From Xanthomonas sp. CFBP 8443 (GTDB lineage: Bacteria; Pseudomonadota; Gammaproteobacteria; Xanthomonadales; Xanthomonadaceae): a stretch of 64,000 nucleotides of DNA. Location: positions 3,906,001 through 3,970,000 of the forward strand of contig NZ_CP102592.1 of assembly GCF_025666195.1 (NCBI RefSeq), given 5' to 3'. Position numbers and translations under genes: made by a program. Shown here one piece after another: positions 1-64,000 of this stretch; within the stretch, counting starts at the first letter, position 1; each line of letters opens with the position of its first letter. Under the pieces are notes generated by a model that saw only the letters and a program-made list of their open reading frames with translations, had not been told where the DNA came from and made no database searches.

Positions 1-1406
1 AACGCGCCCTCGCCGAACTCGTAGCCGCCCTGCAGCGCTGCGGTCAGGTTGCTGCCGTCCGGCGAGCCGTTGTGCTCGATGGTGGCCGCCGCCAGGTTGA
101 CCTTGCGCTTGACGTCGTAGCTCAGCCAGCTGTAGCTGACCTGCGCGTTGACCCACGCGCGCTCGCCGTACCAGCCGGCGAAGCCGCCCAGGGTGCTGTC
201 GTCCTGGGTGTAGTCGCCGCCGCGGTTGCCGAAGTCGGCGTCCACGCGGCCGAAGCCGCCGAAGCCGCCGAACACCCACTCGCCGCGCGACCAGTCCACG
301 CCGAACAGGCCGGCCGGGGCCAGGCCGTCGTACAGGTCGCCGTGCGAATAGCGCTGCATGTCGCCGCGCAGGTTGCCCCACCAGCGCATGCCGTCCGCGT
401 CCGGGCGGCCGTCGACGTGCCAGGCGACCTGGTCGGCGCGCGCGCGGCCGGTGACCTCGGCCGAGTGGCTCAGCACCTGCTGCAGGCGCGGGCCTTCCAG
501 GATCGACAGCGCGTACTGCGCCAGCAGTTCGTGGGTGCGGCCGGTGGGATGGATGCCGTCGGCGAACACGTAGCTGTCGGCGGCGTCGGCACTGACGTAG
601 CTGGTCGGGTTGCAGGTCAGCGACTGCGCGGTGATCTGCGGCTGGCAGGCGGTGCCGGTGGCGTTGCTGAAACCGTAGGTGGACGGGCTGGCGATCACTT
701 CCTGCAGCAGATGGAAGGTATCCACCGGGATCACCTGCAGCCCGGCGCTCTTGAGCCCGGCGAACAGCGCGCTGTTGTAGCTGCCGGCCAGCGCGGTGCC
801 CTGCGCCATCGTCGTGGCGCCGCCGGCGCGGAAGCGCGGGGTGAGGCCGACGTCGGGGATGGTGGTGACCATGACGTAGCGCGCGCCGGCGTTCTGCAGG
901 CCGGCGACGATGCCCACCTGCGCGGTCACCGAGTTGCCGATCGTGACCTGCGCCGGTGCGCCGGCGGCGACCGCCAGCAGGTCGTTGGCGCCGCCCCACA
1001 CGCTGTACAGCGCGTTCGGGTCGGCCTTGCCGCCGTTGGCGGCCAGGTAGTTGCTGGTCTGCGTCGCCAGCGACGGCGCCACGCCCAGCGCGCTCGGGTT
1101 GGCCACGCCCACGCGGGCGTTGCCGGCGGCGTAGTTGTCGCCGATCTGGCCGTTGCCGTTGGCGTGGCCGTCGGTGTGGTAGTAGTCGGCGATGTACTGC
1201 GCCCAGACCCAGTCCGGATTGGTCGTGAACTGGCCGGTCACCGCCTGCGCCGAGGCCGGCAGCAGCGGCCGGTAGTAGCCGGCGTCGGTCAGGCTGTCGC
1301 CGAAGAACACGGTGCGGCTATAGGTCTGCTGCGCGAACGCGGGCGCGGCGGCGAGCACGATCGCGGCGGCCAGCAGCGAGCGGAGTGGACGGATGGACGA
1401 AGTCAT
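1..1406 (-). CDS. GDSL autotransporter esterase (EstA-like), 3' end cut by window edge
   Basis: Secreted, outer-membrane-anchored esterase/lipase; 468 codons are visible and the C-terminal barrel end lies beyond the left edge. A signal peptide (residues 1-25, ending AFAQQ) is followed by the block I motif FFGDSLTDAG with the nucleophile near Ser38, a GGAND block III motif, and DGIHPT (Asp/His of the triad) near residue 285. From about residue 330 the Gly/aromatic-rich strands (RWWGNLRGD, WVFGGFGGFG) fit an autotransporter beta-barrel, which in this family translocates and holds the passenger enzyme at the surface. The ATG at 1406 gives a complete signal peptide. The gene is divergent from thiS. 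Family assignment is firm; natural substrate unknown. Confidence 0.93.
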   Translation of the reverse strand, partial: MTSSIRPLRSLLAAAIVLAAAPAFAQQTYSRTVFFGDSLTDAGYYRPLLPASAQAVTGQFTTNPDWVWAQYIADYYHTDGHANGNGQIGDNYAAGNARVGVANPSALGVAPSLATQTSNYLAANGGKADPNALYSVWGGANDLLAVAAGAPAQVTIGNSVTAQVGIVAGLQNAGARYVMVTTIPDVGLTPRFRAGGATTMAQGTALAGSYNSALFAGLKSAGLQVIPVDTFHLLQEVIASPSTYGFSNATGTACQPQITAQSLTCNPTSYVSADAADSYVFADGIHPTGRTHELLAQYALSILEGPRLQQVLSHSAEVTGRARADQVAWHVDGRPDADGMRWWGNLRGDMQRYSHGDLYDGLAPAGLFGVDWSRGEWVFGGFGGFGRVDADFGNRGGDYTQDDSTLGGFAGWYGERAWVNAQVSYSWLSYDVKRKVNLAAATIEHNGSPDGSNLTAALQGGYEFGEGA

Positions 1407-1560
1407 GGATGCCCTCCCGGGCGATAATGAAGGTGACTCGGGGCACGGCCAGAACATACGCAGCCGCATGGCAGGCATGATTTCACCTCTGCCCTGCGCG
1501 CTCACGTTGCACTGCCGCAATACATCGCGCGCCTGACGGCACGCACTGCACAATGATGAC

Positions 1561-1761
1561 ATGAACATCGAATTGAACGGCCAGCTCCGCCCTTTGCAGC
1601 CCCACACCACCGTCGCCGTCCTGCTGATCGAGGAAGGCCTGGCGCAACGCCGCGTCGCGGTCGAGGTCAACGGCGCGATCGTGCCGCGCGGCGCGCACGC
1701 CGAGCACGCGCTGCGCGACGGCGACCGGGTGGAGATCGTGCACGCGCTGGGCGGCGGCTGA
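1561..1761 (+). CDS. thiS: Sulfur carrier protein ThiS
   Basis: A 66-residue ubiquitin-fold protein that carries sulfur as a C-terminal thiocarboxylate for synthesis of the thiazole ring of thiamine. Seen: typical length, N-terminal MNIELNG beta strand and a C-terminal Gly-Gly (here HALGGG), the site that ThiF adenylates. It lies 36 bp (or 54 bp, with the later start) upstream of thiG on the same strand, the usual pairing because ThiG consumes ThiS thiocarboxylate. No ThiF/ThiH gene is in this window. No TPP riboswitch-like leader was recognised upstream. Confidence 0.95.
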   Translation: MNIELNGQLRPLQPHTTVAVLLIEEGLAQRRVAVEVNGAIVPRGAHAEHALRDGDRVEIVHALGGG

Positions 1762-1815
1762 ATCCCGCGCGGCGCCGGCTCGGCAGCGTCGGGTGCGATG
1801 GGCGATAATCCGGCG

Positions 1816-2610
1816 ATGAACGCTCACGCCCCCCACGATGCGCTGGTGATCGCCGGCAAGCCCTACCGTTCGCGCCTGCTCACCGGCACCGGCAAGTTCG
1901 CCGATCTCGAACAGACCCGGCAGGCTACCGAGGCCGCCGCCGCGGAAATCGTCACCGTCGCGATCCGCCGCTCCAACATCGGCCAGAACCCCGGCGAGCC
2001 CAACCTGCTCGACGTGCTGCCGCCGCAGCGCTACACCATCCTGCCCAACACCGCCGGCTGCTACACCGCCGAGGACGCGGTGCGCACCTGCCGCCTGGCG
2101 CGCGAACTGCTCGACGGCCACAACCTGACCAAGCTGGAAGTGCTGGGCGACCAGCGCACCCTGTTCCCGGACGTGGTGCAGACCCTGAAGGCTGCCGAGA
2201 TCCTGGTCGCCGACGGTTTCGAAGTGATGGTCTACACCAGCGACGACCCGATCCTGGCCAAGCGCCTGGAGGAGATCGGCTGCGTGGCGGTGATGCCGCT
2301 GGCCGCGCCGATCGGCTCCGGGCTGGGCATCCAGAACCGCTACAACCTGCTGGAGATCATCGACAACGCCAAAGTGCCGATCATCGTCGACGCCGGCGTC
2401 GGCACCGCTTCGGACGCGGCGATCGCGATGGAACTGGGCTGCGACGGCGTGCTCATGAACACCGCCATCGCCGGCGCGCGCAATCCGGTGCTGATGGCCA
2501 GCGCGATGCGCAAGGCGGTCGAGGCCGGGCGCGAAGCGTTCCTGGCCGGGCGCATCCCGCGCAAACGCTACGCCAGCGCGTCGTCGCCGGTCGACGGGCT
2601 GATCGGCTGA
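1816..2610 (+). CDS. thiG: Thiazole synthase ThiG
   Basis: Condenses 1-deoxy-D-xylulose 5-phosphate, dehydroglycine and ThiS-thiocarboxylate into the thiamine thiazole phosphate. It has the (beta/alpha)8 family signature: TGTGKF near the N terminus, [17 protein letters not shown] containing the Schiff-base lysine, and the phosphate-binding [18 protein letters not shown] and [12 protein letters not shown] segments. Length 264 aa is normal. An in-frame ATG at 1798 would add MGDNPA; the ATG at 1816 (MNAHAPH) is preferred because the family starts close to there. It is followed after 10 bp by trmB, so thiS-thiG-trmB is probably one transcript. Confidence 0.95.
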
Positions 2611-2620
2611 GGCCGCGCGC

Positions 2621-3373
2621 ATGACCGATCCGTTCTCCAGCGCCGGCGCCAAGACCCCGCCCAAGCCCTTCACCATCGAGGAAGGCCGCCGCCAGGTGCG
2701 CAGCTTCGTGCTGCGCCAGGGCCGCTTCACTCCCGCGCAGCAGCGCGCGTTCGACGAACTGTGGCCGCGCTTCGGCCTGGACTACGCCGGTCAGCCGCGC
2801 GATCTGGACGCCACCTTCGGCCGCGCCGCGCGCAAGGTGCTGGAGATCGGCTTCGGCAACGGCGAGGCGCTGCGCTTCGCCGCGCGCCACGACCCGGCCC
2901 GCGACTACATCGGCATCGAAGTGCACGCGCCCGGCGTGGGCCGCGTGCTGAACGCGCTGGCCGCCGACGACAGCCAACACGTGCGCCTGTACCACCACGA
3001 TGCGGTGGAAGTGCTGGAGCACGAGATCGCCGACGGCGCGCTCGACGAAGTGCGCATCTACTTCCCCGATCCGTGGCACAAGAAGCGCCACAACAAGCGC
3101 CGCCTGCTGCAGCCGGCGTTCGCCGCCTTGCTGGTGCGCAAGCTGCGCGACGGCGGCCGCCTGCACGCGGCCACCGACTGGGCCGACTACGCCGAGCAGA
3201 TGTGGGACGTGCTCGATGCCACCGACGGCCTGGTCAACCGTGCCGGCCCGCGCGGCCACGTGCCACGCCCGGACTGGCGCCCGCAGACCCATTTCGAGAC
3301 CCGCGGCCAGAAGCTCGGCCATGGCGTGTGGGATCTGCTGTACGACAAGCCGGGATCGGGGATTCGGGACTAG
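2621..3373 (+). CDS. trmB: tRNA (guanine-N7-)-methyltransferase TrmB
   Basis: SAM-dependent enzyme that makes m7G46 in the tRNA variable loop. Class I methyltransferase motifs are visible: [12 protein letters not shown] (SAM loop), [12 protein letters not shown], and the family signature [15 protein letters not shown], followed by [11 protein letters not shown]. Length is 250 aa. Oddity: the last residues (PGSGIRD) and the stop are encoded by a GGGATC/GGGATTC heptad array, the left arm of an inverted-repeat element that continues to 3482, so the natural C terminus seems to have been replaced or extended by repeat DNA. Start 10 bp after thiG. Confidence 0.95.
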
Positions 3374-3482
3374 ATGAGGAGCGCAGCCGCCATCCCGACG
3401 ACGTATTTCCACGGCAAGCCATTGCCGCGGCCGGCTCCGCCTGCCGCCTTGTCCACTCCCTAATCCCCAATCCCCAATCCCG
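3351..3482. repeat. Inverted heptad-repeat element (copy H1)
   Basis: Left arm 3351-3371 has degenerate GGGATCG/GGGATTC units. Right arm 3456-3481 has CCCTAAT/CCCCAAT units in the opposite orientation, with a spacer of about 85 bp. The left arm overlaps the last codons of trmB and the right arm ends 8 bp before the next start codon. Same architecture as the copies at 5901, 27402 and 30550. Confidence 0.75.
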
Positions 3483-3489
3483 GCCCTAA

Positions 3490-5358
3490 ATGGACACCGC
3501 GCTGACGCTGACCAACGACATGAAGCTCGTGCTCGGGCTGGTCGGCTTCACGATGGCGATGTTCGTGTTCGAGCGGATCCGTGCCGACGTGGTCGCGCTG
3601 GTGGTGCTGGTGGTGCTGGGCGTCACCGGGCTGATCCCGCCGGAAGAACTGTTCAGCGGCTTCTCCGGCAACGCGGTGATGAGCATCATCGCCACCACCA
3701 TCCTCGGCGCCGGGCTGGAGCGCACCGGCGCGCTGAACCGGCTGGCCTCGTGGCTGCTGCGCCGCGCGCGCGGGGTCGAGGAGCGGCTGATGCTGCTGAC
3801 CACCGCCATCGCCGGGCTCAATTCCTCGTTCATGCAGAACCCGTCGGTGATGGCGCTGTACCTGCCGGTGGCCTCGCGCCTGGCCGCGCGCACCGGGCTG
3901 ACCCTGCAGCGCCTGCTGCTGCCGATCGCCGCGGCGATCGTGATGGGCGGCGCGTTGACCATGGTCGGCAACTCGCCGCTGATCCTGCTCAACGACCTGC
4001 TGCAGTCGGCCAACAACAACCTGCCCTCGGGCATGGCCACGATCGAGCCGCTGCGCATGTTCGCGCCGCTGCCGATCGGCCTGGCGCTGCTGCTGGCGTC
4101 GCTGATCTACTTCCGCGTGCGCGGCGACAAGACGCTGATGGAGGAAGAGCAGCTGATCAACAACGGGGTCACCCCGGCGCGCACCGAGAGCTACTTCGCG
4201 CGCACCTACGGCATCGAAGGCGACGTGTTCGAACTGATCGTCAGCGCCGACAGCCCCCTGGTCGGCATGACCCTGGGCGAAGCCGAGACGGTGCACGACG
4301 CGCCGCTGCTGCTGGCGCTGAAGACCGGCAACGACACCCGCCTGGCGCCGCCGGCGGACATGCGCATCTGGGTCGGCAGCGTGCTCGGGGTGATGGGCGC
4401 ACGCCAGCAGGTGGCCGACTTCGCGCAGAACCAGTTCCTGCGCCTGTCCTCGCGGCTGCGCAACCTCGGCGACCTGTTCAATCCCAGCCGCGCCGGCATC
4501 TCCGAGGCGGTGATCCCGCCGACCTCGCGCTTCATCGGCAAGAACGCGGCCGAGCTGCGCCTGCGCAAGCAGTCCGGGATCAGCCTGCTGGCGATCAACC
4601 GCGACAAGCAGGTGATCCGCGAGGACGTGCGCAAGGTGCCGCTGCGCGCCGGCGACATGCTGGTGTTCCACAGCATCTGGCAGGACCTGGCGCAGGCTTC
4701 GGAGAGCCGCGACTTCGTCGTCGTCACCGACTATCCGAAGGGCGAGCACCGCCCGCACAAGTTCAAGATCGCGATGACGATCTTCGCCCTGACCATCCTG
4801 ATCGCGCTGACCAGCAAGCTGCCGGTGGCGCTGACCCTGATGACCGGCGTGGCCGGCATGCTGCTGACCGGCGTGCTGCGCATGGACGAGGCCTATGCCT
4901 CGATCAACTGGAAGACCATCTTCATGATGGCCGGGCTGATCCCGCTGGGCTGGGCGATGGACAGCAGCGGCGCGGCGGCGTGGGTCGCCGGCCACACCAT
5001 CGCGCGGCTGCCCGAAGGCGTGCCGGTGTGGGCGCTGGAGATCGCGCTGGCGCTGCTGACCACCGCGTTCTCGCTGGTGATCAGCCACGTCGGCGCGACC
5101 ATCGTGATGGTGCCGATCGCGGTCAACCTGGCGCTGGCCGCCGGCGGCAATCCCACCGCGTTCGCGTTGATCGTGGCGCTGTCGGCCTCCAACAACCTGA
5201 TGACCGCGTCCAATCCGGTGATCTCGATGATCACCGGCCCGGCCAACTACCAGCCACGCGAACTGTGGCGCGTCGGCGCGCCGCTGTCGCTGATCTATAC
5301 CGCAGTGGTGGTGCTGATGGTCAACCTGATGTCGATGGCCTGGTGGGGCGCGTTCTAG
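3490..5358 (+). CDS. SLC13-type permease with two TrkA-C domains
   Basis: Inner-membrane transporter of the divalent anion/Na+ symporter (CitMHS/SLC13) group, 622 aa. Hydrophobic helices at residues 10-210 (MKLVLGLVGFTMAMFVF and others) and 420-620 flank a central soluble part with two regulatory TrkA-C domains (about 225-315, VFELIVSADSPLVGMTLGEA; about 330-415, FIGKNAAELRLRKQSGISLL). SLC13-like hairpin motifs (NSSFMQNPSVMA, MVGNSPLILLND, SNNLMTASNPV) occur in both halves. Family members move sulfate, di- or tricarboxylates or other anions; the substrate cannot be read here. Start 8 bp downstream of a repeat arm, with no obvious Shine-Dalgarno sequence. Confidence 0.88.
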   Translation: MDTALTLTNDMKLVLGLVGFTMAMFVFERIRADVVALVVLVVLGVTGLIPPEELFSGFSGNAVMSIIATTILGAGLERTGALNRLASWLLRRARGVEERLMLLTTAIAGLNSSFMQNPSVMALYLPVASRLAARTGLTLQRLLLPIAAAIVMGGALTMVGNSPLILLNDLLQSANNNLPSGMATIEPLRMFAPLPIGLALLLASLIYFRVRGDKTLMEEEQLINNGVTPARTESYFARTYGIEGDVFELIVSADSPLVGMTLGEAETVHDAPLLLALKTGNDTRLAPPADMRIWVGSVLGVMGARQQVADFAQNQFLRLSSRLRNLGDLFNPSRAGISEAVIPPTSRFIGKNAAELRLRKQSGISLLAINRDKQVIREDVRKVPLRAGDMLVFHSIWQDLAQASESRDFVVVTDYPKGEHRPHKFKIAMTIFALTILIALTSKLPVALTLMTGVAGMLLTGVLRMDEAYASINWKTIFMMAGLIPLGWAMDSSGAAAWVAGHTIARLPEGVPVWALEIALALLTTAFSLVISHVGATIVMVPIAVNLALAAGGNPTAFALIVALSASNNLMTASNPVISMITGPANYQPRELWRVGAPLSLIYTAVVVLMVNLMSMAWWGAF

Positions 5359-5397
5359 CCAGGCATTGGCGACGCAGACGCTGCGGCCGGAAGAAAT

Positions 5398-5434
5398 GTG
5401 GGAGCGACTTCAGTCGCGACGGGCTTTGCCCGCC
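5398..5434 (+). repeat. REP hairpin (GTGGGAGCGACTTCAGTCGC type)
   Basis: Single REP: a GTGG head, then GCGACT TCAGTCGC forming a stem-loop, followed by a second small stem GGGC TTT GCCC. Located 40 bp after the permease stop, between convergent genes. Same family as the repeats at 10469, 33176-33600, 44645, 44820 and 47046. Confidence 0.85.
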
Positions 5435-5509
5435 AGGCCTTGCATGACTGCGCTCACAAGACGACATCTTCTCAGTGACCGCAGTCGGATCGATATCGGC
5501 GCACCGGCC

Positions 5510-5881
5510 TCAGGCCAACACCACCTGGCCCTCACGCACCGCCACCGGCACCGCAAGCAGGCTCTGGCCGCGACACGGCCCGGACACGCAGCTGCCGTGC
5601 TGCAACTCGAACGCGGCGCCGTGCGCGGCGCACACCACGTGGCCCTCGCGGCTCTTCAGGAACTGTCCCGGCGCCCAATCCAACCGGCGCCCGGCATGCG
5701 GACACACGTTCAACCATGCGCGCACGCCATCGCCGTCGCGGTACAGCAGCAGCGATTCGACATCGCCGCCGATGGCGGCCTCGACTTCGACCAGAGCACC
5801 GGGCGCGAGTTGCTCCAGCTGCGCCAGCACGGCGGACGACTCGGTCATGGAAGACGGCGACAGCTGCGGAAGGGCCGTCAT
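5510..5881 (-). CDS. Small Rieske [2Fe-2S] ferredoxin-like protein
   Basis: A 124-residue (from 5881) soluble Rieske protein, probably an electron carrier or regulatory redox protein. The cluster ligands are plain: C60-P-H62 and C84-A-A-H87 (CxH...CxxH), with the GxFxLQHG strand after the second box and C98/C102 nearby. No membrane segment or oxygenase domain is present. An alternative ATG at 5848 would give 113 aa; neither start has a strong Shine-Dalgarno. The upstream heptad element (5901-5991) lies directly before the start. It faces the permease gene tail to tail. Partner unknown. Confidence 0.82.
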   Translation of the reverse strand: MTALPQLSPSSMTESSAVLAQLEQLAPGALVEVEAAIGGDVESLLLYRDGDGVRAWLNVCPHAGRRLDWAPGQFLKSREGHVVCAAHGAAFELQHGSCVSGPCRGQSLLAVPVAVREGQVVLA

Positions 5882-5900
5882 TCTTGCATGTCCGTTTGCA

Positions 5901-5991
5901 CGGGACTCGGGACTCGGGACTCGGACATCGCGATTTGAAGCGTTACCGACTTCCGTTCTTCGGGTCCCTGGTCCCCGGTCCCCGGTCCCGC
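5901..5991. repeat. Inverted heptad-repeat element (copy H2)
   Basis: Left arm 5901-5926 has three GGGACTC units. Right arm 5962-5991 has GGTCCCT/GGTCCCC units in inverse orientation. The spacer ends ACTTCCGTTCTTCGGGTCCC, closely matching the reverse complement of the copy at 30550 (GCTTCCGTTCTTCGAGTCCC). It separates the divergent Rieske gene and the small membrane protein gene. Confidence 0.8.
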
Positions 5992-6121
5992 GCATCAGCA
6001 CAACGCCATGCAAGACACTGACCAACCAAGTGTTAATTTTCCGCTTAACGAACTTTTCACTCCGTCACAGAAGACACCGCCGATACTGCGCCATCGGTTC
6101 CAACTGACACAGACTTCTGCC

Positions 6122-6397
6122 ATGCGTGCACGCGCCTTCAATTTCGATCAGTTCCGGCATGTCTTCGCGCCGCGCAAGCCGCGCCATCCGCTGGTGAAGC
6201 TGGCGGTCGGGCTGCTCGGCCTGGCGATCCTCGCCGGGCTGGTGTTCGTCAGCGTGTTCGTCGGTGCGGCGATGATCCTCGGCGGCATCGCGGTGAAGCT
6301 GCTGAGCCAGCGCAGCGGCAAGCGGCCGTCAGCGGCGCGCCAGCACGTGGTCGATGGCGAGTACCGCGTGGTGCGCAAGCCAGCGTTGCCGTTGTAA
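6122..6397 (+). CDS. Conserved hypothetical small membrane protein
   Basis: A 91-residue protein of unknown function. A basic N terminus (MRARAFNFDQFRHVFAPRKPR) precedes one long or two closely spaced hydrophobic helices at about residues 24-60 (LAVGLLGLAILAGLVFVSVF, then VGAAMILGGIAVKLL), and the tail is basic. This suggests an inner-membrane protein with a short loop. Start at the ATG at 6122, because the upstream part of the open frame is compositionally unlike coding sequence. A GGGATTG heptad run follows directly after the stop. Confidence 0.6.
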   Translation: MRARAFNFDQFRHVFAPRKPRHPLVKLAVGLLGLAILAGLVFVSVFVGAAMILGGIAVKLLSQRSGKRPSAARQHVVDGEYRVVRKPALPL

Positions 6398-6401
6398 GGC
6401 C

Positions 6402-6430
6402 GGGATTGGGGAATCGGGATTGGGGATTCG
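6402..6430 (+). repeat. Half heptad array (GGGATTG/GGGAATC)
   Basis: Four degenerate 7-bp units starting 5 bp after the preceding stop codon. No matching inverted arm is seen downstream, so this may be a solo arm of the element found elsewhere in the window. Confidence 0.65.
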
Positions 6431-6518
6431 CGAAAGCGACGTCCGCATGCCTGCCGGAGTCGGGTCGAACCTGACGCGCTAAACTGCTGCATCCCGTTCT
6501 TCTCTGGATGCGTGCCCG

Positions 6519-7226
6519 ATGAAAGACCTGTTCGCCGCTGCCGAAGCTCCGCGCGTGCCCGTGCGTGGGCTGGGACTGTTTCCGGTGCATCGCATCTACT
6601 GCGTGGGCCGCAACTTCGCCGACCATGCGCGCGAAATGGGCGCCACCGCGCCGGCGTCGAAGGACGCGCGCGGCCAACCGACGTTCTTCATGAAGCCCGC
6701 CGATGCGCTGGTGGTCGGCAGCGAGTCCATCCCCTATCCGTCCGCGACCCAGGACCTGCACCACGAAGTGGAGTTGGTGGTGGCGCTCGGCCAGGACGCG
6801 CCGGCCGGCGTGCTGAGCGTCGAGGATGCCAGCGCCTTGGTGCTGGCCTACGGCGTCGGCCTGGACCTGACCCGGCGCGACCTGCAGGCCGCGGCCAAGG
6901 CCAAGAGCCTGCCGTGGGACATCGCCAAGGGTTTCGACCATTCCGCGCCGATCAGCGAACTGATTCCGGCCGGCGAAGTCGGCGCGCTGGAGGCGCTGAA
7001 CCTGTCGCTGGAGGTCAATGGGCAGGTGCGCCAGCAATCGCTGCTCGACCAGATGATCTGGAACGTGCCGGAGATCCTGCACGAACTGTCCAAGCTGTTC
7101 GCGCTGCGTGCCGGCGACCTGGTGTTCATGGGCACGCCGGCCGGCGTGGCCGCGCTGCAGCCGGGCGATCGCTTCAGCGCGCGCCTGGAGAACGTCGCCG
7201 AGCGCCACGGCACCATCGTCGCTTGA
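6519..7226 (+). CDS. Fumarylacetoacetate hydrolase (FAH) family protein
   Basis: A 235-aa cytosolic metal-dependent hydrolase/decarboxylase of the FAH superfamily, as in acylpyruvate hydrolases and oxaloacetate decarboxylases. Seen: [16 protein letters not shown] at the start of the core, [11 protein letters not shown], the metal-binding acidic cluster in [22 protein letters not shown] with the third acidic ligand, KGFDHSAP, and the closing [15 protein letters not shown]. Members of this length are usually single-domain. The reaction cannot be fixed among FAH paralogues. Probably monocistronic, 113 bp ahead of mscL. Confidence 0.88.
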
Positions 7227-7339
7227 GCGCCGATGATGTCGGCGCGCCGCGCGCCGCGCACCGTGATTCGCGATCGACAACGACTGCGCTAGGCTTGCGC
7301 AGCGGCGATCGGCCCGCGCAAACATTCGAGGCATCTCCA

Positions 7340-7759
7340 ATGGGCATGATCCGCGAGTTCAAGGAATTCGCCATGCGTGGCAACGTGCTGGACCTGGCGG
7401 TCGGCGTGGTGCTCGGCGCCGCGTTCGGCAAGATCGTCACCGCGCTGGTGGAAAAGGTCATCATGCCGCCGATCGGCCTGCTCGCCGGCGGCGTGGATTT
7501 CTCGCGCTGGGCGTGGACGCTGAAGGCGGCGACGGTGGACGCGGCCGGCAAGGAAGTGCCGGCGGTGGTGATCGGCATCGGCGATTTCCTCAACACCATC
7601 CTCCAGTTCGTGATCGTGGCCTTCGCCATCTTCATGCTGGTCAAGGCGATCAACCGCATCGCGCGCAAGGAACCGCCGGCGCCCAAGGCGCCGAGCGAGG
7701 AAGTGCTGCTGCTGCGCGAGATCCGCGATGCGTTGAACAACGACGCCGCACACAAGTAA
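7340..7759 (+). CDS. mscL: Large-conductance mechanosensitive channel MscL
   Basis: Inner-membrane homopentameric channel that opens under membrane tension and releases osmolytes on hypo-osmotic shock. The 139-residue protein shows the full family plan: amphipathic N terminus [16 protein letters not shown]1 with the gate segment [19 protein letters not shown], a periplasmic loop (about 45-75), TM2 [17 protein letters not shown] and a charged C-terminal bundle ending [14 protein letters not shown]. Start ATG at 7340 matches the conserved N terminus. Independent of its neighbours. Confidence 0.97.
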
Positions 7760-7824
7760 GCGCGGCGCCCGCAGGCGCGCCACGCGCTGCTAAGCTCGTG
7801 GCTTCCCCTGTCGCGGAGTCCTCC

Positions 7825-9237
7825 ATGCGTCGTCTTGCTGTCGTCATCGCCGCCATGCTCGCCACCTCGTCCGCCGCCGCGGCCGAGACCACCCGCATCC
7901 CGGACGCGGCGCTGTCCACCGCCGCCACGCTGCGCGAGCAGGCGCTGGCCGACGACACCGGTTGGAAGGTGGTCGAATCGCTGACCACCGAAGTCGGCCC
8001 GCGCATGGCCGGCAGCGACGCCGATGCGCGCGCGGTCGCGTGGGCCAAGGCCAAGTTCAAGGCGCTGGGCTTCGACAGGGTGTGGACCGAGCCGGTGACG
8101 TTCCCGAAATGGGAGCGGCGCAGCGAGCATGCGCAGGTGCTCGGCGCCAATGCGCAGCCGCTGACCGTGACCGCGCTGGGCGGCAGCCCGGCCGGTACCG
8201 TCGAGGCCGAGGTGGTGCGCTTCGCCGACCTCGCCGCGTTGCAGGCCGCACCGGCCGGTTCGCTGCGCGGCAAGATCGCCTTCGTCGACTACCAGATGGT
8301 CAAGGCGCGCGACGGCAAGGACTACGGCAATAGCGGCGCGGTGCGCAGCAAGGGCCCATCGGAGGCGATCCGCAAGGGCGCGATCGGCTTCGTGATGCGT
8401 TCGGCCGGCACCGATTCGCACCGCGTGCCGCATACCGGCATCACCCGCTTCGAGGAAGGCCTGACCCCGGTGCCGGCGGCGGCGCTGTCGGTGCCCGACG
8501 CCAACCAGCTGGCGCGGCTGGTCGCGCGCGGCCCGGTGCGGCTGCGCCTGGCGCTGGACTGCGGCTGGGACGGCCAGGCCACCTCGTACAACGTGATCGG
8601 CGAGATCACCGGGCGCAGCAAGCCCAAGGAAGTGGTGGTGATCGGCGGCCACCTGGATTCGTGGGACCTGGGCACCGGCGCGATCGACGACGGTGCCGGC
8701 GTCGGCATCAGCATGGCCGCCGGGCACCTGATCGGCCAGCTCAAGCGCGCGCCCAAGCGCAGCATCCGCGTGGTCGCCTTCGCCAACGAGGAGCAGGGCC
8801 TGTACGGCGGCAAGGCCTACGCGCAGGCGCACGCCAAGGACGTGGCGCTGCACCAGATCGCCGCCGAAAGCGACTTCGGCGCCGGCCGCATCTATGCGTT
8901 CAACACCGGCTCCGGCGATGCCGCCGCCTCGCGCGAGGCGACCCGGCAGATCGCCGAGGCGCTGGCGCCGTTGGGCATCGACTACGCGCCGGACAAGGGC
9001 GGCCCCGGCCCGGACGTGGGCCCGCTCGCGGCCAAGGGCGGCGCCTGGGCGTGGCTGGCGCAGGACGGCAGCGACTACTTCGACCTGCACCACACCGCCG
9101 ACGATACCCTGGACAAGATCGACCCCAAGGCGCTGGCGCAGAACGTCGCCGCCTACGCGGTGTTCGCCTATCTGGCCGCCGAAGCGGATGGCGGCTTCGG
9201 CAGTCAGGCCAAGACAGTGGAACCGCCCACGGAGTAA
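7825..9237 (+). CDS. Secreted M28 family metallopeptidase
   Basis: Exported zinc aminopeptidase/carboxypeptidase-like enzyme, 470 aa. Signal peptide at residues 1-20 (ends SSAAAAE). A PA insert (about 130-250) precedes the M28 core, whose zinc and catalytic motifs are visible: GGHLDSWD (His and Asp, near 274), AIDDGAG (Asp, near 289), ANEEQGLYGG (Glu pair, near 321) and LHHTADDT (His, near 422). This is the standard two-zinc H-D-E-D-H set. The start ATG at 7825 gives a clean signal sequence. Likely role is breakdown of peptides in the periplasm or outside the cell. Confidence 0.92.
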   Translation: MRRLAVVIAAMLATSSAAAAETTRIPDAALSTAATLREQALADDTGWKVVESLTTEVGPRMAGSDADARAVAWAKAKFKALGFDRVWTEPVTFPKWERRSEHAQVLGANAQPLTVTALGGSPAGTVEAEVVRFADLAALQAAPAGSLRGKIAFVDYQMVKARDGKDYGNSGAVRSKGPSEAIRKGAIGFVMRSAGTDSHRVPHTGITRFEEGLTPVPAAALSVPDANQLARLVARGPVRLRLALDCGWDGQATSYNVIGEITGRSKPKEVVVIGGHLDSWDLGTGAIDDGAGVGISMAAGHLIGQLKRAPKRSIRVVAFANEEQGLYGGKAYAQAHAKDVALHQIAAESDFGAGRIYAFNTGSGDAAASREATRQIAEALAPLGIDYAPDKGGPGPDVGPLAAKGGAWAWLAQDGSDYFDLHHTADDTLDKIDPKALAQNVAAYAVFAYLAAEADGGFGSQAKTVEPPTE

Positions 9238-9301
9238 GCTGCCACGCCTGCCGCGGGGGATGCGTGCAGGCCTTCCCTCTCTCGCAACGCCAGGACCCAC
9301 G

Positions 9302-10372
9302 ATGGGCAAACGGCAAGGTCGTGCAGGCTCGGCGGTGACGCTGCTGGATGTGGCGCGGCACGCGGGCGTCTCGCCGATGACCGCTTCGCGCGTGATCAAC
9401 CACCACCCGCGGGTGGGCGCGGCGATGCGCGAGCGCGTCGAGGCCTCGATCAAGACGCTGGGCTACCGGCCCAACCTTGCCGGGCGCTCGTTGCGCACCG
9501 CCAGCCTGGCGCGGATCGGCGTGCTGTACAGCAACCCCAGCGCGGCCTATCTCAACCAGTTCATGCTCGGTATCCTCGAGCAAAGCAGCCTGGACGGCAG
9601 CCAGGTGCTGGTGGAAAAGAGCGACGACATCGGCAGCCAGCGCGCCGCCACCGAGCGCCTGCTCGAAGCCGGCGTGGACGGGGTGATCCTGCCGCCGCCG
9701 CTGTGCGACTCGCAGCAGACCATCGAGGAACTGGACGCGCGGGGCATCCCGGTCGTCGCCGTGGCCACCGGCGCGCCGATGCACGGCGTCAGTTCGGTGC
9801 GCATCGACGACTACCAGGCCGCCTGCGCGATCACCCGCCACCTGATCGAGCTCGGCCACCGCGACATCGGCTTCATCAGTGGCGACCCCAAGCACACCCC
9901 GAGCGCGCTGCGCAGTCGCGCGTTCTTCGACACCATGGCCGCGGCCGGCCTGCCGGTCGCCGCCACGCGCGTGGCCGACGGCCTGTTCACCTACCGCTCC
10001 GGGCTGCTCGCCGCGACCGCGCTGCTGCAAGTCGCGTCGCGCCCGACCGCGATCCTGTGCAGCAACGACGACATGGCCGCCGCCGCGGTGGCCATCGCCT
10101 ACAGCCTGCGCCTGCGCGTGCCCGAGGACCTGTCGGTCGCCGGCTTCGACGATACCCCGGTGGCGACCACGATCTGGCCCGAGCTGACCACCATCCACCA
10201 GCCGGTCACCGCGATGGGCCGCGCCGCGGTCGCGCTGCTGCTCAGCGAGATCCGCCAACGCCGCGACGGCCTGCCCAACCGCGGCGTCCACCAGGTGATG
10301 AAGTACACGCTGGTCACGCGCGGCTCGACCGCGCCGCCGGCAGAGCCGCCGTTGCTGCAGGCAGTGGGCTAG
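9302..10372 (+). CDS. LacI-family transcriptional regulator
   Basis: A 356-aa DNA-binding repressor/activator. The N-terminal helix-turn-helix (about residues 13-40, TLLDVARHAGVSPMTASRVI) and hinge (YRPNLAGRSLRT) lead into a periplasmic-binding-protein-like effector domain (from IGVLYSNPSAAYLNQF to about 335), with the typical FDDTPVATTIWPELTTIHQP segment. Family members sense sugars or related metabolites. The flanking genes (M28 peptidase, carboxylesterase) do not reveal the regulon. Lies 64 bp after the peptidase. Confidence 0.93.
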   Translation: MGKRQGRAGSAVTLLDVARHAGVSPMTASRVINHHPRVGAAMRERVEASIKTLGYRPNLAGRSLRTASLARIGVLYSNPSAAYLNQFMLGILEQSSLDGSQVLVEKSDDIGSQRAATERLLEAGVDGVILPPPLCDSQQTIEELDARGIPVVAVATGAPMHGVSSVRIDDYQAACAITRHLIELGHRDIGFISGDPKHTPSALRSRAFFDTMAAAGLPVAATRVADGLFTYRSGLLAATALLQVASRPTAILCSNDDMAAAAVAIAYSLRLRVPEDLSVAGFDDTPVATTIWPELTTIHQPVTAMGRAAVALLLSEIRQRRDGLPNRGVHQVMKYTLVTRGSTAPPAEPPLLQAVG

Positions 10373-10409
10373 CGCGTTTTCTTCGTTGTGTTTAATCCAC
10401 GGAAGTCGT

Positions 10410-10491
10410 AGGCGCGACTGCAGGTGGCTTCGGGCCATCGGTCGCGATGCGCTTTGCTGGTAAGGCCCGTCGCGACTGAAGTCGCTCCCAC
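10410..10491. repeat. REP pair between regulator and esterase genes
   Basis: The inverted REP copy GTCGCGACTGAAGTCGCTCC (+CAC) at 10469-10491 is complete. A diverged partner begins at about 10410 (GTAGGCGCGACTGCAG). The stretch 10373-10679 (307 bp) between convergent genes holds nothing else recognisable. Confidence 0.75.
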
Positions 10492-10679
10492 AAGATTGGT
10501 CGACTGCGATATCCGAGTCAAAAGTGCTCACGGCGCAGTCGACTCCAGTTGTGCAGCGATCCACTTGCACCTGATCGGCACGCATCGCGGTCGGGTCATG
10601 GCACAGCAGCCCGCAGGAAGGGCTGCGGCGGACCGCCCTGACGGCAAGCCGCTACGAGCGGCAGCAGCGGCAGTCTTGG

Positions 10680-12188
10680 CTACGGCAGATCGAGCAGCGC
10701 ACACGCCTCGCGGCGCAAGCCGGTCACCGCGTGCGCGCCGTCCTGATCGAAACGCAGCGAGGCCTGGGTCGGCGCGAACGCGGGCCAGCGCGGCAAGCCG
10801 GCGCTGTTCGGATCGCCACTGCGCGCGAACGCGGCCCAGTAGCGCTGCAGGTTCAGCGGCGGCTGGCCGATCGGCAGGCCCTTGAACACGAACGGCAGTT
10901 CGGCGCTGTGGGTCACGCCGCCGCCGGGCGCGGCCAGGTCGAATTCGTAGTGCCACACCGGCACGCCCTGCCGCGCCTGCGCGCGCGCCACCGCCAGCGC
11001 CGGGCAGCGGAACGTCAGGTCAGTGGCCAGTTGCATCGCCGCGTCGCCGTAGCGCGGATCGGGCGCGGCGGCAGCCGTGCGAGACGGCGCCAGCACCCGT
11101 GCGGCCTCCACCGGATAGTCGCGACGCAGGCGCGCCTCGGCGCCGCCGGCGCCGCCATAGGTCAGTTCCTGCGCCACGCTGCCGAGCAGCAGCGGCACGC
11201 GGTGCTGTGCGCCGGCGGCCAGCATCGCCGCCGGCGCGCGCGGCAGTACATAGCCATCGACGATGGCCTGCAGCCAGACATAGCCGTCGTCGTCCAGCGC
11301 GGGCACGTCGACACTCTGCGCGGCCTGCAGCAAGCGCGCGACCGGCAGCCGCCGCAACGCCGGCAGGCGCTGCGCCGCACCGATCCCGGCGCGCTGCGCG
11401 ATCGCCGCGCCGAGCGCCTCGTTCTCGCCCAGGCTGCGCGGCGGCAGGCCGAAGCCGGCGGTGCCGCTCTGTTCGATCGCCGCGCGGAACAGCCCCTTGG
11501 TCAGCGGCGACAGCTGCAGCAGGCCCACGTCCTGCGCGCCGGCGGACTGGCCGAAGATCGTCACCTGCGAAGGGTCGCCGCCGAAGCGGGCGATGTTGTC
11601 GCGCACCCAGCGCAGCGCCGCGATCTGGTCGAGCAGGGCATAGTTGCCGGAGGCGCGCTGCCCTGACTCGGCGCTCAGCTCGGGCAGCGACAGGAAGCCG
11701 AACACGCCCAGCCGGTACTGCACGGTGACCAGCACCACGTCCTGCTGCACCAGCGAGGACGGCAGGATGTCGGCGCCGCCGGCGACGTTGGCGCCACCGT
11801 GGATCCACACCATCACCGGCCGTTTCGCCGCCGGGTCCAGCCGCGGGGTCTGCACTTCCACGTACAGGCAGTCTTCGCTGGAGCGCTGCGCCAGCGCAGC
11901 GTTCCATCCGATCGCCGGCTGCGCGCAGGTCGGCGCCGGCTGGCTGGCGTCGCGCACGCCGCGCCAGCGTGCCGGCGCCTGCGGCGCACGCCAGCGGCGC
12001 GCGCCGGTCGGGGGCGCGGCGAACGGGATGGCGCGGAACAGCACGCTGCCGTCCGCCTGGATCTGGCCGCGCAGCGTGCCCGCGGGCAAGGTCAGCTGCG
12101 GCGCCGGCCCGGCAGCGACCGTTGCGACCGGCGCAGCGGCGAGCAGCAGGCACGCGTACGCCAGGCAACGCCGCAGTACCGGCGTCAC
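10680..12188 (-). CDS. Secreted type-B carboxylesterase
   Basis: Alpha/beta-hydrolase of the carboxylesterase type B family, 502 aa, exported (signal peptide VTPVLRRCLAYACLLLAAAP). Seen: oxyanion-hole HGG in VMVWIHGGANVAGG, SEDCLYVEVQTP, nucleophile elbow TIFGQSAGAQDV (Ser near 216; GQSAG rather than the commoner GESAG), an acidic triad member in LLGSVAQELTYGG, and His in GVTHSAELPF. Start is GTG at 12188, whose GTGA overlaps the stop of the upstream SpoU methyltransferase; no ATG fits the signal peptide. The substrate is unknown, and the coupling to an RNA methyltransferase is unexpected. Confidence 0.9.
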   Translation of the reverse strand: MTPVLRRCLAYACLLLAAAPVATVAAGPAPQLTLPAGTLRGQIQADGSVLFRAIPFAAPPTGARRWRAPQAPARWRGVRDASQPAPTCAQPAIGWNAALAQRSSEDCLYVEVQTPRLDPAAKRPVMVWIHGGANVAGGADILPSSLVQQDVVLVTVQYRLGVFGFLSLPELSAESGQRASGNYALLDQIAALRWVRDNIARFGGDPSQVTIFGQSAGAQDVGLLQLSPLTKGLFRAAIEQSGTAGFGLPPRSLGENEALGAAIAQRAGIGAAQRLPALRRLPVARLLQAAQSVDVPALDDDGYVWLQAIVDGYVLPRAPAAMLAAGAQHRVPLLLGSVAQELTYGGAGGAEARLRRDYPVEAARVLAPSRTAAAAPDPRYGDAAMQLATDLTFRCPALAVARAQARQGVPVWHYEFDLAAPGGGVTHSAELPFVFKGLPIGQPPLNLQRYWAAFARSGDPNSAGLPRWPAFAPTQASLRFDQDGAHAVTGLRREACALLDLP

Positions 12189-13015
12189 CGCGCCGTACCC
12201 TGCTGCGCGCGCCAGGCGCCGAGCAGCACCGCGGTGGCGGCGGCGACGTTGAGGCTCTCCACCGCGCCGCTGCCGGGGATCGACAGGCGCAGTTCGCAGG
12301 CCTGCGCGAAGGCGCGGTCCATGCCCTCGCTCTCGGCGCCCATCACGTACACCAGGCGCGGCGGCAGCGCCGCGGCGAACACGTCGCCGCCGCCGTCCAC
12401 CAGCGTCGCCGCCAGCGCGAAGCCGGCCGCGCGCACCTGCGCCAGGGCCTGTTCGGTCGGCGGCAGCCGCACCAGCGGCACCGCCTCGGCGCCGCCCTCG
12501 GCCACGCGCGCGGCGGCGCCGGACAGCGCCAGCGTCGCCGTCTCCGGCAGCAGGATCGCGGCGGCGCCGAAATGCGCGGCCGAGCGCAGGATCGCGCCGA
12601 AGTTGTGCGGGTTGCCGACCCCGTCCAGCCACAGCGCCAGCGCCGGGCCCGGGGCCAACGACTGCAGCCAGGCCGCCAGCGGCAACGCGTCCTCGCGCAG
12701 CACGTCGGCGACCACGCCTTCGTGGTGCGCGCTGGCCGCGAGCTTGTTCAGATCGGCCTCGTCCACGATCCGGTAGCCGACGCGATTGGCCGCGCACCAC
12801 TTGAGCAAGGGCTGCAGCGCCGGGATCCGCGCCTCGGCCAGGTACAGCTTGCGGATCGCCTCGGGCCGGCGCGCGTGCACCGCGCGCACCGCGTTGAGCC
12901 CGTACAGGCGCAGTTCGCCGCGATTGGCGTCGGCAGCGCGCGGTGCGGCGGCGACGCGTTCGGGCGGCGCCGGCGGGCGCGGGCCGCGCGGGCTCTTGCC
13001 CCAGGGATTGTTCAT
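12185..13015 (-). CDS. SpoU/TrmH-family RNA 2'-O-methyltransferase
   Basis: A 276-aa SPOUT-class methyltransferase that 2'-O-methylates rRNA or tRNA using SAM. Domain order: short basic linker (MNNPWGKSPRGPRPP), substrate-binding domain (LRLYGLNAVRAVHARRPEAI to about residue 115), then the trefoil-knot domain with motif 1 LDGVGNPHNFGAILRSA, motif 2 LVYVMGAESEGM and motif 3 IPGSGAVESLNVAAATAVLL. It resembles RlmB/TrmH paralogues; the target nucleotide cannot be told. ATG at 13015 is preferred to upstream in-frame codons because those translate into low-complexity Arg/Pro sequence. Its TGA overlaps the GTG of the downstream esterase. Confidence 0.92.
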   Translation of the reverse strand: MNNPWGKSPRGPRPPAPPERVAAAPRAADANRGELRLYGLNAVRAVHARRPEAIRKLYLAEARIPALQPLLKWCAANRVGYRIVDEADLNKLAASAHHEGVVADVLREDALPLAAWLQSLAPGPALALWLDGVGNPHNFGAILRSAAHFGAAAILLPETATLALSGAAARVAEGGAEAVPLVRLPPTEQALAQVRAAGFALAATLVDGGGDVFAAALPPRLVYVMGAESEGMDRAFAQACELRLSIPGSGAVESLNVAAATAVLLGAWRAQQGTAR

Positions 13016-13414
13016 CGCGGCACGCTCGGCCGCGTGGTGCCCGGCGCGCGGACGGCGCACGGGAAAGTAAGGACATGGCACATGGGCAAGGTCTCCTGGA
13101 GCAACGGCAACGCGCCGCATCGGCGCGACCGGGGGATTTTCGCTCATCCCCGGCATCGCCGGTGAAAACCGCTGCACGCATGGCCAAGCGCCCGCGGTCC
13201 GCCTGGCCAGCGCCGGCGCGGCAAGACGCATTGCGGTTACCGGTTTCGGATGCGGCGGCGAGGATTTGCCGCCACACCGATGGCGTTGCCGTCACATCGC
13301 GCGCCGTCGCTCCGCCGGCTGGCGATCCGCGTCAGCGGGCGGAGCAGCTGGCGCGACGCTGCCAGCGCAGTGCCGCGTGCTGGCCCGGTCATGCCTGGGC
13401 ACGGCCTACGCCGA
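13016..13414. other. 399-bp intergenic stretch, no gene seen
   Basis: Between the SpoU methyltransferase start and the symporter stop, both on the minus strand. Open frames here are short and Arg/Ala/Pro-rich, as expected for non-coding GC-rich DNA. It probably holds the promoter of the methyltransferase/esterase pair and the 3' region of the symporter. No clear hairpin with a T run was found. Confidence 0.5.
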
Positions 13415-14929
13415 TCACTCCTTGCGCGGCGCCTGCTGCAGGCGCTCGTGCCACAGGTCGGCGTTCTTGATACCCAGCGGCACCGGATCGAACACCGGGT
13501 CCAGCCCGGCCTTCTTCTGCCGCTCGTAGTCGCGCAACGCCAGCAGCGCCGGCTTCTGCAGGATCAGGATGGCGATGATGTTGAGCCAGGCCATCAGGCC
13601 CACGCCGATGTCGCCCAGCGACCACGCCAGCTTGGCGTCGTGGAACGCGCCGAAGATCACCATGCCCAGGATGCCCAGCCGCAGCACCAGCACGGTCAGC
13701 GGGCGCCGGCGGTTGCCGTTGATGTAGCTGAGGTTGGTCTCGGCCATGTAGTAATAGGCCATGATCGTGGTGAAGGCGAAGAAGAACAGCGCCAGCGCCA
13801 CGAAGCCCGCGCCCCAGCCGGGCAGGATCGCGTCCACCGCGGCCTGCGCGTAGCCCGGGCCTTCCTGCACGCCGCGCAGGCCGGAGAACAGCGGCTCGCC
13901 GCCGCTGGGCGCGTACACGTTGTACTTGCCGGTGGCCAGGATCAGGAACGCGGTCGCGGTGCACACCATCATCGTGTCGAAGTAGATCGCGAACGCCTGC
14001 ACGTAGCCCTGCTTGGCCGGGTGCGAGACCTCGGCCGCCGCGGCGGCGTGCGGACCGGTGCCCTGCCCGGCCTCGTTGGCGTAGATGCCGCGCTTGACCC
14101 CCCACTCCACCGCCAGGCCCAGCAGCGCGCCGAACGCGGCGTGCGCGCCGAACGCGCTGCGGAAGATGAGCGAGAACATCTCCGGCACGCGCTCGGCGTT
14201 GAGCGCCATCACCACCAGTGCCATCAGGATGTAGCCCAGCGCCATGAACGGCACCACGATCTCGGCGAAGTTGGCGATGCGCTTGACCCCGCCGAAGATG
14301 ATCACCGCCAGCAGCAGCGCGACGGTGATGCCGATGCCCAGCTTCAGCGCCTGCGCTGCCGGCAGCCCCATCCACAGCCCGTCGAGCGGGCCGCACAGCG
14401 GGCCGCCGCGGCAGGCGTTGACCACGCTGTCGGCGATCGCGTTGGCCTGCACGCCGGGCATCAGGAAGCCGGTGGCGGCGATGGTGGCGATCGCGAACAG
14501 CAGCGCGTACCACTTCAGGCCCATCGCCTTTTCGATGTAGTAGGCCGGACCGCCGCGGTAGCGGCCGTCGGCGTCCTTGACCTTGTAGATCTGCGCCAGG
14601 GTCGATTCGATGTACGAGGTGGAGGCGCCGAAGAAGCCCATCACCCACATCCAGAAGATCGCGCCCGGCCCGCCGAAGGCGATGGCGGTGGCCACGCCGG
14701 CGATGTTGCCGATGCCGATGCGGCCGGCCATGGACATCGCCAGCGCCTGGAACGAGGACACGCCGGCGTCGGATTTCTGCCCGCCGATGGTCAGCCGCAG
14801 CATCTCGACGAAGCCGCGCACCTGCATGAAGCGGGTGCGGATGGTGAAGTATAGGCCGGCGGCCAGGCACATGAAGATCAGCGCCTTGCTCCAGATCAAG
14901 CCGTTCAATGCTGTGATGATCGATTCCAC
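13415..14929 (-). CDS. Sodium:alanine/glycine symporter (AGCS family)
   Basis: Inner-membrane Na+-coupled importer of small neutral amino acids (alanine or glycine), 504 aa with about 10-11 hydrophobic helices. AGCS signatures: an N-terminal helix MESIITALNGLIWSK, SFQALAMSMAGRIGIGNIAG (the GIGNIAGVATAI signature), PGAIFWMWVMGFFGASTSY, EVGVKRGIYANEAGQGTG-like region (read here as WGVKRGIYANEAGQG) and FAFTTIMAYYYMAETNL. The start ATG at 14929 matches the conserved N terminus. Whether it prefers alanine or glycine is not visible. A GNAT gene lies 88 bp upstream on the same strand. Confidence 0.93.
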   Translation of the reverse strand: MESIITALNGLIWSKALIFMCLAAGLYFTIRTRFMQVRGFVEMLRLTIGGQKSDAGVSSFQALAMSMAGRIGIGNIAGVATAIAFGGPGAIFWMWVMGFFGASTSYIESTLAQIYKVKDADGRYRGGPAYYIEKAMGLKWYALLFAIATIAATGFLMPGVQANAIADSVVNACRGGPLCGPLDGLWMGLPAAQALKLGIGITVALLLAVIIFGGVKRIANFAEIVVPFMALGYILMALVVMALNAERVPEMFSLIFRSAFGAHAAFGALLGLAVEWGVKRGIYANEAGQGTGPHAAAAAEVSHPAKQGYVQAFAIYFDTMMVCTATAFLILATGKYNVYAPSGGEPLFSGLRGVQEGPGYAQAAVDAILPGWGAGFVALALFFFAFTTIMAYYYMAETNLSYINGNRRRPLTVLVLRLGILGMVIFGAFHDAKLAWSLGDIGVGLMAWLNIIAILILQKPALLALRDYERQKKAGLDPVFDPVPLGIKNADLWHERLQQAPRKE

Positions 14930-15017
14930 GCAGTTCCCCGAGGCGCAAGAAGGATGCCCCGGCGACGGGGGCTGGTTCGATTGTGCATGAATCGGCGATG
15001 ACCGCGAAGCGCGGCGT

Positions 15018-15575
15018 TCACCGCGGCACGTGCAGGCGGCCGAACAAGAGCAGGTCGTGCAGCCGTTGCTGCTTGCGCAGCGCGCCGCGGCGCACGCCTT
15101 CGCGCACGAACCCGTTCTTCTCCAGCACCCGCGCCGAGGCCGCGTTGCCGTCCAGCACGCTGGCCTCCACGCGCAACAGCCCGAGCGCGGGAACCGCCCA
15201 GTCCAGGTACGCGGCGACGATCCGCGTCATCCGGCCCTGGCCCCAGTGCTGGCGCCCCAGCCAGTAGCCCAGTTCCGCCGCATGCGCGCGCTCGCCGTGG
15301 CCGGGGCGCAGGGCGATGCCGCCGCAGGCCTCGCCGCCGATCTCGATCGCCAGCACCGGCTGGCTCAGGTCGACCACGTGCCCGCCCAAGAACGCTTCGC
15401 CGTCGGCGCGGGTGTAGGGATGCGGGAAGCGCTCGCTGAGTCCGCGCACCACCTGCGCATCGTCGGCATGGCGCAGCAGCGCATCGAGATCGTCGCGGCG
15501 CCAACGGCGCAGCTGCATGTCGTCCACGCTCAGGCGCAGCTCGCGCCAGGCCGCGGCGCAGGTGTCATCGGGCAT
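15018..15575 (-). CDS. GNAT-family N-acetyltransferase (RimJ/RimL-like)
   Basis: A 185-aa acetyl-CoA-dependent acyltransferase resembling the RimJ/RimL group, which acetylate N-terminal alpha-amino groups or small amines. Seen: MQLRRWRRDDLDALLRHADD at the start, strand AELGYWLGRQHWGQGRMT with the pyrophosphate-binding Q-x-x-G-x-G/A-like loop, and the RimJ-type tail VEASVLDGNAASARVLEKNGF, then REGVRRGALRK. The ATG at 15575 (MPDDTC) is chosen; upstream in-frame codons give low-complexity sequence. Substrate unknown. Confidence 0.88.
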   Translation of the reverse strand: MPDDTCAAAWRELRLSVDDMQLRRWRRDDLDALLRHADDAQVVRGLSERFPHPYTRADGEAFLGGHVVDLSQPVLAIEIGGEACGGIALRPGHGERAHAAELGYWLGRQHWGQGRMTRIVAAYLDWAVPALGLLRVEASVLDGNAASARVLEKNGFVREGVRRGALRKQQRLHDLLLFGRLHVPR

Positions 15576-15791
15576 CAGCGGTCTCTCGTGCGGATGAGCG
15601 GCCGAGCATAACCGGAGCATTGCGTGCCTGTCGGCAGGGCATGTGCGCCGCAGAGGCACCGCCGCGACGTGTCGCAGCGGCGCCTCTCGCCGCTGCCGTC
15701 GCGACTCCGACGCGCGACAGGCCGCCGAAAGGTCTGCGCGCGCTAATGCACTGCGCCCTCCCCTCCCCCGCGATCGTCACGAGCCGTCCCG

Positions 15792-16538
15792 ATGCATCCC
15801 GCGCCCTCCGCCGCTGCCGCACGGATTCCGATCTTCATGTACCACAACATCGCGCAGGCGCCGCCGCAGCTGCAGGTGTACCGCAGCCTGTACGTGGCGC
15901 CGGCGCGCTTCGCCCGGCAGATGCGGCTGCTGCGGCGGCTGGGCTACCGCGGCGTGTCGATGTCCGAAGCCGCGCCGTACCTGCGCGGCGAACGCCGCGG
16001 CCGGATCGCGGTGGTGACACTGGACGACGGCTACGCCGACAACCTGCATGCGGCGCTGCCGGTGCTGCAACGGCTGGGCTTCAGCGCCACCGTCTACGCG
16101 GTCAGCGGCAGCATCGGCCGCCACAACGACTGGGACGCGCAGAAACTCGGCATCGAGAAGCCGCTGATGACCCTGGCCGAACTGCGCCAATGGCGCAGCG
16201 CCGGCATGGAGATCGGCGCGCACACCCGTTCGCATCCGCGCCTGACCGCCTGCAGCGATGCCGCGCTGCGCGAGGAGATCGGCGGCTGCAAGCGCGAACT
16301 GGAGGACCTGCTCGGCGAACCCGTCGCCCAGTTCTGCTATCCGTACGGCGATGTGGACGCGCGCGTCGCCGCGGCGGTGCGCGAGGCCGGCTATGTCGCC
16401 GCGACCAGCACCCGGCGCGGCCGCGCCGTGCCCGGCTCGGACCCCTGGCGCTATCCGCGCATCCAGGTGGCGCGGCACCACCTGCTGCCGCAGTTCGCGC
16501 TGCGCGCGCTGACCGGCTACGAGGACCGGCGCGCATGA
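15792..16538 (+). CDS. Polysaccharide deacetylase (NodB homology domain)
   Basis: A 248-aa carbohydrate esterase family 4 enzyme that removes N- or O-acetyl groups from polysaccharide. NodB motifs: PIFMYHNIA near the start, VVTLDDGYADN (motif 1, catalytic Asp), IGAHTRSHPRLT (motif 2, zinc His pair HxxxH), and CYPYGDVDARV (motif 3). No signal peptide is evident, so it may act in the cytoplasm on lipid-linked precursors. Its TGA overlaps the ATG of the following glycosyltransferase by 4 bases (ATGA), so the two are translationally coupled and probably act on the same surface glycan. Confidence 0.92.
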   Translation: MHPAPSAAAARIPIFMYHNIAQAPPQLQVYRSLYVAPARFARQMRLLRRLGYRGVSMSEAAPYLRGERRGRIAVVTLDDGYADNLHAALPVLQRLGFSATVYAVSGSIGRHNDWDAQKLGIEKPLMTLAELRQWRSAGMEIGAHTRSHPRLTACSDAALREEIGGCKRELEDLLGEPVAQFCYPYGDVDARVAAAVREAGYVAATSTRRGRAVPGSDPWRYPRIQVARHHLLPQFALRALTGYEDRRA

Positions 16539-17656
16539 ACTTCCTGTTCGTCGGCACCAATCCCGAGAACACCGGCGCGGCGACGCATTTCGTGGCCTTG
16601 GCGCAGGCACTGGCCGGCGCCGGCCACCACGTCGAGGTCGTCGCCTGCGCAGGCGGGCTGATCGCCGAGGAACTCGACCGCAGCGGGATCCAGGTGCATT
16701 TCGGCCACTTTCGCAACGCGCTCGATCCGGCTGGCTACGCACCGCTGCTGCGCCTGGCGCGGCGCCTGCGGCCGGATTGGCTGGTCGGCAATTTCGGCAA
16801 GGAGTACTGGCCGTTGCTGCTGGCCGGCCACGCGCTCGGCGTGCGTGTGGCGCTGTTCCGGCATCGCGCGCCGGCGATGCGCGCCTTCTCCGGCTACGCG
16901 ATCCCGCGCCTGGCCGCGCGCTTCTTCGCGGTATCGCGCTATGCGCGGCAGGCCTATCTGCAACGCGGCGTGCCCGAGGCGCTGGTGCAGGTGCTGTACA
17001 ACCCGGTGAACATGGACAGCCTGCGACCGGATCCGCAGCGCGGCCGCCAGGTCCGCGCCATGCTCGGCCTGCCCGAGGAGGCGATCGTGGTCGGCTACAG
17101 CGGCCGCCTGCAGGTCGGCAAGGGCATCTTTCCTCTGATGGAAGCGGTGTCCGCGGCGATGGCGGTCGAACCGGCACTGCATTGCCTGTGGCTGGGCGAC
17201 GGCCCTGATGCGGCGCGCCTGCATGCGCAGAGCAGCGGCCAGGCTACGTCCGCACGGCACCGCTTCGTCGGCTGGGTCAACGACGCCACTCCCTACTACA
17301 ACGCGATGTCGATGCTGGCGTTTCCGTCGCTGGCGCCGGAAACCTTCGGCCGGGTCTCGGTGGAGGCACAGGCCAGCGAAGTGCCGGTGCTGGCCAGCCG
17401 TATCGGCGGCGCGGTGGAGACGCTGGAGGCCGGCGTCAGCGGCGAACTGTTGCCGCCGGGCGACGTGGGCGCCTGGCGCGACGCGATCGTGCGCATGTGC
17501 GATGCGCCGCGGCGCCAGCGCATGGGACAGGCCGGCCGCCAGTTCGTGCAGCGCCACTTCGCCGGGGCGGTGATCGCCGCGCAGTTCGTGCAGGCACTGC
17601 AGGCGCCGCGCCGCGCGCCGCAGCGGCTGGCCCAGGCGCAGCCGGAGCCGCACTGA
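16535..17656 (+). CDS. Family 4 glycosyltransferase
   Basis: A 373-aa GT-B retaining glycosyltransferase (GT4). The N-terminal Rossmann domain opens MNFLFVGTNPENTGAATHF. The C-terminal domain has VVGYSGRLQVGKGIFPLMEA (the G-R-L...K-G signature of GT4), LWLGDGPDAARL, RFVGWVNDATPYYN and the E-x7-E catalytic/nucleotide region ETFGRVSVEAQASEVPVLAS. It starts within the stop of the deacetylase gene (ATGA). Donor and acceptor sugars are unknown. The pair is isolated from any large polysaccharide cluster in this window. It converges with the RND pump gene, with 18 bp between stops. Confidence 0.93.
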   Translation: MNFLFVGTNPENTGAATHFVALAQALAGAGHHVEVVACAGGLIAEELDRSGIQVHFGHFRNALDPAGYAPLLRLARRLRPDWLVGNFGKEYWPLLLAGHALGVRVALFRHRAPAMRAFSGYAIPRLAARFFAVSRYARQAYLQRGVPEALVQVLYNPVNMDSLRPDPQRGRQVRAMLGLPEEAIVVGYSGRLQVGKGIFPLMEAVSAAMAVEPALHCLWLGDGPDAARLHAQSSGQATSARHRFVGWVNDATPYYNAMSMLAFPSLAPETFGRVSVEAQASEVPVLASRIGGAVETLEAGVSGELLPPGDVGAWRDAIVRMCDAPRRQRMGQAGRQFVQRHFAGAVIAAQFVQALQAPRRAPQRLAQAQPEPH

Positions 17657-17674
17657 GCCGCGCCGGCGCCGCGC

Positions 17675-20600
17675 TCAGGCGTGGCCGCCCACCGACGGCG
17701 TCTGCGCCTCCAAGTGCTGCAGGCGTTGCTTCAGCGCGTCCGGCGAACGCGTGTACGGCGCCAGCAGCGCGTAGAACGCCGGCACCACGAACAGCGACAA
17801 CAGCGTGGACACCGACACCCCGAAGATCACCACGATGCCGATGGTGGCGCGGCTGGCCGAGCCGGGTCCGCCGGCGACCACCAGCGGGATCGCGCCGACC
17901 ACGGTGGCCAGCGAGGTCATCAGGATCGGCCGCAGCCGCACCGCCGACGATTCGACGATGGCCTCGCGCACGCTGCGGCCCTCGTCGCGCAACTGGTTGG
18001 CGAACTCCACGATCAGGATGCCGTTCTTGGCCGCCAACCCGACCAGCATGACGATGCCGATCTGGCTGAACAGGTTGAGCGTGCCGCCGCTGAGCGCCAG
18101 GCCGATCAGCGCGCCGAGCACCCCCAGCGGCACAGTGAGCATGATCACCAGCGGATGGATGAAGCTCTCGAACTGCGCCGCCAGCACCAGGTACACGATC
18201 AGCAGCGCCAGCGCGAAGGTCAGCAGCACCGCGCCGCCGGCCTTCTGGTATTCGCGCGATTCGCCCTTCCAGTCGATCTGCGCGTAGTCCGGCAGCTCCT
18301 CGCGCGCCACCTGCTGCGCCCAGACGATCGCCTCGCCGAGCGGATAGCCCGGGGCCAGGCCGGCGTTGATGGTGATCGCGCGCAAGCGGTTGAAGCGGTG
18401 CAGGTTGCCCGGCTCGGCGACCTCGCGCAGCGTCACCAGGTTGGACAGCGGGATCAGCTGGCCGCCATCGGCGCGCACGCGGATCGCGGCCAGGTCGTCC
18501 GGGGTGGCGCGGCCGTCGCGGCTGGCCTGCAGCATCACGTCGTATTCCTCGCCGTTGTCGACGAAGGTGGTGACCTGGCGCGCGCCCATCAGCGTTTCCA
18601 GGGCGCGGCCGATCTCGGTGACCGGCACGCCGAGGTCGGCGGCGCGCTGGCGGTCGATCTCCACGCGCATCTGCGGCCGGGTTTCCTTGTAGTCCGAATC
18701 GGCGCCGACCAGGCCCGGGTTGTCGCCGATGCGCGCCAGGATGCGGTCGCGCCATTGCGCGATCTCGGCGTAGTCGGGGCCGCCGAGCACGATCTGGAAC
18801 GGCTGCCCGCGGCTGTTGACCAGGCCGCCGCCGACCTGGGTGCGCGCGCGCACGCCGGGCAGCGCGGCCAGTTCCTGCTGCAGCTGCGCGGCGACGTCGG
18901 CGGTGGCCACCTCGCGCTGTCCCCAGTCCTGCAGGAACACGCTGACCCGCCCGGTATGCATCTCCTCGCTGACGCCGAAACTGCCGGGCACGCGCGGGTT
19001 GGCGCGCCGGATCGGCTTGTCCTCGCCGCGGTGGCGATCGAGGATGCCCTCCACCTGGTGCATCTGCCCGACGGTGTAGTCGAAACCGGCGCCCTCGGGC
19101 GCATCGATCATGACCTGGAACGACCCGCGGTCCTCCGCCGGCGCCAGTTCCGACGGAATGCTCCGCGCCAGCAATGCGCTGGCGGCGACCGCCGCCAGCA
19201 TCAGCGCGCCGAACAGCCAGTAGCGGCCGACGTGGCGCTCGAGCACGCGCCGGTAGCGGTTGCTGATGCCCTGCAAGCGCGCCTCGATCCAGCCATGCAC
19301 GCGGTTGGGCTTCTCCTTGGCGTGCGCCTTGAGCAGCTTGGACGACATCATCGGCGTCAGCGTCAGCGCGACGAACGCGGAGATCGCCACCGCCGCGGCC
19401 AGCGCCACCGCCAGCTCGCGGAACAGCCGGCCGGTGTTGCCCTCCAGGAAGCCCACCGGCAGGAACACCGCCACCAGCACCGCGGTGGTGGCGATCACCG
19501 CGAACGCGACCTGCGCGGTGCCTCGCCGCGCGGCGACCAGCGCCGGCTCGCCCAGGTCGACGCGGCGCTGGATGTTCTCCACCACCACGATCGCATCGTC
19601 CACCACCAGGCCGATGCACAGCACCAGCGCGAGCAGGGTCAGCAGGTTGATCGAGAAGCCGAACGCGTACAGCGCGATGAACGCGGCGATCAGGCACACC
19701 GGCACCGTCACCGCCGGGATCAGCGCGGCGCGCACGCTGCCCAGGAACAGCCAGATCACCACCAGCACCAGCACCACCGCCTCGATCAGCGTGTGGTACA
19801 CGCGCTCCACCGAGGCATCGATGAACACGGTGGTGTCGAAGGCGACGAAGATGTTGGTGCCCTTGGGCAGGCTCTGCTGGATCTGCTGCGCGGCCGCGCG
19901 CGCGGCGCGGGCCACGTCCAGGCTGTTGGCGGTGGAAGTCTTGACGATGCCCAGGCCGACGTTGGGCACGCCGTTGCTGCGGAAATAGGCGCGGCGTTCG
20001 GCCGAGGCCAGCTCCACCTTGGCCACGTCGCCCAGCCGCACCACGTAGCCGTCGCCGCCCTTGCGCAGCGGGATCGCGGCGAAGTCCGCCGGCGTGCGGT
20101 AGCCGCGCTCCACGCGCAGGGTGAAATCGCGGTCGGCCGATTCCAGCCGCCCGGCCGGCAGTTCCACGTTCTCGCGCGCCAGCGCCGCTTCCACGTCGGC
20201 GACGGTGAGCCCGCGCGCGGCCAACTGGTCGCGCTCCAGCCAGATCCGCATCGCATAGCGCTGGCGCCCGCCCAGCCGCACCTGGGCCACGCCGTCGATG
20301 CTGGACAGGCGGTCGACCACGTAGCGCTCGGCATAGTCGGACAGCTGCAGCGCATCCATCGTGCTGGAGCTCATGTTGAGCCAGATGATGGCGTCGGCAT
20401 CGGCCTCGACCTTGGCGATCTCCGGCGGATCGGCTTCGTCCGGCATGCGGTCCAGCACCCGGCTGACCGCATCGCGCACGTCGTTGGCGGCGGCCTCGAT
20501 GTCGCGGCTGACGCGGAACTCGATGCTGATGTCGGCCACGCCGTTGGAACTGCGCGCCTCGATCGTCTCGATGCCTTCGATGCCGGCCAGCGCATCCTCC

Positions 20601-20800
20601 AGCACCTGGGTGATGCGGCTTTCCACCACCGCCGCCGATGCGCCGGGATAGCGAACCTCCACCGAGACGATCGGCGGATCGATCGCCGGCAGCTCGCGCA
20701 GGGTCAGGCGGCTGTACGCCATCACCCCCAGTACCACCAGCAGCAGGCTCATCACCGCGGCGAACACCGGCCGCGTGATCGAGACGTCCGACAGTTTCAT
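17675..20800 (-). CDS. RND efflux pump inner-membrane subunit (HAE-1 type)
   Basis: Proton-driven tripartite efflux pump trimer subunit, 1041 aa, the usual length for AcrB/MexB-like proteins. N terminus MKLSDVSITRPVFAAVMSLL (TM1), first porter loop from about 30 (YPGASAAVVESRITQVLED), TM4 proton-relay pair in LVLCIGLVVDDAIVVVEN, second porter loop about 550-860, and final helices with MLVGLAAKNGILIVEFANQL. The membrane fusion protein is directly upstream and its stop overlaps this ATG (ATGA). No outer-membrane factor gene is adjacent, so a shared TolC-type channel elsewhere is likely. Substrates unknown. Confidence 0.95.
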   Translation of the reverse strand: MKLSDVSITRPVFAAVMSLLLVVLGVMAYSRLTLRELPAIDPPIVSVEVRYPGASAAVVESRITQVLEDALAGIEGIETIEARSSNGVADISIEFRVSRDIEAAANDVRDAVSRVLDRMPDEADPPEIAKVEADADAIIWLNMSSSTMDALQLSDYAERYVVDRLSSIDGVAQVRLGGRQRYAMRIWLERDQLAARGLTVADVEAALARENVELPAGRLESADRDFTLRVERGYRTPADFAAIPLRKGGDGYVVRLGDVAKVELASAERRAYFRSNGVPNVGLGIVKTSTANSLDVARAARAAAQQIQQSLPKGTNIFVAFDTTVFIDASVERVYHTLIEAVVLVLVVIWLFLGSVRAALIPAVTVPVCLIAAFIALYAFGFSINLLTLLALVLCIGLVVDDAIVVVENIQRRVDLGEPALVAARRGTAQVAFAVIATTAVLVAVFLPVGFLEGNTGRLFRELAVALAAAVAISAFVALTLTPMMSSKLLKAHAKEKPNRVHGWIEARLQGISNRYRRVLERHVGRYWLFGALMLAAVAASALLARSIPSELAPAEDRGSFQVMIDAPEGAGFDYTVGQMHQVEGILDRHRGEDKPIRRANPRVPGSFGVSEEMHTGRVSVFLQDWGQREVATADVAAQLQQELAALPGVRARTQVGGGLVNSRGQPFQIVLGGPDYAEIAQWRDRILARIGDNPGLVGADSDYKETRPQMRVEIDRQRAADLGVPVTEIGRALETLMGARQVTTFVDNGEEYDVMLQASRDGRATPDDLAAIRVRADGGQLIPLSNLVTLREVAEPGNLHRFNRLRAITINAGLAPGYPLGEAIVWAQQVAREELPDYAQIDWKGESREYQKAGGAVLLTFALALLIVYLVLAAQFESFIHPLVIMLTVPLGVLGALIGLALSGGTLNLFSQIGIVMLVGLAAKNGILIVEFANQLRDEGRSVREAIVESSAVRLRPILMTSLATVVGAIPLVVAGGPGSASRATIGIVVIFGVSVSTLLSLFVVPAFYALLAPYTRSPDALKQRLQHLEAQTPSVGGHA

Positions 20801-21894
20801 CGGCCGCGGTCCGCGGCGCCGTTCGCGCCACCGGCGCCGGGCGCCGCCGCGGCGGTATCGACCACCGCCACGCCCGGGCGCAGCTTGCCGGTGCCGTCGA
20901 CGACGATGCGCTGGCCGGCGGCCAGCCCGTCCAGGATCTCGACCAGGCCGCTGCGGCGCACCCCGGTGCGCACGTCGACGCGCTCGACCTTGCCGTCGGC
21001 ACCGACCCGGTACACGAACGACTCGCGGCCGACCTGCACCACCGCGATCTCCGGGATCACCAGCGCCTGCCGCTCGGGGCGGTACAGGCGCACGTCCATC
21101 AGCATGCCCGGGCGCAGCGCGCGGTCGGCGTTGTCGAAATCGGCGCGCACGGTGATCGCGCGGGTGGCGCTGTCCACCCGCGCATCGACGGTGCTGACGA
21201 CGCCCTCGAAGCTGCGCCCCGGATAGGCCACGCTGGCGCCGCCGACCTTGTCGCCGACCGCCACCGAGGCCATCGCCGCCTCGGGCACCTGGAAGTCCAC
21301 GTAGACCCGCGCCACGTCGTCGAGCGTGGCGATCGTCGCATCCGGGGTCAGCAGCGAGCCGGGGCTGATCTGGCGCAGGCCGAGCACGCCGGCGAACGGC
21401 GCGCGCACGCTGCGGTCGCCGATGTCCGCGCGCATCTGCAGCACCCGCGCCTCGGCGGCATCGCGCAGCGCGCGTTGCGTGTCCAGCTGCGCGCGCGACA
21501 CCAGCTGCCGGCCGACCAGCTCACTCTGCCGCCGGTACAGCTGCTCGGCCTCGGTGAAGGTGGCCTCGGCCTCGCGCAGCGCGGCCTGCTGGCTCTGCCC
21601 GCGCAGCGTCACCAGCGGCGCGCCGGCCGCCACCTCCTGGCCGCTGTCGAAATGCACCCGCTCCACGATCTCACTGACCTTGGCGGTCAGCGTCACCGAT
21701 TCGCGCGCCTTGACCGTGCCCAGCGACGACAGGCTGTCGCTCCACGGCCGCACCGCCGCCGTCTGCAGCGTCACCGGCACGGCGTCGGCGGTCTTCGCCG
21801 GCGCGGGCGGCTTGCCGCAGGCGATCAGGGCGATGGACAGCGAGACGAGGCACGCCAGGCGGACGCCGGCGCGTGGTCGGTGCGGCATGAGCAT
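20797..21894 (-). CDS. RND efflux membrane fusion (adaptor) lipoprotein
   Basis: Periplasmic adaptor linking the RND pump to an outer-membrane channel, 365 aa. The signal peptide ends in the lipobox LIAC, so it is probably lipid-anchored. Order: lipoyl half (ESVTLTAKVSEIVERVHFDS), short alpha-hairpin (about 105-160), second lipoyl half (DRSVRAPFAGVLGLRQISPG), beta-barrel (VYVDFQVPEAAMASVAVGDK), membrane-proximal domain ending in a Gly/Ala tail. Starts at 21894 or 21888 are both possible (MLMPHRP or MPHRP). ATGA overlap with the pump gene indicates a two-gene operon. Confidence 0.92.
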   Translation of the reverse strand: MLMPHRPRAGVRLACLVSLSIALIACGKPPAPAKTADAVPVTLQTAAVRPWSDSLSSLGTVKARESVTLTAKVSEIVERVHFDSGQEVAAGAPLVTLRGQSQQAALREAEATFTEAEQLYRRQSELVGRQLVSRAQLDTQRALRDAAEARVLQMRADIGDRSVRAPFAGVLGLRQISPGSLLTPDATIATLDDVARVYVDFQVPEAAMASVAVGDKVGGASVAYPGRSFEGVVSTVDARVDSATRAITVRADFDNADRALRPGMLMDVRLYRPERQALVIPEIAVVQVGRESFVYRVGADGKVERVDVRTGVRRSGLVEILDGLAAGQRIVVDGTGKLRPGVAVVDTAAAAPGAGGANGAADRGR

Positions 21895-22061
21895 CCCGGA
21901 CGCAAGAGGTTTAGCCCAGTTTAACGGGACGACGTGACGGTCGTTGACACAGACCGGCCATGACCAACGACCCTTGCCAGCGCCGCCGGACGCCCTTCGC
22001 CAGCGCCTGCCGCCACGCCACTGGCGGTGCAGGCGCCAGGTCATCGAACCGGATTACCCGC

Positions 22062-22487
22062 TCAGGCGGAGCCGGACCCGCGACGGCGGGTGAAGTACGG
22101 GTACGCCGCCATGAACGCGAGCGCGCAAGCGCTGCCGAACAGCGCGCGCAGCGCCTGGCCGGCGCTGTGCGGGATCTTCCACGCCTGCAGCGCGCTGTCG
22201 TACCAAGTCAGCTGCAACAGCAGCACGCCGAACACCGCCATCGGCAGGCCAAAGACGAACCAGCCGAACACCCGCAACGCCGGTTTGGTCCGCCGGTCCT
22301 GCAGCTTGCCGACGATCTCGGTGGTCGCCAGGTGGTACTGGAACGGATCGCTGGTGGAATACAGCGGACGCTGCGTCGGTGGCGGTTCCGGGCGCACCGG
22401 CTGATCGGTCACCTGTTCCACGGCCGCCGGCGCGACCAGCTCGGTGACATTGGTCCTGGCCAGCAAGGCCTGCATCTTCGGATCCAC
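22062..22487 (-). CDS. Hypothetical two-helix membrane protein
   Basis: A 141-aa protein of unknown function. The soluble N-terminal half (MQALLARTNVTELVAPAAVE) is followed by two predicted membrane helices (about 82-103, FGWFVFGLPMAVFGVLLLQL; about 116-132, ALRALFGSACALAFMAAYP) and a basic tail TRRRGSGSA. GTG at 22487 is chosen because AGGGGGA lies 5-6 bases upstream, a strong Shine-Dalgarno; the first ATG (22475) lacks one. Shares a strand with the RND operon and the aminopeptidase gene but is separated from both by about 165 bp. Confidence 0.65.
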   Translation of the reverse strand: MDPKMQALLARTNVTELVAPAAVEQVTDQPVRPEPPPTQRPLYSTSDPFQYHLATTEIVGKLQDRRTKPALRVFGWFVFGLPMAVFGVLLLQLTWYDSALQAWKIPHSAGQALRALFGSACALAFMAAYPYFTRRRGSGSA

Positions 22488-22647
22488 GCGTTCCCCCTGA
22501 ACGTCGTGCGGCCGCTGCGCCACTCGCGCCGCCGCCGCGTGGACACGGCCTCCGGAGCGGTCGCCGCGGATCCCTACCGCATCCCTGCTGCCATAGCATG
22601 CGCAACATCGCCGCGGCCGGCAATGCCGGCGCGGCGGCATCCGTGCC

Positions 22648-25329
22648 TCAGCGCACGAGCGGCGCGGCGCGCTGCTGCTGCCGCAGCGCGCTGCACAGCC
22701 GGATCGTCTCGGCGGTCTGCGCCAGGCCGCGATCGGCGCCGCTGAGCTGTTGCAGGCGTGGCGCGAAGAACGCCTCGAGGCGCTCGGCCTCGGCCACCTC
22801 GCAGCCGCCAGACGCGGCCAGCGCCGGCAGGCGGCCGCCGTCGAAGGACCCGGACCGCGCGACGAGGCGGTCGAAGTGGGCGGTGTACCAGCTCCACATG
22901 GATTCATGGGTGGCGGCATCGGCATGCGCGCCCATCAGCAGGCTCGTCATCTCGCCGACCTTGACCGCGTCGGTCAGCGCGACATCGCGCACCTTCTGCA
23001 GTTGCCGCGGATCGCGCACCATCGACAGCGCAGCGATCATCGCGTTGCGCTGCGCCGGTTCGCCATGACTGCGCAGCGCCGCCAGCAGCGCGTCCACGGC
23101 CGCGTCGCCGCGCTCCTGCACCGCCACCGCCAACGCACTGCCGAGCAGGTCCGGATCGGCGGCGGCGAAGTCCGGGCCACGGCCGTTGCTGCCGGCCAGC
23201 ACCGCATCGCCCTGCGCCAGCAGCGCCTGGCGCACCGCCGGCACGCCCAGCTCCACGCCGAGCAGGCTGGCCAGATCCGTGCGCAGCGCCACGTCGTCGG
23301 CGCTGTCGCTGGCGCGGCGCCGGTAGCCCAGCGCCTGCAGGCGCGCACCAAACGCCTGTTCGGCCTGGCTGCGCAGCGCGGCACGTTGGGCGTCGTCGGT
23401 CGCCAACACGCGCCAGATCCAGCCGAAGCGGTCGACCAGCGCGGTCGCCACCGGCGCGGCCGGTGCCGGCGCCAGCCGCTGCATCGCCGCGACCACGTCG
23501 GCGCTGTCGGCATCGCCCCTGCGGAACGCCGCGTCGATGGCATCGGCATAGGCGAGCTTTTCGGCGTCGCCGAGCGCATCCAGGTGGCGGCCCAGCGTGT
23601 CCAGCTGCGCCTTCGGCAGGCCGAAGCGGTAATAGCCGGCGCCCTCGGCGTTCGGCAGCACCCAACTGTTCTTGTCGGCGCCCTGCAGCACGATGCTGCC
23701 GTCGGCGCCGGACAGCATCGTGCAGGCGCGTCGCGCGCCTTGCGCGGTGCCGTACTTCACGCACACCGGCAGGCCCCAGCTGCGCGCGGCCTCGCCGCTG
23801 GAGCCCAGCGGCAGGTAGCGCTGCTGCTGCAGCCGCAGCACCGCGCCCTGCCTGCCGGGCTCCAGCCGGGCCTGCACGTAGGGCACGCCGGGCTGGTCGA
23901 GGAAACTGCGGAAGGCGGCCTTGAAGTCGTCGCCCTTGCCGGCCGCCACGGCGATCGCATCGATCAGGTCGTCGGCGGTAGCGTTGCCGAAGCGGTGCGC
24001 GGCGATGTAGCTGCGCATCCCGGTGCGGAAGGTGTCGGCGCCGACGAAGGCCTCGAACATCCCCAGCACCGCCGCACCCTTCTTGTAGGTGATGCTGTCG
24101 AATGCGGTCTCGATGTCGCCGTTGCCGGTGATCGGCTGGCGGATCTTGCGCGCGCTGACCAGGCTGTCGTTGTCCATCGCGGTCTGCGCGGATGCGACGC
24201 GGTCCAGGTCGGCGCGGTACTCCGGGCGCAGCTGCATGGTGATCTTCTGCTGCATCCAGGTGGCGAACGCCTCGTTGAGCCACAGGTCGTCCCACCAGGT
24301 CATGGTGACCGTGTCGCCGGTCCACTGGTGCGCCAGTTCGTGCGCGGTGACGTTGAACGAGCCCTGCAAGTTGCGCCGCGGCGAATCCTCGTCCAGCAGC
24401 AGCAACCAGTCGCGGAAGGTGACGAAGCCCGGGTTCTCCATCGCGCCGGCGGAGAAATCCGGCGCGGCCACCAGGTCGAGCTTGTCGAACGGATAGCCGA
24501 AGCCGTAGTAGTCCTCGAGCGCGGTGATGATGGCCGGGGTCTGTTCCAGCGCGCGCCGGATGCGCGGCCCCTGGCCCTGCGCGGTGACGCCGCGCAGCGG
24601 CGTGGCGTGCGCGCGCTGCGGCGTGGCCGGCAGCGCCGGTGCGTCGACCACGTCCCACGGGCCGACGCCGTAGGCGACCAGGTAGGTCGGCAGCGGCTCG
24701 GTCTCGGCGAAGCGCACCGTCTTCCAGCCCTTGCCGGCGGGACTGGTGGCGACGGCCTGGGTGTTGGCCAGGGCCTGGTCGGCCTCGGGCACGGTCAGGC
24801 GCAGCGCGAACGGGGTCTTCAGCGACGGCTCGTCGAAGCCCGGGAACGCGTAGCGCGCGCTGATCGGCTCCATCTGCGTGAGCGCATACGCATGGCCCTG
24901 GTATCTGACCTGGTACAGACCCTGCAACTGCTGGTTGAGCGGGGCGCTGTAGGCGATCGTCAGGGTCAGTTCCTGCGGCTGCAGCACGCGACCGAACGCG
25001 ATGCGCGCCACGCCGGCCTGCGCGTCGGCCTGCGCGTAGCGCACCGCGAACGGCGTGCCGGTGGCGGTGCGCAGCGTGGCCTTGGCGACGCGCAATTCCT
25101 TGCCGTGCAGCCAGAGGTGGTCGGACGCCTGCGCGAGCCGCACGCGGATCGTGGCGGTGCCGCTGAATGAGGGCTGCGCCGGGTCGATCTTCAGGTCCAG
25201 CGCGTAGTGCTGCGGCACCGCCCAGGGCGGCAGGCGCCCGCTCGGCACCGCGTCGGGCGCCTGCGCAAAAGCCGCGCCGCAGCACAGCGCCAACACAGAG
25301 GGCAACAAGGAAAGCGACAGGCGGGCCAT
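22648..25329 (-). CDS. Exported M1 family zinc aminopeptidase
   Basis: An 893-aa aminopeptidase N-like enzyme with a signal peptide (MARLSLSLLPSVLALCCGAAFAQ, 23 residues, cleavage after AFA), so periplasmic or secreted. M1 landmarks: the substrate-recognition motif GAMEN near residue 295, zinc site HELAHQWTGD (HExxH, near 327) with WLNEAFATWM supplying the third ligand, and FDSITYKKGAAVLGMFE after it. The C-terminal ERAP1-like helical domain runs from about 560 to the end. The ATG at 25329 yields a proper signal sequence; the in-frame extension upstream is Arg-rich and unlikely. Confidence 0.93.
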   Translation of the reverse strand: MARLSLSLLPSVLALCCGAAFAQAPDAVPSGRLPPWAVPQHYALDLKIDPAQPSFSGTATIRVRLAQASDHLWLHGKELRVAKATLRTATGTPFAVRYAQADAQAGVARIAFGRVLQPQELTLTIAYSAPLNQQLQGLYQVRYQGHAYALTQMEPISARYAFPGFDEPSLKTPFALRLTVPEADQALANTQAVATSPAGKGWKTVRFAETEPLPTYLVAYGVGPWDVVDAPALPATPQRAHATPLRGVTAQGQGPRIRRALEQTPAIITALEDYYGFGYPFDKLDLVAAPDFSAGAMENPGFVTFRDWLLLLDEDSPRRNLQGSFNVTAHELAHQWTGDTVTMTWWDDLWLNEAFATWMQQKITMQLRPEYRADLDRVASAQTAMDNDSLVSARKIRQPITGNGDIETAFDSITYKKGAAVLGMFEAFVGADTFRTGMRSYIAAHRFGNATADDLIDAIAVAAGKGDDFKAAFRSFLDQPGVPYVQARLEPGRQGAVLRLQQQRYLPLGSSGEAARSWGLPVCVKYGTAQGARRACTMLSGADGSIVLQGADKNSWVLPNAEGAGYYRFGLPKAQLDTLGRHLDALGDAEKLAYADAIDAAFRRGDADSADVVAAMQRLAPAPAAPVATALVDRFGWIWRVLATDDAQRAALRSQAEQAFGARLQALGYRRRASDSADDVALRTDLASLLGVELGVPAVRQALLAQGDAVLAGSNGRGPDFAAADPDLLGSALAVAVQERGDAAVDALLAALRSHGEPAQRNAMIAALSMVRDPRQLQKVRDVALTDAVKVGEMTSLLMGAHADAATHESMWSWYTAHFDRLVARSGSFDGGRLPALAASGGCEVAEAERLEAFFAPRLQQLSGADRGLAQTAETIRLCSALRQQQRAAPLVR

Positions 25330-25521
25330 GGGACGGCTTCTTCGACGGCGAGGAGCCGTGGACTTAAGCACGCGCGGCGCCGGGTGTCATGTGGCCGAGG
25401 ACCCATGCGCGTGCGCGCGGGCCGGTGTAGCGCCGGTCCCTGCATGCGCGCTGCAGCGCGTCGCGCTCGCGGCGAACGCGACGCAGCTACCGGTGTGCGC
25501 CGGACAGCGCGCTGCCGCAGC

Positions 25522-27558
25522 TCAGTCCTGCGCGTCCAGCCAGGCCAGCACCCGCGCCGCCAGCGCCTCGGCGTTGTCGCCATCGGCCTGCAGGTGCAGT
25601 TCCGGCTGCGCCGGCGCCTCGTACGGCGAATCGATGCCGGTGAAGTTGGGGATCTGCCCGGCGCGCGCCTTGGCGTACAGCCCCTTGACGTCGCGCGCCT
25701 CGGCCACGTGCAGCGGCACGTCGACGAACACCTCGACGAACTCGCCGTCCTCGAAACGCGACCGCGCCATCGCGCGCTCGGCGCGGAACGGCGAGATGAA
25801 GCTGACCAGCACGATCAGCCCGGCGTCGGCCATCAGCCTGGCGACCTCGGCGACGCGGCGGATGTTCTCCACCCGGTCCTCGTCGGTGAAGCCGAGGTCG
25901 CGGTTGAGGCCGTGGCGGACGTTGTCGCCATCGAGCAGGAAGGTGTGCCGGCCCTGCGCATGCAGCCGCTTCTCGACCAGGTTGGCGATGGTCGACTTGC
26001 CGGCGCCGGACAGGCCGGTGAACCACAGCACCTTCGGCGCCTGGCCCTTGATCCGTGCGCGCGCCGCCTTGTCCACGTCCAGGTGTTGCCAGTGCACGTT
26101 GCCGGCGCGGCGCAGCGCGAAGTCGAGCGTGCCGGCGGCGACGGTGGCGTTGCTCTGCCGGTCGATCAGGATGAAACCGCCGAGCGCACGGTTGCGCACG
26201 TACGGCTCGAACGCGATCGGTTCGTCCAGCGCCAGGTTGCAGTAGCCGACCTCGTTGAGCTCCAGGCGCTTGGCCGCCAGCCGCTCCTGCGTGTTCACGT
26301 CGATGCGGTGCTTGATCTCGCTGACGCTGGCCGACACGGTGCGGGTGCCGAGCTTGAGCCAGTACGGGCGCCCCGGCAGCAACGCGGCATCGTCCATCCA
26401 CAGCACGTGCGCGGCGAACTGGTCGGCCACTTCCGGCGGGTCGCCGGCGGCGGCGATGACGTCGCCGCGGCTGATGTCGATCTCGTCGGCCAGGGTCAGC
26501 GTCACCGCCTGCCCGGCCACCGCGTGCGCGACATCGCCGTTGCCGTCGAGCACCCGCGCCACGGTGGAGCGGCGCGCCGACGGCAGCACCACCACCGCAT
26601 CGCCCGGGCGCACCTGGCCGGCCGCGAGCGTGCCGGCGAAACCGCGGAACTGCTGGTTCGGGCGATTGACCCATTGCACCGGCAGGCGCAGGCCGCTGTC
26701 GGCGTCGCGCGCTTCCAGGTCCAGGCCTTCCAGGTGTTCGAGCAAGGCCGGGCCGGCGTACCAGGGCGTGCGCGCGGACCGCTGCGACAGGTTGTCGCCG
26801 TCCAGCGCCGACAGCGGGATGCACTGCACCTGGGCGATGCCCAGCTGCGCGGCCAGCGCCCGGTAGCTGGCGGCGATCGCGTCGAAGGTGGCCTGGTCGA
26901 AGCCGACCAGGTCCATCTTGTTGACCGCCAGCACCACGTGGCGGATGCCGAGCAGCGAGACGATGTAGCTGTGGCGGCGGGTCTGGGTCAGCAGGCCCTT
27001 GCGCGCATCGACCAGCACCACCGCCACGTCGGCGCTGGACGCGCCGGTGGCCATGTTGCGGGTGTACTGCTCGTGGCCGGGGCAGTCGGCGACGATGAAC
27101 TTGCGCCGGTCGGTATCGAAGTAGCGGTAGGCCACGTCGATGGTAATGCCCTGCTCGCGCTCGGCGGCCAAGCCGTCGAGCAGCAGCGCGTAGTCGATCT
27201 CGCCGCCACGGGTGCCGTGGCGCTTGCTGTCGGCGCTGAGCGCTGCGAGCTGGTCGTCGAACAGGCGCTTGCTGTCGTACAGCAGGCGCCCGATCAAGGT
27301 GCTCTTGCCGTCGTCGACGCTGCCGCAGGTGATGAAGCGCAGCAGCGGTTTTTGTTCGTGCTGTTGCAGGTAGGCGGCGATGGCGTTGCCGCCGTCGCCG
27401 CGGGACTCGGGACTCGGGACTCGGGACTCGGACGACCCCGCGAACTGAGAGTCCGCGCCGGACGCAGACAGTCGCCCAACGGCCGAATCTGGGGTCTCAA
27501 GTTCCGGTGCTTTTTCGAGTCCCGAGTCCCGAGTCCCGAGTCCCGCATGAATAGCCAT
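25522..27558 (-). CDS. cysNC: Bifunctional sulfate adenylyltransferase large subunit / APS kinase
   Basis: With CysD it makes APS from sulfate and ATP using GTP hydrolysis, then phosphorylates APS to PAPS; 678 aa. CysN part: P-loop [31 protein letters not shown]. CysC part from about residue 490: [13 protein letters not shown]-loop and [16 protein letters not shown]. Start ATG at 27558 shares one base with the cysD stop (TGATG). Very unusual: codons about 5-50 are made of an inverted heptad element (4 x GGGACTC, spacer, 4 x GAGTCCC) read in frame ([10 protein letters not shown] ... [10 protein letters not shown]) before the family N terminus [10 protein letters not shown] resumes. No usual in-frame start lies after the repeat. 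Probably CysB-activated. Confidence 0.95.
27402..27545. repeat. Inverted heptad-repeat element (copy H4) inside cysNC
   Basis: Left arm 27402-27431 has four perfect GGGACTC units. Right arm 27516-27545 has four perfect GAGTCCC units. The spacer is about 85 bp. The whole element lies within the 5' coding region of cysNC (minus strand). Seven-base units are not a multiple of three, so unit gain or loss would change the reading frame. Confidence 0.9.
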
Positions 27559-28487
27559 CAGAAATACCCCTCCAACTTCTTCTTCTCCATCGACGCGCCC
27601 GGATCCTGATCGATCACCCGCCCCTGCCGCTCCGACGAGGTCGCCAGCAACATCTCGGCGATGATCTTCTCCAGCGTGTCGGCCTGCGATTCGATCGCGC
27701 CGGTCAGCGGATAGCAGCCCAGGGTGCGGAAGCGCACATGCCGCAACTGCGGCACTTCGCCCTCGCGCAGCGGCAGCCGCGCGTCGTCGACCAGGATCAG
27801 CGCGCCGTCGCGCTCCACCACCGGGCGCTCGGCCGCGAAATACAGCGGCACCACCGGAACCGACTCGCGGTAGATGTACAGCCAGATGTCCAGCTCGGTC
27901 CAGTTGGACAGCGGGAACACGCGCACGCTCTCGCCCGCATGGACCCGGGCGTTGTACAGATTCCACAGCTCCGGGCGCTGGTTCTTCGGGTCCCAGCGAT
28001 GCTTGTCGTTGCGGAACGAGAACACCCGCTCCTTGGCCCGCGCCTTCTCCTCGTCGCGGCGCGCCCCGCCGATCGCCGCGTCGAACCTGCCCTGGTCCAG
28101 CGCCTGCTTCAGGCCCTGGGTCTTCATCACGTCGGTATGCACGGTGGCGCCGTGGGTGAACGGGCCGATGTCCTGGGCGATGCCATCGGGATTGATGTGC
28201 ACCCGCAGGTCCACCCCGGTCTCGGCGGCGCGGCGGTCGCGGAACGCGATCATCTCGCGGAACTTCCAGCGCGTGTCCACGTGCAGCAGCGGGATCGGCG
28301 GCGGCGCCGGCGCGAACGCCTTCAGCAGCAGGTGCAGCAGCACCGAGCTGTCCTTGCCGACCGAATACAGCAGCACCGGATTGCGGAACTCGGCCGCCAC
28401 CTCGCGCAGGATGTGGATGCTTTCGGCCTCGAGCCGGTCGAGGTGGGACAGGGCGGAAGACTGCATCGGGGACAACGCGAGGCTCAT
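27558..28487 (-). CDS. cysD: Sulfate adenylyltransferase subunit 2 CysD
   Basis: Catalytic ATP-sulfurylase subunit that forms APS from ATP and sulfate; 309 aa, normal length. PP-loop signature [17 protein letters not shown] near residue 40, [14 protein letters not shown], the core [36 protein letters not shown] and the C-terminal [12 protein letters not shown]. First gene of the cysD-cysNC transcript, coupled to cysNC by TGATG. Divergent from cysJ across a 185-bp region that must carry the regulatory sites. ATG at 28487 matches the family start. Confidence 0.97.
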
Positions 28488-28570
28488 TGGAAAGGGGATG
28501 TGCCGAGGGTAGCAGCGCCCGCGGCGCCTGGGGCGACCGGGGCCGGCAGTGTGTGATGCGCCAGGCGGGC

Positions 28571-28627
28571 ACTGAAATAAGCGGGGGGCATAAGCCGATA
28601 ACCCCTGCTCCTTTCTGCGCTGCGCAA
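28571..28627. promoter_or_regulatory. Possible CysB control region, cysD//cysJ divergon
   Basis: Within the 185-bp divergent gap, two ATAAGC units occur 13 bp apart (28577 and 28590), the second as GGGGCATAAGCCGATAAC, followed by CTCCTTTCTGCGCTGCG. A similar block (GGGGCTATAAGCCGGCGC, then CTCTTTCCTGCGTTGCG) precedes cysG at 42236-42287. The resemblance between two sulfur promoters suggests shared regulation, probably by the CysB homologue. Inference only. Confidence 0.4.
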
Positions 28628-28672
28628 CGGATCCCTAACATCGGTCATCCCTTCTTCCCACCCGGACCGGTC

Positions 28673-30544
28673 ATGACCGCCGCCTCGCCCGCGTTGCCGC
28701 CCAGCCCCTTGCCCGACGAGCGCAAGGCGCTGCTGGCGCGGACGGTGGAGGGGCTGGATGCGGCCAGCCTGTGGTGGCTATCCGGCTATGCCGCCGGCCT
28801 GGCCCAGGGCCAGGGCCATGCGCCGCCATCGCTGGCGGTGCTGCCGGGCGGTGCGGCGGCCGGCCAGAGCGCGCAGCGGCTGAGCGTGGTCTACGGCAGC
28901 CAGACCGGCAACGCGCGCCGCGCCGCCGAACAGCTGGCCGCCGACGCCGAAGCGGCCGGGCTGACGGTGCGGGTGCTGCGCGCCGACGCCTACCCGACCC
29001 GCGAACTGGCCAACGAGCGTTTGCTGTACGTGGTCATCAGCACCCAGGGCGAAGGCGATCCGCCGGACGATGCGATCGGCCTGGTCGAGTTCCTGCAGGG
29101 CCGGCGCGCGCCCAAGCTGCCCGAGCTGAAGTACGCGGTGCTGGGCCTGGGCGATTCCAGCTACGCCGACTTCTGCGGCATCGGCAAGCGCATCGATGCG
29201 CGCCTGGCCGAACTCGGCGCGCAGCGGGTGGTCCCGCTGGGCGAGGCCGACCTGGACATCGACACCGTGGCGACGCCGTGGCGCACGCAGGCGCTGGCGC
29301 AGGCGCGCGAACTGCTGAAGAGCGCGGCCGCACCGTCGGCGACGGTGACCCCGCTGCGCGGCGCCGCCACCGCCAGCTGGAGCCACGCGCGCCCGTTCGC
29401 CGCCGAGGTGCTGGCCAACCAGCGCATCAGCGGCCGCGATTTCAAGGGCCCGCGCTATGCCGCGCATGGCGACGCCGACAAGGACGTGCGCCACCTGGAG
29501 CTGTCGCTGGCCGGCAGCGGCCTGCACTACGAGCCCGGCGACGCGCTGGGCATCCGCCACCGCAACCCGCCGGCGCTGGTCGAGGCGGTCTTGACGGCGA
29601 CGCGACTGGACGGTCATGCGCACGTCACCGTCGATGCGGAAACTCTGCCCCTGCACGAGTGGCTCGCCGCGCATCGCGAACTGACCCGGGCATCGCGGCC
29701 GTTCCTGGCCGCGGTCGCCCGTCGCTCAGCCGCGCCGGCGCTTGACCAGCTGCTCGACCCTACCCAGACCGCCGGTCTGGCGGCGTTGCTGGACGATCAC
29801 CAGGTGATCGACGTGCTGCGACGCTGGCCGGCGGATTGGGACCACAGCGCGCTGCTGGACGCGCTGCGGCCGCTGGCCCCGCGTCTGTATTCGATCGCCT
29901 CCAGCCGCAAGCGGGTCGGCGAGGAAGTCCACCTCACCGTCGACGTGCTGGCCTACCAGGCGCACGGCCACGCCCATGGCGGCGCGGCCAGCGGCCATCT
30001 CGCCGCCCTGGCCGAAGGCGACAGCGCCGCGGTCTACATCGAACCCAACGAACGCTTCCGGGTGCCCGCCGACGGCAGCCGCGACATCCTGATGATCGGC
30101 CCCGGCACCGGCGTGGCCCCGTTCCGCGGTTTCGTCCAGGAACGCGCCGAGAGCGGCGCCGGCGGCCGCAACTGGCTGTTCTTCGGCGCCCGCCACTTCA
30201 ACCAGGACTTTCTGTACCAGGCCGAGTGGCAGCAGGCGCTGCGCAGCGGCGAACTGCAGCGGCTGGACCTGGCGTTCTCGCGCGACGTGCAGCCGCTGCG
30301 CGACGGCAACCTGCCGCACAAGGTCTACGTGCAGCAGCGCCTGCGCGAGCACGGCCGTGACGTCTACGACTGGCTGCAGAACGGCGCGCACCTGTACGTG
30401 TGCGGCGCGATCGGCATGGGCAAGGACGTGCACGCCACGCTGCAGCAGATCGTGGTCGAACACGGCGCGCACAGCGCCGAGGACGCCGCGGCCTATCTCA
30501 CCTCGCTGCAGCGGGAGGGGCGGTATGCGCGCGATGTCTATTGA
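28673..30544 (+). CDS. cysJ: Sulfite reductase [NADPH] flavoprotein alpha subunit
   Basis: Passes electrons from NADPH through FAD and FMN to CysI for reduction of sulfite to sulfide; 623 aa. Order: N-terminal linker, flavodoxin domain (SVVYGSQTGNARRAAEQLAA; STQGEGDPPDDA; LGLGDSSYADFCGIGK), linker/FAD domain (PRLYSIASSRKRVGEEVHLT), NADPH-binding domain (MIGPGTGVAPFRGFVQERA; NWLFFGARHFNQDFLYQAEW) and C-terminal RYARDVY. ATG at 28673 gives a normal N terminus. First gene of cysJ-cysI-cysH; a heptad element sits between it and cysI. Confidence 0.96.
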   Translation: MTAASPALPPSPLPDERKALLARTVEGLDAASLWWLSGYAAGLAQGQGHAPPSLAVLPGGAAAGQSAQRLSVVYGSQTGNARRAAEQLAADAEAAGLTVRVLRADAYPTRELANERLLYVVISTQGEGDPPDDAIGLVEFLQGRRAPKLPELKYAVLGLGDSSYADFCGIGKRIDARLAELGAQRVVPLGEADLDIDTVATPWRTQALAQARELLKSAAAPSATVTPLRGAATASWSHARPFAAEVLANQRISGRDFKGPRYAAHGDADKDVRHLELSLAGSGLHYEPGDALGIRHRNPPALVEAVLTATRLDGHAHVTVDAETLPLHEWLAAHRELTRASRPFLAAVARRSAAPALDQLLDPTQTAGLAALLDDHQVIDVLRRWPADWDHSALLDALRPLAPRLYSIASSRKRVGEEVHLTVDVLAYQAHGHAHGGAASGHLAALAEGDSAAVYIEPNERFRVPADGSRDILMIGPGTGVAPFRGFVQERAESGAGGRNWLFFGARHFNQDFLYQAEWQQALRSGELQRLDLAFSRDVQPLRDGNLPHKVYVQQRLREHGRDVYDWLQNGAHLYVCGAIGMGKDVHATLQQIVVEHGAHSAEDAAAYLTSLQREGRYARDVY

Positions 30545-30549
30545 GAAGT

Positions 30550-30656
30550 CGGGACTCGGGACTCGGGACCCGGGACTCGAAGAACGGAAGCCGGTGAAGC
30601 CTCAGTACGCGATCGTGCGCTTTTCCGAGTCCCCAGTCCCGAGTCCCGAGTCCCGC
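30550..30656. repeat. Inverted heptad-repeat element (copy H5) between cysJ and cysI
   Basis: Left arm 30550-30580 has GGGACTC/GGGACCC units (four). Right arm 30626-30656 has GAGTCCC-type units (four). The spacer is 45 bp with the end sequence GCGCTTTTCCGAGTCCC. It fills the cysJ-cysI gap and ends 2 bp before the cysI ATG, so in the transcript it could fold into a long hairpin covering the ribosome-binding region. Confidence 0.85.
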
Positions 30657-30658
30657 AA

Positions 30659-32383
30659 ATGAGCCACTCCGTAGAAGACATCAAAGCCGAAAGCCGCCGC
30701 CTGCGCGGGTCGCTGCTGCAGAGCCTGGCCGATCCGGTGACCGGTGCGCTGCGCGAGGACGACCAGACGCTGATCAAGTACCACGGCAGCTACCAGCAGG
30801 ACGATCGCGACCTGCGCGACGAGCGGCGCCGGCAGAAGCTCGAACCGGCCTACCAGTTCATGATCCGCACGCGCACGCCGGGCGGCGTGATCACCCCGGA
30901 ACAGTGGCTCAAGCTCGACGCCATCGCCACCACCTACGGCAACCATTCGCTGCGCGTCACCACGCGCCAGGCGTTCCAGTTCCACGGCGTGATCAAGCGC
31001 GAGCTCAAGGCGACGATGCAGGCGATCAACGCCGCGCTGATCGACACGCTGGCCGCGTGCGGCGACGTCAACCGCAACGTGCAGGTCGCCGCCAACCCGC
31101 TGGCCTCGCGTGCGCACGCCACGCTGTACGCCGACGCGGCGCGGGTGTCCGAGCACCTGCTGCCCAACACCCGCGCCTACTACGAGATCTGGCTGGACGA
31201 GGAGCAGGTGGCCGGCAGCGGCCGCGAAGACGAGCCGGTGTACGGCGACACCTACCTGCCGCGCAAGTTCAAGATCGGCTTCGCGCTGCCGCCGATCAAC
31301 GACGTGGACGTGTTCGCCAACGATCTGGGCTTCATCGGCGTGGCCGGCGCCGACGGCGAACTGGCCGGCTACAACGTCAGCATCGGCGGCGGCATGGGTG
31401 CGACCCATGGCGACGCCGAGACCTACCCGCGGGTGGCCAACGTGATCGGCTTCATCGCACGCGACCAGCTGCTCGACGTCGCCACCGCCGTGGTCACCAC
31501 CCAGCGCGACCTCGGCAACCGCACCGTGCGCAAGCGCGCGCGCTTCAAGTACACCATCGACGACCATGGCCTGGATGTCGTGGTCGCCGAGATCCAGCGC
31601 CGCGCCGGCATCGTGCTGCAGCCGACCCGCGCGTTTTCCTTCGCGCACAACGGCGACCGCTACGGCTGGAGCGAAGGCGAGGACGGCCGCGCGCACCTGA
31701 CCCTGTCGCTGCCGGCCGGGCGCATCGCCGACCATGACGCCGGCGCGCGCCACCTCAGCGGCCTGCGCGAGATCGCCGAACTGCTGCAGCGCGCCGGCGA
31801 TGGCGCGCATTTCCGCATGACCTCCAACCAGAACCTGGTCATCGCCGGCATTCCCGCCGCGCAGCGCGAGGCGGTCGACACCCTGGTGCGCGCGCATGCG
31901 CTGGACGCCGGCAACCAGGCGCGCACCGCGCTGGCGCGCGCGGCGATGGCCTGCGTGGCGCTGCCGACCTGCGGCCTGGCGATGGCCGAGGCCGAGCGCT
32001 ACCTGCCCGACTTCGCCGGCAAGCTGGAGCCGTTGCTGGACCGGCATGGATTGCGCGAGGCGCCGATCCTGCTGCGCATCTCCGGTTGCCCGAACGGCTG
32101 CTCGCGGCCGTACCTGGCCGAGATCGCGCTGGTCGGCAAGGCGCCCGGCCGCTACAACCTGATGCTCGGCGCCGATCACCGCGGCCAGCGCCTGAACACG
32201 CTGTACCGCGAGAACATCACCGAGCCGGAAATCCTCGACGCGCTGGACCCGCTGTTCGCGCGCTATGCCGGCGAACGCGATGCCGACGAAGGCTTCGGCG
32301 ATTTCCTGCACCGCAGCGGGCTGGTCGACCTGCCTGCCTACCCCACCCACCGCCATCTCATTCCTTCGGAACTGCACGCATGA
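30659..32383 (+). CDS. cysI: Sulfite reductase hemoprotein beta subunit CysI
   Basis: Siroheme/[4Fe-4S] enzyme that reduces sulfite to sulfide by six electrons from CysJ; 574 aa, normal. Cluster/siroheme cysteines are seen as C432-x5-C438 ([12 protein letters not shown]) and C477-x3-C481 ([10 protein letters not shown]). Substrate-pocket Arg/Lys-rich segments include [19 protein letters not shown] and [12 protein letters not shown]. Start ATG 30659 lies directly after a heptad element, without a visible Shine-Dalgarno. Its stop overlaps the cysH ATG (ATGA), so cysI and cysH are coupled. Confidence 0.97.
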
Positions 32384-33120
32384 GCGCCCTGCCCGCCTCC
32401 GCCCCACACGACTCCGCCAACGCCCCGGCGACGGCATGGGATCTCGACGCGGTCAACGCGCTGCTGGCGCCGATGACTGCGGTGCAGCGCGTGGCCTGGG
32501 CGCTCGAACACGGCCCGGCCGAGGCCGCGCTGTCCTCGAGCTTCGGCGCGCAATCGGCGGCGACGCTGCATCTGCTGACCCAGCAGTTGCCGGAGATCCC
32601 GGTGATCCTGATCGACACCGGCTACCTGTTCGCCGAGACCTATCGCTTCGCCGACGCGCTCAGCGACCGGCTCAAGCTCAACCTCAAGGTGTACCGGCCG
32701 CTGGTCAGCCGCGCCTGGATGGAGGCGCGCCACGGCCGCCTGTGGGAACAGGGCATGGTCGGCATCGAGCAGTACAACAACCTGCGCAAGGTCGAGCCGA
32801 TGCGCCGCGCGCTGGACGAACTGAAGGTCGGCACCTGGTTCACCGGCCTGCGCCGCAGCCAGTCCGACAGCCGCGCGCAGACCCCGTTCGTGCAGAAGCG
32901 CGGCGAGCGCTACAAGATCAACCCGATCGCCGACTGGAGCGACCGCGACCTGTGGCAGTACATGCAGCAGCACGGCCTGCCCTACCACCCGCTGTGGGAG
33001 GAAGGCTACGTGTCGATCGGCGACTTCCACACCACCCGCCGCTGGGAACCGGGCATGCGCGAGGAAGACACCCGCTTCTTCGGCCTCAAGCGCGAATGCG
33101 GCATCCACGAGGATGTCTGA
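32380..33120 (+). CDS. cysH: Phosphoadenosine phosphosulfate reductase CysH
   Basis: Thioredoxin-dependent reduction of PAPS to sulfite and PAP; 246 aa. Seen: [16 protein letters not shown] nucleotide loop, [47 protein letters not shown] and the C-terminal ECGIHEDV with catalytic Cys240. No second pair of cysteines (CC...CxxC) is present, so it is the PAPS-type without the iron-sulfur cluster of APS reductases, consistent with the presence of an APS kinase (CysC) domain in cysNC. ATG overlaps the cysI stop. Confidence 0.96.
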
Positions 33121-33173
33121 GTCTGCGTGAGGAGCGACGCATGCCGCGGGGCGTCACAGGCCACCGCACGCCC

Positions 33174-33600
33174 CTGTAGGAGCGACTTCAGTCGCGACGA
33201 ACGAAGCCATAGACCATCCGGCGTCGAATGCCATCGGAACTGAAGCCCCCTCACAGTGCACAGCCGGTTACGCGCGGCGCTTTGCAGGAGCGGTTTCAAC
33301 CGCGACGAACGGAGCGGCGAACCTTCCGCTTCGGATAGATACGGTCGGGACTGAAGTCCCTCCTACAGTGCACCCAGCAGCCGCCTCGCGCAGCCCTCCT
33401 GTAGGAGCGGCTTCAGCCGCGACGAACGAAGCGGCGAGCCTTCCGGCTTCGGGATGCCGTCGGGACTGAAGTATCTCCCGCAGTGCACCCGATGAGCTGA
33501 CCGCGAGTCCCTGTGGGAGCGACTTCAGTCGCGACGAGCGGAACGAGGAACCTCCCGGACTCGGATGTCATTGAGACCGATGTCTTCCACAGCGCCACCA
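33174..33600. repeat. Array of four tandem REP pairs
   Basis: Four units with a period of about 108-117 bp. Each begins with a REP hairpin (33176, GTAGGAGCGACTTCAGTCGC; 33284, GCAGG...; 33401, GTAGGAGCGGCTTCAGCCGC; 33513, GTGGG...) followed by CGACGAACGAAGC-like DNA and an inverted, more diverged REP (GGGACTGAAGTCCCTCCTAC, then AGTGCACCC). Stems keep compensatory changes (GCGACT/AGTCGC, GCGGTT/AACCGC, GCGGCT/AGCCGC). This fills the 518-bp gap 33121-33638; no gene is seen. It lies between convergent cysH and the PepSY gene. Confidence 0.9.
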
Positions 33601-33638
33601 GTGAGCTGACCGTATCCGTGCGTCCAAACAGCACCACC

Positions 33639-35138
33639 TCACTCCCGCCGCAGCACCAGCAACCAATCCAGTGCCAGCATCAGCACCAACGACACCCCCA
33701 CCAGCGGGAACAGCACGCCGCCGATCGCCAGCAGCGCGAGCACGCCGCGCAGGGTGCGCTGGTCCGCCGGCAGCGGCGGCACGCCCAACCCGCCGGCCGG
33801 CCGCCGCTTCCACCACATCAGTGCGGCGCTGCCGCACAACAGCAGGATGCCAATGCACGAGACGATCAGCAGTAGCTGATTGAACGTGCCGTACTGCTGC
33901 CCCAGGTGCACGTTGATACCCCATTCCAACGCCTTGGCCAGCGGCCCGTAGTCGGCGTAGCGCATGTCCAGCAGCACCTTGCCGCTGTACTGATCGAGGT
34001 GAATCACCCGTTGCTGCGCCAACTCCGGCGGATACACCGACGCGGTGTACACGCCGCGCGCACCGCGCGGCAGCGCCACGCCGTAGCCGGCGGCGATGCC
34101 GCGTGCCTGGAACTGCGCCACCGCCGCGTCCAGGCCGATCGCACCGGGCTGCAGCGCCATCGCATCCATCGCATCCATCGCCATAGCGCCATGCGCGGCA
34201 TGCTCTGCGTTCTCTGCATGCTCTGCATGCGAACCGTTGCCGTTGTCCCCTATGTTTGATGCAGAACGCGCATCCGCCGTCGCGGGCATCGGCATCGACG
34301 CGGCCTGCGGCAGCTGCGACTGCGGCAAGCGCGCCTGGCGCAGCGACCAGGCCGGCACCTCTGCATCGCTCAGGCGCTGCGTGGACATCGGCAGGTCCAC
34401 GCGCAGGCCGGCCGGATAGCCATAGTGATGGCCATTGGCAAGGCGGTTGACCTGCGCGCCCCAGAACCACGACCACGGCATGCCGGTCAGCGCCAGGAAC
34501 AGCAGCATCGCTCCGACCACGCTGCCGGTCAGCGCATGCGTATCGCGCCAGAACACGCGCTGCGGCGGCCGTCCGCGCACCGTCGTGACGCCGCCGCGGC
34601 GGCCGCGCGGCCACCACAGGTACACGCCGGTCAGCACCAGCAGGATCGCCCAGCCGGCCGCCACTTCGATCAGCGCGCTGGCCCACGGTCCGACCAGGGC
34701 GAGGCTGTGCAGGCGCCGGATCGTCCATGCCACCGTGCCGTGCTCGGGCAGGCTGCCCAGCACGCGCGCGCGGTACGGATCCACGTACACCACCAGCCGG
34801 CGGCCATCGGCCGTACCCACGGTGACCTCCGCCGACGCGTCGCGGCGCAGCGGCGTGGTGTAGCGCAACGCCTGTCCCGGCTGCGCCGCCAGCGCCGCAT
34901 CGAGCAGCCGCTGCGGCGCGACGGCCCGGGCCTGCGCCGGCACCTGCACCGTCTTCAGCGCACGATGGAAGTAGCCGTCGATCGGCTGCTGGTAGACGAA
35001 GGCGGCGCCGGTCAGCGCCAGCCAGGCCAGCAGCGGCAGCACCAGCAGGCCGGCGTAGAAATGCCAGCGCCACACCGCGCGGTAGAAACGCGCCGGCGCC
35101 GCCGCGGTCGGGTTGGGCGCGGCCATCGGCGTGGCCAT
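33639..35138 (-). CDS. PepSY-associated membrane protein with His/Met-rich insert
   Basis: A 499-aa inner-membrane protein of the PepSY_TM family, often found beside TonB receptors for iron or other metals and thought to act in reduction or handling of the imported metal. Four or more helices: RFYRAVWRWHFYAGLLVLPL, AAGWAILLVLTGVYLWWP, VVGAMLLFLALTGMPWSW, a C-terminal pair (LLLIVSCIGILLLCGSAALM), with HLGQQYGTFNQ before the last group. Residues about 295-330 are an unusual low-complexity segment rich in His, Met, Glu and Ala (HAEHAENAEHAAHGAMAM), encoded by short DNA repeats, possibly metal binding. ATG at 35138 shares a base with the TonB receptor stop. Confidence 0.85.
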   Translation of the reverse strand: MATPMAAPNPTAAAPARFYRAVWRWHFYAGLLVLPLLAWLALTGAAFVYQQPIDGYFHRALKTVQVPAQARAVAPQRLLDAALAAQPGQALRYTTPLRRDASAEVTVGTADGRRLVVYVDPYRARVLGSLPEHGTVAWTIRRLHSLALVGPWASALIEVAAGWAILLVLTGVYLWWPRGRRGGVTTVRGRPPQRVFWRDTHALTGSVVGAMLLFLALTGMPWSWFWGAQVNRLANGHHYGYPAGLRVDLPMSTQRLSDAEVPAWSLRQARLPQSQLPQAASMPMPATADARSASNIGDNGNGSHAEHAENAEHAAHGAMAMDAMDAMALQPGAIGLDAAVAQFQARGIAAGYGVALPRGARGVYTASVYPPELAQQRVIHLDQYSGKVLLDMRYADYGPLAKALEWGINVHLGQQYGTFNQLLLIVSCIGILLLCGSAALMWWKRRPAGGLGVPPLPADQRTLRGVLALLAIGGVLFPLVGVSLVLMLALDWLLVLRRE

Positions 35139-37198
35139 CACCACCCCCAGCCGAGGCTGGCGTACAGCGCGCGGCCGTCGCCCGGCGAATAGCCGGACGA
35201 ACCGCTGTCGTACCAGGCATAGACGTAGTGGCGATCGGTCAGGTTCTTCAACTGCAGCGACAACTCGCGTTGCACGCGCCACGCCCAGGTCGCGCCAATA
35301 TTGGCCAGCGCGTAGCCGCCGTAGCGGCCGAGCGTGTTGCTGCGCTCCACGTAGTAGTCGCCCTGCGCGTTGCCCCACGCCGACAGCTTCAGCCGCGGCG
35401 TGGCCTGCCAGTCGACGCCGGCACTGGCCAGAGAGCGCGGCACGTTCTCGATCTCCTTGCCGCGCGTGGCCGGCGCGCTCGGATCGGGCGTGACGATGCG
35501 CGCGCGCTGCCGCGAGTACGCCAGCCACAGCGTCCAGCGTTCGTCCGCGCGCAGGTTCAACTGCGCATCCCAGCCGCGGCGCAAGGTCTTGCCGACGTTG
35601 CCGACCTCGCCGCTGCCGACCATGCCATCGACGCCGAGAATCGTCGCCACCTCGTCGGAAGCGCGCTGCTCCCAGTACGCGATGCGCGCATCCAGCCGCC
35701 TGGCGTCGGCGAACTTCAGTCCGGCCTCCCAGCCGTCGTTGTACGACGGCGCCAGGTTGCCCGTCTGGCTGCGGTAGGCACCGTTGCCGCTGCCGATCTG
35801 GAACGTGCGGCCGATGTTGGCATAGACGCTGGTCTGTGCGGTCAGCGTAAACACCGCACTGAGCTTGGGCTGCTTGATCGTGCCGTAGGCGTAGGCCGGG
35901 TAGCGCACGCCGCCGAGCCGATCGCGGAAACTGCCGTCGATCCGATCCACGCGATAGGCCGGCACCAGCTGCAAGCGCTCGAATGGGCGGATCACCGCCT
36001 GCACATAGGCGCCGCGCGTGTCCAGATCGAAATCCCAGTCGCGCAGCGGCGCGGTGCGTGCCCGCGCCACGGTGCGATAGCGTTGCGAGGTGTTGTCCTG
36101 CCATTGCCCGTCGATGCCGCCTTCCAGCGCGAACGCCGTCGCCCAGTCCACCTCGGGGCGCCAGGTCGCCTTGGCCAGGAAACCGCGCTGGGTTTCGTCG
36201 GTATCGCGCTCCTGCTGCGCGCCGGCGGCGGTGAAGCGCACCCAGCGCTGGTTCTGGTAGCGATTCCAGTACAGCTTGGCGCTGCCTTGCACGGCGTCCG
36301 CCAGCTGCGCATCCAGATGCAGGCTCACCTGCCCGGTCTGGCGTTCGCTGCGGTCGTCGCGCGCATAGTCCGGCGAACTGCGCGGCGCGCGTTGCGCGCT
36401 GGCGTCGTCCAGATAGCCCGCTTCCAGCGCTTGGTTGCGGTAGTAGCGCGCACTGAGCCCGGCGCGCCAGGCGGCGTCCGGCGCGGTGTAGAACCACTTG
36501 CCGGCGAAGGCGCGCTTGCGTGCGTCGGCATGCGCGCGGTAGCCGTCGCTGTCGCGCCAGGCCGCGAAATAGTTCTGGCTCCAGCCGCCGCGTTCGATGC
36601 CCTGGCTGGCCTGCACCTCGCGCGTGCCGAAGCTGCCGGCGGTGACGCTGGCGCGGCCGTCGTTGCCGCCGCTGCGGGTCAGCACATCGACGCTGCCGGC
36701 GATGGCGTTCAATCCGTAGCGCGGATCGTTGGTGCCGCGCACGATCTCGATCGCGGCGATATCCAGCGGAAACACCGCGTCCAGGTACGGCATGCCGCCG
36801 GCGTTGTCGTTGCTGGGCACGCCGTCGATCAGCAGCTTGACCGCGTTGACCCGGCCTTCGCCGTTGAAGCCGCGGAACGAGAAGCGGCCGGCATCGGTGC
36901 CCATCTTGAACTGGGTGACCTGCACGCCGGGCGCACGCATCAGCAGCTCCCAGCTGTAGTCCACGTGCTGGTCCTGCAGCAGGTCGCCGCCGAGGATGTC
37001 CACCGAACTCAGGACGCTGCGCGCGGCCGGCGCGGACAGGGGCTGGGCGGTGACCTGGACCTTGCCCAGGGTCAGCGCGGAATCGCCGGGGGGAAGTTGC
37101 ACGCCGCTATCGGCCGCGCGTGTCGGCGCGGTCGCGCTGGCCGCCAGACACACGCAGCTGTACGCCGCCATCCGCGGCAGGGAAAAGAAACGGATCAT
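35138..37198 (-). CDS. TonB-dependent outer-membrane receptor
   Basis: Outer-membrane active transporter, 686 aa. Signal peptide (about 1-28), plug domain from about 50 (LGKVQVTAQPL, GRFSFRGFNGEGRVNAVKLL, IDGVPSNDNAGG, IAAIEIVRGTNDPRYGLNAI) and a 22-strand-type barrel ending in an aromatic residue (YASLGWGW). ATG at 37198 has GGAG six bases upstream; in-frame ATG/GTG codons at 37210 and 37216 are less likely. No N-terminal secretin/STN signalling domain, so it probably lacks a FecIR-type regulator. Neighbours (DUF2946, PepSY, ars genes) point to metal or siderophore uptake; the ligand is unknown. Confidence 0.88.
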   Translation of the reverse strand: MIRFFSLPRMAAYSCVCLAASATAPTRAADSGVQLPPGDSALTLGKVQVTAQPLSAPAARSVLSSVDILGGDLLQDQHVDYSWELLMRAPGVQVTQFKMGTDAGRFSFRGFNGEGRVNAVKLLIDGVPSNDNAGGMPYLDAVFPLDIAAIEIVRGTNDPRYGLNAIAGSVDVLTRSGGNDGRASVTAGSFGTREVQASQGIERGGWSQNYFAAWRDSDGYRAHADARKRAFAGKWFYTAPDAAWRAGLSARYYRNQALEAGYLDDASAQRAPRSSPDYARDDRSERQTGQVSLHLDAQLADAVQGSAKLYWNRYQNQRWVRFTAAGAQQERDTDETQRGFLAKATWRPEVDWATAFALEGGIDGQWQDNTSQRYRTVARARTAPLRDWDFDLDTRGAYVQAVIRPFERLQLVPAYRVDRIDGSFRDRLGGVRYPAYAYGTIKQPKLSAVFTLTAQTSVYANIGRTFQIGSGNGAYRSQTGNLAPSYNDGWEAGLKFADARRLDARIAYWEQRASDEVATILGVDGMVGSGEVGNVGKTLRRGWDAQLNLRADERWTLWLAYSRQRARIVTPDPSAPATRGKEIENVPRSLASAGVDWQATPRLKLSAWGNAQGDYYVERSNTLGRYGGYALANIGATWAWRVQRELSLQLKNLTDRHYVYAWYDSGSSGYSPGDGRALYASLGWGW

Positions 37199-37267
37199 CG
37201 ATGGCTCCATCAGCACGAAGACGTACCGCGGCGATGCCGCGGCACGAAAGAACAGCCAACTCGTGGT

Positions 37268-37678
37268 TCAGGAGAACAGAGGCGGTCCGCGCGCGGCGTG
37301 AGCGCGCCAGGGCGCGGCCTTCACGATCCGTATGCTGCGCGACGCGGCCGGCAGGCGCAGCCGCAGCCAGGGCAGCAGCACCAGCAGCAACGCCACCCAC
37401 GGCAGCAGCCGCGCCGCGAGCAGGCAGTAGTCGCAGGCCTGCTCGTGCGACATGCCGCCGTCGTCGTGCACGCCTGCGTGCGACGCCACCATTGCGATCG
37501 GCAGCGAGGGCAACGCTTGCGATCCGCGGCTGCTGCACAGCGCCCCGGCGCCCGTGTCGACCCAGGCGCCGGACCGTGCCTGCTGCCAGCGGCTCAACAG
37601 CGGCGCGGTCAGCATCAGCACGATCGCCAGCGTGGCGAGCAGTGCCCAGAACGATAGCGGCTGGCGGCGACGGATCAC
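37268..37678 (-). CDS. DUF2946 family protein
   Basis: A 136-aa protein of the DUF2946 group, small membrane proteins commonly next to TonB receptors, notably in copper-related loci. N-terminal helix (FWALLATLAIVLMLTAPLL), a central periplasmic segment with Cys and the signature MSHEQACDYCLLAARLLP (H...CxxC, potential metal ligands), and a second helix (WVALLLVLLPWLRLRLP). Start is GTG at 37678. It precedes the TonB receptor gene by about 70 bp on the same strand, so DUF2946-TonB receptor-PepSY is probably one operon. Confidence 0.75.
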   Translation of the reverse strand: MIRRRQPLSFWALLATLAIVLMLTAPLLSRWQQARSGAWVDTGAGALCSSRGSQALPSLPIAMVASHAGVHDDGGMSHEQACDYCLLAARLLPWVALLLVLLPWLRLRLPAASRSIRIVKAAPWRAHAARGPPLFS

Positions 37679-37974
37679 CGCGGCAGTCTAGTCGGCCACT
37701 CGCACGATGCCAACGCGACGAAAGCGCGCAGCGCATGTTCGCGGGAGGCCGGGCAACGTTCGCAGCGCAGTGGCGGCTGCATTGCGACGTCCAGCATGGA
37801 AGCAGGCCCAGCCGCGGAGGCGAGCAGGCAGACGACCTGCGGTGACGCGCCGTGTCGGCTGCTCGACCGGATCATGGTTGGCGCAGAGCGAGGATGTGCC
37901 GCTTGTTGCGGCTCGCGGACATCACGCCGGCTCGGCATCCGTGGCGCACTCTACCGGCCGTACACCTTGCCTCA

Positions 37975-38000
37975 TTTCGTAATTTCTGGAAATATCGAAA
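37975..38000. promoter_or_regulatory. Palindromic operator at the arsR start
   Basis: TTTCG-TA-ATTTC-TG-GAAAT-AT-CGAAA: arms TTTCG...ATTTC and GAAAT...CGAAA pair perfectly, with AT-rich sequence in an otherwise GC-rich region. It ends 2 bp before the arsR ATG. Size and dyad symmetry fit an ArsR-family dimer site giving autoregulation of arsR-arsC-arsH. A TTGCCT at 37967 could be a -35 box, which would place transcription start almost at the ATG; this is weak. Confidence 0.7.
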
Positions 38001-38002
38001 CG

Positions 38003-38338
38003 ATGGACACTGACAGCACCGTTTCCGCCTTGCGCGCCCTGGCCCACGCGCACCGCCTGGCCGCCTACCGCGCATTGGTCCAGGCCGGCCCGGACGGGAT
38101 GGCGGTGGGCGAACTGCGCGCCGCGTTGGGGCTGGCGCCGGCCACGCTGACCGCGCATCTGCATGTGCTGCGCGGCGCCGGCCTGATCGGCGACGAACGC
38201 CAGGGCCGGGTGATCCGGCTGCGCGCCGACTATGCGCGCATGTACGCGCTGATCGGGTTCCTGACCGAGAACTGCTGCGGCAACGGCGAATGCAGCCTCC
38301 CCGATGCTGCCGTACCCGCCGCGGCGCACAGGCCGTAA
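38003..38338 (+). CDS. arsR: ArsR-type arsenic-responsive repressor
   Basis: A 111-aa winged-helix repressor of the ArsR/SmtB family that releases DNA on binding As(III). Seen: helix-turn-helix MAVGELRAALGLAPATLTAHL (recognition helix LTAHLHVLRGAGL) and wing GDERQGRVIRLRAD. The ELCVCDL-type metal site of plasmid R773 ArsR is absent. Instead the C terminus has C91-C92-x4-C97 (NCCGNGEC), resembling the C-terminal trithiolate site known from Acidithiobacillus ferrooxidans ArsR. It is the first gene of arsR-arsC-arsH, with a strong palindrome directly upstream. Confidence 0.9.
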   Translation: MDTDSTVSALRALAHAHRLAAYRALVQAGPDGMAVGELRAALGLAPATLTAHLHVLRGAGLIGDERQGRVIRLRADYARMYALIGFLTENCCGNGECSLPDAAVPAAAHRP

Positions 38339-38370
38339 CGCCCCATTTCCCCTTACCGTCCCGAGTCCCG

Positions 38371-38796
38371 ATGAACCCGATCACGATCTACCACAACCCC
38401 GCCTGCGGCACCTCGCGCAACGTCCTGGGACTGATCCGCAACAGCGGCGCGGAACCGACCGTGGTCGAATACCTGAAGACCCCGCCCGACCGCGCCACCC
38501 TGCAGGCGCTGATCGCGGCGATGGGCATTCCGCTGCGCGAGGCGATCCGGCAGAAGGGCACGCCCTACGCCGAGCTGGGCCTGGACGACCCGGCGCTGAG
38601 CGACGACGCGCTGCTGGACGCGATGCTGCAGCATCCGATCCTGATCAACCGGCCGATCGTGGTCACGCCGCTGGGCACGCGCCTGTGCCGGCCATCGGAG
38701 ATGGTGCTGGAGATCCTGCCGTCGCCGCAGCGCGGCGCCTTCGCCAAGGAAGACGGCGCAGCGCTGATCGATGCGGACGGCCATCGTGTCGGTTGA
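38371..38796 (+). CDS. arsC: Arsenate reductase (glutaredoxin-dependent) ArsC
   Basis: Reduces arsenate to arsenite using glutathione/glutaredoxin; 141 aa. The catalytic Cys12 is in [12 protein letters not shown], with the arsenate-binding Arg in [18 protein letters not shown] and the family segment [20 protein letters not shown] at 38371, 32 bp after arsR; a single heptad unit (GAGTCCC) lies just upstream. The 3' end overlaps arsH by 26 bp (or less with the GTG start of arsH), so these genes are co-translated. Arsenite produced here needs an exporter, which is not encoded nearby. Confidence 0.95.
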
Positions 38797-39505
38797 CCTG
38801 TCCGACCTGCCGAACCTGGACCCGGCCGCCTTCGTGCGCCCGGATCCGTCGGCGCCGACAGCCGCGCGCGCCGCGCACCCGCCGCGCATCCTGCTGTTGT
38901 ACGGCTCGCTGCGCGAGCGTTCCTACAGCAAGTTGCTGGCGCTGGAAGCGGCGCGGCTGCTGCAGGCGATGGGCGCGGAAACCCGGCTGTTCGACCCGGC
39001 CGGGCTGCCGCTGCCCGACGCCGCGCCCGACAGCGACGCCAAGGTGCAGGAACTGCGCGAACTGACGCTGTGGAGCGAAGGCATGGTGTGGTCTTCGCCG
39101 GAACGGCACGGCGCAATGAGCGGCGTGCTCAAGGCGCAGATCGACTGGATTCCACTCAGCCAGGGCGCACGCCGCCCCACCCAGGGCAAGACCCTGGCGC
39201 TGATGCAGGTCTCCGGCGGCTCGCAGTCGTTCAACGCGCTCAACCAGATGCGCGTGCTCGGCCGCTGGATGCGCATGCTGACCATCCCCAACCAATCGTC
39301 GGTGGCCAAGGCCTGGCAGGAATTCGACACGCCCGGACGGATGCGGCCGTCGGCGTACTACGACCGCGTGGTCGACGTGATGGAGGAGCTGGTCAAGTTC
39401 ACCCTGCTCACCCGCGACCTGGCCCCGCACCTGGTCGACCGCTACAGCGAGCGTTTGCCCACGCCCGAAACGCTGGCGGCAGCGTCCGGCGCTGCGCCGG
39501 CCTGA
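38771..39505 (+). CDS. arsH: ArsH NADPH-dependent FMN reductase
   Basis: Flavoprotein of the ArsH group, 244 aa; known members oxidise trivalent organoarsenicals or act as NADPH:quinone/FMN reductases. FMN-binding loop [20 protein letters not shown], then [20 protein letters not shown] and [20 protein letters not shown], and the ArsH-type [18 protein letters not shown] tail. Starts at ATG 38771 (inside arsC) or GTG 38786; the former is given. Last gene of the ars operon; no arsB, acr3, arsM or arsP is seen. Confidence 0.94.
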
Positions 39506-39669
39506 GGCACGGTGGCGCGCGGTAGCGATTCAAGCGCGTCTCGGCGTGTGCCGCACCGCCGAGACAGTGTCTGCAACGCTGACGCCCAGCCCGATGCCGC
39601 TGGCGGCACGGCGAGCAGCCTGGGCGAAGTCGCCGCGCGCACCGACAGCGCACGCGCGGCGACCGGCGC

Positions 39670-40257
39670 TTATTCCTTCAGCACCATGTCGATGCACAGC
39701 ACCGCGGCCATGATCAGGACGCGCACGTCATCCTCGGCCGGCACCGCGTTCTCGATCGCCAGCATGTAGTTGTCGGCCGAGGTGAACAGCTCCTTGCCCA
39801 GCCCGGCCCACTTCTTGGACACGCGCGCCAGTTCCCGCTCGCCCTGCACGAAGCGGAAGTCCCAGCTGGTCCACTTGCCGCGCAGCGTGCACACCAGCTT
39901 CTCGCGCGCGTCGAGCACGTCGAACTTGCCGCCGATGGAGAAGAACTTCTGGCTGAAGGAACCGACCAGGCGATCGTGCTCGTCCAGCACCTCGACCTTG
40001 GACAGGAACAGCGAGAAACCGCGCTTGACCGTCAGCACCTTGTGCCCGTCCGGGGTGCGCACTTCCACGTGGAACGGGGTCATCCGCTTGTAGTCGGTGA
40101 AACGGAAGATCTTGGTGAAGATGCCCAGGTTCGGCTCGCGGCATTCGAGCACCTTCTGGTTGCTCTGCGGGTCGAACACGTCGTAGTTGTTGGCGGCCTT
40201 GAACATGCCGACCTGTTCCTTGACGAAGAACAGGTTCTGCTGGAGGACGGGATGCAT
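39670..40257 (-). CDS. Scramblase/LURP-one-like protein
   Basis: A 195-aa protein of the phospholipid-scramblase-related (tubby-like, LURP-one) fold. Seen: MHPVLQQNLFFVKEQVGMFK followed by alternating short strands (ANNYDVFDPQSNQKVLECRE, KVLTVKRGFSLFLSKVEVLD, LVGSFSQKFFSIGGKFDVLD, WDFRFVQGERELARVSKKWA) and a C-terminal hydrophobic helix (VRVLIMAAVLCIDMVL). Function in bacteria is not established, and true scramblase activity should not be assumed. Lower GC and more Phe/Lys than its neighbours. Followed upstream (40258-40338) by its promoter region and a small Cys-rich gene. Confidence 0.75.
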   Translation of the reverse strand: MHPVLQQNLFFVKEQVGMFKAANNYDVFDPQSNQKVLECREPNLGIFTKIFRFTDYKRMTPFHVEVRTPDGHKVLTVKRGFSLFLSKVEVLDEHDRLVGSFSQKFFSIGGKFDVLDAREKLVCTLRGKWTSWDFRFVQGERELARVSKKWAGLGKELFTSADNYMLAIENAVPAEDDVRVLIMAAVLCIDMVLKE

Positions 40258-40338
40258 GGACTTCCTTGGGTTGAGAAAAAAGAACGCAGCGCGTCGGAGC
40301 CGACGGAATGCGGCGATAGGCGATAAGGGGGTGTGAGA

Positions 40339-40566
40339 TCAGGCGTTCGCGGCAGGCAACGGCGGCGGCTGGCGCGTCGCACCGGACTGCGGGCAACGCC
40401 GGCGGAAGATCTGCAGCGCCTGCGCGTGCGCGGCCTGCAGCGGCACCTGCAGCACTACCGATTGCGATGGGCCACGCGACGCGCAACTCGCGTTGCAATC
40501 CCGGCGATCGCCGACGCGCGTACCGCCGAACAGCACGGTCGCGTCACAACATGCACAAGCTGCCAT
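40339..40566 (-). CDS. Small Cys-rich (zinc-ribbon-like) protein, possibly degenerate
   Basis: A 75-aa frame with ATG 40566 preceded by AGGGGGAAGG, a strong Shine-Dalgarno. The product begins MAACACCDATVLFGG, then GDRRDCNASCASRG and later FRRRCPQSG, i.e. CxCC / CxxxC / CPxS, like a treble-clef or zinc ribbon whose last Cys is Ser. The N-terminal half resembles small conserved proteins (CxxCxxTILFGG...CN..C pattern) that normally continue with a second CPxC and a membrane part; here the tail RQPPPLPAANA looks unrelated, so the gene may be truncated. Family recall is from memory and uncertain. Confidence 0.5.
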   Translation of the reverse strand: MAACACCDATVLFGGTRVGDRRDCNASCASRGPSQSVVLQVPLQAAHAQALQIFRRRCPQSGATRQPPPLPAANA

Positions 40567-41140
40567 CCTTCCCCCTGATGATCGGCATCGGACGCGCGCC
40601 TGGCCATGCCGGGGCCGCGCCGCTCGTCCTTGATCGCGGCCCGTCGCGGCTGCCGTCGGCCGTGGCGAACACGCCGGCACGCATCATAGGCGGCGGCCCG
40701 GACCGCGGCAACGCGCGAACCGCCGCGCTGGCGCGTCGGCGCCGATGGCTAGGCGCCTGGGCCGGCCGGGCCCGGGGGCCGTACCACCGCGAGATGCATG
40801 GCGCGTCAGCGATGCGCCCGGCTCTGCCCGCGGCGACCCTTCGCGCAACGGCCGTGGCGCGGCGTCAGCGCGACGGCGCGGCGTTCGGGGCCGTTGCGCA
40901 TTTCTGCGCCAGTGCCTGAAAAGCCTGCTGGCGGAACGCGGCCAACCGCACCTGCAGTTCCAGTCCGGAGTAGCTAGCCTCCAGCTCAGGCAACTGCGAC
41001 AGGCGCGTCGCCAGCGTCCTGACACGGCATCCAGTCGTTGCGCCGAGGCCGCGCAACGACCACTGCGCAGTGGGTGCGCCATGCGCAACAGGCGCGCGCA
41101 GCATCGCGCCGCCGCCGACCAGCACGGATGCGCGCCGGAC
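40567..41140. other. 574-bp stretch without a convincing gene
   Basis: Between the small Cys-rich gene and the stop of the CysB-type gene (both minus). Most frames are Arg-rich noise. One minus-strand frame (40865-41125) has a more protein-like tail (LSQLPELEASYSGLELQVRL, then AAFRQQAFQALAQKC) and could be the relic of a lost gene, but its N terminus looks non-coding. No hairpin terminator was recognised. Confidence 0.4.
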
Positions 41141-42124
41141 TCAGCTGGTGATGGTCTGGGTCAACTCTTCCCAGGTCGGCGGCGTCGGCCAATCCGGTTC
41201 CTGGTTGCCTTCCATGACCCGGCGCAGGTCGCGGGTGTCGATCTGCGGCGCCAGCACGTGCACCAGTTCCAGCGCGTAGTCGCGCAGCACGCGGTCGCGC
41301 GGCAGCACCGCCCAGGCGATGCATTCGGGGATTTCCGGCGGCGCCGGCCACGCGCGCAGGTCGGTATCGCCGGCATGCACCGCCATCTCCGCGAGCAGGC
41401 CGACGCCGAGACCGGCGCGCACGTAGGTCTTGATCAGGTCGGCGTCGAGCGCGGTCAGGGCGATGCTCGGCTCCAGGCCGAGCCGGGCAAAGGCGCGCTG
41501 CAGCGAGGAGCCGGAACGGGTCGAGGATTCGTAGCTGATCAGCGGCTGCACCGCCAGCGCGGCCATGTCCGGCACCCGCTTGGGCACGTCCAGCGCGTGC
41601 CCGCGCGGCACCAGCACCAGCCGCCGCCAGCGGTACAGCGGCACCGCGATGCCGGCGCCCGGCTCGCTGCCGGCAGTGCTGACGATGGCGATGTCGGCAT
41701 CGCCCTGGCTGAGCAGGTCCAGCGCCGCGCTCTCGGCCGCCTGCTGCAGGTGCACGCTGACCTGCGGGTAGGCCTGCTTGATCTGCGCCACCGCCGGCGG
41801 CAGCACGAAGCGCGCCTGGGTGTGGGTGGTGGTCAGGGTCAGCTGGCCCTGGCTCTCGCGGCGCTGGTTGGCGGCGTAGGTGCGGATGTTGTTGGCCTCG
41901 GCCAGCACCGCGCGGGCGCGCTCGATCACTTCGCGGCCGGCCGGCGTCACCGTCTCCAGGCTGCGGCCCTTGCGCACGAACAGCAGGAAGCCGAGTTCGT
42001 CCTCCAACTGCTTGAGCTGCTTGGACAGCCCCGGCTGGGTCGCATGCACGCGCGCCGCCGCCAGGGTGATGTTGAGATCGGCATCGGCGATGGCGACGAG
42101 GTAGCGGAGTTGGGTCAGCGTCAT
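41141..42124 (-). CDS. cysB: CysB-type LysR transcriptional regulator
   Basis: A 327-aa LysR activator that in the CysB group senses N-acetylserine/sulfur status and activates the cys genes. N-terminal winged HTH MTLTQLRYLVAIADADLNIT, AAARVHATQPGLSKQLKQLE, then a CysB-specific N-terminal effector region (GQLTLTTTHTQARFVLPPAV) with the conserved TTHTQARY-like ligand loop, and the second lobe ELADLIKTYVRAGLGVGLLA (read ALDADLIKTYVRAGLGVG). Length matches CysB/Cbl. Divergent from cysG-cysK, the classical layout for control of a neighbouring operon and itself. Confidence 0.92.
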   Translation of the reverse strand: MTLTQLRYLVAIADADLNITLAAARVHATQPGLSKQLKQLEDELGFLLFVRKGRSLETVTPAGREVIERARAVLAEANNIRTYAANQRRESQGQLTLTTTHTQARFVLPPAVAQIKQAYPQVSVHLQQAAESAALDLLSQGDADIAIVSTAGSEPGAGIAVPLYRWRRLVLVPRGHALDVPKRVPDMAALAVQPLISYESSTRSGSSLQRAFARLGLEPSIALTALDADLIKTYVRAGLGVGLLAEMAVHAGDTDLRAWPAPPEIPECIAWAVLPRDRVLRDYALELVHVLAPQIDTRDLRRVMEGNQEPDWPTPPTWEELTQTITS

Positions 42125-42189
42125 CGAAAGCGTGGGCGAGGCGCCGCCTGGCGGGAGCAGCCACGACTGTAGTGGAAATGGTCCTGCCA

Positions 42190-42287
42190 CCTTATAACCG
42201 AAAGCTATCTGGTAGAGGCATGAAGTCATTTCCTGGGGCTATAAGCCGGCGCTACGGTCACGCCTCCTCCCTCTTTCCTGCGTTGCG
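42190..42287. promoter_or_regulatory. Possible CysB control region, cysB//cysG divergon
   Basis: The 169-bp divergent gap has TTATAACCG (42192) and GGGGCTATAAGCCGGCGC (42236) about 50 bp apart in partly inverted orientation, followed by CTCTTTCCTGCGTTGCG close to the cysG start. The second and third blocks resemble those upstream of cysJ (28586-28624). Suggests common CysB-dependent control; inferred from similarity only. Confidence 0.4.
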
Positions 42288-42293
42288 ACCGCC

Positions 42294-43511
42294 GTGAGCC
42301 CTGCCCCGATTGCGTTGTATCCGGACCTGCGCGAGCGGCCCGTGCTGGTGGTCGGCGGCGGTGCTGCCGCCGAGCGCCAGGTGCAGGCGCTACTCGCCGC
42401 CGGCGCGGTGCCGCGACTGGGTGCGCCAACGCTGACCCCGGCCCTGCAGGCCTTGGCCGAGGCCGGACGCATCCAGTGGCTGCGCGGCCGCTTCGATGGC
42501 GCCTGGCTGGACGCGGTGTGGTACCTGATCGCCGCCAGCGACGACCCCGCGGTGAACCGGCAGGCGCTGCAGATCGCCGCCGCGCAGCGGGTGCTGGCAC
42601 AGGCCGTGCCTGGTGCGGCCGATGCGGCCGTGGCCACGCCGTCGGCAGACGCCGCCGACGGCAGCCTCAGCGTGGACGCCGCGACGCCGCAGGCGCAAGC
42701 GATCCGTCCCGGCATGGTGACCCTGGTCGGCGCCGGCCCCGGCGATCCCGGCCTGCTGACCCTCAACGCGCTGCACGCACTGCGCAGCGCCGACGTGGTC
42801 CTGCACGATCGCCTGGTCAGCGCCGCGATCCTGGATCTGCTGCCGGGCACGGCCGAGCGGATCGAAGTCGGCAAGTCGGCCAGCGGCCACAGCGTGCGCC
42901 AGGAGCAGATCCACGCATTGATGCTGGAGCATGCGCGACGCGGCCGCCGCGTGGTGCGGCTGAAGGGCGGCGACCCGTTCGTGTTCGGCCGCGGCGGCGA
43001 GGAACTGGAATGCCTGCGCGCGCACGGCGTGCCCTACGCGGTGGTGCCGGGCATCACCGCCGCGCTGGCCTGCGCGGCCTATGCCGGCATCCCGCTGACC
43101 CACCGCGAGCACGCGCAGTCGCTGCGCCTGGCCACCGCGCACTGCAAGGACTCGTTCGACACGCTGGACTGGGCCGCATTGGCGCAGGAGCGGCAGACCC
43201 TGGCGGTGTACATGGGCGTGGCCGGGCTAGACACGGTGCGCGAGCGCCTGCTGCGCGCCGGCCGCGCCGCCGACACCCCGTTCGCATTGGTGGAAAACGG
43301 CTCGCGCCCGGAGCAGCGGGTGGTGGTCGGCACCCTCGCCGACCTGCCCGACACCGCCCGCGCGCACCAGGTGCGGTCGCCGGCGCTGCTGATCCTGGGC
43401 GAGGTGGCCGCGCTGGCGACCACGCTGCACTGGTTCGGCGGCGCGCCGCTGGCGCCACCGCCCTCACCTTTCCCGAAGCCGGCCGTGCCTACCCTGGCCC
43501 ACGCCGCCTGA
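42294..43511 (+). CDS. cysG: Siroheme synthase CysG with shortened N-terminal module
   Basis: Supplies siroheme for CysI. The C-terminal uroporphyrinogen-III methyltransferase half (about residues 140-390) is complete: [72 protein letters not shown]. The N-terminal half keeps the NAD-binding loop [20 protein letters not shown] but stops near residue 110 ([15 protein letters not shown]). The segment that in Salmonella CysG carries the catalytic Asp104 (VVDAP) and the dimerisation/chelatase region (SGGTSP) is missing, so the protein is 405 aa rather than about 457. Steps two and three may need another enzyme. Start GTG at 42294; 29 bp to cysK. Confidence 0.9.
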
Positions 43512-43540
43512 CCCGCATCCCTTTTCCGGAGACCCTGCGC

Positions 43541-44500
43541 ATGGCCATCTACGACAACATCCTCGACACCATCGGCCACACCCCGATCGTCAAGCTGCAC
43601 CGCCTGCCGCCCGATCACGTGAGCCTGTACGTCAAGGTCGAGGCGTTCAATCCGGGCGGCTCGGTCAAGGACCGCCTGGCGCTGGCGATCGTGCTCGATG
43701 CCGAGGCCAAGGGCCTGCTCAAGCCCGGCGACACCATCGTCGAAGCCACCTCCGGCAACACCGGCGTGGCCCTGGCGATGGTCGCCGCCGCGCGCGGCTA
43801 CAAGTTCGTGGCGACGATGGTGGAGACCTTCTCGATCGAGCGCCGCAAGCTGATGCGCGCCTACGGCGCCAAGGTGATCCTGACCCCGGCCGCCGAGCGC
43901 GGCAGCGGCATGGTGCGCAAGGCCGAGGAACTGGCCCAGCAGCACGGCTGGTTCCTGGCCCGGCAGTTCGCCAATCCGGCCAATCCGGCGTATCACCGCA
44001 GCACCACCGCCGCGGAGATCCTGCGCGATTTCGCCGGCCGCCGGCTGGACCATTTCGTCAGCGGCTGGGGCACCGGCGGCACCCTCACCGGCGTCGGCGA
44101 AGTGCTGCGCGTGGCCCGCCCGGACGTGCGCATCACCGCCACCGAGCCGGCCGGCGCCGCGCTGCTGCAGGGGCAGGAGTGGAAGCCGCACAAGATCCAG
44201 GGCTGGACCCCGGACTTCGTGCCGGAAGTGCTCAACCGCGAGGTCTACGACGAGGTACTGAGCGTGGAGGACAGCGACGCCATCGCCGTCTCGCGCCGCC
44301 TCGCCGCCGAGGAAGGCATCTTCACCGGCATCTCCGGCGGCGCCACCGTGGCCACCGCGCTGCGCGTGGCCGAGACCGCCGCGCCCGGCTCGGTGATCCT
44401 GGCGATGCTGCCCGACACCGGCGAGCGCTACTTCTCCACGCCGCTGTTCGCCGACATCAACGAAGGCTCCGACGACGACTGGCTGGCCGGTCTGCCGTGA
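43541..44500 (+). CDS. cysK: Cysteine synthase (O-acetylserine sulfhydrylase A)
   Basis: PLP enzyme forming cysteine from O-acetylserine and sulfide, the end step of the pathway assembled in this window; 319 aa. PLP-lysine in PGGSVKDRLAL, substrate loop EATSGNTGVALAMVAA, glycine-rich phosphate loop SGWGTGGTLTGVGEVL and GIFTGISGGATVATALRVAE near the C terminus. It matches CysK rather than CysM in length and motif context. Co-transcribed with cysG (29-bp gap), and the pair is divergent from cysB. cysE is not present here. Confidence 0.95.
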   Translation: MAIYDNILDTIGHTPIVKLHRLPPDHVSLYVKVEAFNPGGSVKDRLALAIVLDAEAKGLLKPGDTIVEATSGNTGVALAMVAAARGYKFVATMVETFSIERRKLMRAYGAKVILTPAAERGSGMVRKAEELAQQHGWFLARQFANPANPAYHRSTTAAEILRDFAGRRLDHFVSGWGTGGTLTGVGEVLRVARPDVRITATEPAGAALLQGQEWKPHKIQGWTPDFVPEVLNREVYDEVLSVEDSDAIAVSRRLAAEEGIFTGISGGATVATALRVAETAAPGSVILAMLPDTGERYFSTPLFADINEGSDDDWLAGLP

Positions 44501-44644
44501 CGGGGAGCGGGAGCGCATCGACGCGCGGCGGCGCGTCGCCCGCGCCCGCGCATGGCCCCGATGCGCTGCGAAGTAACGCAGCGCATCGCGGGAAGCGCTT
44601 CGACTCTGATGCGTCCCGACGCCGGAAAGCGTGCCTCTCCGCTC

Positions 44645-44841
44645 GTCGCGACTGAAGTCGCTCCTACAGGGGAGCGGTGCCGCTGCGGCGAATGTGAGGC
44701 AACCTCGAAGAACTCCGCGGCCGCGTGCATCAGTCCCAAAACCATCCGAGGCCGGACAAAGCTCAGCACTGCGTTCGTCGCGCGTGCCGTCCTGATCCCC
44801 GCACCAAGCTGAGTGCACTGTGGGAGGGACGTCAGTCCCGA
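44645..44841. repeat. Two separated REP copies
   Basis: An inverted REP at 44645-44667 (GTCGCGACTGAAGTCGCTCC, then TAC) and a forward, diverged REP at 44820-44841 (GTGGGAGGGACGTCAGTCCC). They flank about 150 bp of otherwise featureless DNA in the 367-bp gap 44501-44867 between convergent cysK and the nucleoside hydrolase gene. Confidence 0.75.
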
Positions 44842-44867
44842 CGCTTCGCGACATCCGAAACAAGACG

Positions 44868-45974
44868 CTAGCCCGGCAACGGCACGCCCAGCGCCGGCGG
44901 CTGCGGGGCGGTCAGCCGCTCCACCAGCAATCGCTCGATCGCCTCCACGTCGACCTCGCGCACCACCGTCTGCGCCTGTTCGCCCAGCCCCGGCTGGTAG
45001 CCCGGCGCCCACGACAGGATGTCGCCGTAGCCGGCACCGAACTCGGTATTGGTGTCCACGTACAGCGTCTCGGTCGCGGTAGCCAACTCCGGGCGCAACC
45101 ACAGCGCCGTGGCCAGTTCGTCCCACAGCGGAAAGCCCGGTTCGCGCCGGCGCAGCGCGTGGCCGATCGGCGTGTCGGCGGCGCTCATCCGCGCCAGCAG
45201 TTGCGGGCTCAGTTCGGTCGCGGTGGACGGGTCCACCGGCACCATCAGCATCCGCCGCCACGGCGACCGCATCACGATGCTCGCCGCTTCCGGATCCCAG
45301 CGGATGTTGAATTCGCGCCGCGGCGAATTGACGAACTCGCGCGCGAACTGCCGCGCCGACACGCTGTCGCGCCGCTGCCGCGGATTGAGGCTGCCGCCCA
45401 TGTACACCAGTTCCTTGGCCAGCGACGCGAACTGCGGATCCAGCCGCTGCGCCAGCGCCAGGTTGGTCAGCGGGCCGGTGGCGACGATGCTGACCTCGCC
45501 GGGAAACTCGCGCACCTTGCGGATCATGAACAACGCCGCCGGCTCGTCCGCAATCTGCACCACCGACGGATTGCCCAGCGCCAGGTCGGGCACCACGTCG
45601 TGCGCGTGGTAGCGCGGCGAACTCTGCACCGTGTCGTGCTCGATCCATTGTTTGGTCCACGCGCCCTTCCACAGCAGCTTGCCGTACAGCGCCTCCCAGC
45701 GCTCGGTAGCCAGTTCGCTGTTGAGCAACGGATGCACAGGACCCGGCACCACAGGCACCTCGCCGCGGCCGGCGATTTCAAGCAGCCGGCGCGTATGCGC
45801 CAGCGCCGCGTCGCGCCAGATGTTGCCGCTGACCACCGAGATGCCGAGCACCTCGACGTCGGGCGATTGCAGCAACAGCAACTGCGCGGGCGTGAAGCCG
45901 TCGATGTCGTCTTCGAGGATGACGCGACGGCGCGGAACGGAGGCGGTGTCGGCGGACGCTTGCGGTAGGGGCAT
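44868..45974 (-). CDS. Nucleoside-hydrolase-like protein with altered metal site
   Basis: A 368-aa member of the inosine-uridine nucleoside N-ribohydrolase superfamily, by IVATGPLTNLALAQRLDPQF, ELVYMGGSLNP, REFNIRWDPEAASIV and PLWDELATALWL. The canonical Ca2+ cluster DTDPGxDD is not conserved: the N terminus reads LEDDIDGFTPAQLLLLQSPD, keeping the first Asp residues but with Thr-Pro where the Asp pair should be, and the usual HD near the C terminus is WDE. It may therefore act on a different substrate or be non-catalytic. No signal peptide. Start ATG at 45974. Confidence 0.8.
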   Translation of the reverse strand: MPLPQASADTASVPRRRVILEDDIDGFTPAQLLLLQSPDVEVLGISVVSGNIWRDAALAHTRRLLEIAGRGEVPVVPGPVHPLLNSELATERWEALYGKLLWKGAWTKQWIEHDTVQSSPRYHAHDVVPDLALGNPSVVQIADEPAALFMIRKVREFPGEVSIVATGPLTNLALAQRLDPQFASLAKELVYMGGSLNPRQRRDSVSARQFAREFVNSPRREFNIRWDPEAASIVMRSPWRRMLMVPVDPSTATELSPQLLARMSAADTPIGHALRRREPGFPLWDELATALWLRPELATATETLYVDTNTEFGAGYGDILSWAPGYQPGLGEQAQTVVREVDVEAIERLLVERLTAPQPPALGVPLPG

Positions 45975-46452
45975 GGATTGGAACTGGCGAGTGAGGGAGT
46001 GTCGCGCGGCAGTGTAGCTTTTGCCGTCTCTGGCATGACGGAACTTGTCCGTCGATGCATTTCCGAGGCATTGCCTGGTGACACTGGATGCGATGCACTG
46101 GGTGCATGCGCGCCTTTCGATGCAGCACGGCATCGCGAACTTATTGAGCACTCCGCTGTGCGCCCCGCAGCACGCGTGGCGTGACGCATCCTTCTTCCCG
46201 ATGCGGCCGCAGTTGGACAACCGTTCGCCTGTTTCGCATGCACCCGCCTCGACACGCGCAGGCGATGCCGCGTCCCCGCCATGCAACGCCACTTGCCTGC
46301 GAATGTTGGTGTGCACGGCACTGATCGACGTGGCCGCACACGCTGGCATGGCAGCTGCGGTTTCGCATGGCATGCCCAGCCGGCATGGGACATGGCACCG
46401 ACCGGCACGGTAGAGTAGCCGCGCAGGGAGCCTGGCAACCGGGGAGGGAGCG
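45975..46452. other. 478-bp divergent intergenic region, no gene seen
   Basis: Lies between divergently oriented nucleoside hydrolase and ICMT-type genes. It is lower in GC and rich in GCATG/CATGC words. Frames of up to 122 codons exist but are His/Cys-rich without family resemblance, and none has a good Shine-Dalgarno. It probably contains both promoters and possibly decayed sequence. Confidence 0.4.
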
Positions 46453-46959
46453 TTGAGCAATCGAGTTTCAGGGCGGGACGACAGCCGGTCCGCGCGTGTG
46501 CCGTTGCTGGTGCGTTCGACCTCGCCAGCGCATTTCCTGGTCGCGCTGCTGCTAGGCGCCCTGCTGCAGCGGATGCTCGCCCTGCCACTGCCGCAGGGCC
46601 GCACGCTGGCATGGATACAGATCGCCGGCGGCATCGTCGCCGGCGCCGGATTGCTGTTGGCGCTGGCCTGCTTCGTGCTGTTCGCGCAGCGCCGTACCAC
46701 GATCCTGCCCGAAGGCGCGCCGTCGCGCCTGGTACTGCGCGGTCCGTACCGCTACACCCGCAACCCGATGTACGTAAGCCTGGTGCTGAGCTATGTCGGC
46801 CTGTGCGTGCAGATCGGCTGGCCGTGGGCGCTGTTGCTGCTGCCATTGCCGCTGCTGGCGCTGCAGCGGGTGGTGATCCCGTTCGAGGAGGCGCGCTTGC
46901 GCCAGCGCTTCGGTGATGCCTACGACCGTTATTGCGCGCAGGTGAAGCGCTGGCTGTAG
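46453..46959 (+). CDS. Isoprenylcysteine carboxyl methyltransferase (ICMT)-family membrane protein
   Basis: A 168-aa integral membrane methyltransferase of the ICMT/PEMT superfamily. Helices at about 26-44, 53-76 and a helical hairpin at 112-138. The SAM-binding core LVLRGPYRYTRNPMYVSLVL and C-terminal IPFEEARLRQRFGDAYDRYC are diagnostic. TTG at 46453 is the start, since GGGGAGGGAG lies two bases upstream and no ATG precedes the first helix. Bacterial members methylate lipids or small molecules; the substrate here is unknown. Monocistronic. Confidence 0.85.
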   Translation: MSNRVSGRDDSRSARVPLLVRSTSPAHFLVALLLGALLQRMLALPLPQGRTLAWIQIAGGIVAGAGLLLALACFVLFAQRRTTILPEGAPSRLVLRGPYRYTRNPMYVSLVLSYVGLCVQIGWPWALLLLPLPLLALQRVVIPFEEARLRQRFGDAYDRYCAQVKRWL

Positions 46960-47045
46960 GCCGCTCCGCGCAGAATGAGATGCGTCGCGATAGATGGGCA
47001 CCGCACCCGCATCCAACCGAGTCATCGTCACCGGCTCGACATTCT

Positions 47046-47112
47046 TGCAGCAGCGACTTCAGTCGCAACAAGCCTCGCCAGTAAAGCGCGTCGCGACTGA
47101 AGTCGCTCCCAC
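47046..47112. repeat. REP pair (BIME) downstream of the ICMT gene
   Basis: Forward REP GCAGCAGCGACTTCAGTCGC at 47047-47069 and inverted REP GTCGCGACTGAAGTCGCTCC (CAC) at 47090-47112, spaced 20 bp. It ends 2 bp before the stop codon of the convergent L7/L12-like gene, so it forms the 3' border of both transcripts. Confidence 0.88.
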
Positions 47113-47113
47113 A

Positions 47114-47599
47114 CTAGCTGCTCAACCACCAAAATGTCGCAGCGACGGCCAGCAGCAGGATGAGCGTGCCCCACAGCCACGCGCCGGGGCGATCGCCGGT
47201 GGCCACGGTCGGCGGCGTTCCTGCGCGCGGCGCGTTGCGGTCGCGGTAACGTTCGACCAACTCCTTGGCCTCGCGCAGGCCCATGCCCGGATGCTGCTCG
47301 CGGGTCAGCTTGATCGCCTGCAGAAACTGGCCCTGGCCCAGCGCCTGCAGCGCGGCGGGCGGCAGCCCCCCGCTCTGCGCTTCCGCCGACGCGGCGGCCT
47401 GCGGCGGTTCGCTGCCGGCCTGCCGGTGCAGCATCTCCGCGACCGTCTGCGCCGCCCCCGCCTGCAGCCACGCGTCCACCTGTTGCTTGGCGCTGCGCAG
47501 ATCCATGCCGCTCTGGTCACGCAACAGCTTGATTGCCTTGATGATCTCGCCGCGCGCCAGGGCCTCGGCGATGGCGGGTGATGGCTGGGTCCGGTTCAT
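47114..47599 (-). CDS. Membrane-anchored protein with two ribosomal L7/L12 CTD-like repeats
   Basis: A 161-aa protein of unknown function. Two copies of a motif like the C-terminal domain of ribosomal protein L7/L12 are visible: about 17-45 ([20 protein letters not shown], then KQQVD) and about 90-118 ([20 protein letters not shown], then AKELVE). A low-complexity Ala/Gln linker separates them, and a single C-terminal helix ([19 protein letters not shown]) anchors the protein, so the repeats face the cytoplasm if the tail is inserted. Similar bacterial proteins are annotated only by the L7/L12-like domain. Divergent from the macrodomain gene. Confidence 0.78.
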
Positions 47600-47725
47600 G
47601 TCGCAGGCGCTGAGATGGAAACGCTGCAGTCTTGCCGTTCTCCGGTTAAGCCGCCGTTGCACCGGGCTGGCCTGGCCGTCAGGTTCATCACGTTTCCATC
47701 ATTGGAATCCCATAAAGATCGCATC

Positions 47726-48265
47726 ATGAAGATCGAAATCTGGCAAGGCGACATCACCGAACTGGACGTGGACGCCATCGTCAACGCCGCCAACGAATCC
47801 CTGCTCGGCGGCGGCGGCGTGGACGGCGCGATCCACCGCGCAGCGGGCCCGCAGCTGTTGGAGGAATGCCTGCGCCTGCCGGAACTCAAGCCCGGCGTGC
47901 GTTGCCCGGTCGGCGAAGTCCGCGCCACTGCCGGCCACCGGCTCAAGGCGCGCCACGTGCTGCATACCGTCGGCCCGGTGTGGCGCGACGGCGCCCACGA
48001 CGAACCGGCGCTGCTGGCCAACTGCTACTGGCGCTCGCTGCGCCTGGCCGAACAGATGGGCCTGCATTCGGTGGCGTTCCCGGCGATCAGCTGCGGCGTG
48101 TACGGCTATCCGCTGCACCAGGCCGCGCGCATCGCGGTCGCCGAAACCATGGCCTGGCAGCGCGCGCATGCGGTGCCGAAGCGGGTGATCCTGGTCGCCT
48201 ACAACGAGGCGGCCTACAAGGCCTACCAGCAGGCGCTGATGCAGAGCCAGCTGCAGGTCGCCTGA
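47726..48265 (+). CDS. Macrodomain O-acetyl-ADP-ribose deacetylase (YmdB/MacroD-like)
   Basis: A 179-aa single macrodomain that hydrolyses O-acetyl-ADP-ribose or removes mono-ADP-ribose. Seen: [20 protein letters not shown] with [17 protein letters not shown] as the catalytic loop (Asn and Asp of the MacroD group), and [20 protein letters not shown] as the diphosphate loop. No extra domain. ATG at 47726 fits the family N terminus. Neighbours give no link to a NAD+ or toxin system. Confidence 0.93.
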
Positions 48266-48417
48266 GCTGCATTGCGCGCGGCCGGCGCAGGCCGCCGCGA
48301 TCGCCCTACTCCCGTATCGCTTTCTTGACAGCCTGCCGCCTGACAGGCTTGCCGGTTGTATGTGCCCTCTCCGATGACCCACTCGCAGGAGACAGCGGCG
48401 CTGGCAATCCTCGCCCG

Positions 48418-49326
48418 TCAATGGCGTCGGTCGAGCCACGCACGGACGGTCAATACCGCGTCGGCGAACACGTCGGGCCGCTGCTGGGGCAGGTTGTGCC
48501 CGGCGTCGACGACACGGTGCTCGTGCACCCCGACGAACATGCGGGCGTGGCTCCCGGTCCCTCCCGGCTTGAGCGGATCGCGCGCACCGTCGAGCGTCAC
48601 CGCAGGAACGGTTATCGCGGGCCGGTCCGCCAAGCGGTCTTCGAGCGGCTGCAACGCCGGGTCGCCGGCCTCCCGGCCGAAGGCATGGCGGTAGGCGTGG
48701 ATCACCACGTCCACGAAGTCCGGATTGTCGAACGCGCTTGCGGTCTGCGCGAAGGTCGCATCGTCGAACTGCCAGCCGGGCGACCACTCCTCCCATAGCA
48801 AGCGGCACAGATCGCGACGATGCTCGGCCAGGCAGTGGCGCCCGCGTTCGGTCTGGAAAAGATGCTGATACCAGCAGACGCGTTCGAGCGATGGCGCGGC
48901 CGCAAGCCGTTGCGCCTGCACATCGATGATGTCGTAGCCGGCGTAGCAGACCAGGCCGCCGATGCGCCCGGGCCACAGCGCCGCCACCACACAGGATGCA
49001 TTGCCGCCCCAATCGAAACCGGCCAGGATCGGGCGCTCCAGGCCCAGCGCGTCGGCGAGCTGGACGATGTCGCGGCCGCGCGCGGCTTGCTGGCCACTGC
49101 GCATGACGGCATCGGACACGAAGCGGGTCGGGCCGAACCCGCGCGTGTAGGGAACCACGACCCGCGCGCCCGCACCGGCGAGCGCCACGGCCACCGCGTC
49201 GAAGGCGTGGATGTCGTAGGGAAACCCGTGCGACAGGATCACCGGCCACCCCTCGGCGGGACCGTGCTCGACATAGGCGATTCGCAGGGTATCGGTCTGG
49301 ACGCTATTTGCCCTCTGCTCGTTCAT
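48418..49326 (-). CDS. Alpha/beta hydrolase with Asp nucleophile (epoxide hydrolase/dehalogenase type)
   Basis: A 302-aa alpha/beta hydrolase. Oxyanion loop VILSHGFPYDIHAFD (HGF), nucleophile elbow ILAGFDWGGNAS with Asp in place of Ser (family consensus GHDWGG), a lid domain about 130-210, acidic residue in VTLDGARDPLKPGG and His in VVDAGHNLPQQRP. An Asp nucleophile points to epoxide hydrolases, haloalkane or fluoroacetate dehalogenases, not esterases. ATG at 49326 has AGAGGTGA upstream. Lies 208 bp downstream of a broken epoxide hydrolase gene on the same strand. Confidence 0.86.
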   Translation of the reverse strand: MNEQRANSVQTDTLRIAYVEHGPAEGWPVILSHGFPYDIHAFDAVAVALAGAGARVVVPYTRGFGPTRFVSDAVMRSGQQAARGRDIVQLADALGLERPILAGFDWGGNASCVVAALWPGRIGGLVCYAGYDIIDVQAQRLAAAPSLERVCWYQHLFQTERGRHCLAEHRRDLCRLLWEEWSPGWQFDDATFAQTASAFDNPDFVDVVIHAYRHAFGREAGDPALQPLEDRLADRPAITVPAVTLDGARDPLKPGGTGSHARMFVGVHEHRVVDAGHNLPQQRPDVFADAVLTVRAWLDRRH

Positions 49327-49534
49327 GACGATTCACCTCTGTTGCGGGGACGTTCGTTTCCGATCTCCGAAGCAGCGCTTCGGCATTGCTGGCGGACGTT
49401 CAGTCTGTGTTGTCGTGGAATCTGCGGGAAACGCGGCATGCAGCAGCGGGCGAGGAAACCTGCGCGCCTAGCGGAGCGCGCCACGCCGATGCCGCCGAGC
49501 CCGCGCAGCAGCGCAGGCACTGCAGCACCAAGCC

Positions 49535-50673
49535 TCAGGAGCGCGCCAGGACCGTGGCGACGAAGCCGCGCAGGTCGTCGAGCATCAGCTGCGGCTCCTC
49601 CCAGGCGGCGAAGTGGCCGCCTCTGCGCATCTGGCTCCAATGCACGATGGGATACGTCTTCTCGGCGAAGGTGCGCGGAGTGGGCAGAAACACCGGATCG
49701 GGAAAGGCCGCCACGCCGGTGGGCACCGCGATGCGCGTTGCGGCGGGAAAGCGGTCAGACCCTTCCAGCCGCTGGCCGTGATAGATCCACGTCGAAGTGA
49801 CGGCGGCCGCGGGTGCGACATACAGCATGATAGTGGTGAGCAATTCCTCCTCCGAGAACTTGCTCCAGATGTCCGGGCCGCCATCGGCCCGCGTCGTAAG
49901 ATCGGCCCACTTCCGATCTTCTCGAGTATCCAGCCTGCCACGCCGACCGGGCTGTCGGCCATCGCCACGCCCAACGTCTGCGGGCGCGTGCGCTGCTGGT
50001 GCGCGTAGCCGGTCTCCAGATCGAGAATCGCGTCGCGGCGGGCGATCAGGTCCTTCTCCTGCGCGGTCGTGGCAGCGGCGTCGCTGGCGAAGATGCTCAC
50101 CATGTTGATGTGGAAGCCGAGCAGCGCGTCGGGTCGCAGGAAGGCCATCCAGCTTGCGATATGCGCGCCCCAGTCGCCGCCCTGGACGATGTAGCGCGCC
50201 TGCTGGCCGAACAGCCGGACCATCAGCGCGTGCATGAACTCGGCGGCCCGGCGTGGGCCGATGGCGCCGGTGATCGGCGTGGAAAAGGCGAAGCCTGGGA
50301 GAGACGGAACCACGACGTCGTGCCCGTCCGCCGCCAGGGGCTCGAGGAGCCGCTCGAATTCAAGATACGAGCCTGGCCAGCCGTGCAGGAGCAGCAGCGG
50401 CGGCTTGGATCCGTCGCCGCGCAGGTGGACGAAATGCAGGCGCTCGCCCTCGACCTCGGTGGTGAAGTTGGGGAGCCGGTTGAGGCGCCGTTCGGTCGCC
50501 CGCCAATCGTAGCTGCCTCGCCAGTAGGCGACGAGCCGCTTGAGGTCGTCGATCCCCACGCCTGCGCTCCATCCTCCGGCGTCGGCGAGCTGGCTCCAGT
50601 CGTAGGCATCTACTTTCGCCTTGATGCTGACGAGCCGTGCATCTGGAATGTCGATCGTATAGGGCGAGACCAT
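49535..50673 (-). pseudogene. Epoxide hydrolase (EHN-type), frameshifted
   Basis: The first part (from ATG 50673) has the epoxide-hydrolase N-terminal region (PDARLVSIKAKVDAYDWSQL), HGWPGSYLEFERLLEPL, nucleophile YIVQGGDWGAHIASW (Asp), and reads well to GWILEKIG. There, at about 49910-49912, the frame is lost: the continuation WADLTTRADGGPDIWSKFSE, then EELLTTIMLYVAP and a complete C terminus with VHWSQMRRGGHFAAWEEPQL (catalytic His), lies in the next frame to 49535. One base appears to be missing in the GGAAG before TGGGCC. Real mutation or sequencing error cannot be distinguished. Divergent from a LysR gene, its likely regulator. Confidence 0.85.
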
Positions 50674-50843
50674 GATTACCTCGCGTCGCTCGGAGTTGAC
50701 CGCCACGTCGGTTGGCGAGCGGTGCGTTCATCGGCTGGAACTCGAGTCTTTCGGCCGACGCAACGATAGAGATCGGGCACACCCCATGTCTATATTAGAA
50801 TTGCGCTCAACACCTTTGCGTTCTTCGCACAAGCCACCCCCCA

Positions 50844-51734
50844 ATGGACATCGCTGGCGAACTGGAAGTCTTTACCCTGGTGGCCGAGGCCGGCAGTTTC
50901 TCGGCGGCGGGGCGACGGCTGAAGCTGGCGCCGTCGTCCATCGCACGGGTCGTCGACCGGATCGAAGCGCGCCTCGGCGTCCGCCTGTTGCTGCGGACGA
51001 CACGGGCCCTGAGGCTGACGCCGGAAGGCGCGACCTACCTGTCCTCCGCGCGGCGGATCCTGGCGGACCTGCGCGAAACCGAACAGTTGATCGCCGACCA
51101 GAGCTCGCCCAAGGGGCGCCTGCGCGTGAGCCTCTCGCTCACCTACGGCCGGATGTTCGTGGTGCCGCTTCTGCGCGACTTCATCCAGAGCCACCCCGGC
51201 ATCCTGCTCGAGGTGATCTCCACCGATGCCGTCGTCGACATCGCCGCCGGCCAGGCGGACGTTGCGGTGCGGCTCGGCCCCCTCCCCGACAGCCTGCTCA
51301 CGGCCCGCACGCTTGGCCAGACCCACAAGGTGATCGTGGCCGCGCCTGGGTATCTCGCGCTCCGCGGTACGCCAGTCGTTCCGGAGGATCTGCACGCGCA
51401 CGACTGCATCGGCTTCAACTTCAAGCGCGCCGCCCCGACCTGGCCCTTCCGCAAGGACGGGCGCGACTACGCGTTGCCGATCAAGGGCAGCGTGGAAACC
51501 AACAATGGCGAAACCCAACGCCAGCTCGCCATCGAAGGCCTCGGGATCGCGCGGGTGTGTGCCGAGACGGCAGAGGACGCGATCCAGGCCGGCCAGTTGG
51601 TCGCGCTCCTGCAGGAGTTCAACCCTGGCGACGGCGAGGAGGTCCATGCGGTGTTCGTCGGCGGCACGCATACCCCGGCGCGGGTCCGCTGCTTCGTCGA
51701 CTACCTCGTGCAGCGGCTGGGCAAAACGCGTTGA
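50844..51734 (+). CDS. LysR-family transcriptional regulator
   Basis: A 296-aa LysR protein. HTH MDIAGELEVFTLVAEAGSFS, AAGRRLKLAPSSIARVVDRI, then effector domain from about 92 (KGRLRVSLSLTYGRMFVVPL) with AVRLGPLPDSLLTARTLGQT typical of the CrgA/DsdC-like AA-type subgroup that ends near VRCFVDYLVQRL. It is divergent from the broken epoxide hydrolase gene over 170 bp (AT-rich TCTATATTAGAATTG at about 50790), the usual position for a LysR-regulated target. Inducer unknown. Confidence 0.92.
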   Translation: MDIAGELEVFTLVAEAGSFSAAGRRLKLAPSSIARVVDRIEARLGVRLLLRTTRALRLTPEGATYLSSARRILADLRETEQLIADQSSPKGRLRVSLSLTYGRMFVVPLLRDFIQSHPGILLEVISTDAVVDIAAGQADVAVRLGPLPDSLLTARTLGQTHKVIVAAPGYLALRGTPVVPEDLHAHDCIGFNFKRAAPTWPFRKDGRDYALPIKGSVETNNGETQRQLAIEGLGIARVCAETAEDAIQAGQLVALLQEFNPGDGEEVHAVFVGGTHTPARVRCFVDYLVQRLGKTR

Positions 51735-51816
51735 TCCAAACGCGTGCCGAGAGCATGGCGGGCTCGGGCCGGACAAGCGTGAAACGAAGCGAGGCGCGGC
51801 GGCGCATCGCGAAACG

Positions 51817-51844
51817 AAGAACGCCGGCGGTCGCCGGCGTTCTT
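51817..51844. terminator. Perfect hairpin between convergent LysR and aldolase genes
   Basis: AAGAACGCCGGCG - GT - CGCCGGCGTTCTT, a 13-bp perfect stem with a 2-base loop, located 82 bp after the regulator stop and 25 bp after the aldolase stop (minus strand). It is likely a bidirectional terminator. The T run is short on either strand (built into the stem end), so strength is uncertain. Confidence 0.7.
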
Positions 51845-51869
51845 GCTTACTCCAGCGGTGGCGCCGACC

Positions 51870-52874
51870 TCAGTCCTGCCACTTGCCCAGTGCGGCCAGG
51901 CCGTTTTCCTTGGCGCGCTCGTAGACCACCTGCTGCGCCTTGGCGAAGTTGCCCTTCATGTCCTGCGACCACAGCTTCAGCGCGGCCTGCTGCATCGCGC
52001 GGCCGTAGGAGAAGCTCAGCGGCCACGGCAGGGTGCCGATCTGGTTCATCGCATTGAGATGCGCGGTGGACTGTTCGTCGGTCTGGCCGCCGGACAGGAA
52101 CACGATGCCCGGCAGGATCGCCGGCACGGTGCTCTTCAGGCACATCACGGTGGACTCGGCCACTTCCTCGACGCTGGCCTGCTCGTCGCAATCCTTGCCG
52201 GCGATGACCATCGAGGCCTTCAGGATGGTGCCTTCCAGCACCACGTTCTGCTCGTACAGCGCGCCGAACAGCGAGCGCAGCGTGGCTTCGGTGACCTCGT
52301 AGCAGGTCTCGATGTCGTGGTTGCCGTCCATCAGCACTTCCGGCTCCACCATCGGCACCAGGCCCTGCTCCTGGCACAGCGCCGCGTAGCGCGCCAGCGC
52401 GTGCGCATTGGTCTCGATGCACACGCCCGACGGGATGTCCTCGCCGATGGTGATCACCGCGCGCCACTTGGCGAAGCGCGCGCCGAGCTTGTAGTACTCC
52501 TCCAGGCGCGCGCGCAGGCCGTCCAGGCCTTCGGTGATCAGCTCGCCGGGCATGCCGGCCAGCGGATGCGTGCCCTTGTCGACCTTGATCCCGGGAATGA
52601 TGCCGTGCTCGGCCATGTACTTCGGGAACGGCACGCCGTCCTTGGTCTTCTGGCGGATGGTCTCGTCGTACAGGATCGCGCCGGAGATGTGCTCGCTCAG
52701 CTTCGGCGTGGTCAACAGCAGCTCGCGATACGCGCGGCGGTTCTCCTCGACATTCTCGATGCCGACGCTGGCGAAGCGCTTGGCGATGGTCGTGGTGGAT
52801 TCGTCGATCGCGATGATGCCCTTGCCCGGGGCGACCATTGCCTGTGCGGTTTCGGCAAGCTGTTCGATGCTCAT
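51870..52874 (-). CDS. Class I fructose-bisphosphate aldolase
   Basis: Cytosolic glycolytic/gluconeogenic enzyme that splits fructose 1,6-bisphosphate through a Schiff base; 334 aa. Matches the eukaryote-type class I family: GKGIIAIDESTTTIAKRFAS, NRRAYRELLLTTPKL, ISGAILYDETI, PGIKVDKGTHPLAG, RFAKWRAVITIGEDIPS, VPMVEPEVLMDG, VVLEGTILKASMVIAG (Schiff-base Lys in LKxSM) and GIVFLSGGQTDEQST. The C-terminal Tyr of animal aldolases is not present. ATG at 52874 has GGAATTCC-like sequence upstream, with no strong Shine-Dalgarno. Follows pyk on the same strand beyond a terminator, so it has its own promoter. Confidence 0.95.
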   Translation of the reverse strand: MSIEQLAETAQAMVAPGKGIIAIDESTTTIAKRFASVGIENVEENRRAYRELLLTTPKLSEHISGAILYDETIRQKTKDGVPFPKYMAEHGIIPGIKVDKGTHPLAGMPGELITEGLDGLRARLEEYYKLGARFAKWRAVITIGEDIPSGVCIETNAHALARYAALCQEQGLVPMVEPEVLMDGNHDIETCYEVTEATLRSLFGALYEQNVVLEGTILKASMVIAGKDCDEQASVEEVAESTVMCLKSTVPAILPGIVFLSGGQTDEQSTAHLNAMNQIGTLPWPLSFSYGRAMQQAALKLWSQDMKGNFAKAQQVVYERAKENGLAALGKWQD

Positions 52875-53158
52875 GGAATTCCTATGGCACGGGGGGAAAC
52901 CCGAAGTATATCGCGGCAAACGCCGCCCATTCCTTCACGGAATGCCTGCAACCGTTTCCACCGGTAGACGCGCTGCGCGAGCGCACGTGCATTGCCATCG
53001 CGTGACAAGAATCGCCCTGCGGCTTGCGATGTTGCAGCGGCACCGTGGCGCAGGTCGCGATGCCGCTGGCGTTGCCAGGTCCGGCAAGGGCACGGCCGAT
53101 TGCGAAGAGTTGTCGGCGCGAGCGGCGCGTTGCGGTTGCGGCGGCCCGCACGGCAGGC
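52875..53158. other. Aldolase upstream region, no gene seen
   Basis: About 280 bp between the aldolase start and the pyk terminator. No protein-like frame; expected to contain the aldolase promoter. Confidence 0.5.
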
Positions 53159-53192
53159 AAAAAAAAGACCGCGCGATGGGCATCGCGCGGTC
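53159..53192 (-). terminator. Rho-independent terminator of pyk
   Basis: On the minus strand: stem GACCGCGCGAT, loop GCCC, stem ATCGCGCGGTC, then eight T. Starts 30 bp after the pyruvate kinase stop. This is the clearest intrinsic terminator in the window. Confidence 0.95.
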
Positions 53193-53221
53193 CTGTGGGT
53201 CGCGGGCGACCCGGCTTTCGG

Positions 53222-54688
53222 CTACAGCTCGCCCAGGCCGCTGGCGCGGCCGTCAGGGCCGACCTCGAGCAGGCGCAGGGTGTTGGTCGCGCCGTGCGTT
53301 TCCATGTGCTCGCCGCTGGTGAACACCACGCGGTCGCCGGGGCCCATGCGCTCGGCCTCGACCAGCAGGCGGATCGCCGCGCGCGCGGCTTCGCGCGGGG
53401 TCAGGCCGCGGCTGTCGAAGTTGATCGGGAATACGCCGCGCATCATCGCCATGCCACGGCGCGCGCCGTCGTGGCGGGTGAACGCGTAGATCGGCATCTT
53501 CGAACGGAAGCGCGACAGGAAGCGCGGGGTGCCGCCGGATTCGGTCAGGGTGACCACGCCGCTCAGGCCGATGTGCTCGGACAGGAACATGGTCGCCATC
53601 GCGATCGCCTGGTCGGCGCGTTCGAGGTTGCGCTGCGCGGCCTCGAAGTCGGTGTCCATCTCGAACTGGCGCTCGGCGCCCAGGCAGATGCGTGCCATCG
53701 CCTGCACCGCCTTGACCGGATAGGCGCCGGCAGCGGTCTCGGCCGACAGCATCACCGCGTCGGTGCCGTCGATCACCGCGTTGGCCACGTCCAGCACCTC
53801 GGCGCGGGTCGGGATCGGGTTCTCGACCATCGACTGCAGCATCTGCGTGGCGGTGATCACCACCTTGTTCTGCGCCAGCGACTCGCGAATGATCTTCTTC
53901 TGCAGGCCCGGCAGCTCGGCATCGCCGATCTCCACGCCGAGGTCGCCGCGCGCGACCATCACCACGTCGCTGGCCTCGACGATCTCGGTGAGGTTCTCGA
54001 TCGCCTCGGTGCGCTCGATCTTCGACACCAGCGCGGCGTAGCAACCATGCTGCTCGGCGATGCGGCGCGCGTCGTGCATGTCCTGCGCGTTACGGCAGAA
54101 CGACACGGCGATGAAATCCACGCCGATCTTGGCGACGATGCCGATCAGCTCCTTGTCGCGCTCGGTCAGCGCGCCCAGCGACAGGCCGCCGCCCTGCTTG
54201 TTCAGGCCCTTGCGGTCGGACAACACGCCGTCGTTGAGCACGGTGTTGACGATGCGCGGGCCGTCGACCTCGACCACCTGCAGCTGCAGCAGGCCGTCGT
54301 CGAGCAGCAGCACGTCGCCCGGCTTGACGTCGTTGGGCAGGCCCAGGTAGCTGACGCCGACCTGCTGCTCGTCGCCCGCCGGCGCATTGGGGTCGGCGAC
54401 CAGGTCGAAGCGCGCGCCGGCCTTCAGCGACACCTTGCCGGTGGCGAAGCGCTCGATGCGGATCTTCGGACCCGGCAGGTCGGCGAGGATGCCAACTTCG
54501 CTGCCCACGCGCTGCGCGGCGGCGCGCACTTCGGCGGCGCGCTTGGCCTGGCCGGAGGGGTCGCCATGCGAGAAATTCAGGCGCACGACGTTGACGCCGG
54601 CGCGGAACAGGTCCTCGAGCACGCCAGGTGGATCTGTCGCCGGGCCGAGGGTGGCGAGGATCTTGGTGCGGCGCTGGCGTTCGATCAT
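53222..54688 (-). CDS. pyk: Pyruvate kinase
   Basis: Converts phosphoenolpyruvate and ADP to pyruvate and ATP; 488 aa. Seen: RRTKILATLGPATDPPGVLE, LNFSHGDPSGQAKRAAEVRA, LADLPGPKIRIERF, FIAVSFCRNAQDMHDAR, LVSKIERTEAIENL (catalytic Lys), VMVARGDLGVEIG, ITATQMLQSMVENPIPTRAE and DGTDAVMLSAETAAGAYPVK. The C-terminal domain follows from about 350. Start ATG 54688 (MIERQRRTK). Ends with a strong intrinsic terminator. It is 352 bp downstream of the pgk/HAD pair and transcribed separately. Confidence 0.96.
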   Translation of the reverse strand: MIERQRRTKILATLGPATDPPGVLEDLFRAGVNVVRLNFSHGDPSGQAKRAAEVRAAAQRVGSEVGILADLPGPKIRIERFATGKVSLKAGARFDLVADPNAPAGDEQQVGVSYLGLPNDVKPGDVLLLDDGLLQLQVVEVDGPRIVNTVLNDGVLSDRKGLNKQGGGLSLGALTERDKELIGIVAKIGVDFIAVSFCRNAQDMHDARRIAEQHGCYAALVSKIERTEAIENLTEIVEASDVVMVARGDLGVEIGDAELPGLQKKIIRESLAQNKVVITATQMLQSMVENPIPTRAEVLDVANAVIDGTDAVMLSAETAAGAYPVKAVQAMARICLGAERQFEMDTDFEAAQRNLERADQAIAMATMFLSEHIGLSGVVTLTESGGTPRFLSRFRSKMPIYAFTRHDGARRGMAMMRGVFPINFDSRGLTPREAARAAIRLLVEAERMGPGDRVVFTSGEHMETHGATNTLRLLEVGPDGRASGLGEL

Positions 54689-55040
54689 GACATCATTCCC
54701 TGGAAAAGCCGTTAAAACTAGCACAAGCACCGCTTCGGCAGGATGGCGAATCGGCATAGCGCCCTGCGGATTCATGCATGTCTTGCGGACAGTGCGGGAC
54801 AGTATGCGGACTCGACATTGCCGTTGCGCGACGCCCAGCGACGCGGCGCCATGCCGGAAAGCGTGCCCTTACCACGCTGTGCCACTGCCGGATTGCCACG
54901 CGAAGCCGACACCGCTGGCCACTGCCAGGCCTGCGCGAACAGCACGCGCAGACCAGTCATCGTCCGTAGACGGACGACCGGTAGCGCAACCGCTTTTCCG
55001 AGTCCCGAGTCCCGAATCCCGAGTCCCCGGGCCCGAACCA
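54689..55040. other. pyk upstream region with a solo heptad arm
   Basis: The 352-bp gap contains a right-arm-type heptad array at 54992-55036 (CGCTTTTCCGAGTCCCGAGT and further CCCGAATC/CCCGAGTC units), next to the 3' end of the HAD phosphatase gene. No inverted partner is seen. The remainder has no convincing gene and must contain the pyk promoter. Confidence 0.65.
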
Positions 55041-55682
55041 TCAGCCAACCAACGCCAGCAACTGCCCCGGAACCTGCGCCAACGCACTGGCACCGGCCTG
55101 GCGCAGTTCCGCTTCGTCGCCGAAGCCCCACAGCACGCCGACGCTGCGCATGCCGTGGTGGTTGGCGCCTTCGATGTCCATGCGCCGGTCGCCGATCATT
55201 ACGCACTGCGCCGGCTGCAATGCCAGCCGCCGCAGCGCCTCGGCGATCAGGTCCGGCTTGAAGCGGCGCTGGCCGTCGTCGCTGGCGCCGACGACCTCCT
55301 CGAAATGCGCGGCGAACGGCAGCGTCTCGACGATCCGCCGGGCGAAACGTTCGTTCTTCGACGTCACCACCGCCATGCGGTGGCCGGCCGCGGCCAATGC
55401 CTCGACCGCCGCGCCGATCTCCGGGAACACCGTGTGCTCGCGCCAGCCGCGCTCGTCGTAACGCTGCCGGTACAGCGCCAGCGCCTGCTCGACCAGCGCC
55501 GGATCGTCGAAATGTGCGTGGAAGCTGTCGCGCAACGGCGGGCCGATCCAGGCGCGCAGCGCGTCCGGCGCCGGCACCGGCTGGTTCAGCTGCTCGAAGG
55601 CGTGCGCGATGCTGCCGACGATGCCGATCTCCGAATCGACCAAGGTGCCGTCCAGGTCGAAGAACAGCGGACCGGCGCTCAC
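55041..55682 (-). CDS. HAD-family phosphatase (Gph/PGP-like)
   Basis: A 213-aa haloacid dehalogenase phosphatase. Motif [15 protein letters not shown] (nucleophile and acid Asp), helical cap to about 85, motif [12 protein letters not shown], motif III Lys in [12 protein letters not shown], motif [14 protein letters not shown]. It resembles phosphoglycolate phosphatases. Start GTG at 55682: its GTGA overlaps the pgk stop, so it is translated with pgk. A role in removing phosphorylated side-products of glycolytic enzymes is plausible but inferred. Confidence 0.88.
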
Positions 55683-56857
55683 GCGCCGCGCGCCTGCAAT
55701 GCGGCCACCGCCGGCAGGGTCTTGCCTTCCAGGAATTCCAGGAACGCGCCGCCGCCGGTGGAGATGTAGCTCACCTGCCCGGCGATGCCGTACTTGTCGA
55801 CCGCGGCCAGGGTGTCGCCGCCGCCCGCGATGGAGAACGCCGGCGAGGCGGCGATCGCGCGCGCCAGGGTTTCGGTGCCCTGCCCGAACGCGTCGAACTC
55901 GAACACGCCGACCGGGCCGTTCCAGACCACGGTGCCGGCCTTGGCGATCAGCTCGGCGTAGTGCGCGGCGGTCTGCGGGCCGATGTCCAGAATCAGGTCG
56001 TCGTCGTCCACGTCGGCCAGCGCCTTCACCGTGGCCTGCGCGTCGGGCAGGAACTGCTTGGCCACCACCACGTCGGTGGGCAGCGGGATCGCCGCGCCGC
56101 GCGCATTGGCGTCGGCGACGATCTTGCGCGCGGTGTCGAGCAGGTCCGGCTCGCACAGCGACTTGCCGACCGGATAGCCGGCCGCGGCGATGAAGGTGTT
56201 GGCGATGCCGCCGCCGACGATCAGCTGCTCGACCTTGTTGACCAGGTTCGACAGCAGCTCCAGCTTGGTCGAGACCTTGCTGCCGGCGACGATCGCCAGC
56301 AACGGCTTGGCCGGATGTTCCAGCGCCTTGGCCAGCGCGTCCAGTTCGGCCATCAGCAGCGGGCCGCCGGCCGCCACCGGGGCGAAGCGGATCACGCCGT
56401 GGGTGGAGGCCTGGGCGCGGTGCGCGGTGCCGAACGCGTCCATCACGAACACGTCGCACAGCGCCGCGTATTGCTTCGCCAGCGCCTCGTCATCCTTGCC
56501 CTCGCCGACGTTCATGCGGCAGTTCTCCAGCAGCACGATCTTGCCCGGCTGCACGTCCACGCCGTCGACCCAATCGCGCAGCAGCGGCACCTCGGTGCCG
56601 AGCAGCGCGGCCAGCCGCGCGGCGACCGGCGCCAGCGAATCGGCCTGCGTCCACACGCCTTCCTTGGGCCGGCCCAGGTGCGAGGTCACCATCACCGCCG
56701 CGCCCTGCTCCAGCGCGTGGCGCAGCGTCGGCACCGACGCCAGGATGCGCTGCTCGGAAGTGATCTGGCCGTTGTCGTCGATCGGCACGTTCAGGTCTTG
56801 CCGGATCAGCACGCGCTTGCCGGACAGGTCGAGATCGGTCATTCGCAGGATGGGCAT
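55679..56857 (-). CDS. pgk: Phosphoglycerate kinase
   Basis: Reversible transfer of phosphate between 1,3-bisphosphoglycerate and ADP; 392 aa. Seen: [128 protein letters not shown] and the closing [20 protein letters not shown]. The ATG at 56857 (MPILRMTDL) is chosen over the later ATG at MTDL. Followed without gap by the HAD phosphatase gene. gapA is not adjacent in this window. Confidence 0.96.
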
Positions 56858-57121
56858 TGTCGGTTGCTCGCTATCGTGGGGTTGCGGGGGAAGTGAAGCT
56901 GCCGCGCAGCATGGGCGTCGCCGCTGCAACGCCCGCTGTCGGCGCGCTCGGCCATCGCGCACCGGCGACGAAAGAAGGGCATTGTCCGGCGTCGGCCGCG
57001 CAGCGGCAAATCGGGACGTCGCGCAACGTCGAACGCGCGCGGATGCCGGGCCACGGGCGACAAGCGCGCCCGGGCCGTCATGCAGGGCACAGGCGCGCAG
57101 CGCGGCGCCCCAGCCGATCGC

Positions 57122-58486
57122 TCAGTCCGCGCCGGGCGTGGCCGGCTTGCGCAACAGGCTGAAGGCGAAGCCGACCACGATCAGCGCGCCGCCGACCAGC
57201 AGCGCCCACAGCAGCCAGGTCTTCCAGTCGCGCGACGGCGGTGGCGCCTGCAATGCGGCGGCACCGGCCAGCGGCACCGCCGCGCCGAGCGTGGCCGTGG
57301 CCGGCGTCCATTGCGGCCCGCGTTGCGTGCGCAGCGCCTGCAGCGTGGTCGCCAGCGGCGCGGCGGCGCGCTGGGTGCGTGCGCTGCCGGCCGCCAGCGA
57401 GTACGGCGGCGCGCCCTGGGCCAGGAAGATCAGCGTTTCCGGCTGGTAGCCCAGGCGCAGCGCCGGCCGTTGCCGGCCCGGGTCCTGCGTGGCCAGCAGC
57501 CGCCAGTAGCGATCGCGCACCGGTTGCGCCAGGGCCTGCGGCGGCGAGCGGCCGGCGCCGGCACCGACCTGGTAGGCCACCCACGGCCCGGCGCGGTCCT
57601 GCCACGGCGCCTCGTCGCTGTCGCGGCTCTGCACGCGCCATTCGATCGCGCTGTTGCCGGGCAGGGCGATGTCGAGCTGCGCGACCGGATAGCGGCCGGG
57701 CGAGGCGAAGTCGAAGCTGTGCTGCGCCGGGTCGGCGCGCAATGCATCCAGTTGCTGCCAGTGCCAGTCGGCGGCGGCAGGCGCCGGCGCCAGTTCGGCC
57801 TCCACCCCGGTCAGGCGCGGCAGCGGCGGCGACGATAACGGCAGCAGCCGCAGGTAGCGCGCGCGGCTGTCGATGGCGATCCGCAGTTGCTGCAGGCGAT
57901 TGCCCTGGTTGGCCAGGTCGACCAGCGTCGCTTCCTGCACCAGCATTTCCCAGTCGCGCAGGTCGTCGCTGGCCTCGACCCGGTAGCGCGCCTGCCGCGG
58001 CTGCGCATCGGCGGCCCATTGCAGCGACAGCGCGCGCAAGGGCTCGCGCAGCGCGCTGGCGTCGATCAGCCAACCGGCCTCGCTCGCGCCGGTCGGGGTG
58101 CTGGCGACGCGCGCGCGGATGCCGCGCACGCTGCCGTCGGCGTCGCGCTCGGCGATCAACTCCAGGTCGTCGGCGCCGCCACCGGCCACCGGCGGCAGCG
58201 GAAACCACGGCAGCGGCTGCCGGCGCGGCGTGGTTTCGGCCTGTTCGGCGGCGAACAGCGCGGACGGCAATGCGTCGCCGGCGGCGTTGAACACATCCAC
58301 GTCGCCCAGCGAGGCGCGATGCGCGCTGCGGTACACCGCATCGTCGAGCTGCACGCGGTAGGCGCCGGCGTCGGCATCCTGCAGGGTCAGCGGCCATTGC
58401 TGCGCATAGTCGTCGCGCTGGCTGGCGGCGGATGCCGCGAGCGGCGACAACGCCAGCAACAAGGCCGGAAAGATCAGGCGGTTCAT
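57122..58486 (-). CDS. DUF3999 family protein
   Basis: A 454-aa exported, membrane-anchored protein of unknown function (DUF3999). Signal peptide MNRLIFPALLLALSPLAASA, a long beta-rich periplasmic region with coagulation-factor-type elements (RVEASDDLRDWEMLVQEATL; RYLRLLPLSSPP; RYWRLLATQ), and a C-terminal helix WKTWLLWALLVGGALIVVGF followed by a short cytoplasmic tail. ATG at 58486 overlaps the stop of the DUF2339 gene (ATGA); this pairing recurs in Proteobacteria, so the two proteins probably act together in the envelope. Confidence 0.85.
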   Translation of the reverse strand: MNRLIFPALLLALSPLAASAASQRDDYAQQWPLTLQDADAGAYRVQLDDAVYRSAHRASLGDVDVFNAAGDALPSALFAAEQAETTPRRQPLPWFPLPPVAGGGADDLELIAERDADGSVRGIRARVASTPTGASEAGWLIDASALREPLRALSLQWAADAQPRQARYRVEASDDLRDWEMLVQEATLVDLANQGNRLQQLRIAIDSRARYLRLLPLSSPPLPRLTGVEAELAPAPAAADWHWQQLDALRADPAQHSFDFASPGRYPVAQLDIALPGNSAIEWRVQSRDSDEAPWQDRAGPWVAYQVGAGAGRSPPQALAQPVRDRYWRLLATQDPGRQRPALRLGYQPETLIFLAQGAPPYSLAAGSARTQRAAAPLATTLQALRTQRGPQWTPATATLGAAVPLAGAAALQAPPPSRDWKTWLLWALLVGGALIVVGFAFSLLRKPATPGAD

Positions 58487-61170
58487 GGATGGGCCTCCTC
58501 GGCCGGTTCGGTGGCGCGCGGCGGCGCCGGCGCAAAATAGCCGACCACGGTGCACAGCAGGCCGTAGGCGATGAACGAGGCGATGCCGGCGACGTTGCCG
58601 AGATTGCCGCGATCCACCAGCAGCAGCTTGCCCAGCACCACCGCCATCAGCAGTGCGCCGGCCAGCCACAGGCCGCGCTGGCGGCGGCGCGAGCCGAGCA
58701 CCCAGCCGAGCACGCCGAGCACGCTCCACACCACGGTCAGGCTGGTCTGCGCCACGCCATCGGACAGCAAGCCGCTCCACGGCGCGCCGCTCCAGTAGTG
58801 CACTGCGTGCAGGGTCACGCTGGTGATCCACAGGAAACCGCCGCCGGCCAGCAATTGCAGGCGCCAGCCGCGCAGCGCCGCCGGCAGGGTCGGCGACCAC
58901 AGCCAGCGTGCGGCCAGCGCCAGTACCAGCAGCTGGCTCAGTTCCAGCGGATTGAGCAGCGGCACCCACGGCAGCGGCGCACTGGCGCCGGGCACGAACA
59001 GAGTGCACAGCCAGGCCACCCCGAGCAGGCCGAAATAGCTGCCCTGCAGCGCGCTGCGGCAAGGATCGAAGTCCGCCCCCAGCGGCGCGGCCAACCAGCG
59101 CCAGCGCAGCAGCGACAGCGCCGCCGCCAGCAGCCACGGCGCCAGCAGCAACGCCCATTGCCAGCCCTCGGCCAGGTCGAAGCGCCGCGCCAGCCACATG
59201 CCGAGCAGCGACAGCACCGACGGCCACACCAGCCACCACACGAACTGCGCCGCCTTCGCCACGCCACCGCCGCTGCCGCGCAGGCAGATCAGGCTGCGCA
59301 CGCCGAGCACCGCGAACAGCGTCCAGGCCCAGGCGCCGTGTCCGGCGAACGGCTGGCCATGCGCATCGGCCTGCAGCGCCGCCAGCGGCAGCGCCAGCAG
59401 CAAGCCGCCGAGCGTGGTCGCCGCCAGCGCGCGCGCCGGCCAACGCCGCTGCGCCTCGGCAGCCAGCCAGCCGCTGAGCGCGACGAACGCCAGCCACACA
59501 TCGGCACGCGCCGCATAGTCGACGAAGCGTCCGATCTCCGCGACCCCGATCCCGCACCACCACGCCAGACCCCACAGGTAATAGGCCAGCGCCGGCATGG
59601 CGGCGCCCGCGCGGCGATAGCTCCAGGCACTGGCGAAACCGGCCAGGGCCAGCAGCGCGCCGCTCATGAAGGTCGCGTTGGCCACGGCCTGGGTGTCCTG
59701 CCAGGCCGCATCCAGCCCCAGCACGAAGCCGATCGCCGCGGCCAGCTGCAGGCCGGCGCCGCTGAACTGCGGCAACCAGCGCCGCTGCCGCAGCCCCAGC
59801 CACACCAGCGCCGCGCCTTCCAGCGCGAAGATGCTGGCGGTGGCGCGCGCGGACAGCGCCAACGGCACCGCCAGGGTGGCGAAACCGACCGCCAGCAGCG
59901 CGTAGGCCTGACCGAGCACCTCGAAGCGGGTACGCCGGATCAGCGCCGCGGCCAGCAGCGCGTAGATCGCCGCCAGGCCCAGCGCGCACAGCGCCAGCGC
60001 CAGGCCGTCGCCGCGCAGCAGCCCGGCCTGCAGCGAGAACGCGACCAGCGGCGTGCCGAACACCAGGCTGCCGTCGACCAGGTTGCCGCGCGTGGCCGGC
60101 TGGCGCCGCGCGTACAGGATCGGGATCAACAGGTAGAAGGCGAAGAACAGCAGCAGGAACGGCTCGGTGCTGGCGAATTTCGCCGGCTGGTACTGCAGCA
60201 CGCCCCACAGCGTGCCGATGCCGAAGGTGAAACCGAACCCGAGCAGGTTGAGCACCCGCCACGGCCGGTACCAGGCGATCGCGAACACCGCCGCGTTCAG
60301 CACCGCGTAGTAGGAGAACAGGCCGACATGGTTGCCGCTGCCGGTGGACAGCCAGATCGGCGCCAGGAACCCGGCCAGCGTGGCCAGCACCGCCAGCGTG
60401 CGCGATTCCTGCACCACCGCCAGCACGCACATGCTGGCCACCAGCACGATGCTCAGCGCGAATGCGGCGCCGGCGGGGATCAGCGCCGACAGCTTGAACG
60501 CGGCGAACACGGTCAGCAGCAGCACGCCGATCGCACCACCCTGCAGGGCCAGCGCGAAGCTGCGCTTGCGTTCGCGCTGGCGCCAGCCGAAGCCCAGCCC
60601 GGCCAGCGCCGCGGCGGCGATGCCGGCGTAGCGCAGCTCGATCGGCATCCGCAGCCAGCCCTGGTCGCCGGCGTACTTGAGCAACGCGGCGACACCGGCG
60701 AGCAACACCAGCATGCCGATCTTGACCGGCACGTTGCCTTCGGTGAACCAGCGCTTGGCGCCGGCCAGCAGCCGTTCGAGCGGGCCTGGGCCCTGCGGCA
60801 CATATGTCTCCGGCGCTGGCGCAGCAGCCGTGTCGGCATCCGTGTCCGCAACGTCGCGCACTGCGGATGCACGGGTCGCGAACTGCGGCGGCAGCGGCGG
60901 TGGCGTGGGCGCTGCGGGTGCGATGGCGACAGGCGCAGTGACGAAGACTGGACCTTCCGCCGCATCGCGTTGCTCGAACCCGGCATCGAATTCGGCTTCG
61001 GCTTCGCTATCGGCCTGCGCCGCCCGCGGCGCCGCACCGCGCAAGTGCGCCAGCTGCAGTTCCAGCACCGCCACGCGCCGGCGCACACCCGACAACGACA
61101 CCAGCAACACGATCAGCAGCACCGGCACCGCCAATACCGCCACCACCACCAACACGATCAACGCTTCCAT
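58483..61170 (-). CDS. DUF2339 family polytopic membrane protein
   Basis: An 895-aa integral membrane protein of unknown function (DUF2339). N-terminal helix MEALIVLVVVAVLAVPVLLI and short coiled segment, an acidic/Pro-rich cytoplasmic or periplasmic linker (residues 50-150), the conserved ERLLAGAKRWFTEGNVPVKI before the first core helix, then more than 20 hydrophobic helices to near the C terminus. No catalytic motif recognised. ATG at 61170 gives the N-terminal helix. Upstream gene of the DUF2339-DUF3999 pair; divergent from the sensor gene. Confidence 0.87.
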   Translation of the reverse strand: MEALIVLVVVAVLAVPVLLIVLLVSLSGVRRRVAVLELQLAHLRGAAPRAAQADSEAEAEFDAGFEQRDAAEGPVFVTAPVAIAPAAPTPPPLPPQFATRASAVRDVADTDADTAAAPAPETYVPQGPGPLERLLAGAKRWFTEGNVPVKIGMLVLLAGVAALLKYAGDQGWLRMPIELRYAGIAAAALAGLGFGWRQRERKRSFALALQGGAIGVLLLTVFAAFKLSALIPAGAAFALSIVLVASMCVLAVVQESRTLAVLATLAGFLAPIWLSTGSGNHVGLFSYYAVLNAAVFAIAWYRPWRVLNLLGFGFTFGIGTLWGVLQYQPAKFASTEPFLLLFFAFYLLIPILYARRQPATRGNLVDGSLVFGTPLVAFSLQAGLLRGDGLALALCALGLAAIYALLAAALIRRTRFEVLGQAYALLAVGFATLAVPLALSARATASIFALEGAALVWLGLRQRRWLPQFSGAGLQLAAAIGFVLGLDAAWQDTQAVANATFMSGALLALAGFASAWSYRRAGAAMPALAYYLWGLAWWCGIGVAEIGRFVDYAARADVWLAFVALSGWLAAEAQRRWPARALAATTLGGLLLALPLAALQADAHGQPFAGHGAWAWTLFAVLGVRSLICLRGSGGGVAKAAQFVWWLVWPSVLSLLGMWLARRFDLAEGWQWALLLAPWLLAAALSLLRWRWLAAPLGADFDPCRSALQGSYFGLLGVAWLCTLFVPGASAPLPWVPLLNPLELSQLLVLALAARWLWSPTLPAALRGWRLQLLAGGGFLWITSVTLHAVHYWSGAPWSGLLSDGVAQTSLTVVWSVLGVLGWVLGSRRRQRGLWLAGALLMAVVLGKLLLVDRGNLGNVAGIASFIAYGLLCTVVGYFAPAPPRATEPAEEAHP

Positions 61171-61422
61171 CCGGCATCCATCCCCAAGGCGGCATACCGC
61201 AGCGCGGCGTGCCAATGGTCCGGCGACGCCGGTCCTGGCGCAGATGGTAGACGAGTTCGGCCTCGGCGCGGCCCGGGCCGCGGACACGCAGCCCAGGCAT
61301 GGCAAGGGTTCGCGCCGCGCAGCGGTGCGCACGCGCCGCTAAAGCCGGTGCATCGGCGGCCGCTAACTCCCTTATCCCACGTTGCGCCCGCTGTTCCCCT
61401 CCCTCCCACCGACAGTGTGCCA

Positions 61423-62499
61423 ATGAACCTGCCAGCCCAACCCACCGAAGCGGGCATCGACGACCATATCCGTTCGGTGGTCGGCCTGTCCGACCAACTG
61501 CTCGGACAGCTGCGGCGTTCGCTGCAACGCATCGACGAGATCAACCGCACCACCCATGTGATCTCGATGAACGCGCGCATCGAGTCGGCGCGGATCGGCC
61601 AGGCCGGACGCGGCTTCAGCGTCATCGCGCAGGAAATGGACGTGCTGTCGCGGCGCGTCGCCGATGCCACCCAGGACCTGGACAAGGTCGCCGCCAGCAC
61701 CAGCGCCGACATGGGCCACACCCTGCAGCGGCTGCAGGACGACGTGCGCCGCACGCGCCTGAGCGAACTGGCGCTGAGCAACATCGACCTGATCGACCGT
61801 AACCTCTACGAACGCAGCTGCGACGTGCGCTGGTGGGCGACCGATGCGGCCATCGTCGCCGCCGCGCGCCACGGCCGCGGCGACGAGGAACTCGCCTACG
61901 CGTCGCGCCGCATGGGCCAGATCCTGGACTCGTACACGGTGTACTTCGACCTGGTGCTGGCCGGCACCGACGGCCGCGTCCTGGCCAACGGCCGCCCGCA
62001 GCAGTACGCCTCGGTCGGCAGCGACGTGTCCGCGCAGGCCTGGTTCGAAACCGCCGCGCGCACCCGCAGCGGCGAGGAATTCGGCTTCCAGGACGTGCAT
62101 GCCAGCACCCTGGCCGACGGCGAACGCGTGCTGGTGTATGCGTGCACGGTGCGCGACGGCGGCCGTGTCGACGGGCGCGTGCTGGGCGTGCTCGGCATCG
62201 TGTTCCGCTGGGACGCGCTGGCGCAGACGGTGGTGCAGCGCACCCCGCTGTCGGAGCAGGAATGGGGCCGCAGCCGGGTGTGCATCGTCGACCAGCGCGG
62301 CCAGGTCCTGGCCGATTCGGCCGGCCGCATGCTGCAGGAACGGATCGACTTCCCCGGCCGCGAAGCGCTGTTCAAGCAACCGCGTGGCGCGGTGCTGAGC
62401 GACCTCGACGGGCGTCCGCACTGCATCGCGCATGCCGCTTCGCCCGGCTACGAAACCTACCGCACCGGCTGGCACTCGCTGATCCTGCAGGCGCTGTAG
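61423..62499 (+). CDS. Soluble chemoreceptor-like sensor with Cache-type domain
   Basis: A 358-aa protein. Residues about 15-100 are a short helical segment with the hallmark of methyl-accepting protein signalling tips (INRTTHVISMNARIESARIG, QAGRGFSVIAQEMDVLSRRV). Residues about 110-345 resemble an extracytoplasmic-type Cache/PDC sensor (ILDSYTVYFDLVLAGTDGRV; AQAWFETAARTRSG; VLGVLGIVFRWDALAQTVVQ; VCIVDQRGQVLADS). No transmembrane helix or signal peptide is seen, so the sensor would be cytoplasmic, and the order is inverted relative to standard chemoreceptors. Ligand and partner kinase unknown; no che genes nearby. Confidence 0.78.
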   Translation: MNLPAQPTEAGIDDHIRSVVGLSDQLLGQLRRSLQRIDEINRTTHVISMNARIESARIGQAGRGFSVIAQEMDVLSRRVADATQDLDKVAASTSADMGHTLQRLQDDVRRTRLSELALSNIDLIDRNLYERSCDVRWWATDAAIVAAARHGRGDEELAYASRRMGQILDSYTVYFDLVLAGTDGRVLANGRPQQYASVGSDVSAQAWFETAARTRSGEEFGFQDVHASTLADGERVLVYACTVRDGGRVDGRVLGVLGIVFRWDALAQTVVQRTPLSEQEWGRSRVCIVDQRGQVLADSAGRMLQERIDFPGREALFKQPRGAVLSDLDGRPHCIAHAASPGYETYRTGWHSLILQAL

Positions 62500-62527
62500 C
62501 GCGCTGCGCTCGGGGCGGCGCGCACGC

Positions 62528-63529
62528 TCAGTGCTGGCCGACCCTGATCACCACCTTGCCCTTGGCGCGCCCGCTCTCGACGTAGGCCAATGCCTGCGCC
62601 GTTGCTTCGAACGGGAACACCCGGTCCAGCACCGGGGTGAGGATCCCGGCCTCGAGCAGCGCGCCGATCTCGCGCAACTGGTCGCCGTTGGCGGTCATGA
62701 ACAGGAAGGCATAGCTGACGCCGCGCCGCCTGGCCTTCCTGCGGATGCCGCCGCTGAGCAGGCGGATCACCTGCCGCAGCGGCCACGCCAGTCCCTGTTG
62801 CGCGGCGAAGTCTGGGTCCGGCGGGCCGGAGATGGAAATGAGCTTGCCGCCGGGCTTGAGCACGCGCAGGGATTTCTCCAGCACGTCGCTGCCCAGGCTG
62901 TTGAGGACGACGTCGTAGTCGCGCACGAGGGTCTCGAAGTCCTGCGTCCGGTAGTCGATGACCAGGTCGGCGCCCAGCGCCTTCACCCAGCCGACGTTGC
63001 CGGTGCCGGTGGTGGTCGCGACGAAGGCACCAAGGTGCTTGGCGAGCTGGATGGCGATGCTGCCGACGCCGCCGGAGCCGGCATGGATCAGCACCTTCTG
63101 CCCCTTCTGCAGGCCCGCCGTCTCGACCAGGGCCTGCCACGCGGTCAGCGCGACCAGCGGAATCGAGGCGGCTTCCTCCATGCCGAGGTTGGCGGGCTTC
63201 AACGCCAGCGCGCTTTCCTTGACCACGATACGTTCGGCGAAGCTGCCGATGCGGTCGGCACGCGCGTACACCGCGTCGCCGGGCTTGAAGCGGCGCACGC
63301 CGGCCCCGACCCGCAGCACCACGCCGGCCACGTCGTGACCCAGCACCAGCGGAAACCGGTGCGGCAGGATCAGCTTGAACTCGCCCTTGCGGATCTTCGC
63401 GTCGAGCACGTTGACGCCGGCGGCATGCACCTCCACCAGCACATCGTCGTCGCGCAGCTCCGGTTCGGGCAGCTCGCCGATCCGACCCGGGTGCCTGTTG
63501 CCATAGCCTTCGATGAAGAACGCTTTCAT
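62528..63529 (-). CDS. NADP-dependent zinc-less alcohol dehydrogenase (quinone oxidoreductase type)
   Basis: A 333-aa medium-chain dehydrogenase/reductase. GroES-like N-terminal domain (VLVEVHAAGVNVLDAKIRKG; FPLVLGHDVAGVVLRVGAGV; FKPGDAVYARADRIGSFAER) without the zinc-ligand Cys/His set, then Rossmann domain QKVLIHAGSGGVGSIAIQLA (NADPH loop) and VLNSLGSDVLEKSLRVLKPG. Likely reduces quinones or reactive enones/aldehydes. ATG at 63529 overlaps the stop of the upstream membrane-protein gene (ATGA); third gene of an operon entering from the right edge. Confidence 0.9.
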   Translation of the reverse strand: MKAFFIEGYGNRHPGRIGELPEPELRDDDVLVEVHAAGVNVLDAKIRKGEFKLILPHRFPLVLGHDVAGVVLRVGAGVRRFKPGDAVYARADRIGSFAERIVVKESALALKPANLGMEEAASIPLVALTAWQALVETAGLQKGQKVLIHAGSGGVGSIAIQLAKHLGAFVATTTGTGNVGWVKALGADLVIDYRTQDFETLVRDYDVVLNSLGSDVLEKSLRVLKPGGKLISISGPPDPDFAAQQGLAWPLRQVIRLLSGGIRRKARRRGVSYAFLFMTANGDQLREIGALLEAGILTPVLDRVFPFEATAQALAYVESGRAKGKVVIRVGQH

Positions 63530-63900
63530 GATTTTTCCCTGACGAAAACGAATGCGAGGACGAACCCGATTTCGAGCACGGCTGCGACCAGGATCCCGCG
63601 GCCCGCGTGGCCGCTGGCCAGTTCGCCGATGCCCAGCGCCGCCAGCAACGTACAGGCGGTGACGAAGCCCGCCACCAGCGCCGAACGCGCCGGCGATGGC
63701 GCCGCGCCGCGCGCCATGAAGAACATCACGCTCAGGCCCGCATACAACGCGGCCCCGCGTCGCGCCATCAGCTCGGCCGAAGGCGAAGCGCCGACGTCCC
63801 AGTTCGCCAGCATCGCACCCGGCGAGAACATCCAGGTGCAGGCGATCGCCAGGAACAGCAGCGAGGCCAGGACCGACAGCGAGCGGAAACCCAGGCGCAT
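63526..63900 (-). CDS. Small four-helix membrane protein
   Basis: A 124-aa protein with four predicted membrane helices (about 7-27, 48-66, 73-93, 100-120: SVLASLLFLAIACTWMFSPG; LYAGLSVMFFMARG; SALVAGFVTACTLLAALGIG; ILVAAVLEIGFVLAFVFVRE). No enzyme motif is visible and the function is unknown; similar small proteins are often encoded with oxidoreductases. ATG at 63900 follows the previous gene's stop by 5 bp, and its own stop overlaps the oxidoreductase start, so it is the middle gene of a tight operon. Confidence 0.75.
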   Translation of the reverse strand: MRLGFRSLSVLASLLFLAIACTWMFSPGAMLANWDVGASPSAELMARRGAALYAGLSVMFFMARGAAPSPARSALVAGFVTACTLLAALGIGELASGHAGRGILVAAVLEIGFVLAFVFVREKS

Positions 63901-63905
63901 GACGG

Positions 63906-64000
63906 TCACCGGTTGAGGATGCGCGACAGCACGGCCTGGTGGATCCAGCGCGGCGTCGTCCACATGAAGACCGCGTTCAACTTGTTGATCAGCCCGGGCA
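63906..64000 (-). CDS. 3' end of a CDS running off the right edge
   Basis: About 30 C-terminal codons are visible (PGLINKLNAVFMWTTPRWIH, then QAVLSRILNR and stop TGA at 63906). The basic/aromatic tail could be the C terminus of a short-chain dehydrogenase, but the fragment is too short to assign. The stop is 5 bp before the start of the small membrane protein gene, which supports one operon of at least three genes. Confidence 0.55.
   Translation of the reverse strand, partial: PGLINKLNAVFMWTTPRWIHQAVLSRILNR

Follow-up and report, generated by a model that had tools for sequence, protein, structure and literature searches.

The tandem-heptad inverted repeat within the first codons of cysNC is very probably a dispersed paired-heptad element of the Xanthomonadaceae/Lysobacteraceae, carried as a tolerated in-frame passenger in the N-terminal linker of CysNC, and not a slippage switch. 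This reading comes from comparing the sequence of the cysD-cysNC junction among related species and from a survey of similar elements elsewhere in the genome. The window is the whole stretch of DNA analysed, 64,000 nucleotides long, to which all coordinates refer. The features of the junction are as follows:

27558..28487, minus strand: cysD, sulfate adenylyltransferase subunit 2, 309 aa, C-terminal end KKKLEGYF
25522..27558, minus strand: cysNC, fusion of the CysN GTPase and the CysC APS kinase, 678 codons from the cysD-coupled ATG
27556..27558, minus strand: coupled start ATG of cysNC, in a TGATG overlap with the cysD stop TGA (27560-27558)
27517..27544, minus strand: 5' arm, GGGACTC x4 on the coding strand (GAGTCCC x4 on the plus strand); perfect arm 27516-27546
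27430..27516, minus strand: loop, differing between species; on the coding strand it starts GAAAAAGC
27402..27429, minus strand: 3' arm, GAGTCCC x4 on the coding strand (GGGACTC x4 on the plus strand); perfect arm 27400-27430
27298..27384, minus strand: start of the conserved CysN domain, including GSVDDGKST, 17 bases past the element's 3' arm

Homologues of cysNC carry the names sulfate adenylyltransferase subunit CysN or CysN-CysC, and the precomputed Pfam domains PF00009, PF22594 and PF01583 on the top homologue hits place a CysN GTPase and an APS kinase in one chain; both domains, together with the position of the gene downstream of cysD, mark it as a CysNC fusion. Its ATG begins on the final base of the cysD stop codon TGA, and a GGAGG-like site lies in the last codons of cysD, ahead of the cysNC start. 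In X. oryzae, cysD-cysNC goes by the name raxP-raxQ. An AlphaFold2 model of CysNC (18 rows) was poor (mean pLDDT 48.5, residues 1-148 below 50) and uninformative on the linker.

The initial annotation had described four GGGACTC units, a spacer and four GAGTCCC units inside the early codons of cysNC, and the sequence bears this out, with the first heptad unit 11 bases past the ATG and the element spanning codons about 5-52. The spacer of 85 bp that it gave is correct for the extended perfect arms of 31 bp, the heptad units proper lying 87 bp apart. It had also found no start codon between the repeat and the conserved region, which holds even from the coupled ATG onward: no in-frame ATG, GTG or TTG lies between that ATG and the domain at 27384 in the window's cysNC. 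The RNA of the element region was predicted to fold at -125.5 kcal/mol (z = -6.48), with a long stem formed from both arms. A 14-mer search allowing up to two mismatches gave 19 matches in the window, compared with 0.52 expected and a maximum of 3 in 100 shuffles. Further pairs were seen in the window at 3352-3481, 5902-5989 and 30551-30654 and an array at 54998-55037, in several dialects of the heptad.

Across the window's genome, a three-unit heptad pattern gave 516 matches, and its reversed control 10. In the first 100 of the 264 forward matches there were 51 arrays with three or more units, and 28 of these had four; array size elsewhere in this genome ranged from 3 to 8 units among the matches listed, and relatives in genus g10 carry heptad arrays of 11-12 units. 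A census of 464 kb, consisting of the window and 20 stretches mostly chosen for their array matches and thus giving no estimate of density, held 36 pairs in which a C-rich arm follows a G-rich one, the cysNC copy included, some of which may combine unrelated adjacent arms. The two arms agreed in dialect (CT, TT or CC at unit positions 5-6) in 33 of the 36 pairs, where shuffling led us to expect 12.8, and pair lengths modulo 3 (0/1/2) were distributed 10/15/11. The loop start GAAAAAGC resembles the loop starts of other elements in this genome, and the loop ends of different elements resemble one another. A conserved inner loop stem of 8 nt was considered as a hallmark of the family and rejected, an element's own loop ends (4.17) agreeing no better than ends taken from different elements (mean 3.95, maximum 4.56). 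By eye, a terminator-like hairpin with a T-run lies between the arms at three loci (L258, 16070-16220; L260, 17343-17492; L264, 15872-16004), and the arms of these elements can thus bracket an entire intergenic region.

According to the main text of Rehm et al. 2015 (PMC4692102), GGGAATC or (GGGANTN)n heptamers occur in X. campestris (70 inverted pairs) and X. citri (75), prefer four units and are mostly intergenic (11% intragenic in Xcc, 7% in Xac); G-quadruplexes were proposed for them. The elements described here resemble those repeats, as that text presents them, in the heptamer unit, the four-unit preference, the convergent pairs, the dispersal and abundance and the location mostly at gene junctions; the 4+4 copy, the four-unit preference, the convergent pairs and the abundance were all found in the window's genome. 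Under the rule given there (two or more units, including at least one GGGAATC), unit type and number fit, while the cysNC copy consists wholly of GGGACTC and holds no GGGAATC. Relatives' copies at the cysNC site do contain GGGAATC units. Unlike the repeats in that account, the whole cysNC copy falls within the ORF of a central metabolic enzyme and is apparently read through, in frame across genera; its relatives' dialects include GTGATTC, without GGG tracts, and its arms co-vary. The main text of Rehm et al. (PMC4692102) names neither cysN, cysD nor raxQ.

To follow the element across species, we read 141 cysD-cysNC junctions, one genome per species: 20 from g1 (the window's genus), 30 from g17, 20 from g15 and the remainder from the highest-ranked entries of the family search, so that distant relatives are under-sampled. 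The family search matched 262 of 297 genomes, from which 14 loci outside the genus and 80 further top-ranked regions were used, 38 lower listed rows and the unlisted ones lying outside the sample at that step (some g15 junctions were added later). The genus search covered all 20 g1 genomes; in g17, 30 of the 34 matching genomes were read, that is, without G310, G313, G314 and G316, and one of 35 was unmatched. Three loci missed by the first motif, which carry its RLITCGSV variant (L161, L205 and L221), were added back.

A paired heptad element was present at 72 of the 141 junctions, with 18/20 in g1, 30/30 in g17, 13/20 in g15, 6/16 in g10, 4/17 in g16 and 1/1 in g43. The overlap with cysD is TGATG in 69 of these copies and TAGTG in 3. 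All 72 can be read in frame and without a stop from the start coupled to cysD, as can 68 of 68 under a stricter pairing cut-off; of the 72, the two other frames are stop-free in only 28 and 36. One automatic heptad call, in G186 (g16), was dropped by eye, its arms not being heptads and its frame being broken; were it counted, the figure would be 72/73. Of the 69 junctions without a heptad pair, 58 have an open coupled frame, and CysNC therefore does not need the element; the 11 with a broken frame all have an ATG just ahead of the conserved domain, and several of them contain other palindromes.

In part of g16 (L132, L219, L157, L154, L164, L187, L123 and L125) we observed other inserts at this position, most with inverted repeats, and the cysNC genes there show an ATG past the insert. 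To judge by these inserts, the junction seems to be a general target for palindromic elements. It accepts several kinds of repeat, and the usable start codon depends on whether the insert can be read. Among all junctions, the G019 linker is that listed for X. theicola, and the X. populi linker (L004) is the same as that of G187.

That the element is translated, as the initial annotation had it, agrees with the open frame in every copy and with the absence of an ATG, GTG or TTG past the 3' arm in 71 of 72; 14 of the 72, the window's included, lack any start other than the coupled one ahead of the domain. We considered that the element might instead escape translation, either because the true start of cysNC lies past it or because the ribosome bypasses the hairpin. 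An in-frame start does lie inside the loop in 42 of 72 copies, three database CysNC entries (P0095, P0103 and P0003) start past the 5' arm, and relatives with other junction sequences have an ATG past them; in some species the 5' arm may therefore precede the true start. A start beyond the whole element is hard to reconcile with the lack of a start codon there, and bypass needs no open frame, yet all copies keep one, so that we regard an untranslated element as highly improbable. In the GTGATTC dialect, moreover, the unit that would read TGA (unit 2) is altered, to something other than GTG, in 6 of 6 copies, a weak result since the six genomes form one genus and stand for few independent events. 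We did not retain stop avoidance in this dialect as strong support for translation, GGG and GTC also being found at unit 2 elsewhere in those genomes.

Some constancy of frame could come from descent, and a second element of the window served as a control:

30551..30654, no strand assigned: control element, paired heptads between cysJ and cysI, outside both genes

cysI was located in 18 of the 20 g1 genomes. In these 18, the cysJ-cysI element was distributed over the three frames as 11/5/2, and in 10 genomes a stop interrupted the cysI frame, while the cysNC copy of the same 18 genomes was in frame in all. Part of the frame conservation is inheritance, as 11 of the 18 control copies have one frame in common. 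Among 71 cysNC copies, the arms begin in any of the three phases with respect to the start, and on a tree of 70 genomes the minimum numbers of changes were 6 for phase, 19 for length and 20 for dialect (5' arm). The tree was a quick build from cysD and cysNC sequence minus the linker, and the counted changes are neither all independent nor all certain, because recombined alleles arrive in frame and 18 of its 67 inner branches are weakly supported. On this sequence record, the frame is evidently selected at cysNC, unlike at the cysJ-cysI control. The dialects of the cysNC and cysJ-cysI elements were also seen to agree in 17 of the 18 genus genomes (ties taken as agreement), despite several dialects being common in the window's genome. 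The two cys sites lie about 3 kb apart and seem to undergo joint changes, perhaps through a single recombination tract.

The initial annotation had raised the possibility of a contingency locus, in which slippage in the heptad arms shifts the frame of cysNC and turns sulfate assimilation on and off. We counted units in 71 copies, G277 being excluded from arm counts for poor registration, with arms registered to four units by construction and a unit taken as recognisable when at least 4 of 5 fixed positions agreed. Each arm had four recognisable units in 64 of the 71 copies, the remaining 7 having a decayed unit; one copy (G228) had a clear fifth unit, and none showed a frame-preserving gain of three units. 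A loose rule found an extra heptad-like 7-mer beside an arm in 21 of 71, several of these resembling start-codon context. The comparison of repeat number, which the same annotation had put forward as the means of refuting a switch, thus showed a number nearly fixed at species level.

Like simple-sequence contingency loci, the cysNC element has tandem units not divisible by three near the 5' end of a gene; unlike them, it has a constant frame, a nearly constant unit number and no off state among the species compared. Slippage could draw support from the window copy, which shares with that of G171 alone, among the 71, four identical units in both arms, and from array length, which does change elsewhere, up to 8 units among the matches listed and to 12 in relatives. 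The window copy, with its unusually uniform arms, may indeed slip more readily than its relatives' copies. Most copies are imperfect arrays, only 30 of 71 being fully canonical at all eight units, and so make a poorer substrate for slippage. Contingency loci do not typically govern functions such as sulfate assimilation, which we also counted against a switch. Elements of this type are furthermore dispersed over the genome and, in other Xanthomonas, mostly intergenic according to the main text of Rehm et al. 2015. With no copy out of frame among 72, we rejected the contingency locus at species level and hold it very unlikely. The alternative that the initial annotation had set beside it, a hairpin with a tolerated peptide, is the best fit to the family comparison, in which the frame is kept and unit number is near-constant.

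What the copies do maintain is the match between their arms. Watson-Crick pairs occupied 1672 of 1988 cells in the 71 copies, whereas shuffling the 3' arms within genera gave a mean of 1547.5 (sd 14.2, maximum 1592 in 2000 shuffles). At unit position 5 the pairs were T-A in 116 cases, A-T in 72 and C-G in 28. The GTGATTC dialect has T-A in place of G-C at position 2, and C-C or G-G mismatches are frequent at position 7. Some stems have decayed, namely those of G277 (in the first set of 111 junctions) and G319. These pairing data speak for the element family and are no proof of selection at cysNC, because whole cassettes seem to recombine and arms match elsewhere too.

The selected feature of the arms might instead be four G-tracts forming a G-quadruplex, as Rehm et al. 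proposed for the family. The window copy does have four GGG tracts on each strand, and the GGGAATC repeat forms a G-quadruplex in vitro according to their main text (PMC4692102). Across the 71 copies, all four GGG tracts were intact in only 35 of the 5' arms and 47 of the 3' arms, and in neither arm in 16; in five copies, all from g10, the commonest unit core is GTGA, without GGG tracts. With tracts lost in so many copies, and with whole arrays in g10 lacking them, we rejected the G-quadruplex as a general conserved feature and consider selection on the tracts extremely unlikely. GTGATTC/G arrays without GGG tracts were seen dispersed in three g10 genomes, which had 26 (G199), 71 (G103) and 51 (G235) overlapping four-unit matches, the reversed pattern giving none. 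Arrays with a GTGA core were dispersed in the six g10 genomes searched, sparsely in three of the six.

Paired arms could also serve the cys genes directly, a stem of 28 to 31 bp immediately past the coupled start tuning the translation of cysNC relative to cysD, or protecting the cysD message, with the peptide as a by-product. The fold is very stable, complementarity survives the turnover of sequence, and elements lie at both cysD/cysNC and cysJ/cysI in all 18 genus genomes in which both were read, all of which is compatible with such a cis-regulatory hairpin. The element is nonetheless missing at cysNC in the close relatives G001, G013, G033, G201 and G237, and some stems are decayed, as noted above. 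Similar elements occur all over the genome with matched arms, in 33 of the 36 pairs, so that pairing belongs to the element as such and not to cys regulation alone. Taken together, these observations leave a regulatory role at cysNC rather unlikely.

Several alleles bear on how the passenger element changes. The g17 junction measures 162 nt in 28 of the 30 genomes read, and among these 28 genomes of equal junction length, the identity of loops and that of flanks were nearly unlinked (Spearman 0.13, nominal p 0.01, the pairs being non-independent), which suggests that whole cassettes are exchanged by recombination. The sister genomes G133 and G081 have near-identical sequence beside the linker and different cassettes of equal length, and the loop of G081 recurs with one difference in G309, on another branch. 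G248 carries an element that is lacking in its sister G033 and its relatives G201 and G237; its replaced linker peptide resembles other g15 alleles, which points to a recombined allele. We had considered this pair as the footprint of a de novo insertion into an empty site and rejected that, since by eye the linker was replaced and there was no clean target-site duplication. In G228, a GGGACCG-type pair comes after what may be the remains of a GGGAATG-type arm, which would fit the replacement of one element by another.

It is accordingly possible, though we put it forward tentatively, that through the paired arms the CysNC linker becomes a recombination-prone cassette site at which hairpin-forming elements are repeatedly swapped whole for the alleles of other species while the complementarity of their arms is maintained. 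If so, the constant junction length in g17 would go together with a turnover of loop and arm dialect almost independent of the flanks. The maintained trait would be a stem with a free seventh position, rather than G-tracts or a variable repeat number, and the translated peptide would be a cost of the element's location.

For the in-frame passenger as a whole, we propose that ribosomes finishing cysD would restart at the overlapping ATG and read through the element, so that CysNC would gain some 50 residues N-terminal to its CysN domain. This extension would be tolerated by the enzyme, and selection would remove frame shifts and stops, so that many loops, dialects and arm phases could be accepted at cysNC; an influence of the hairpin on coupling or on the stability of the message is conceivable. 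The peptide itself is presumably dispensable, cassettes would move between species by homologous recombination, and arm complementarity may be kept either by hairpin-templated copying or by selection on the stem.

REP/BIME elements with RAYT (Y1) transposases are likewise dispersed palindromes at gene junctions; they are built on a REP hairpin, whereas the cysNC element has tandem heptad arms. Membership in a RAYT/REP system was rejected, the sole Y1_Tnp match in the genome having no heptad array in the surrounding 3.3 kb. To our knowledge, Rickettsia palindromic elements have no heptad arms. As described in the sections of PMC10969869 that concern them, those elements are about 150 bp long, and many lie in frame in the ORFs of unrelated metabolic genes. 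Palindromic, in frame within an ORF and encoding a peptide, the cysNC element shares their architecture as presented there. The Rickettsia elements have a conserved peptide (PMC10969869, same sections), while that of the cysNC element varies with dialect and phase. Among the papers found, judged mostly by their bibliographic entries, none mentioned a heptad insertion in cysNC. By its sequence features, then, the cysNC element belongs with the heptamer inverted repeats of Xanthomonas, and would here be translated in frame in the manner of Rickettsia palindromic elements.

These results caution that predicted CysNC starts in Xanthomonas vary between database entries because of the insert, and that calling a contingency locus from reading frame requires cross-species controls. 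For the family, the cysNC site offers a natural test of what the abundant heptad repeats are selected for. The reading frame there acts as a built-in recorder of insertions and deletions, whose record speaks against free slippage of units, and the exchange of arm dialects favours pairing over G-quadruplexes.
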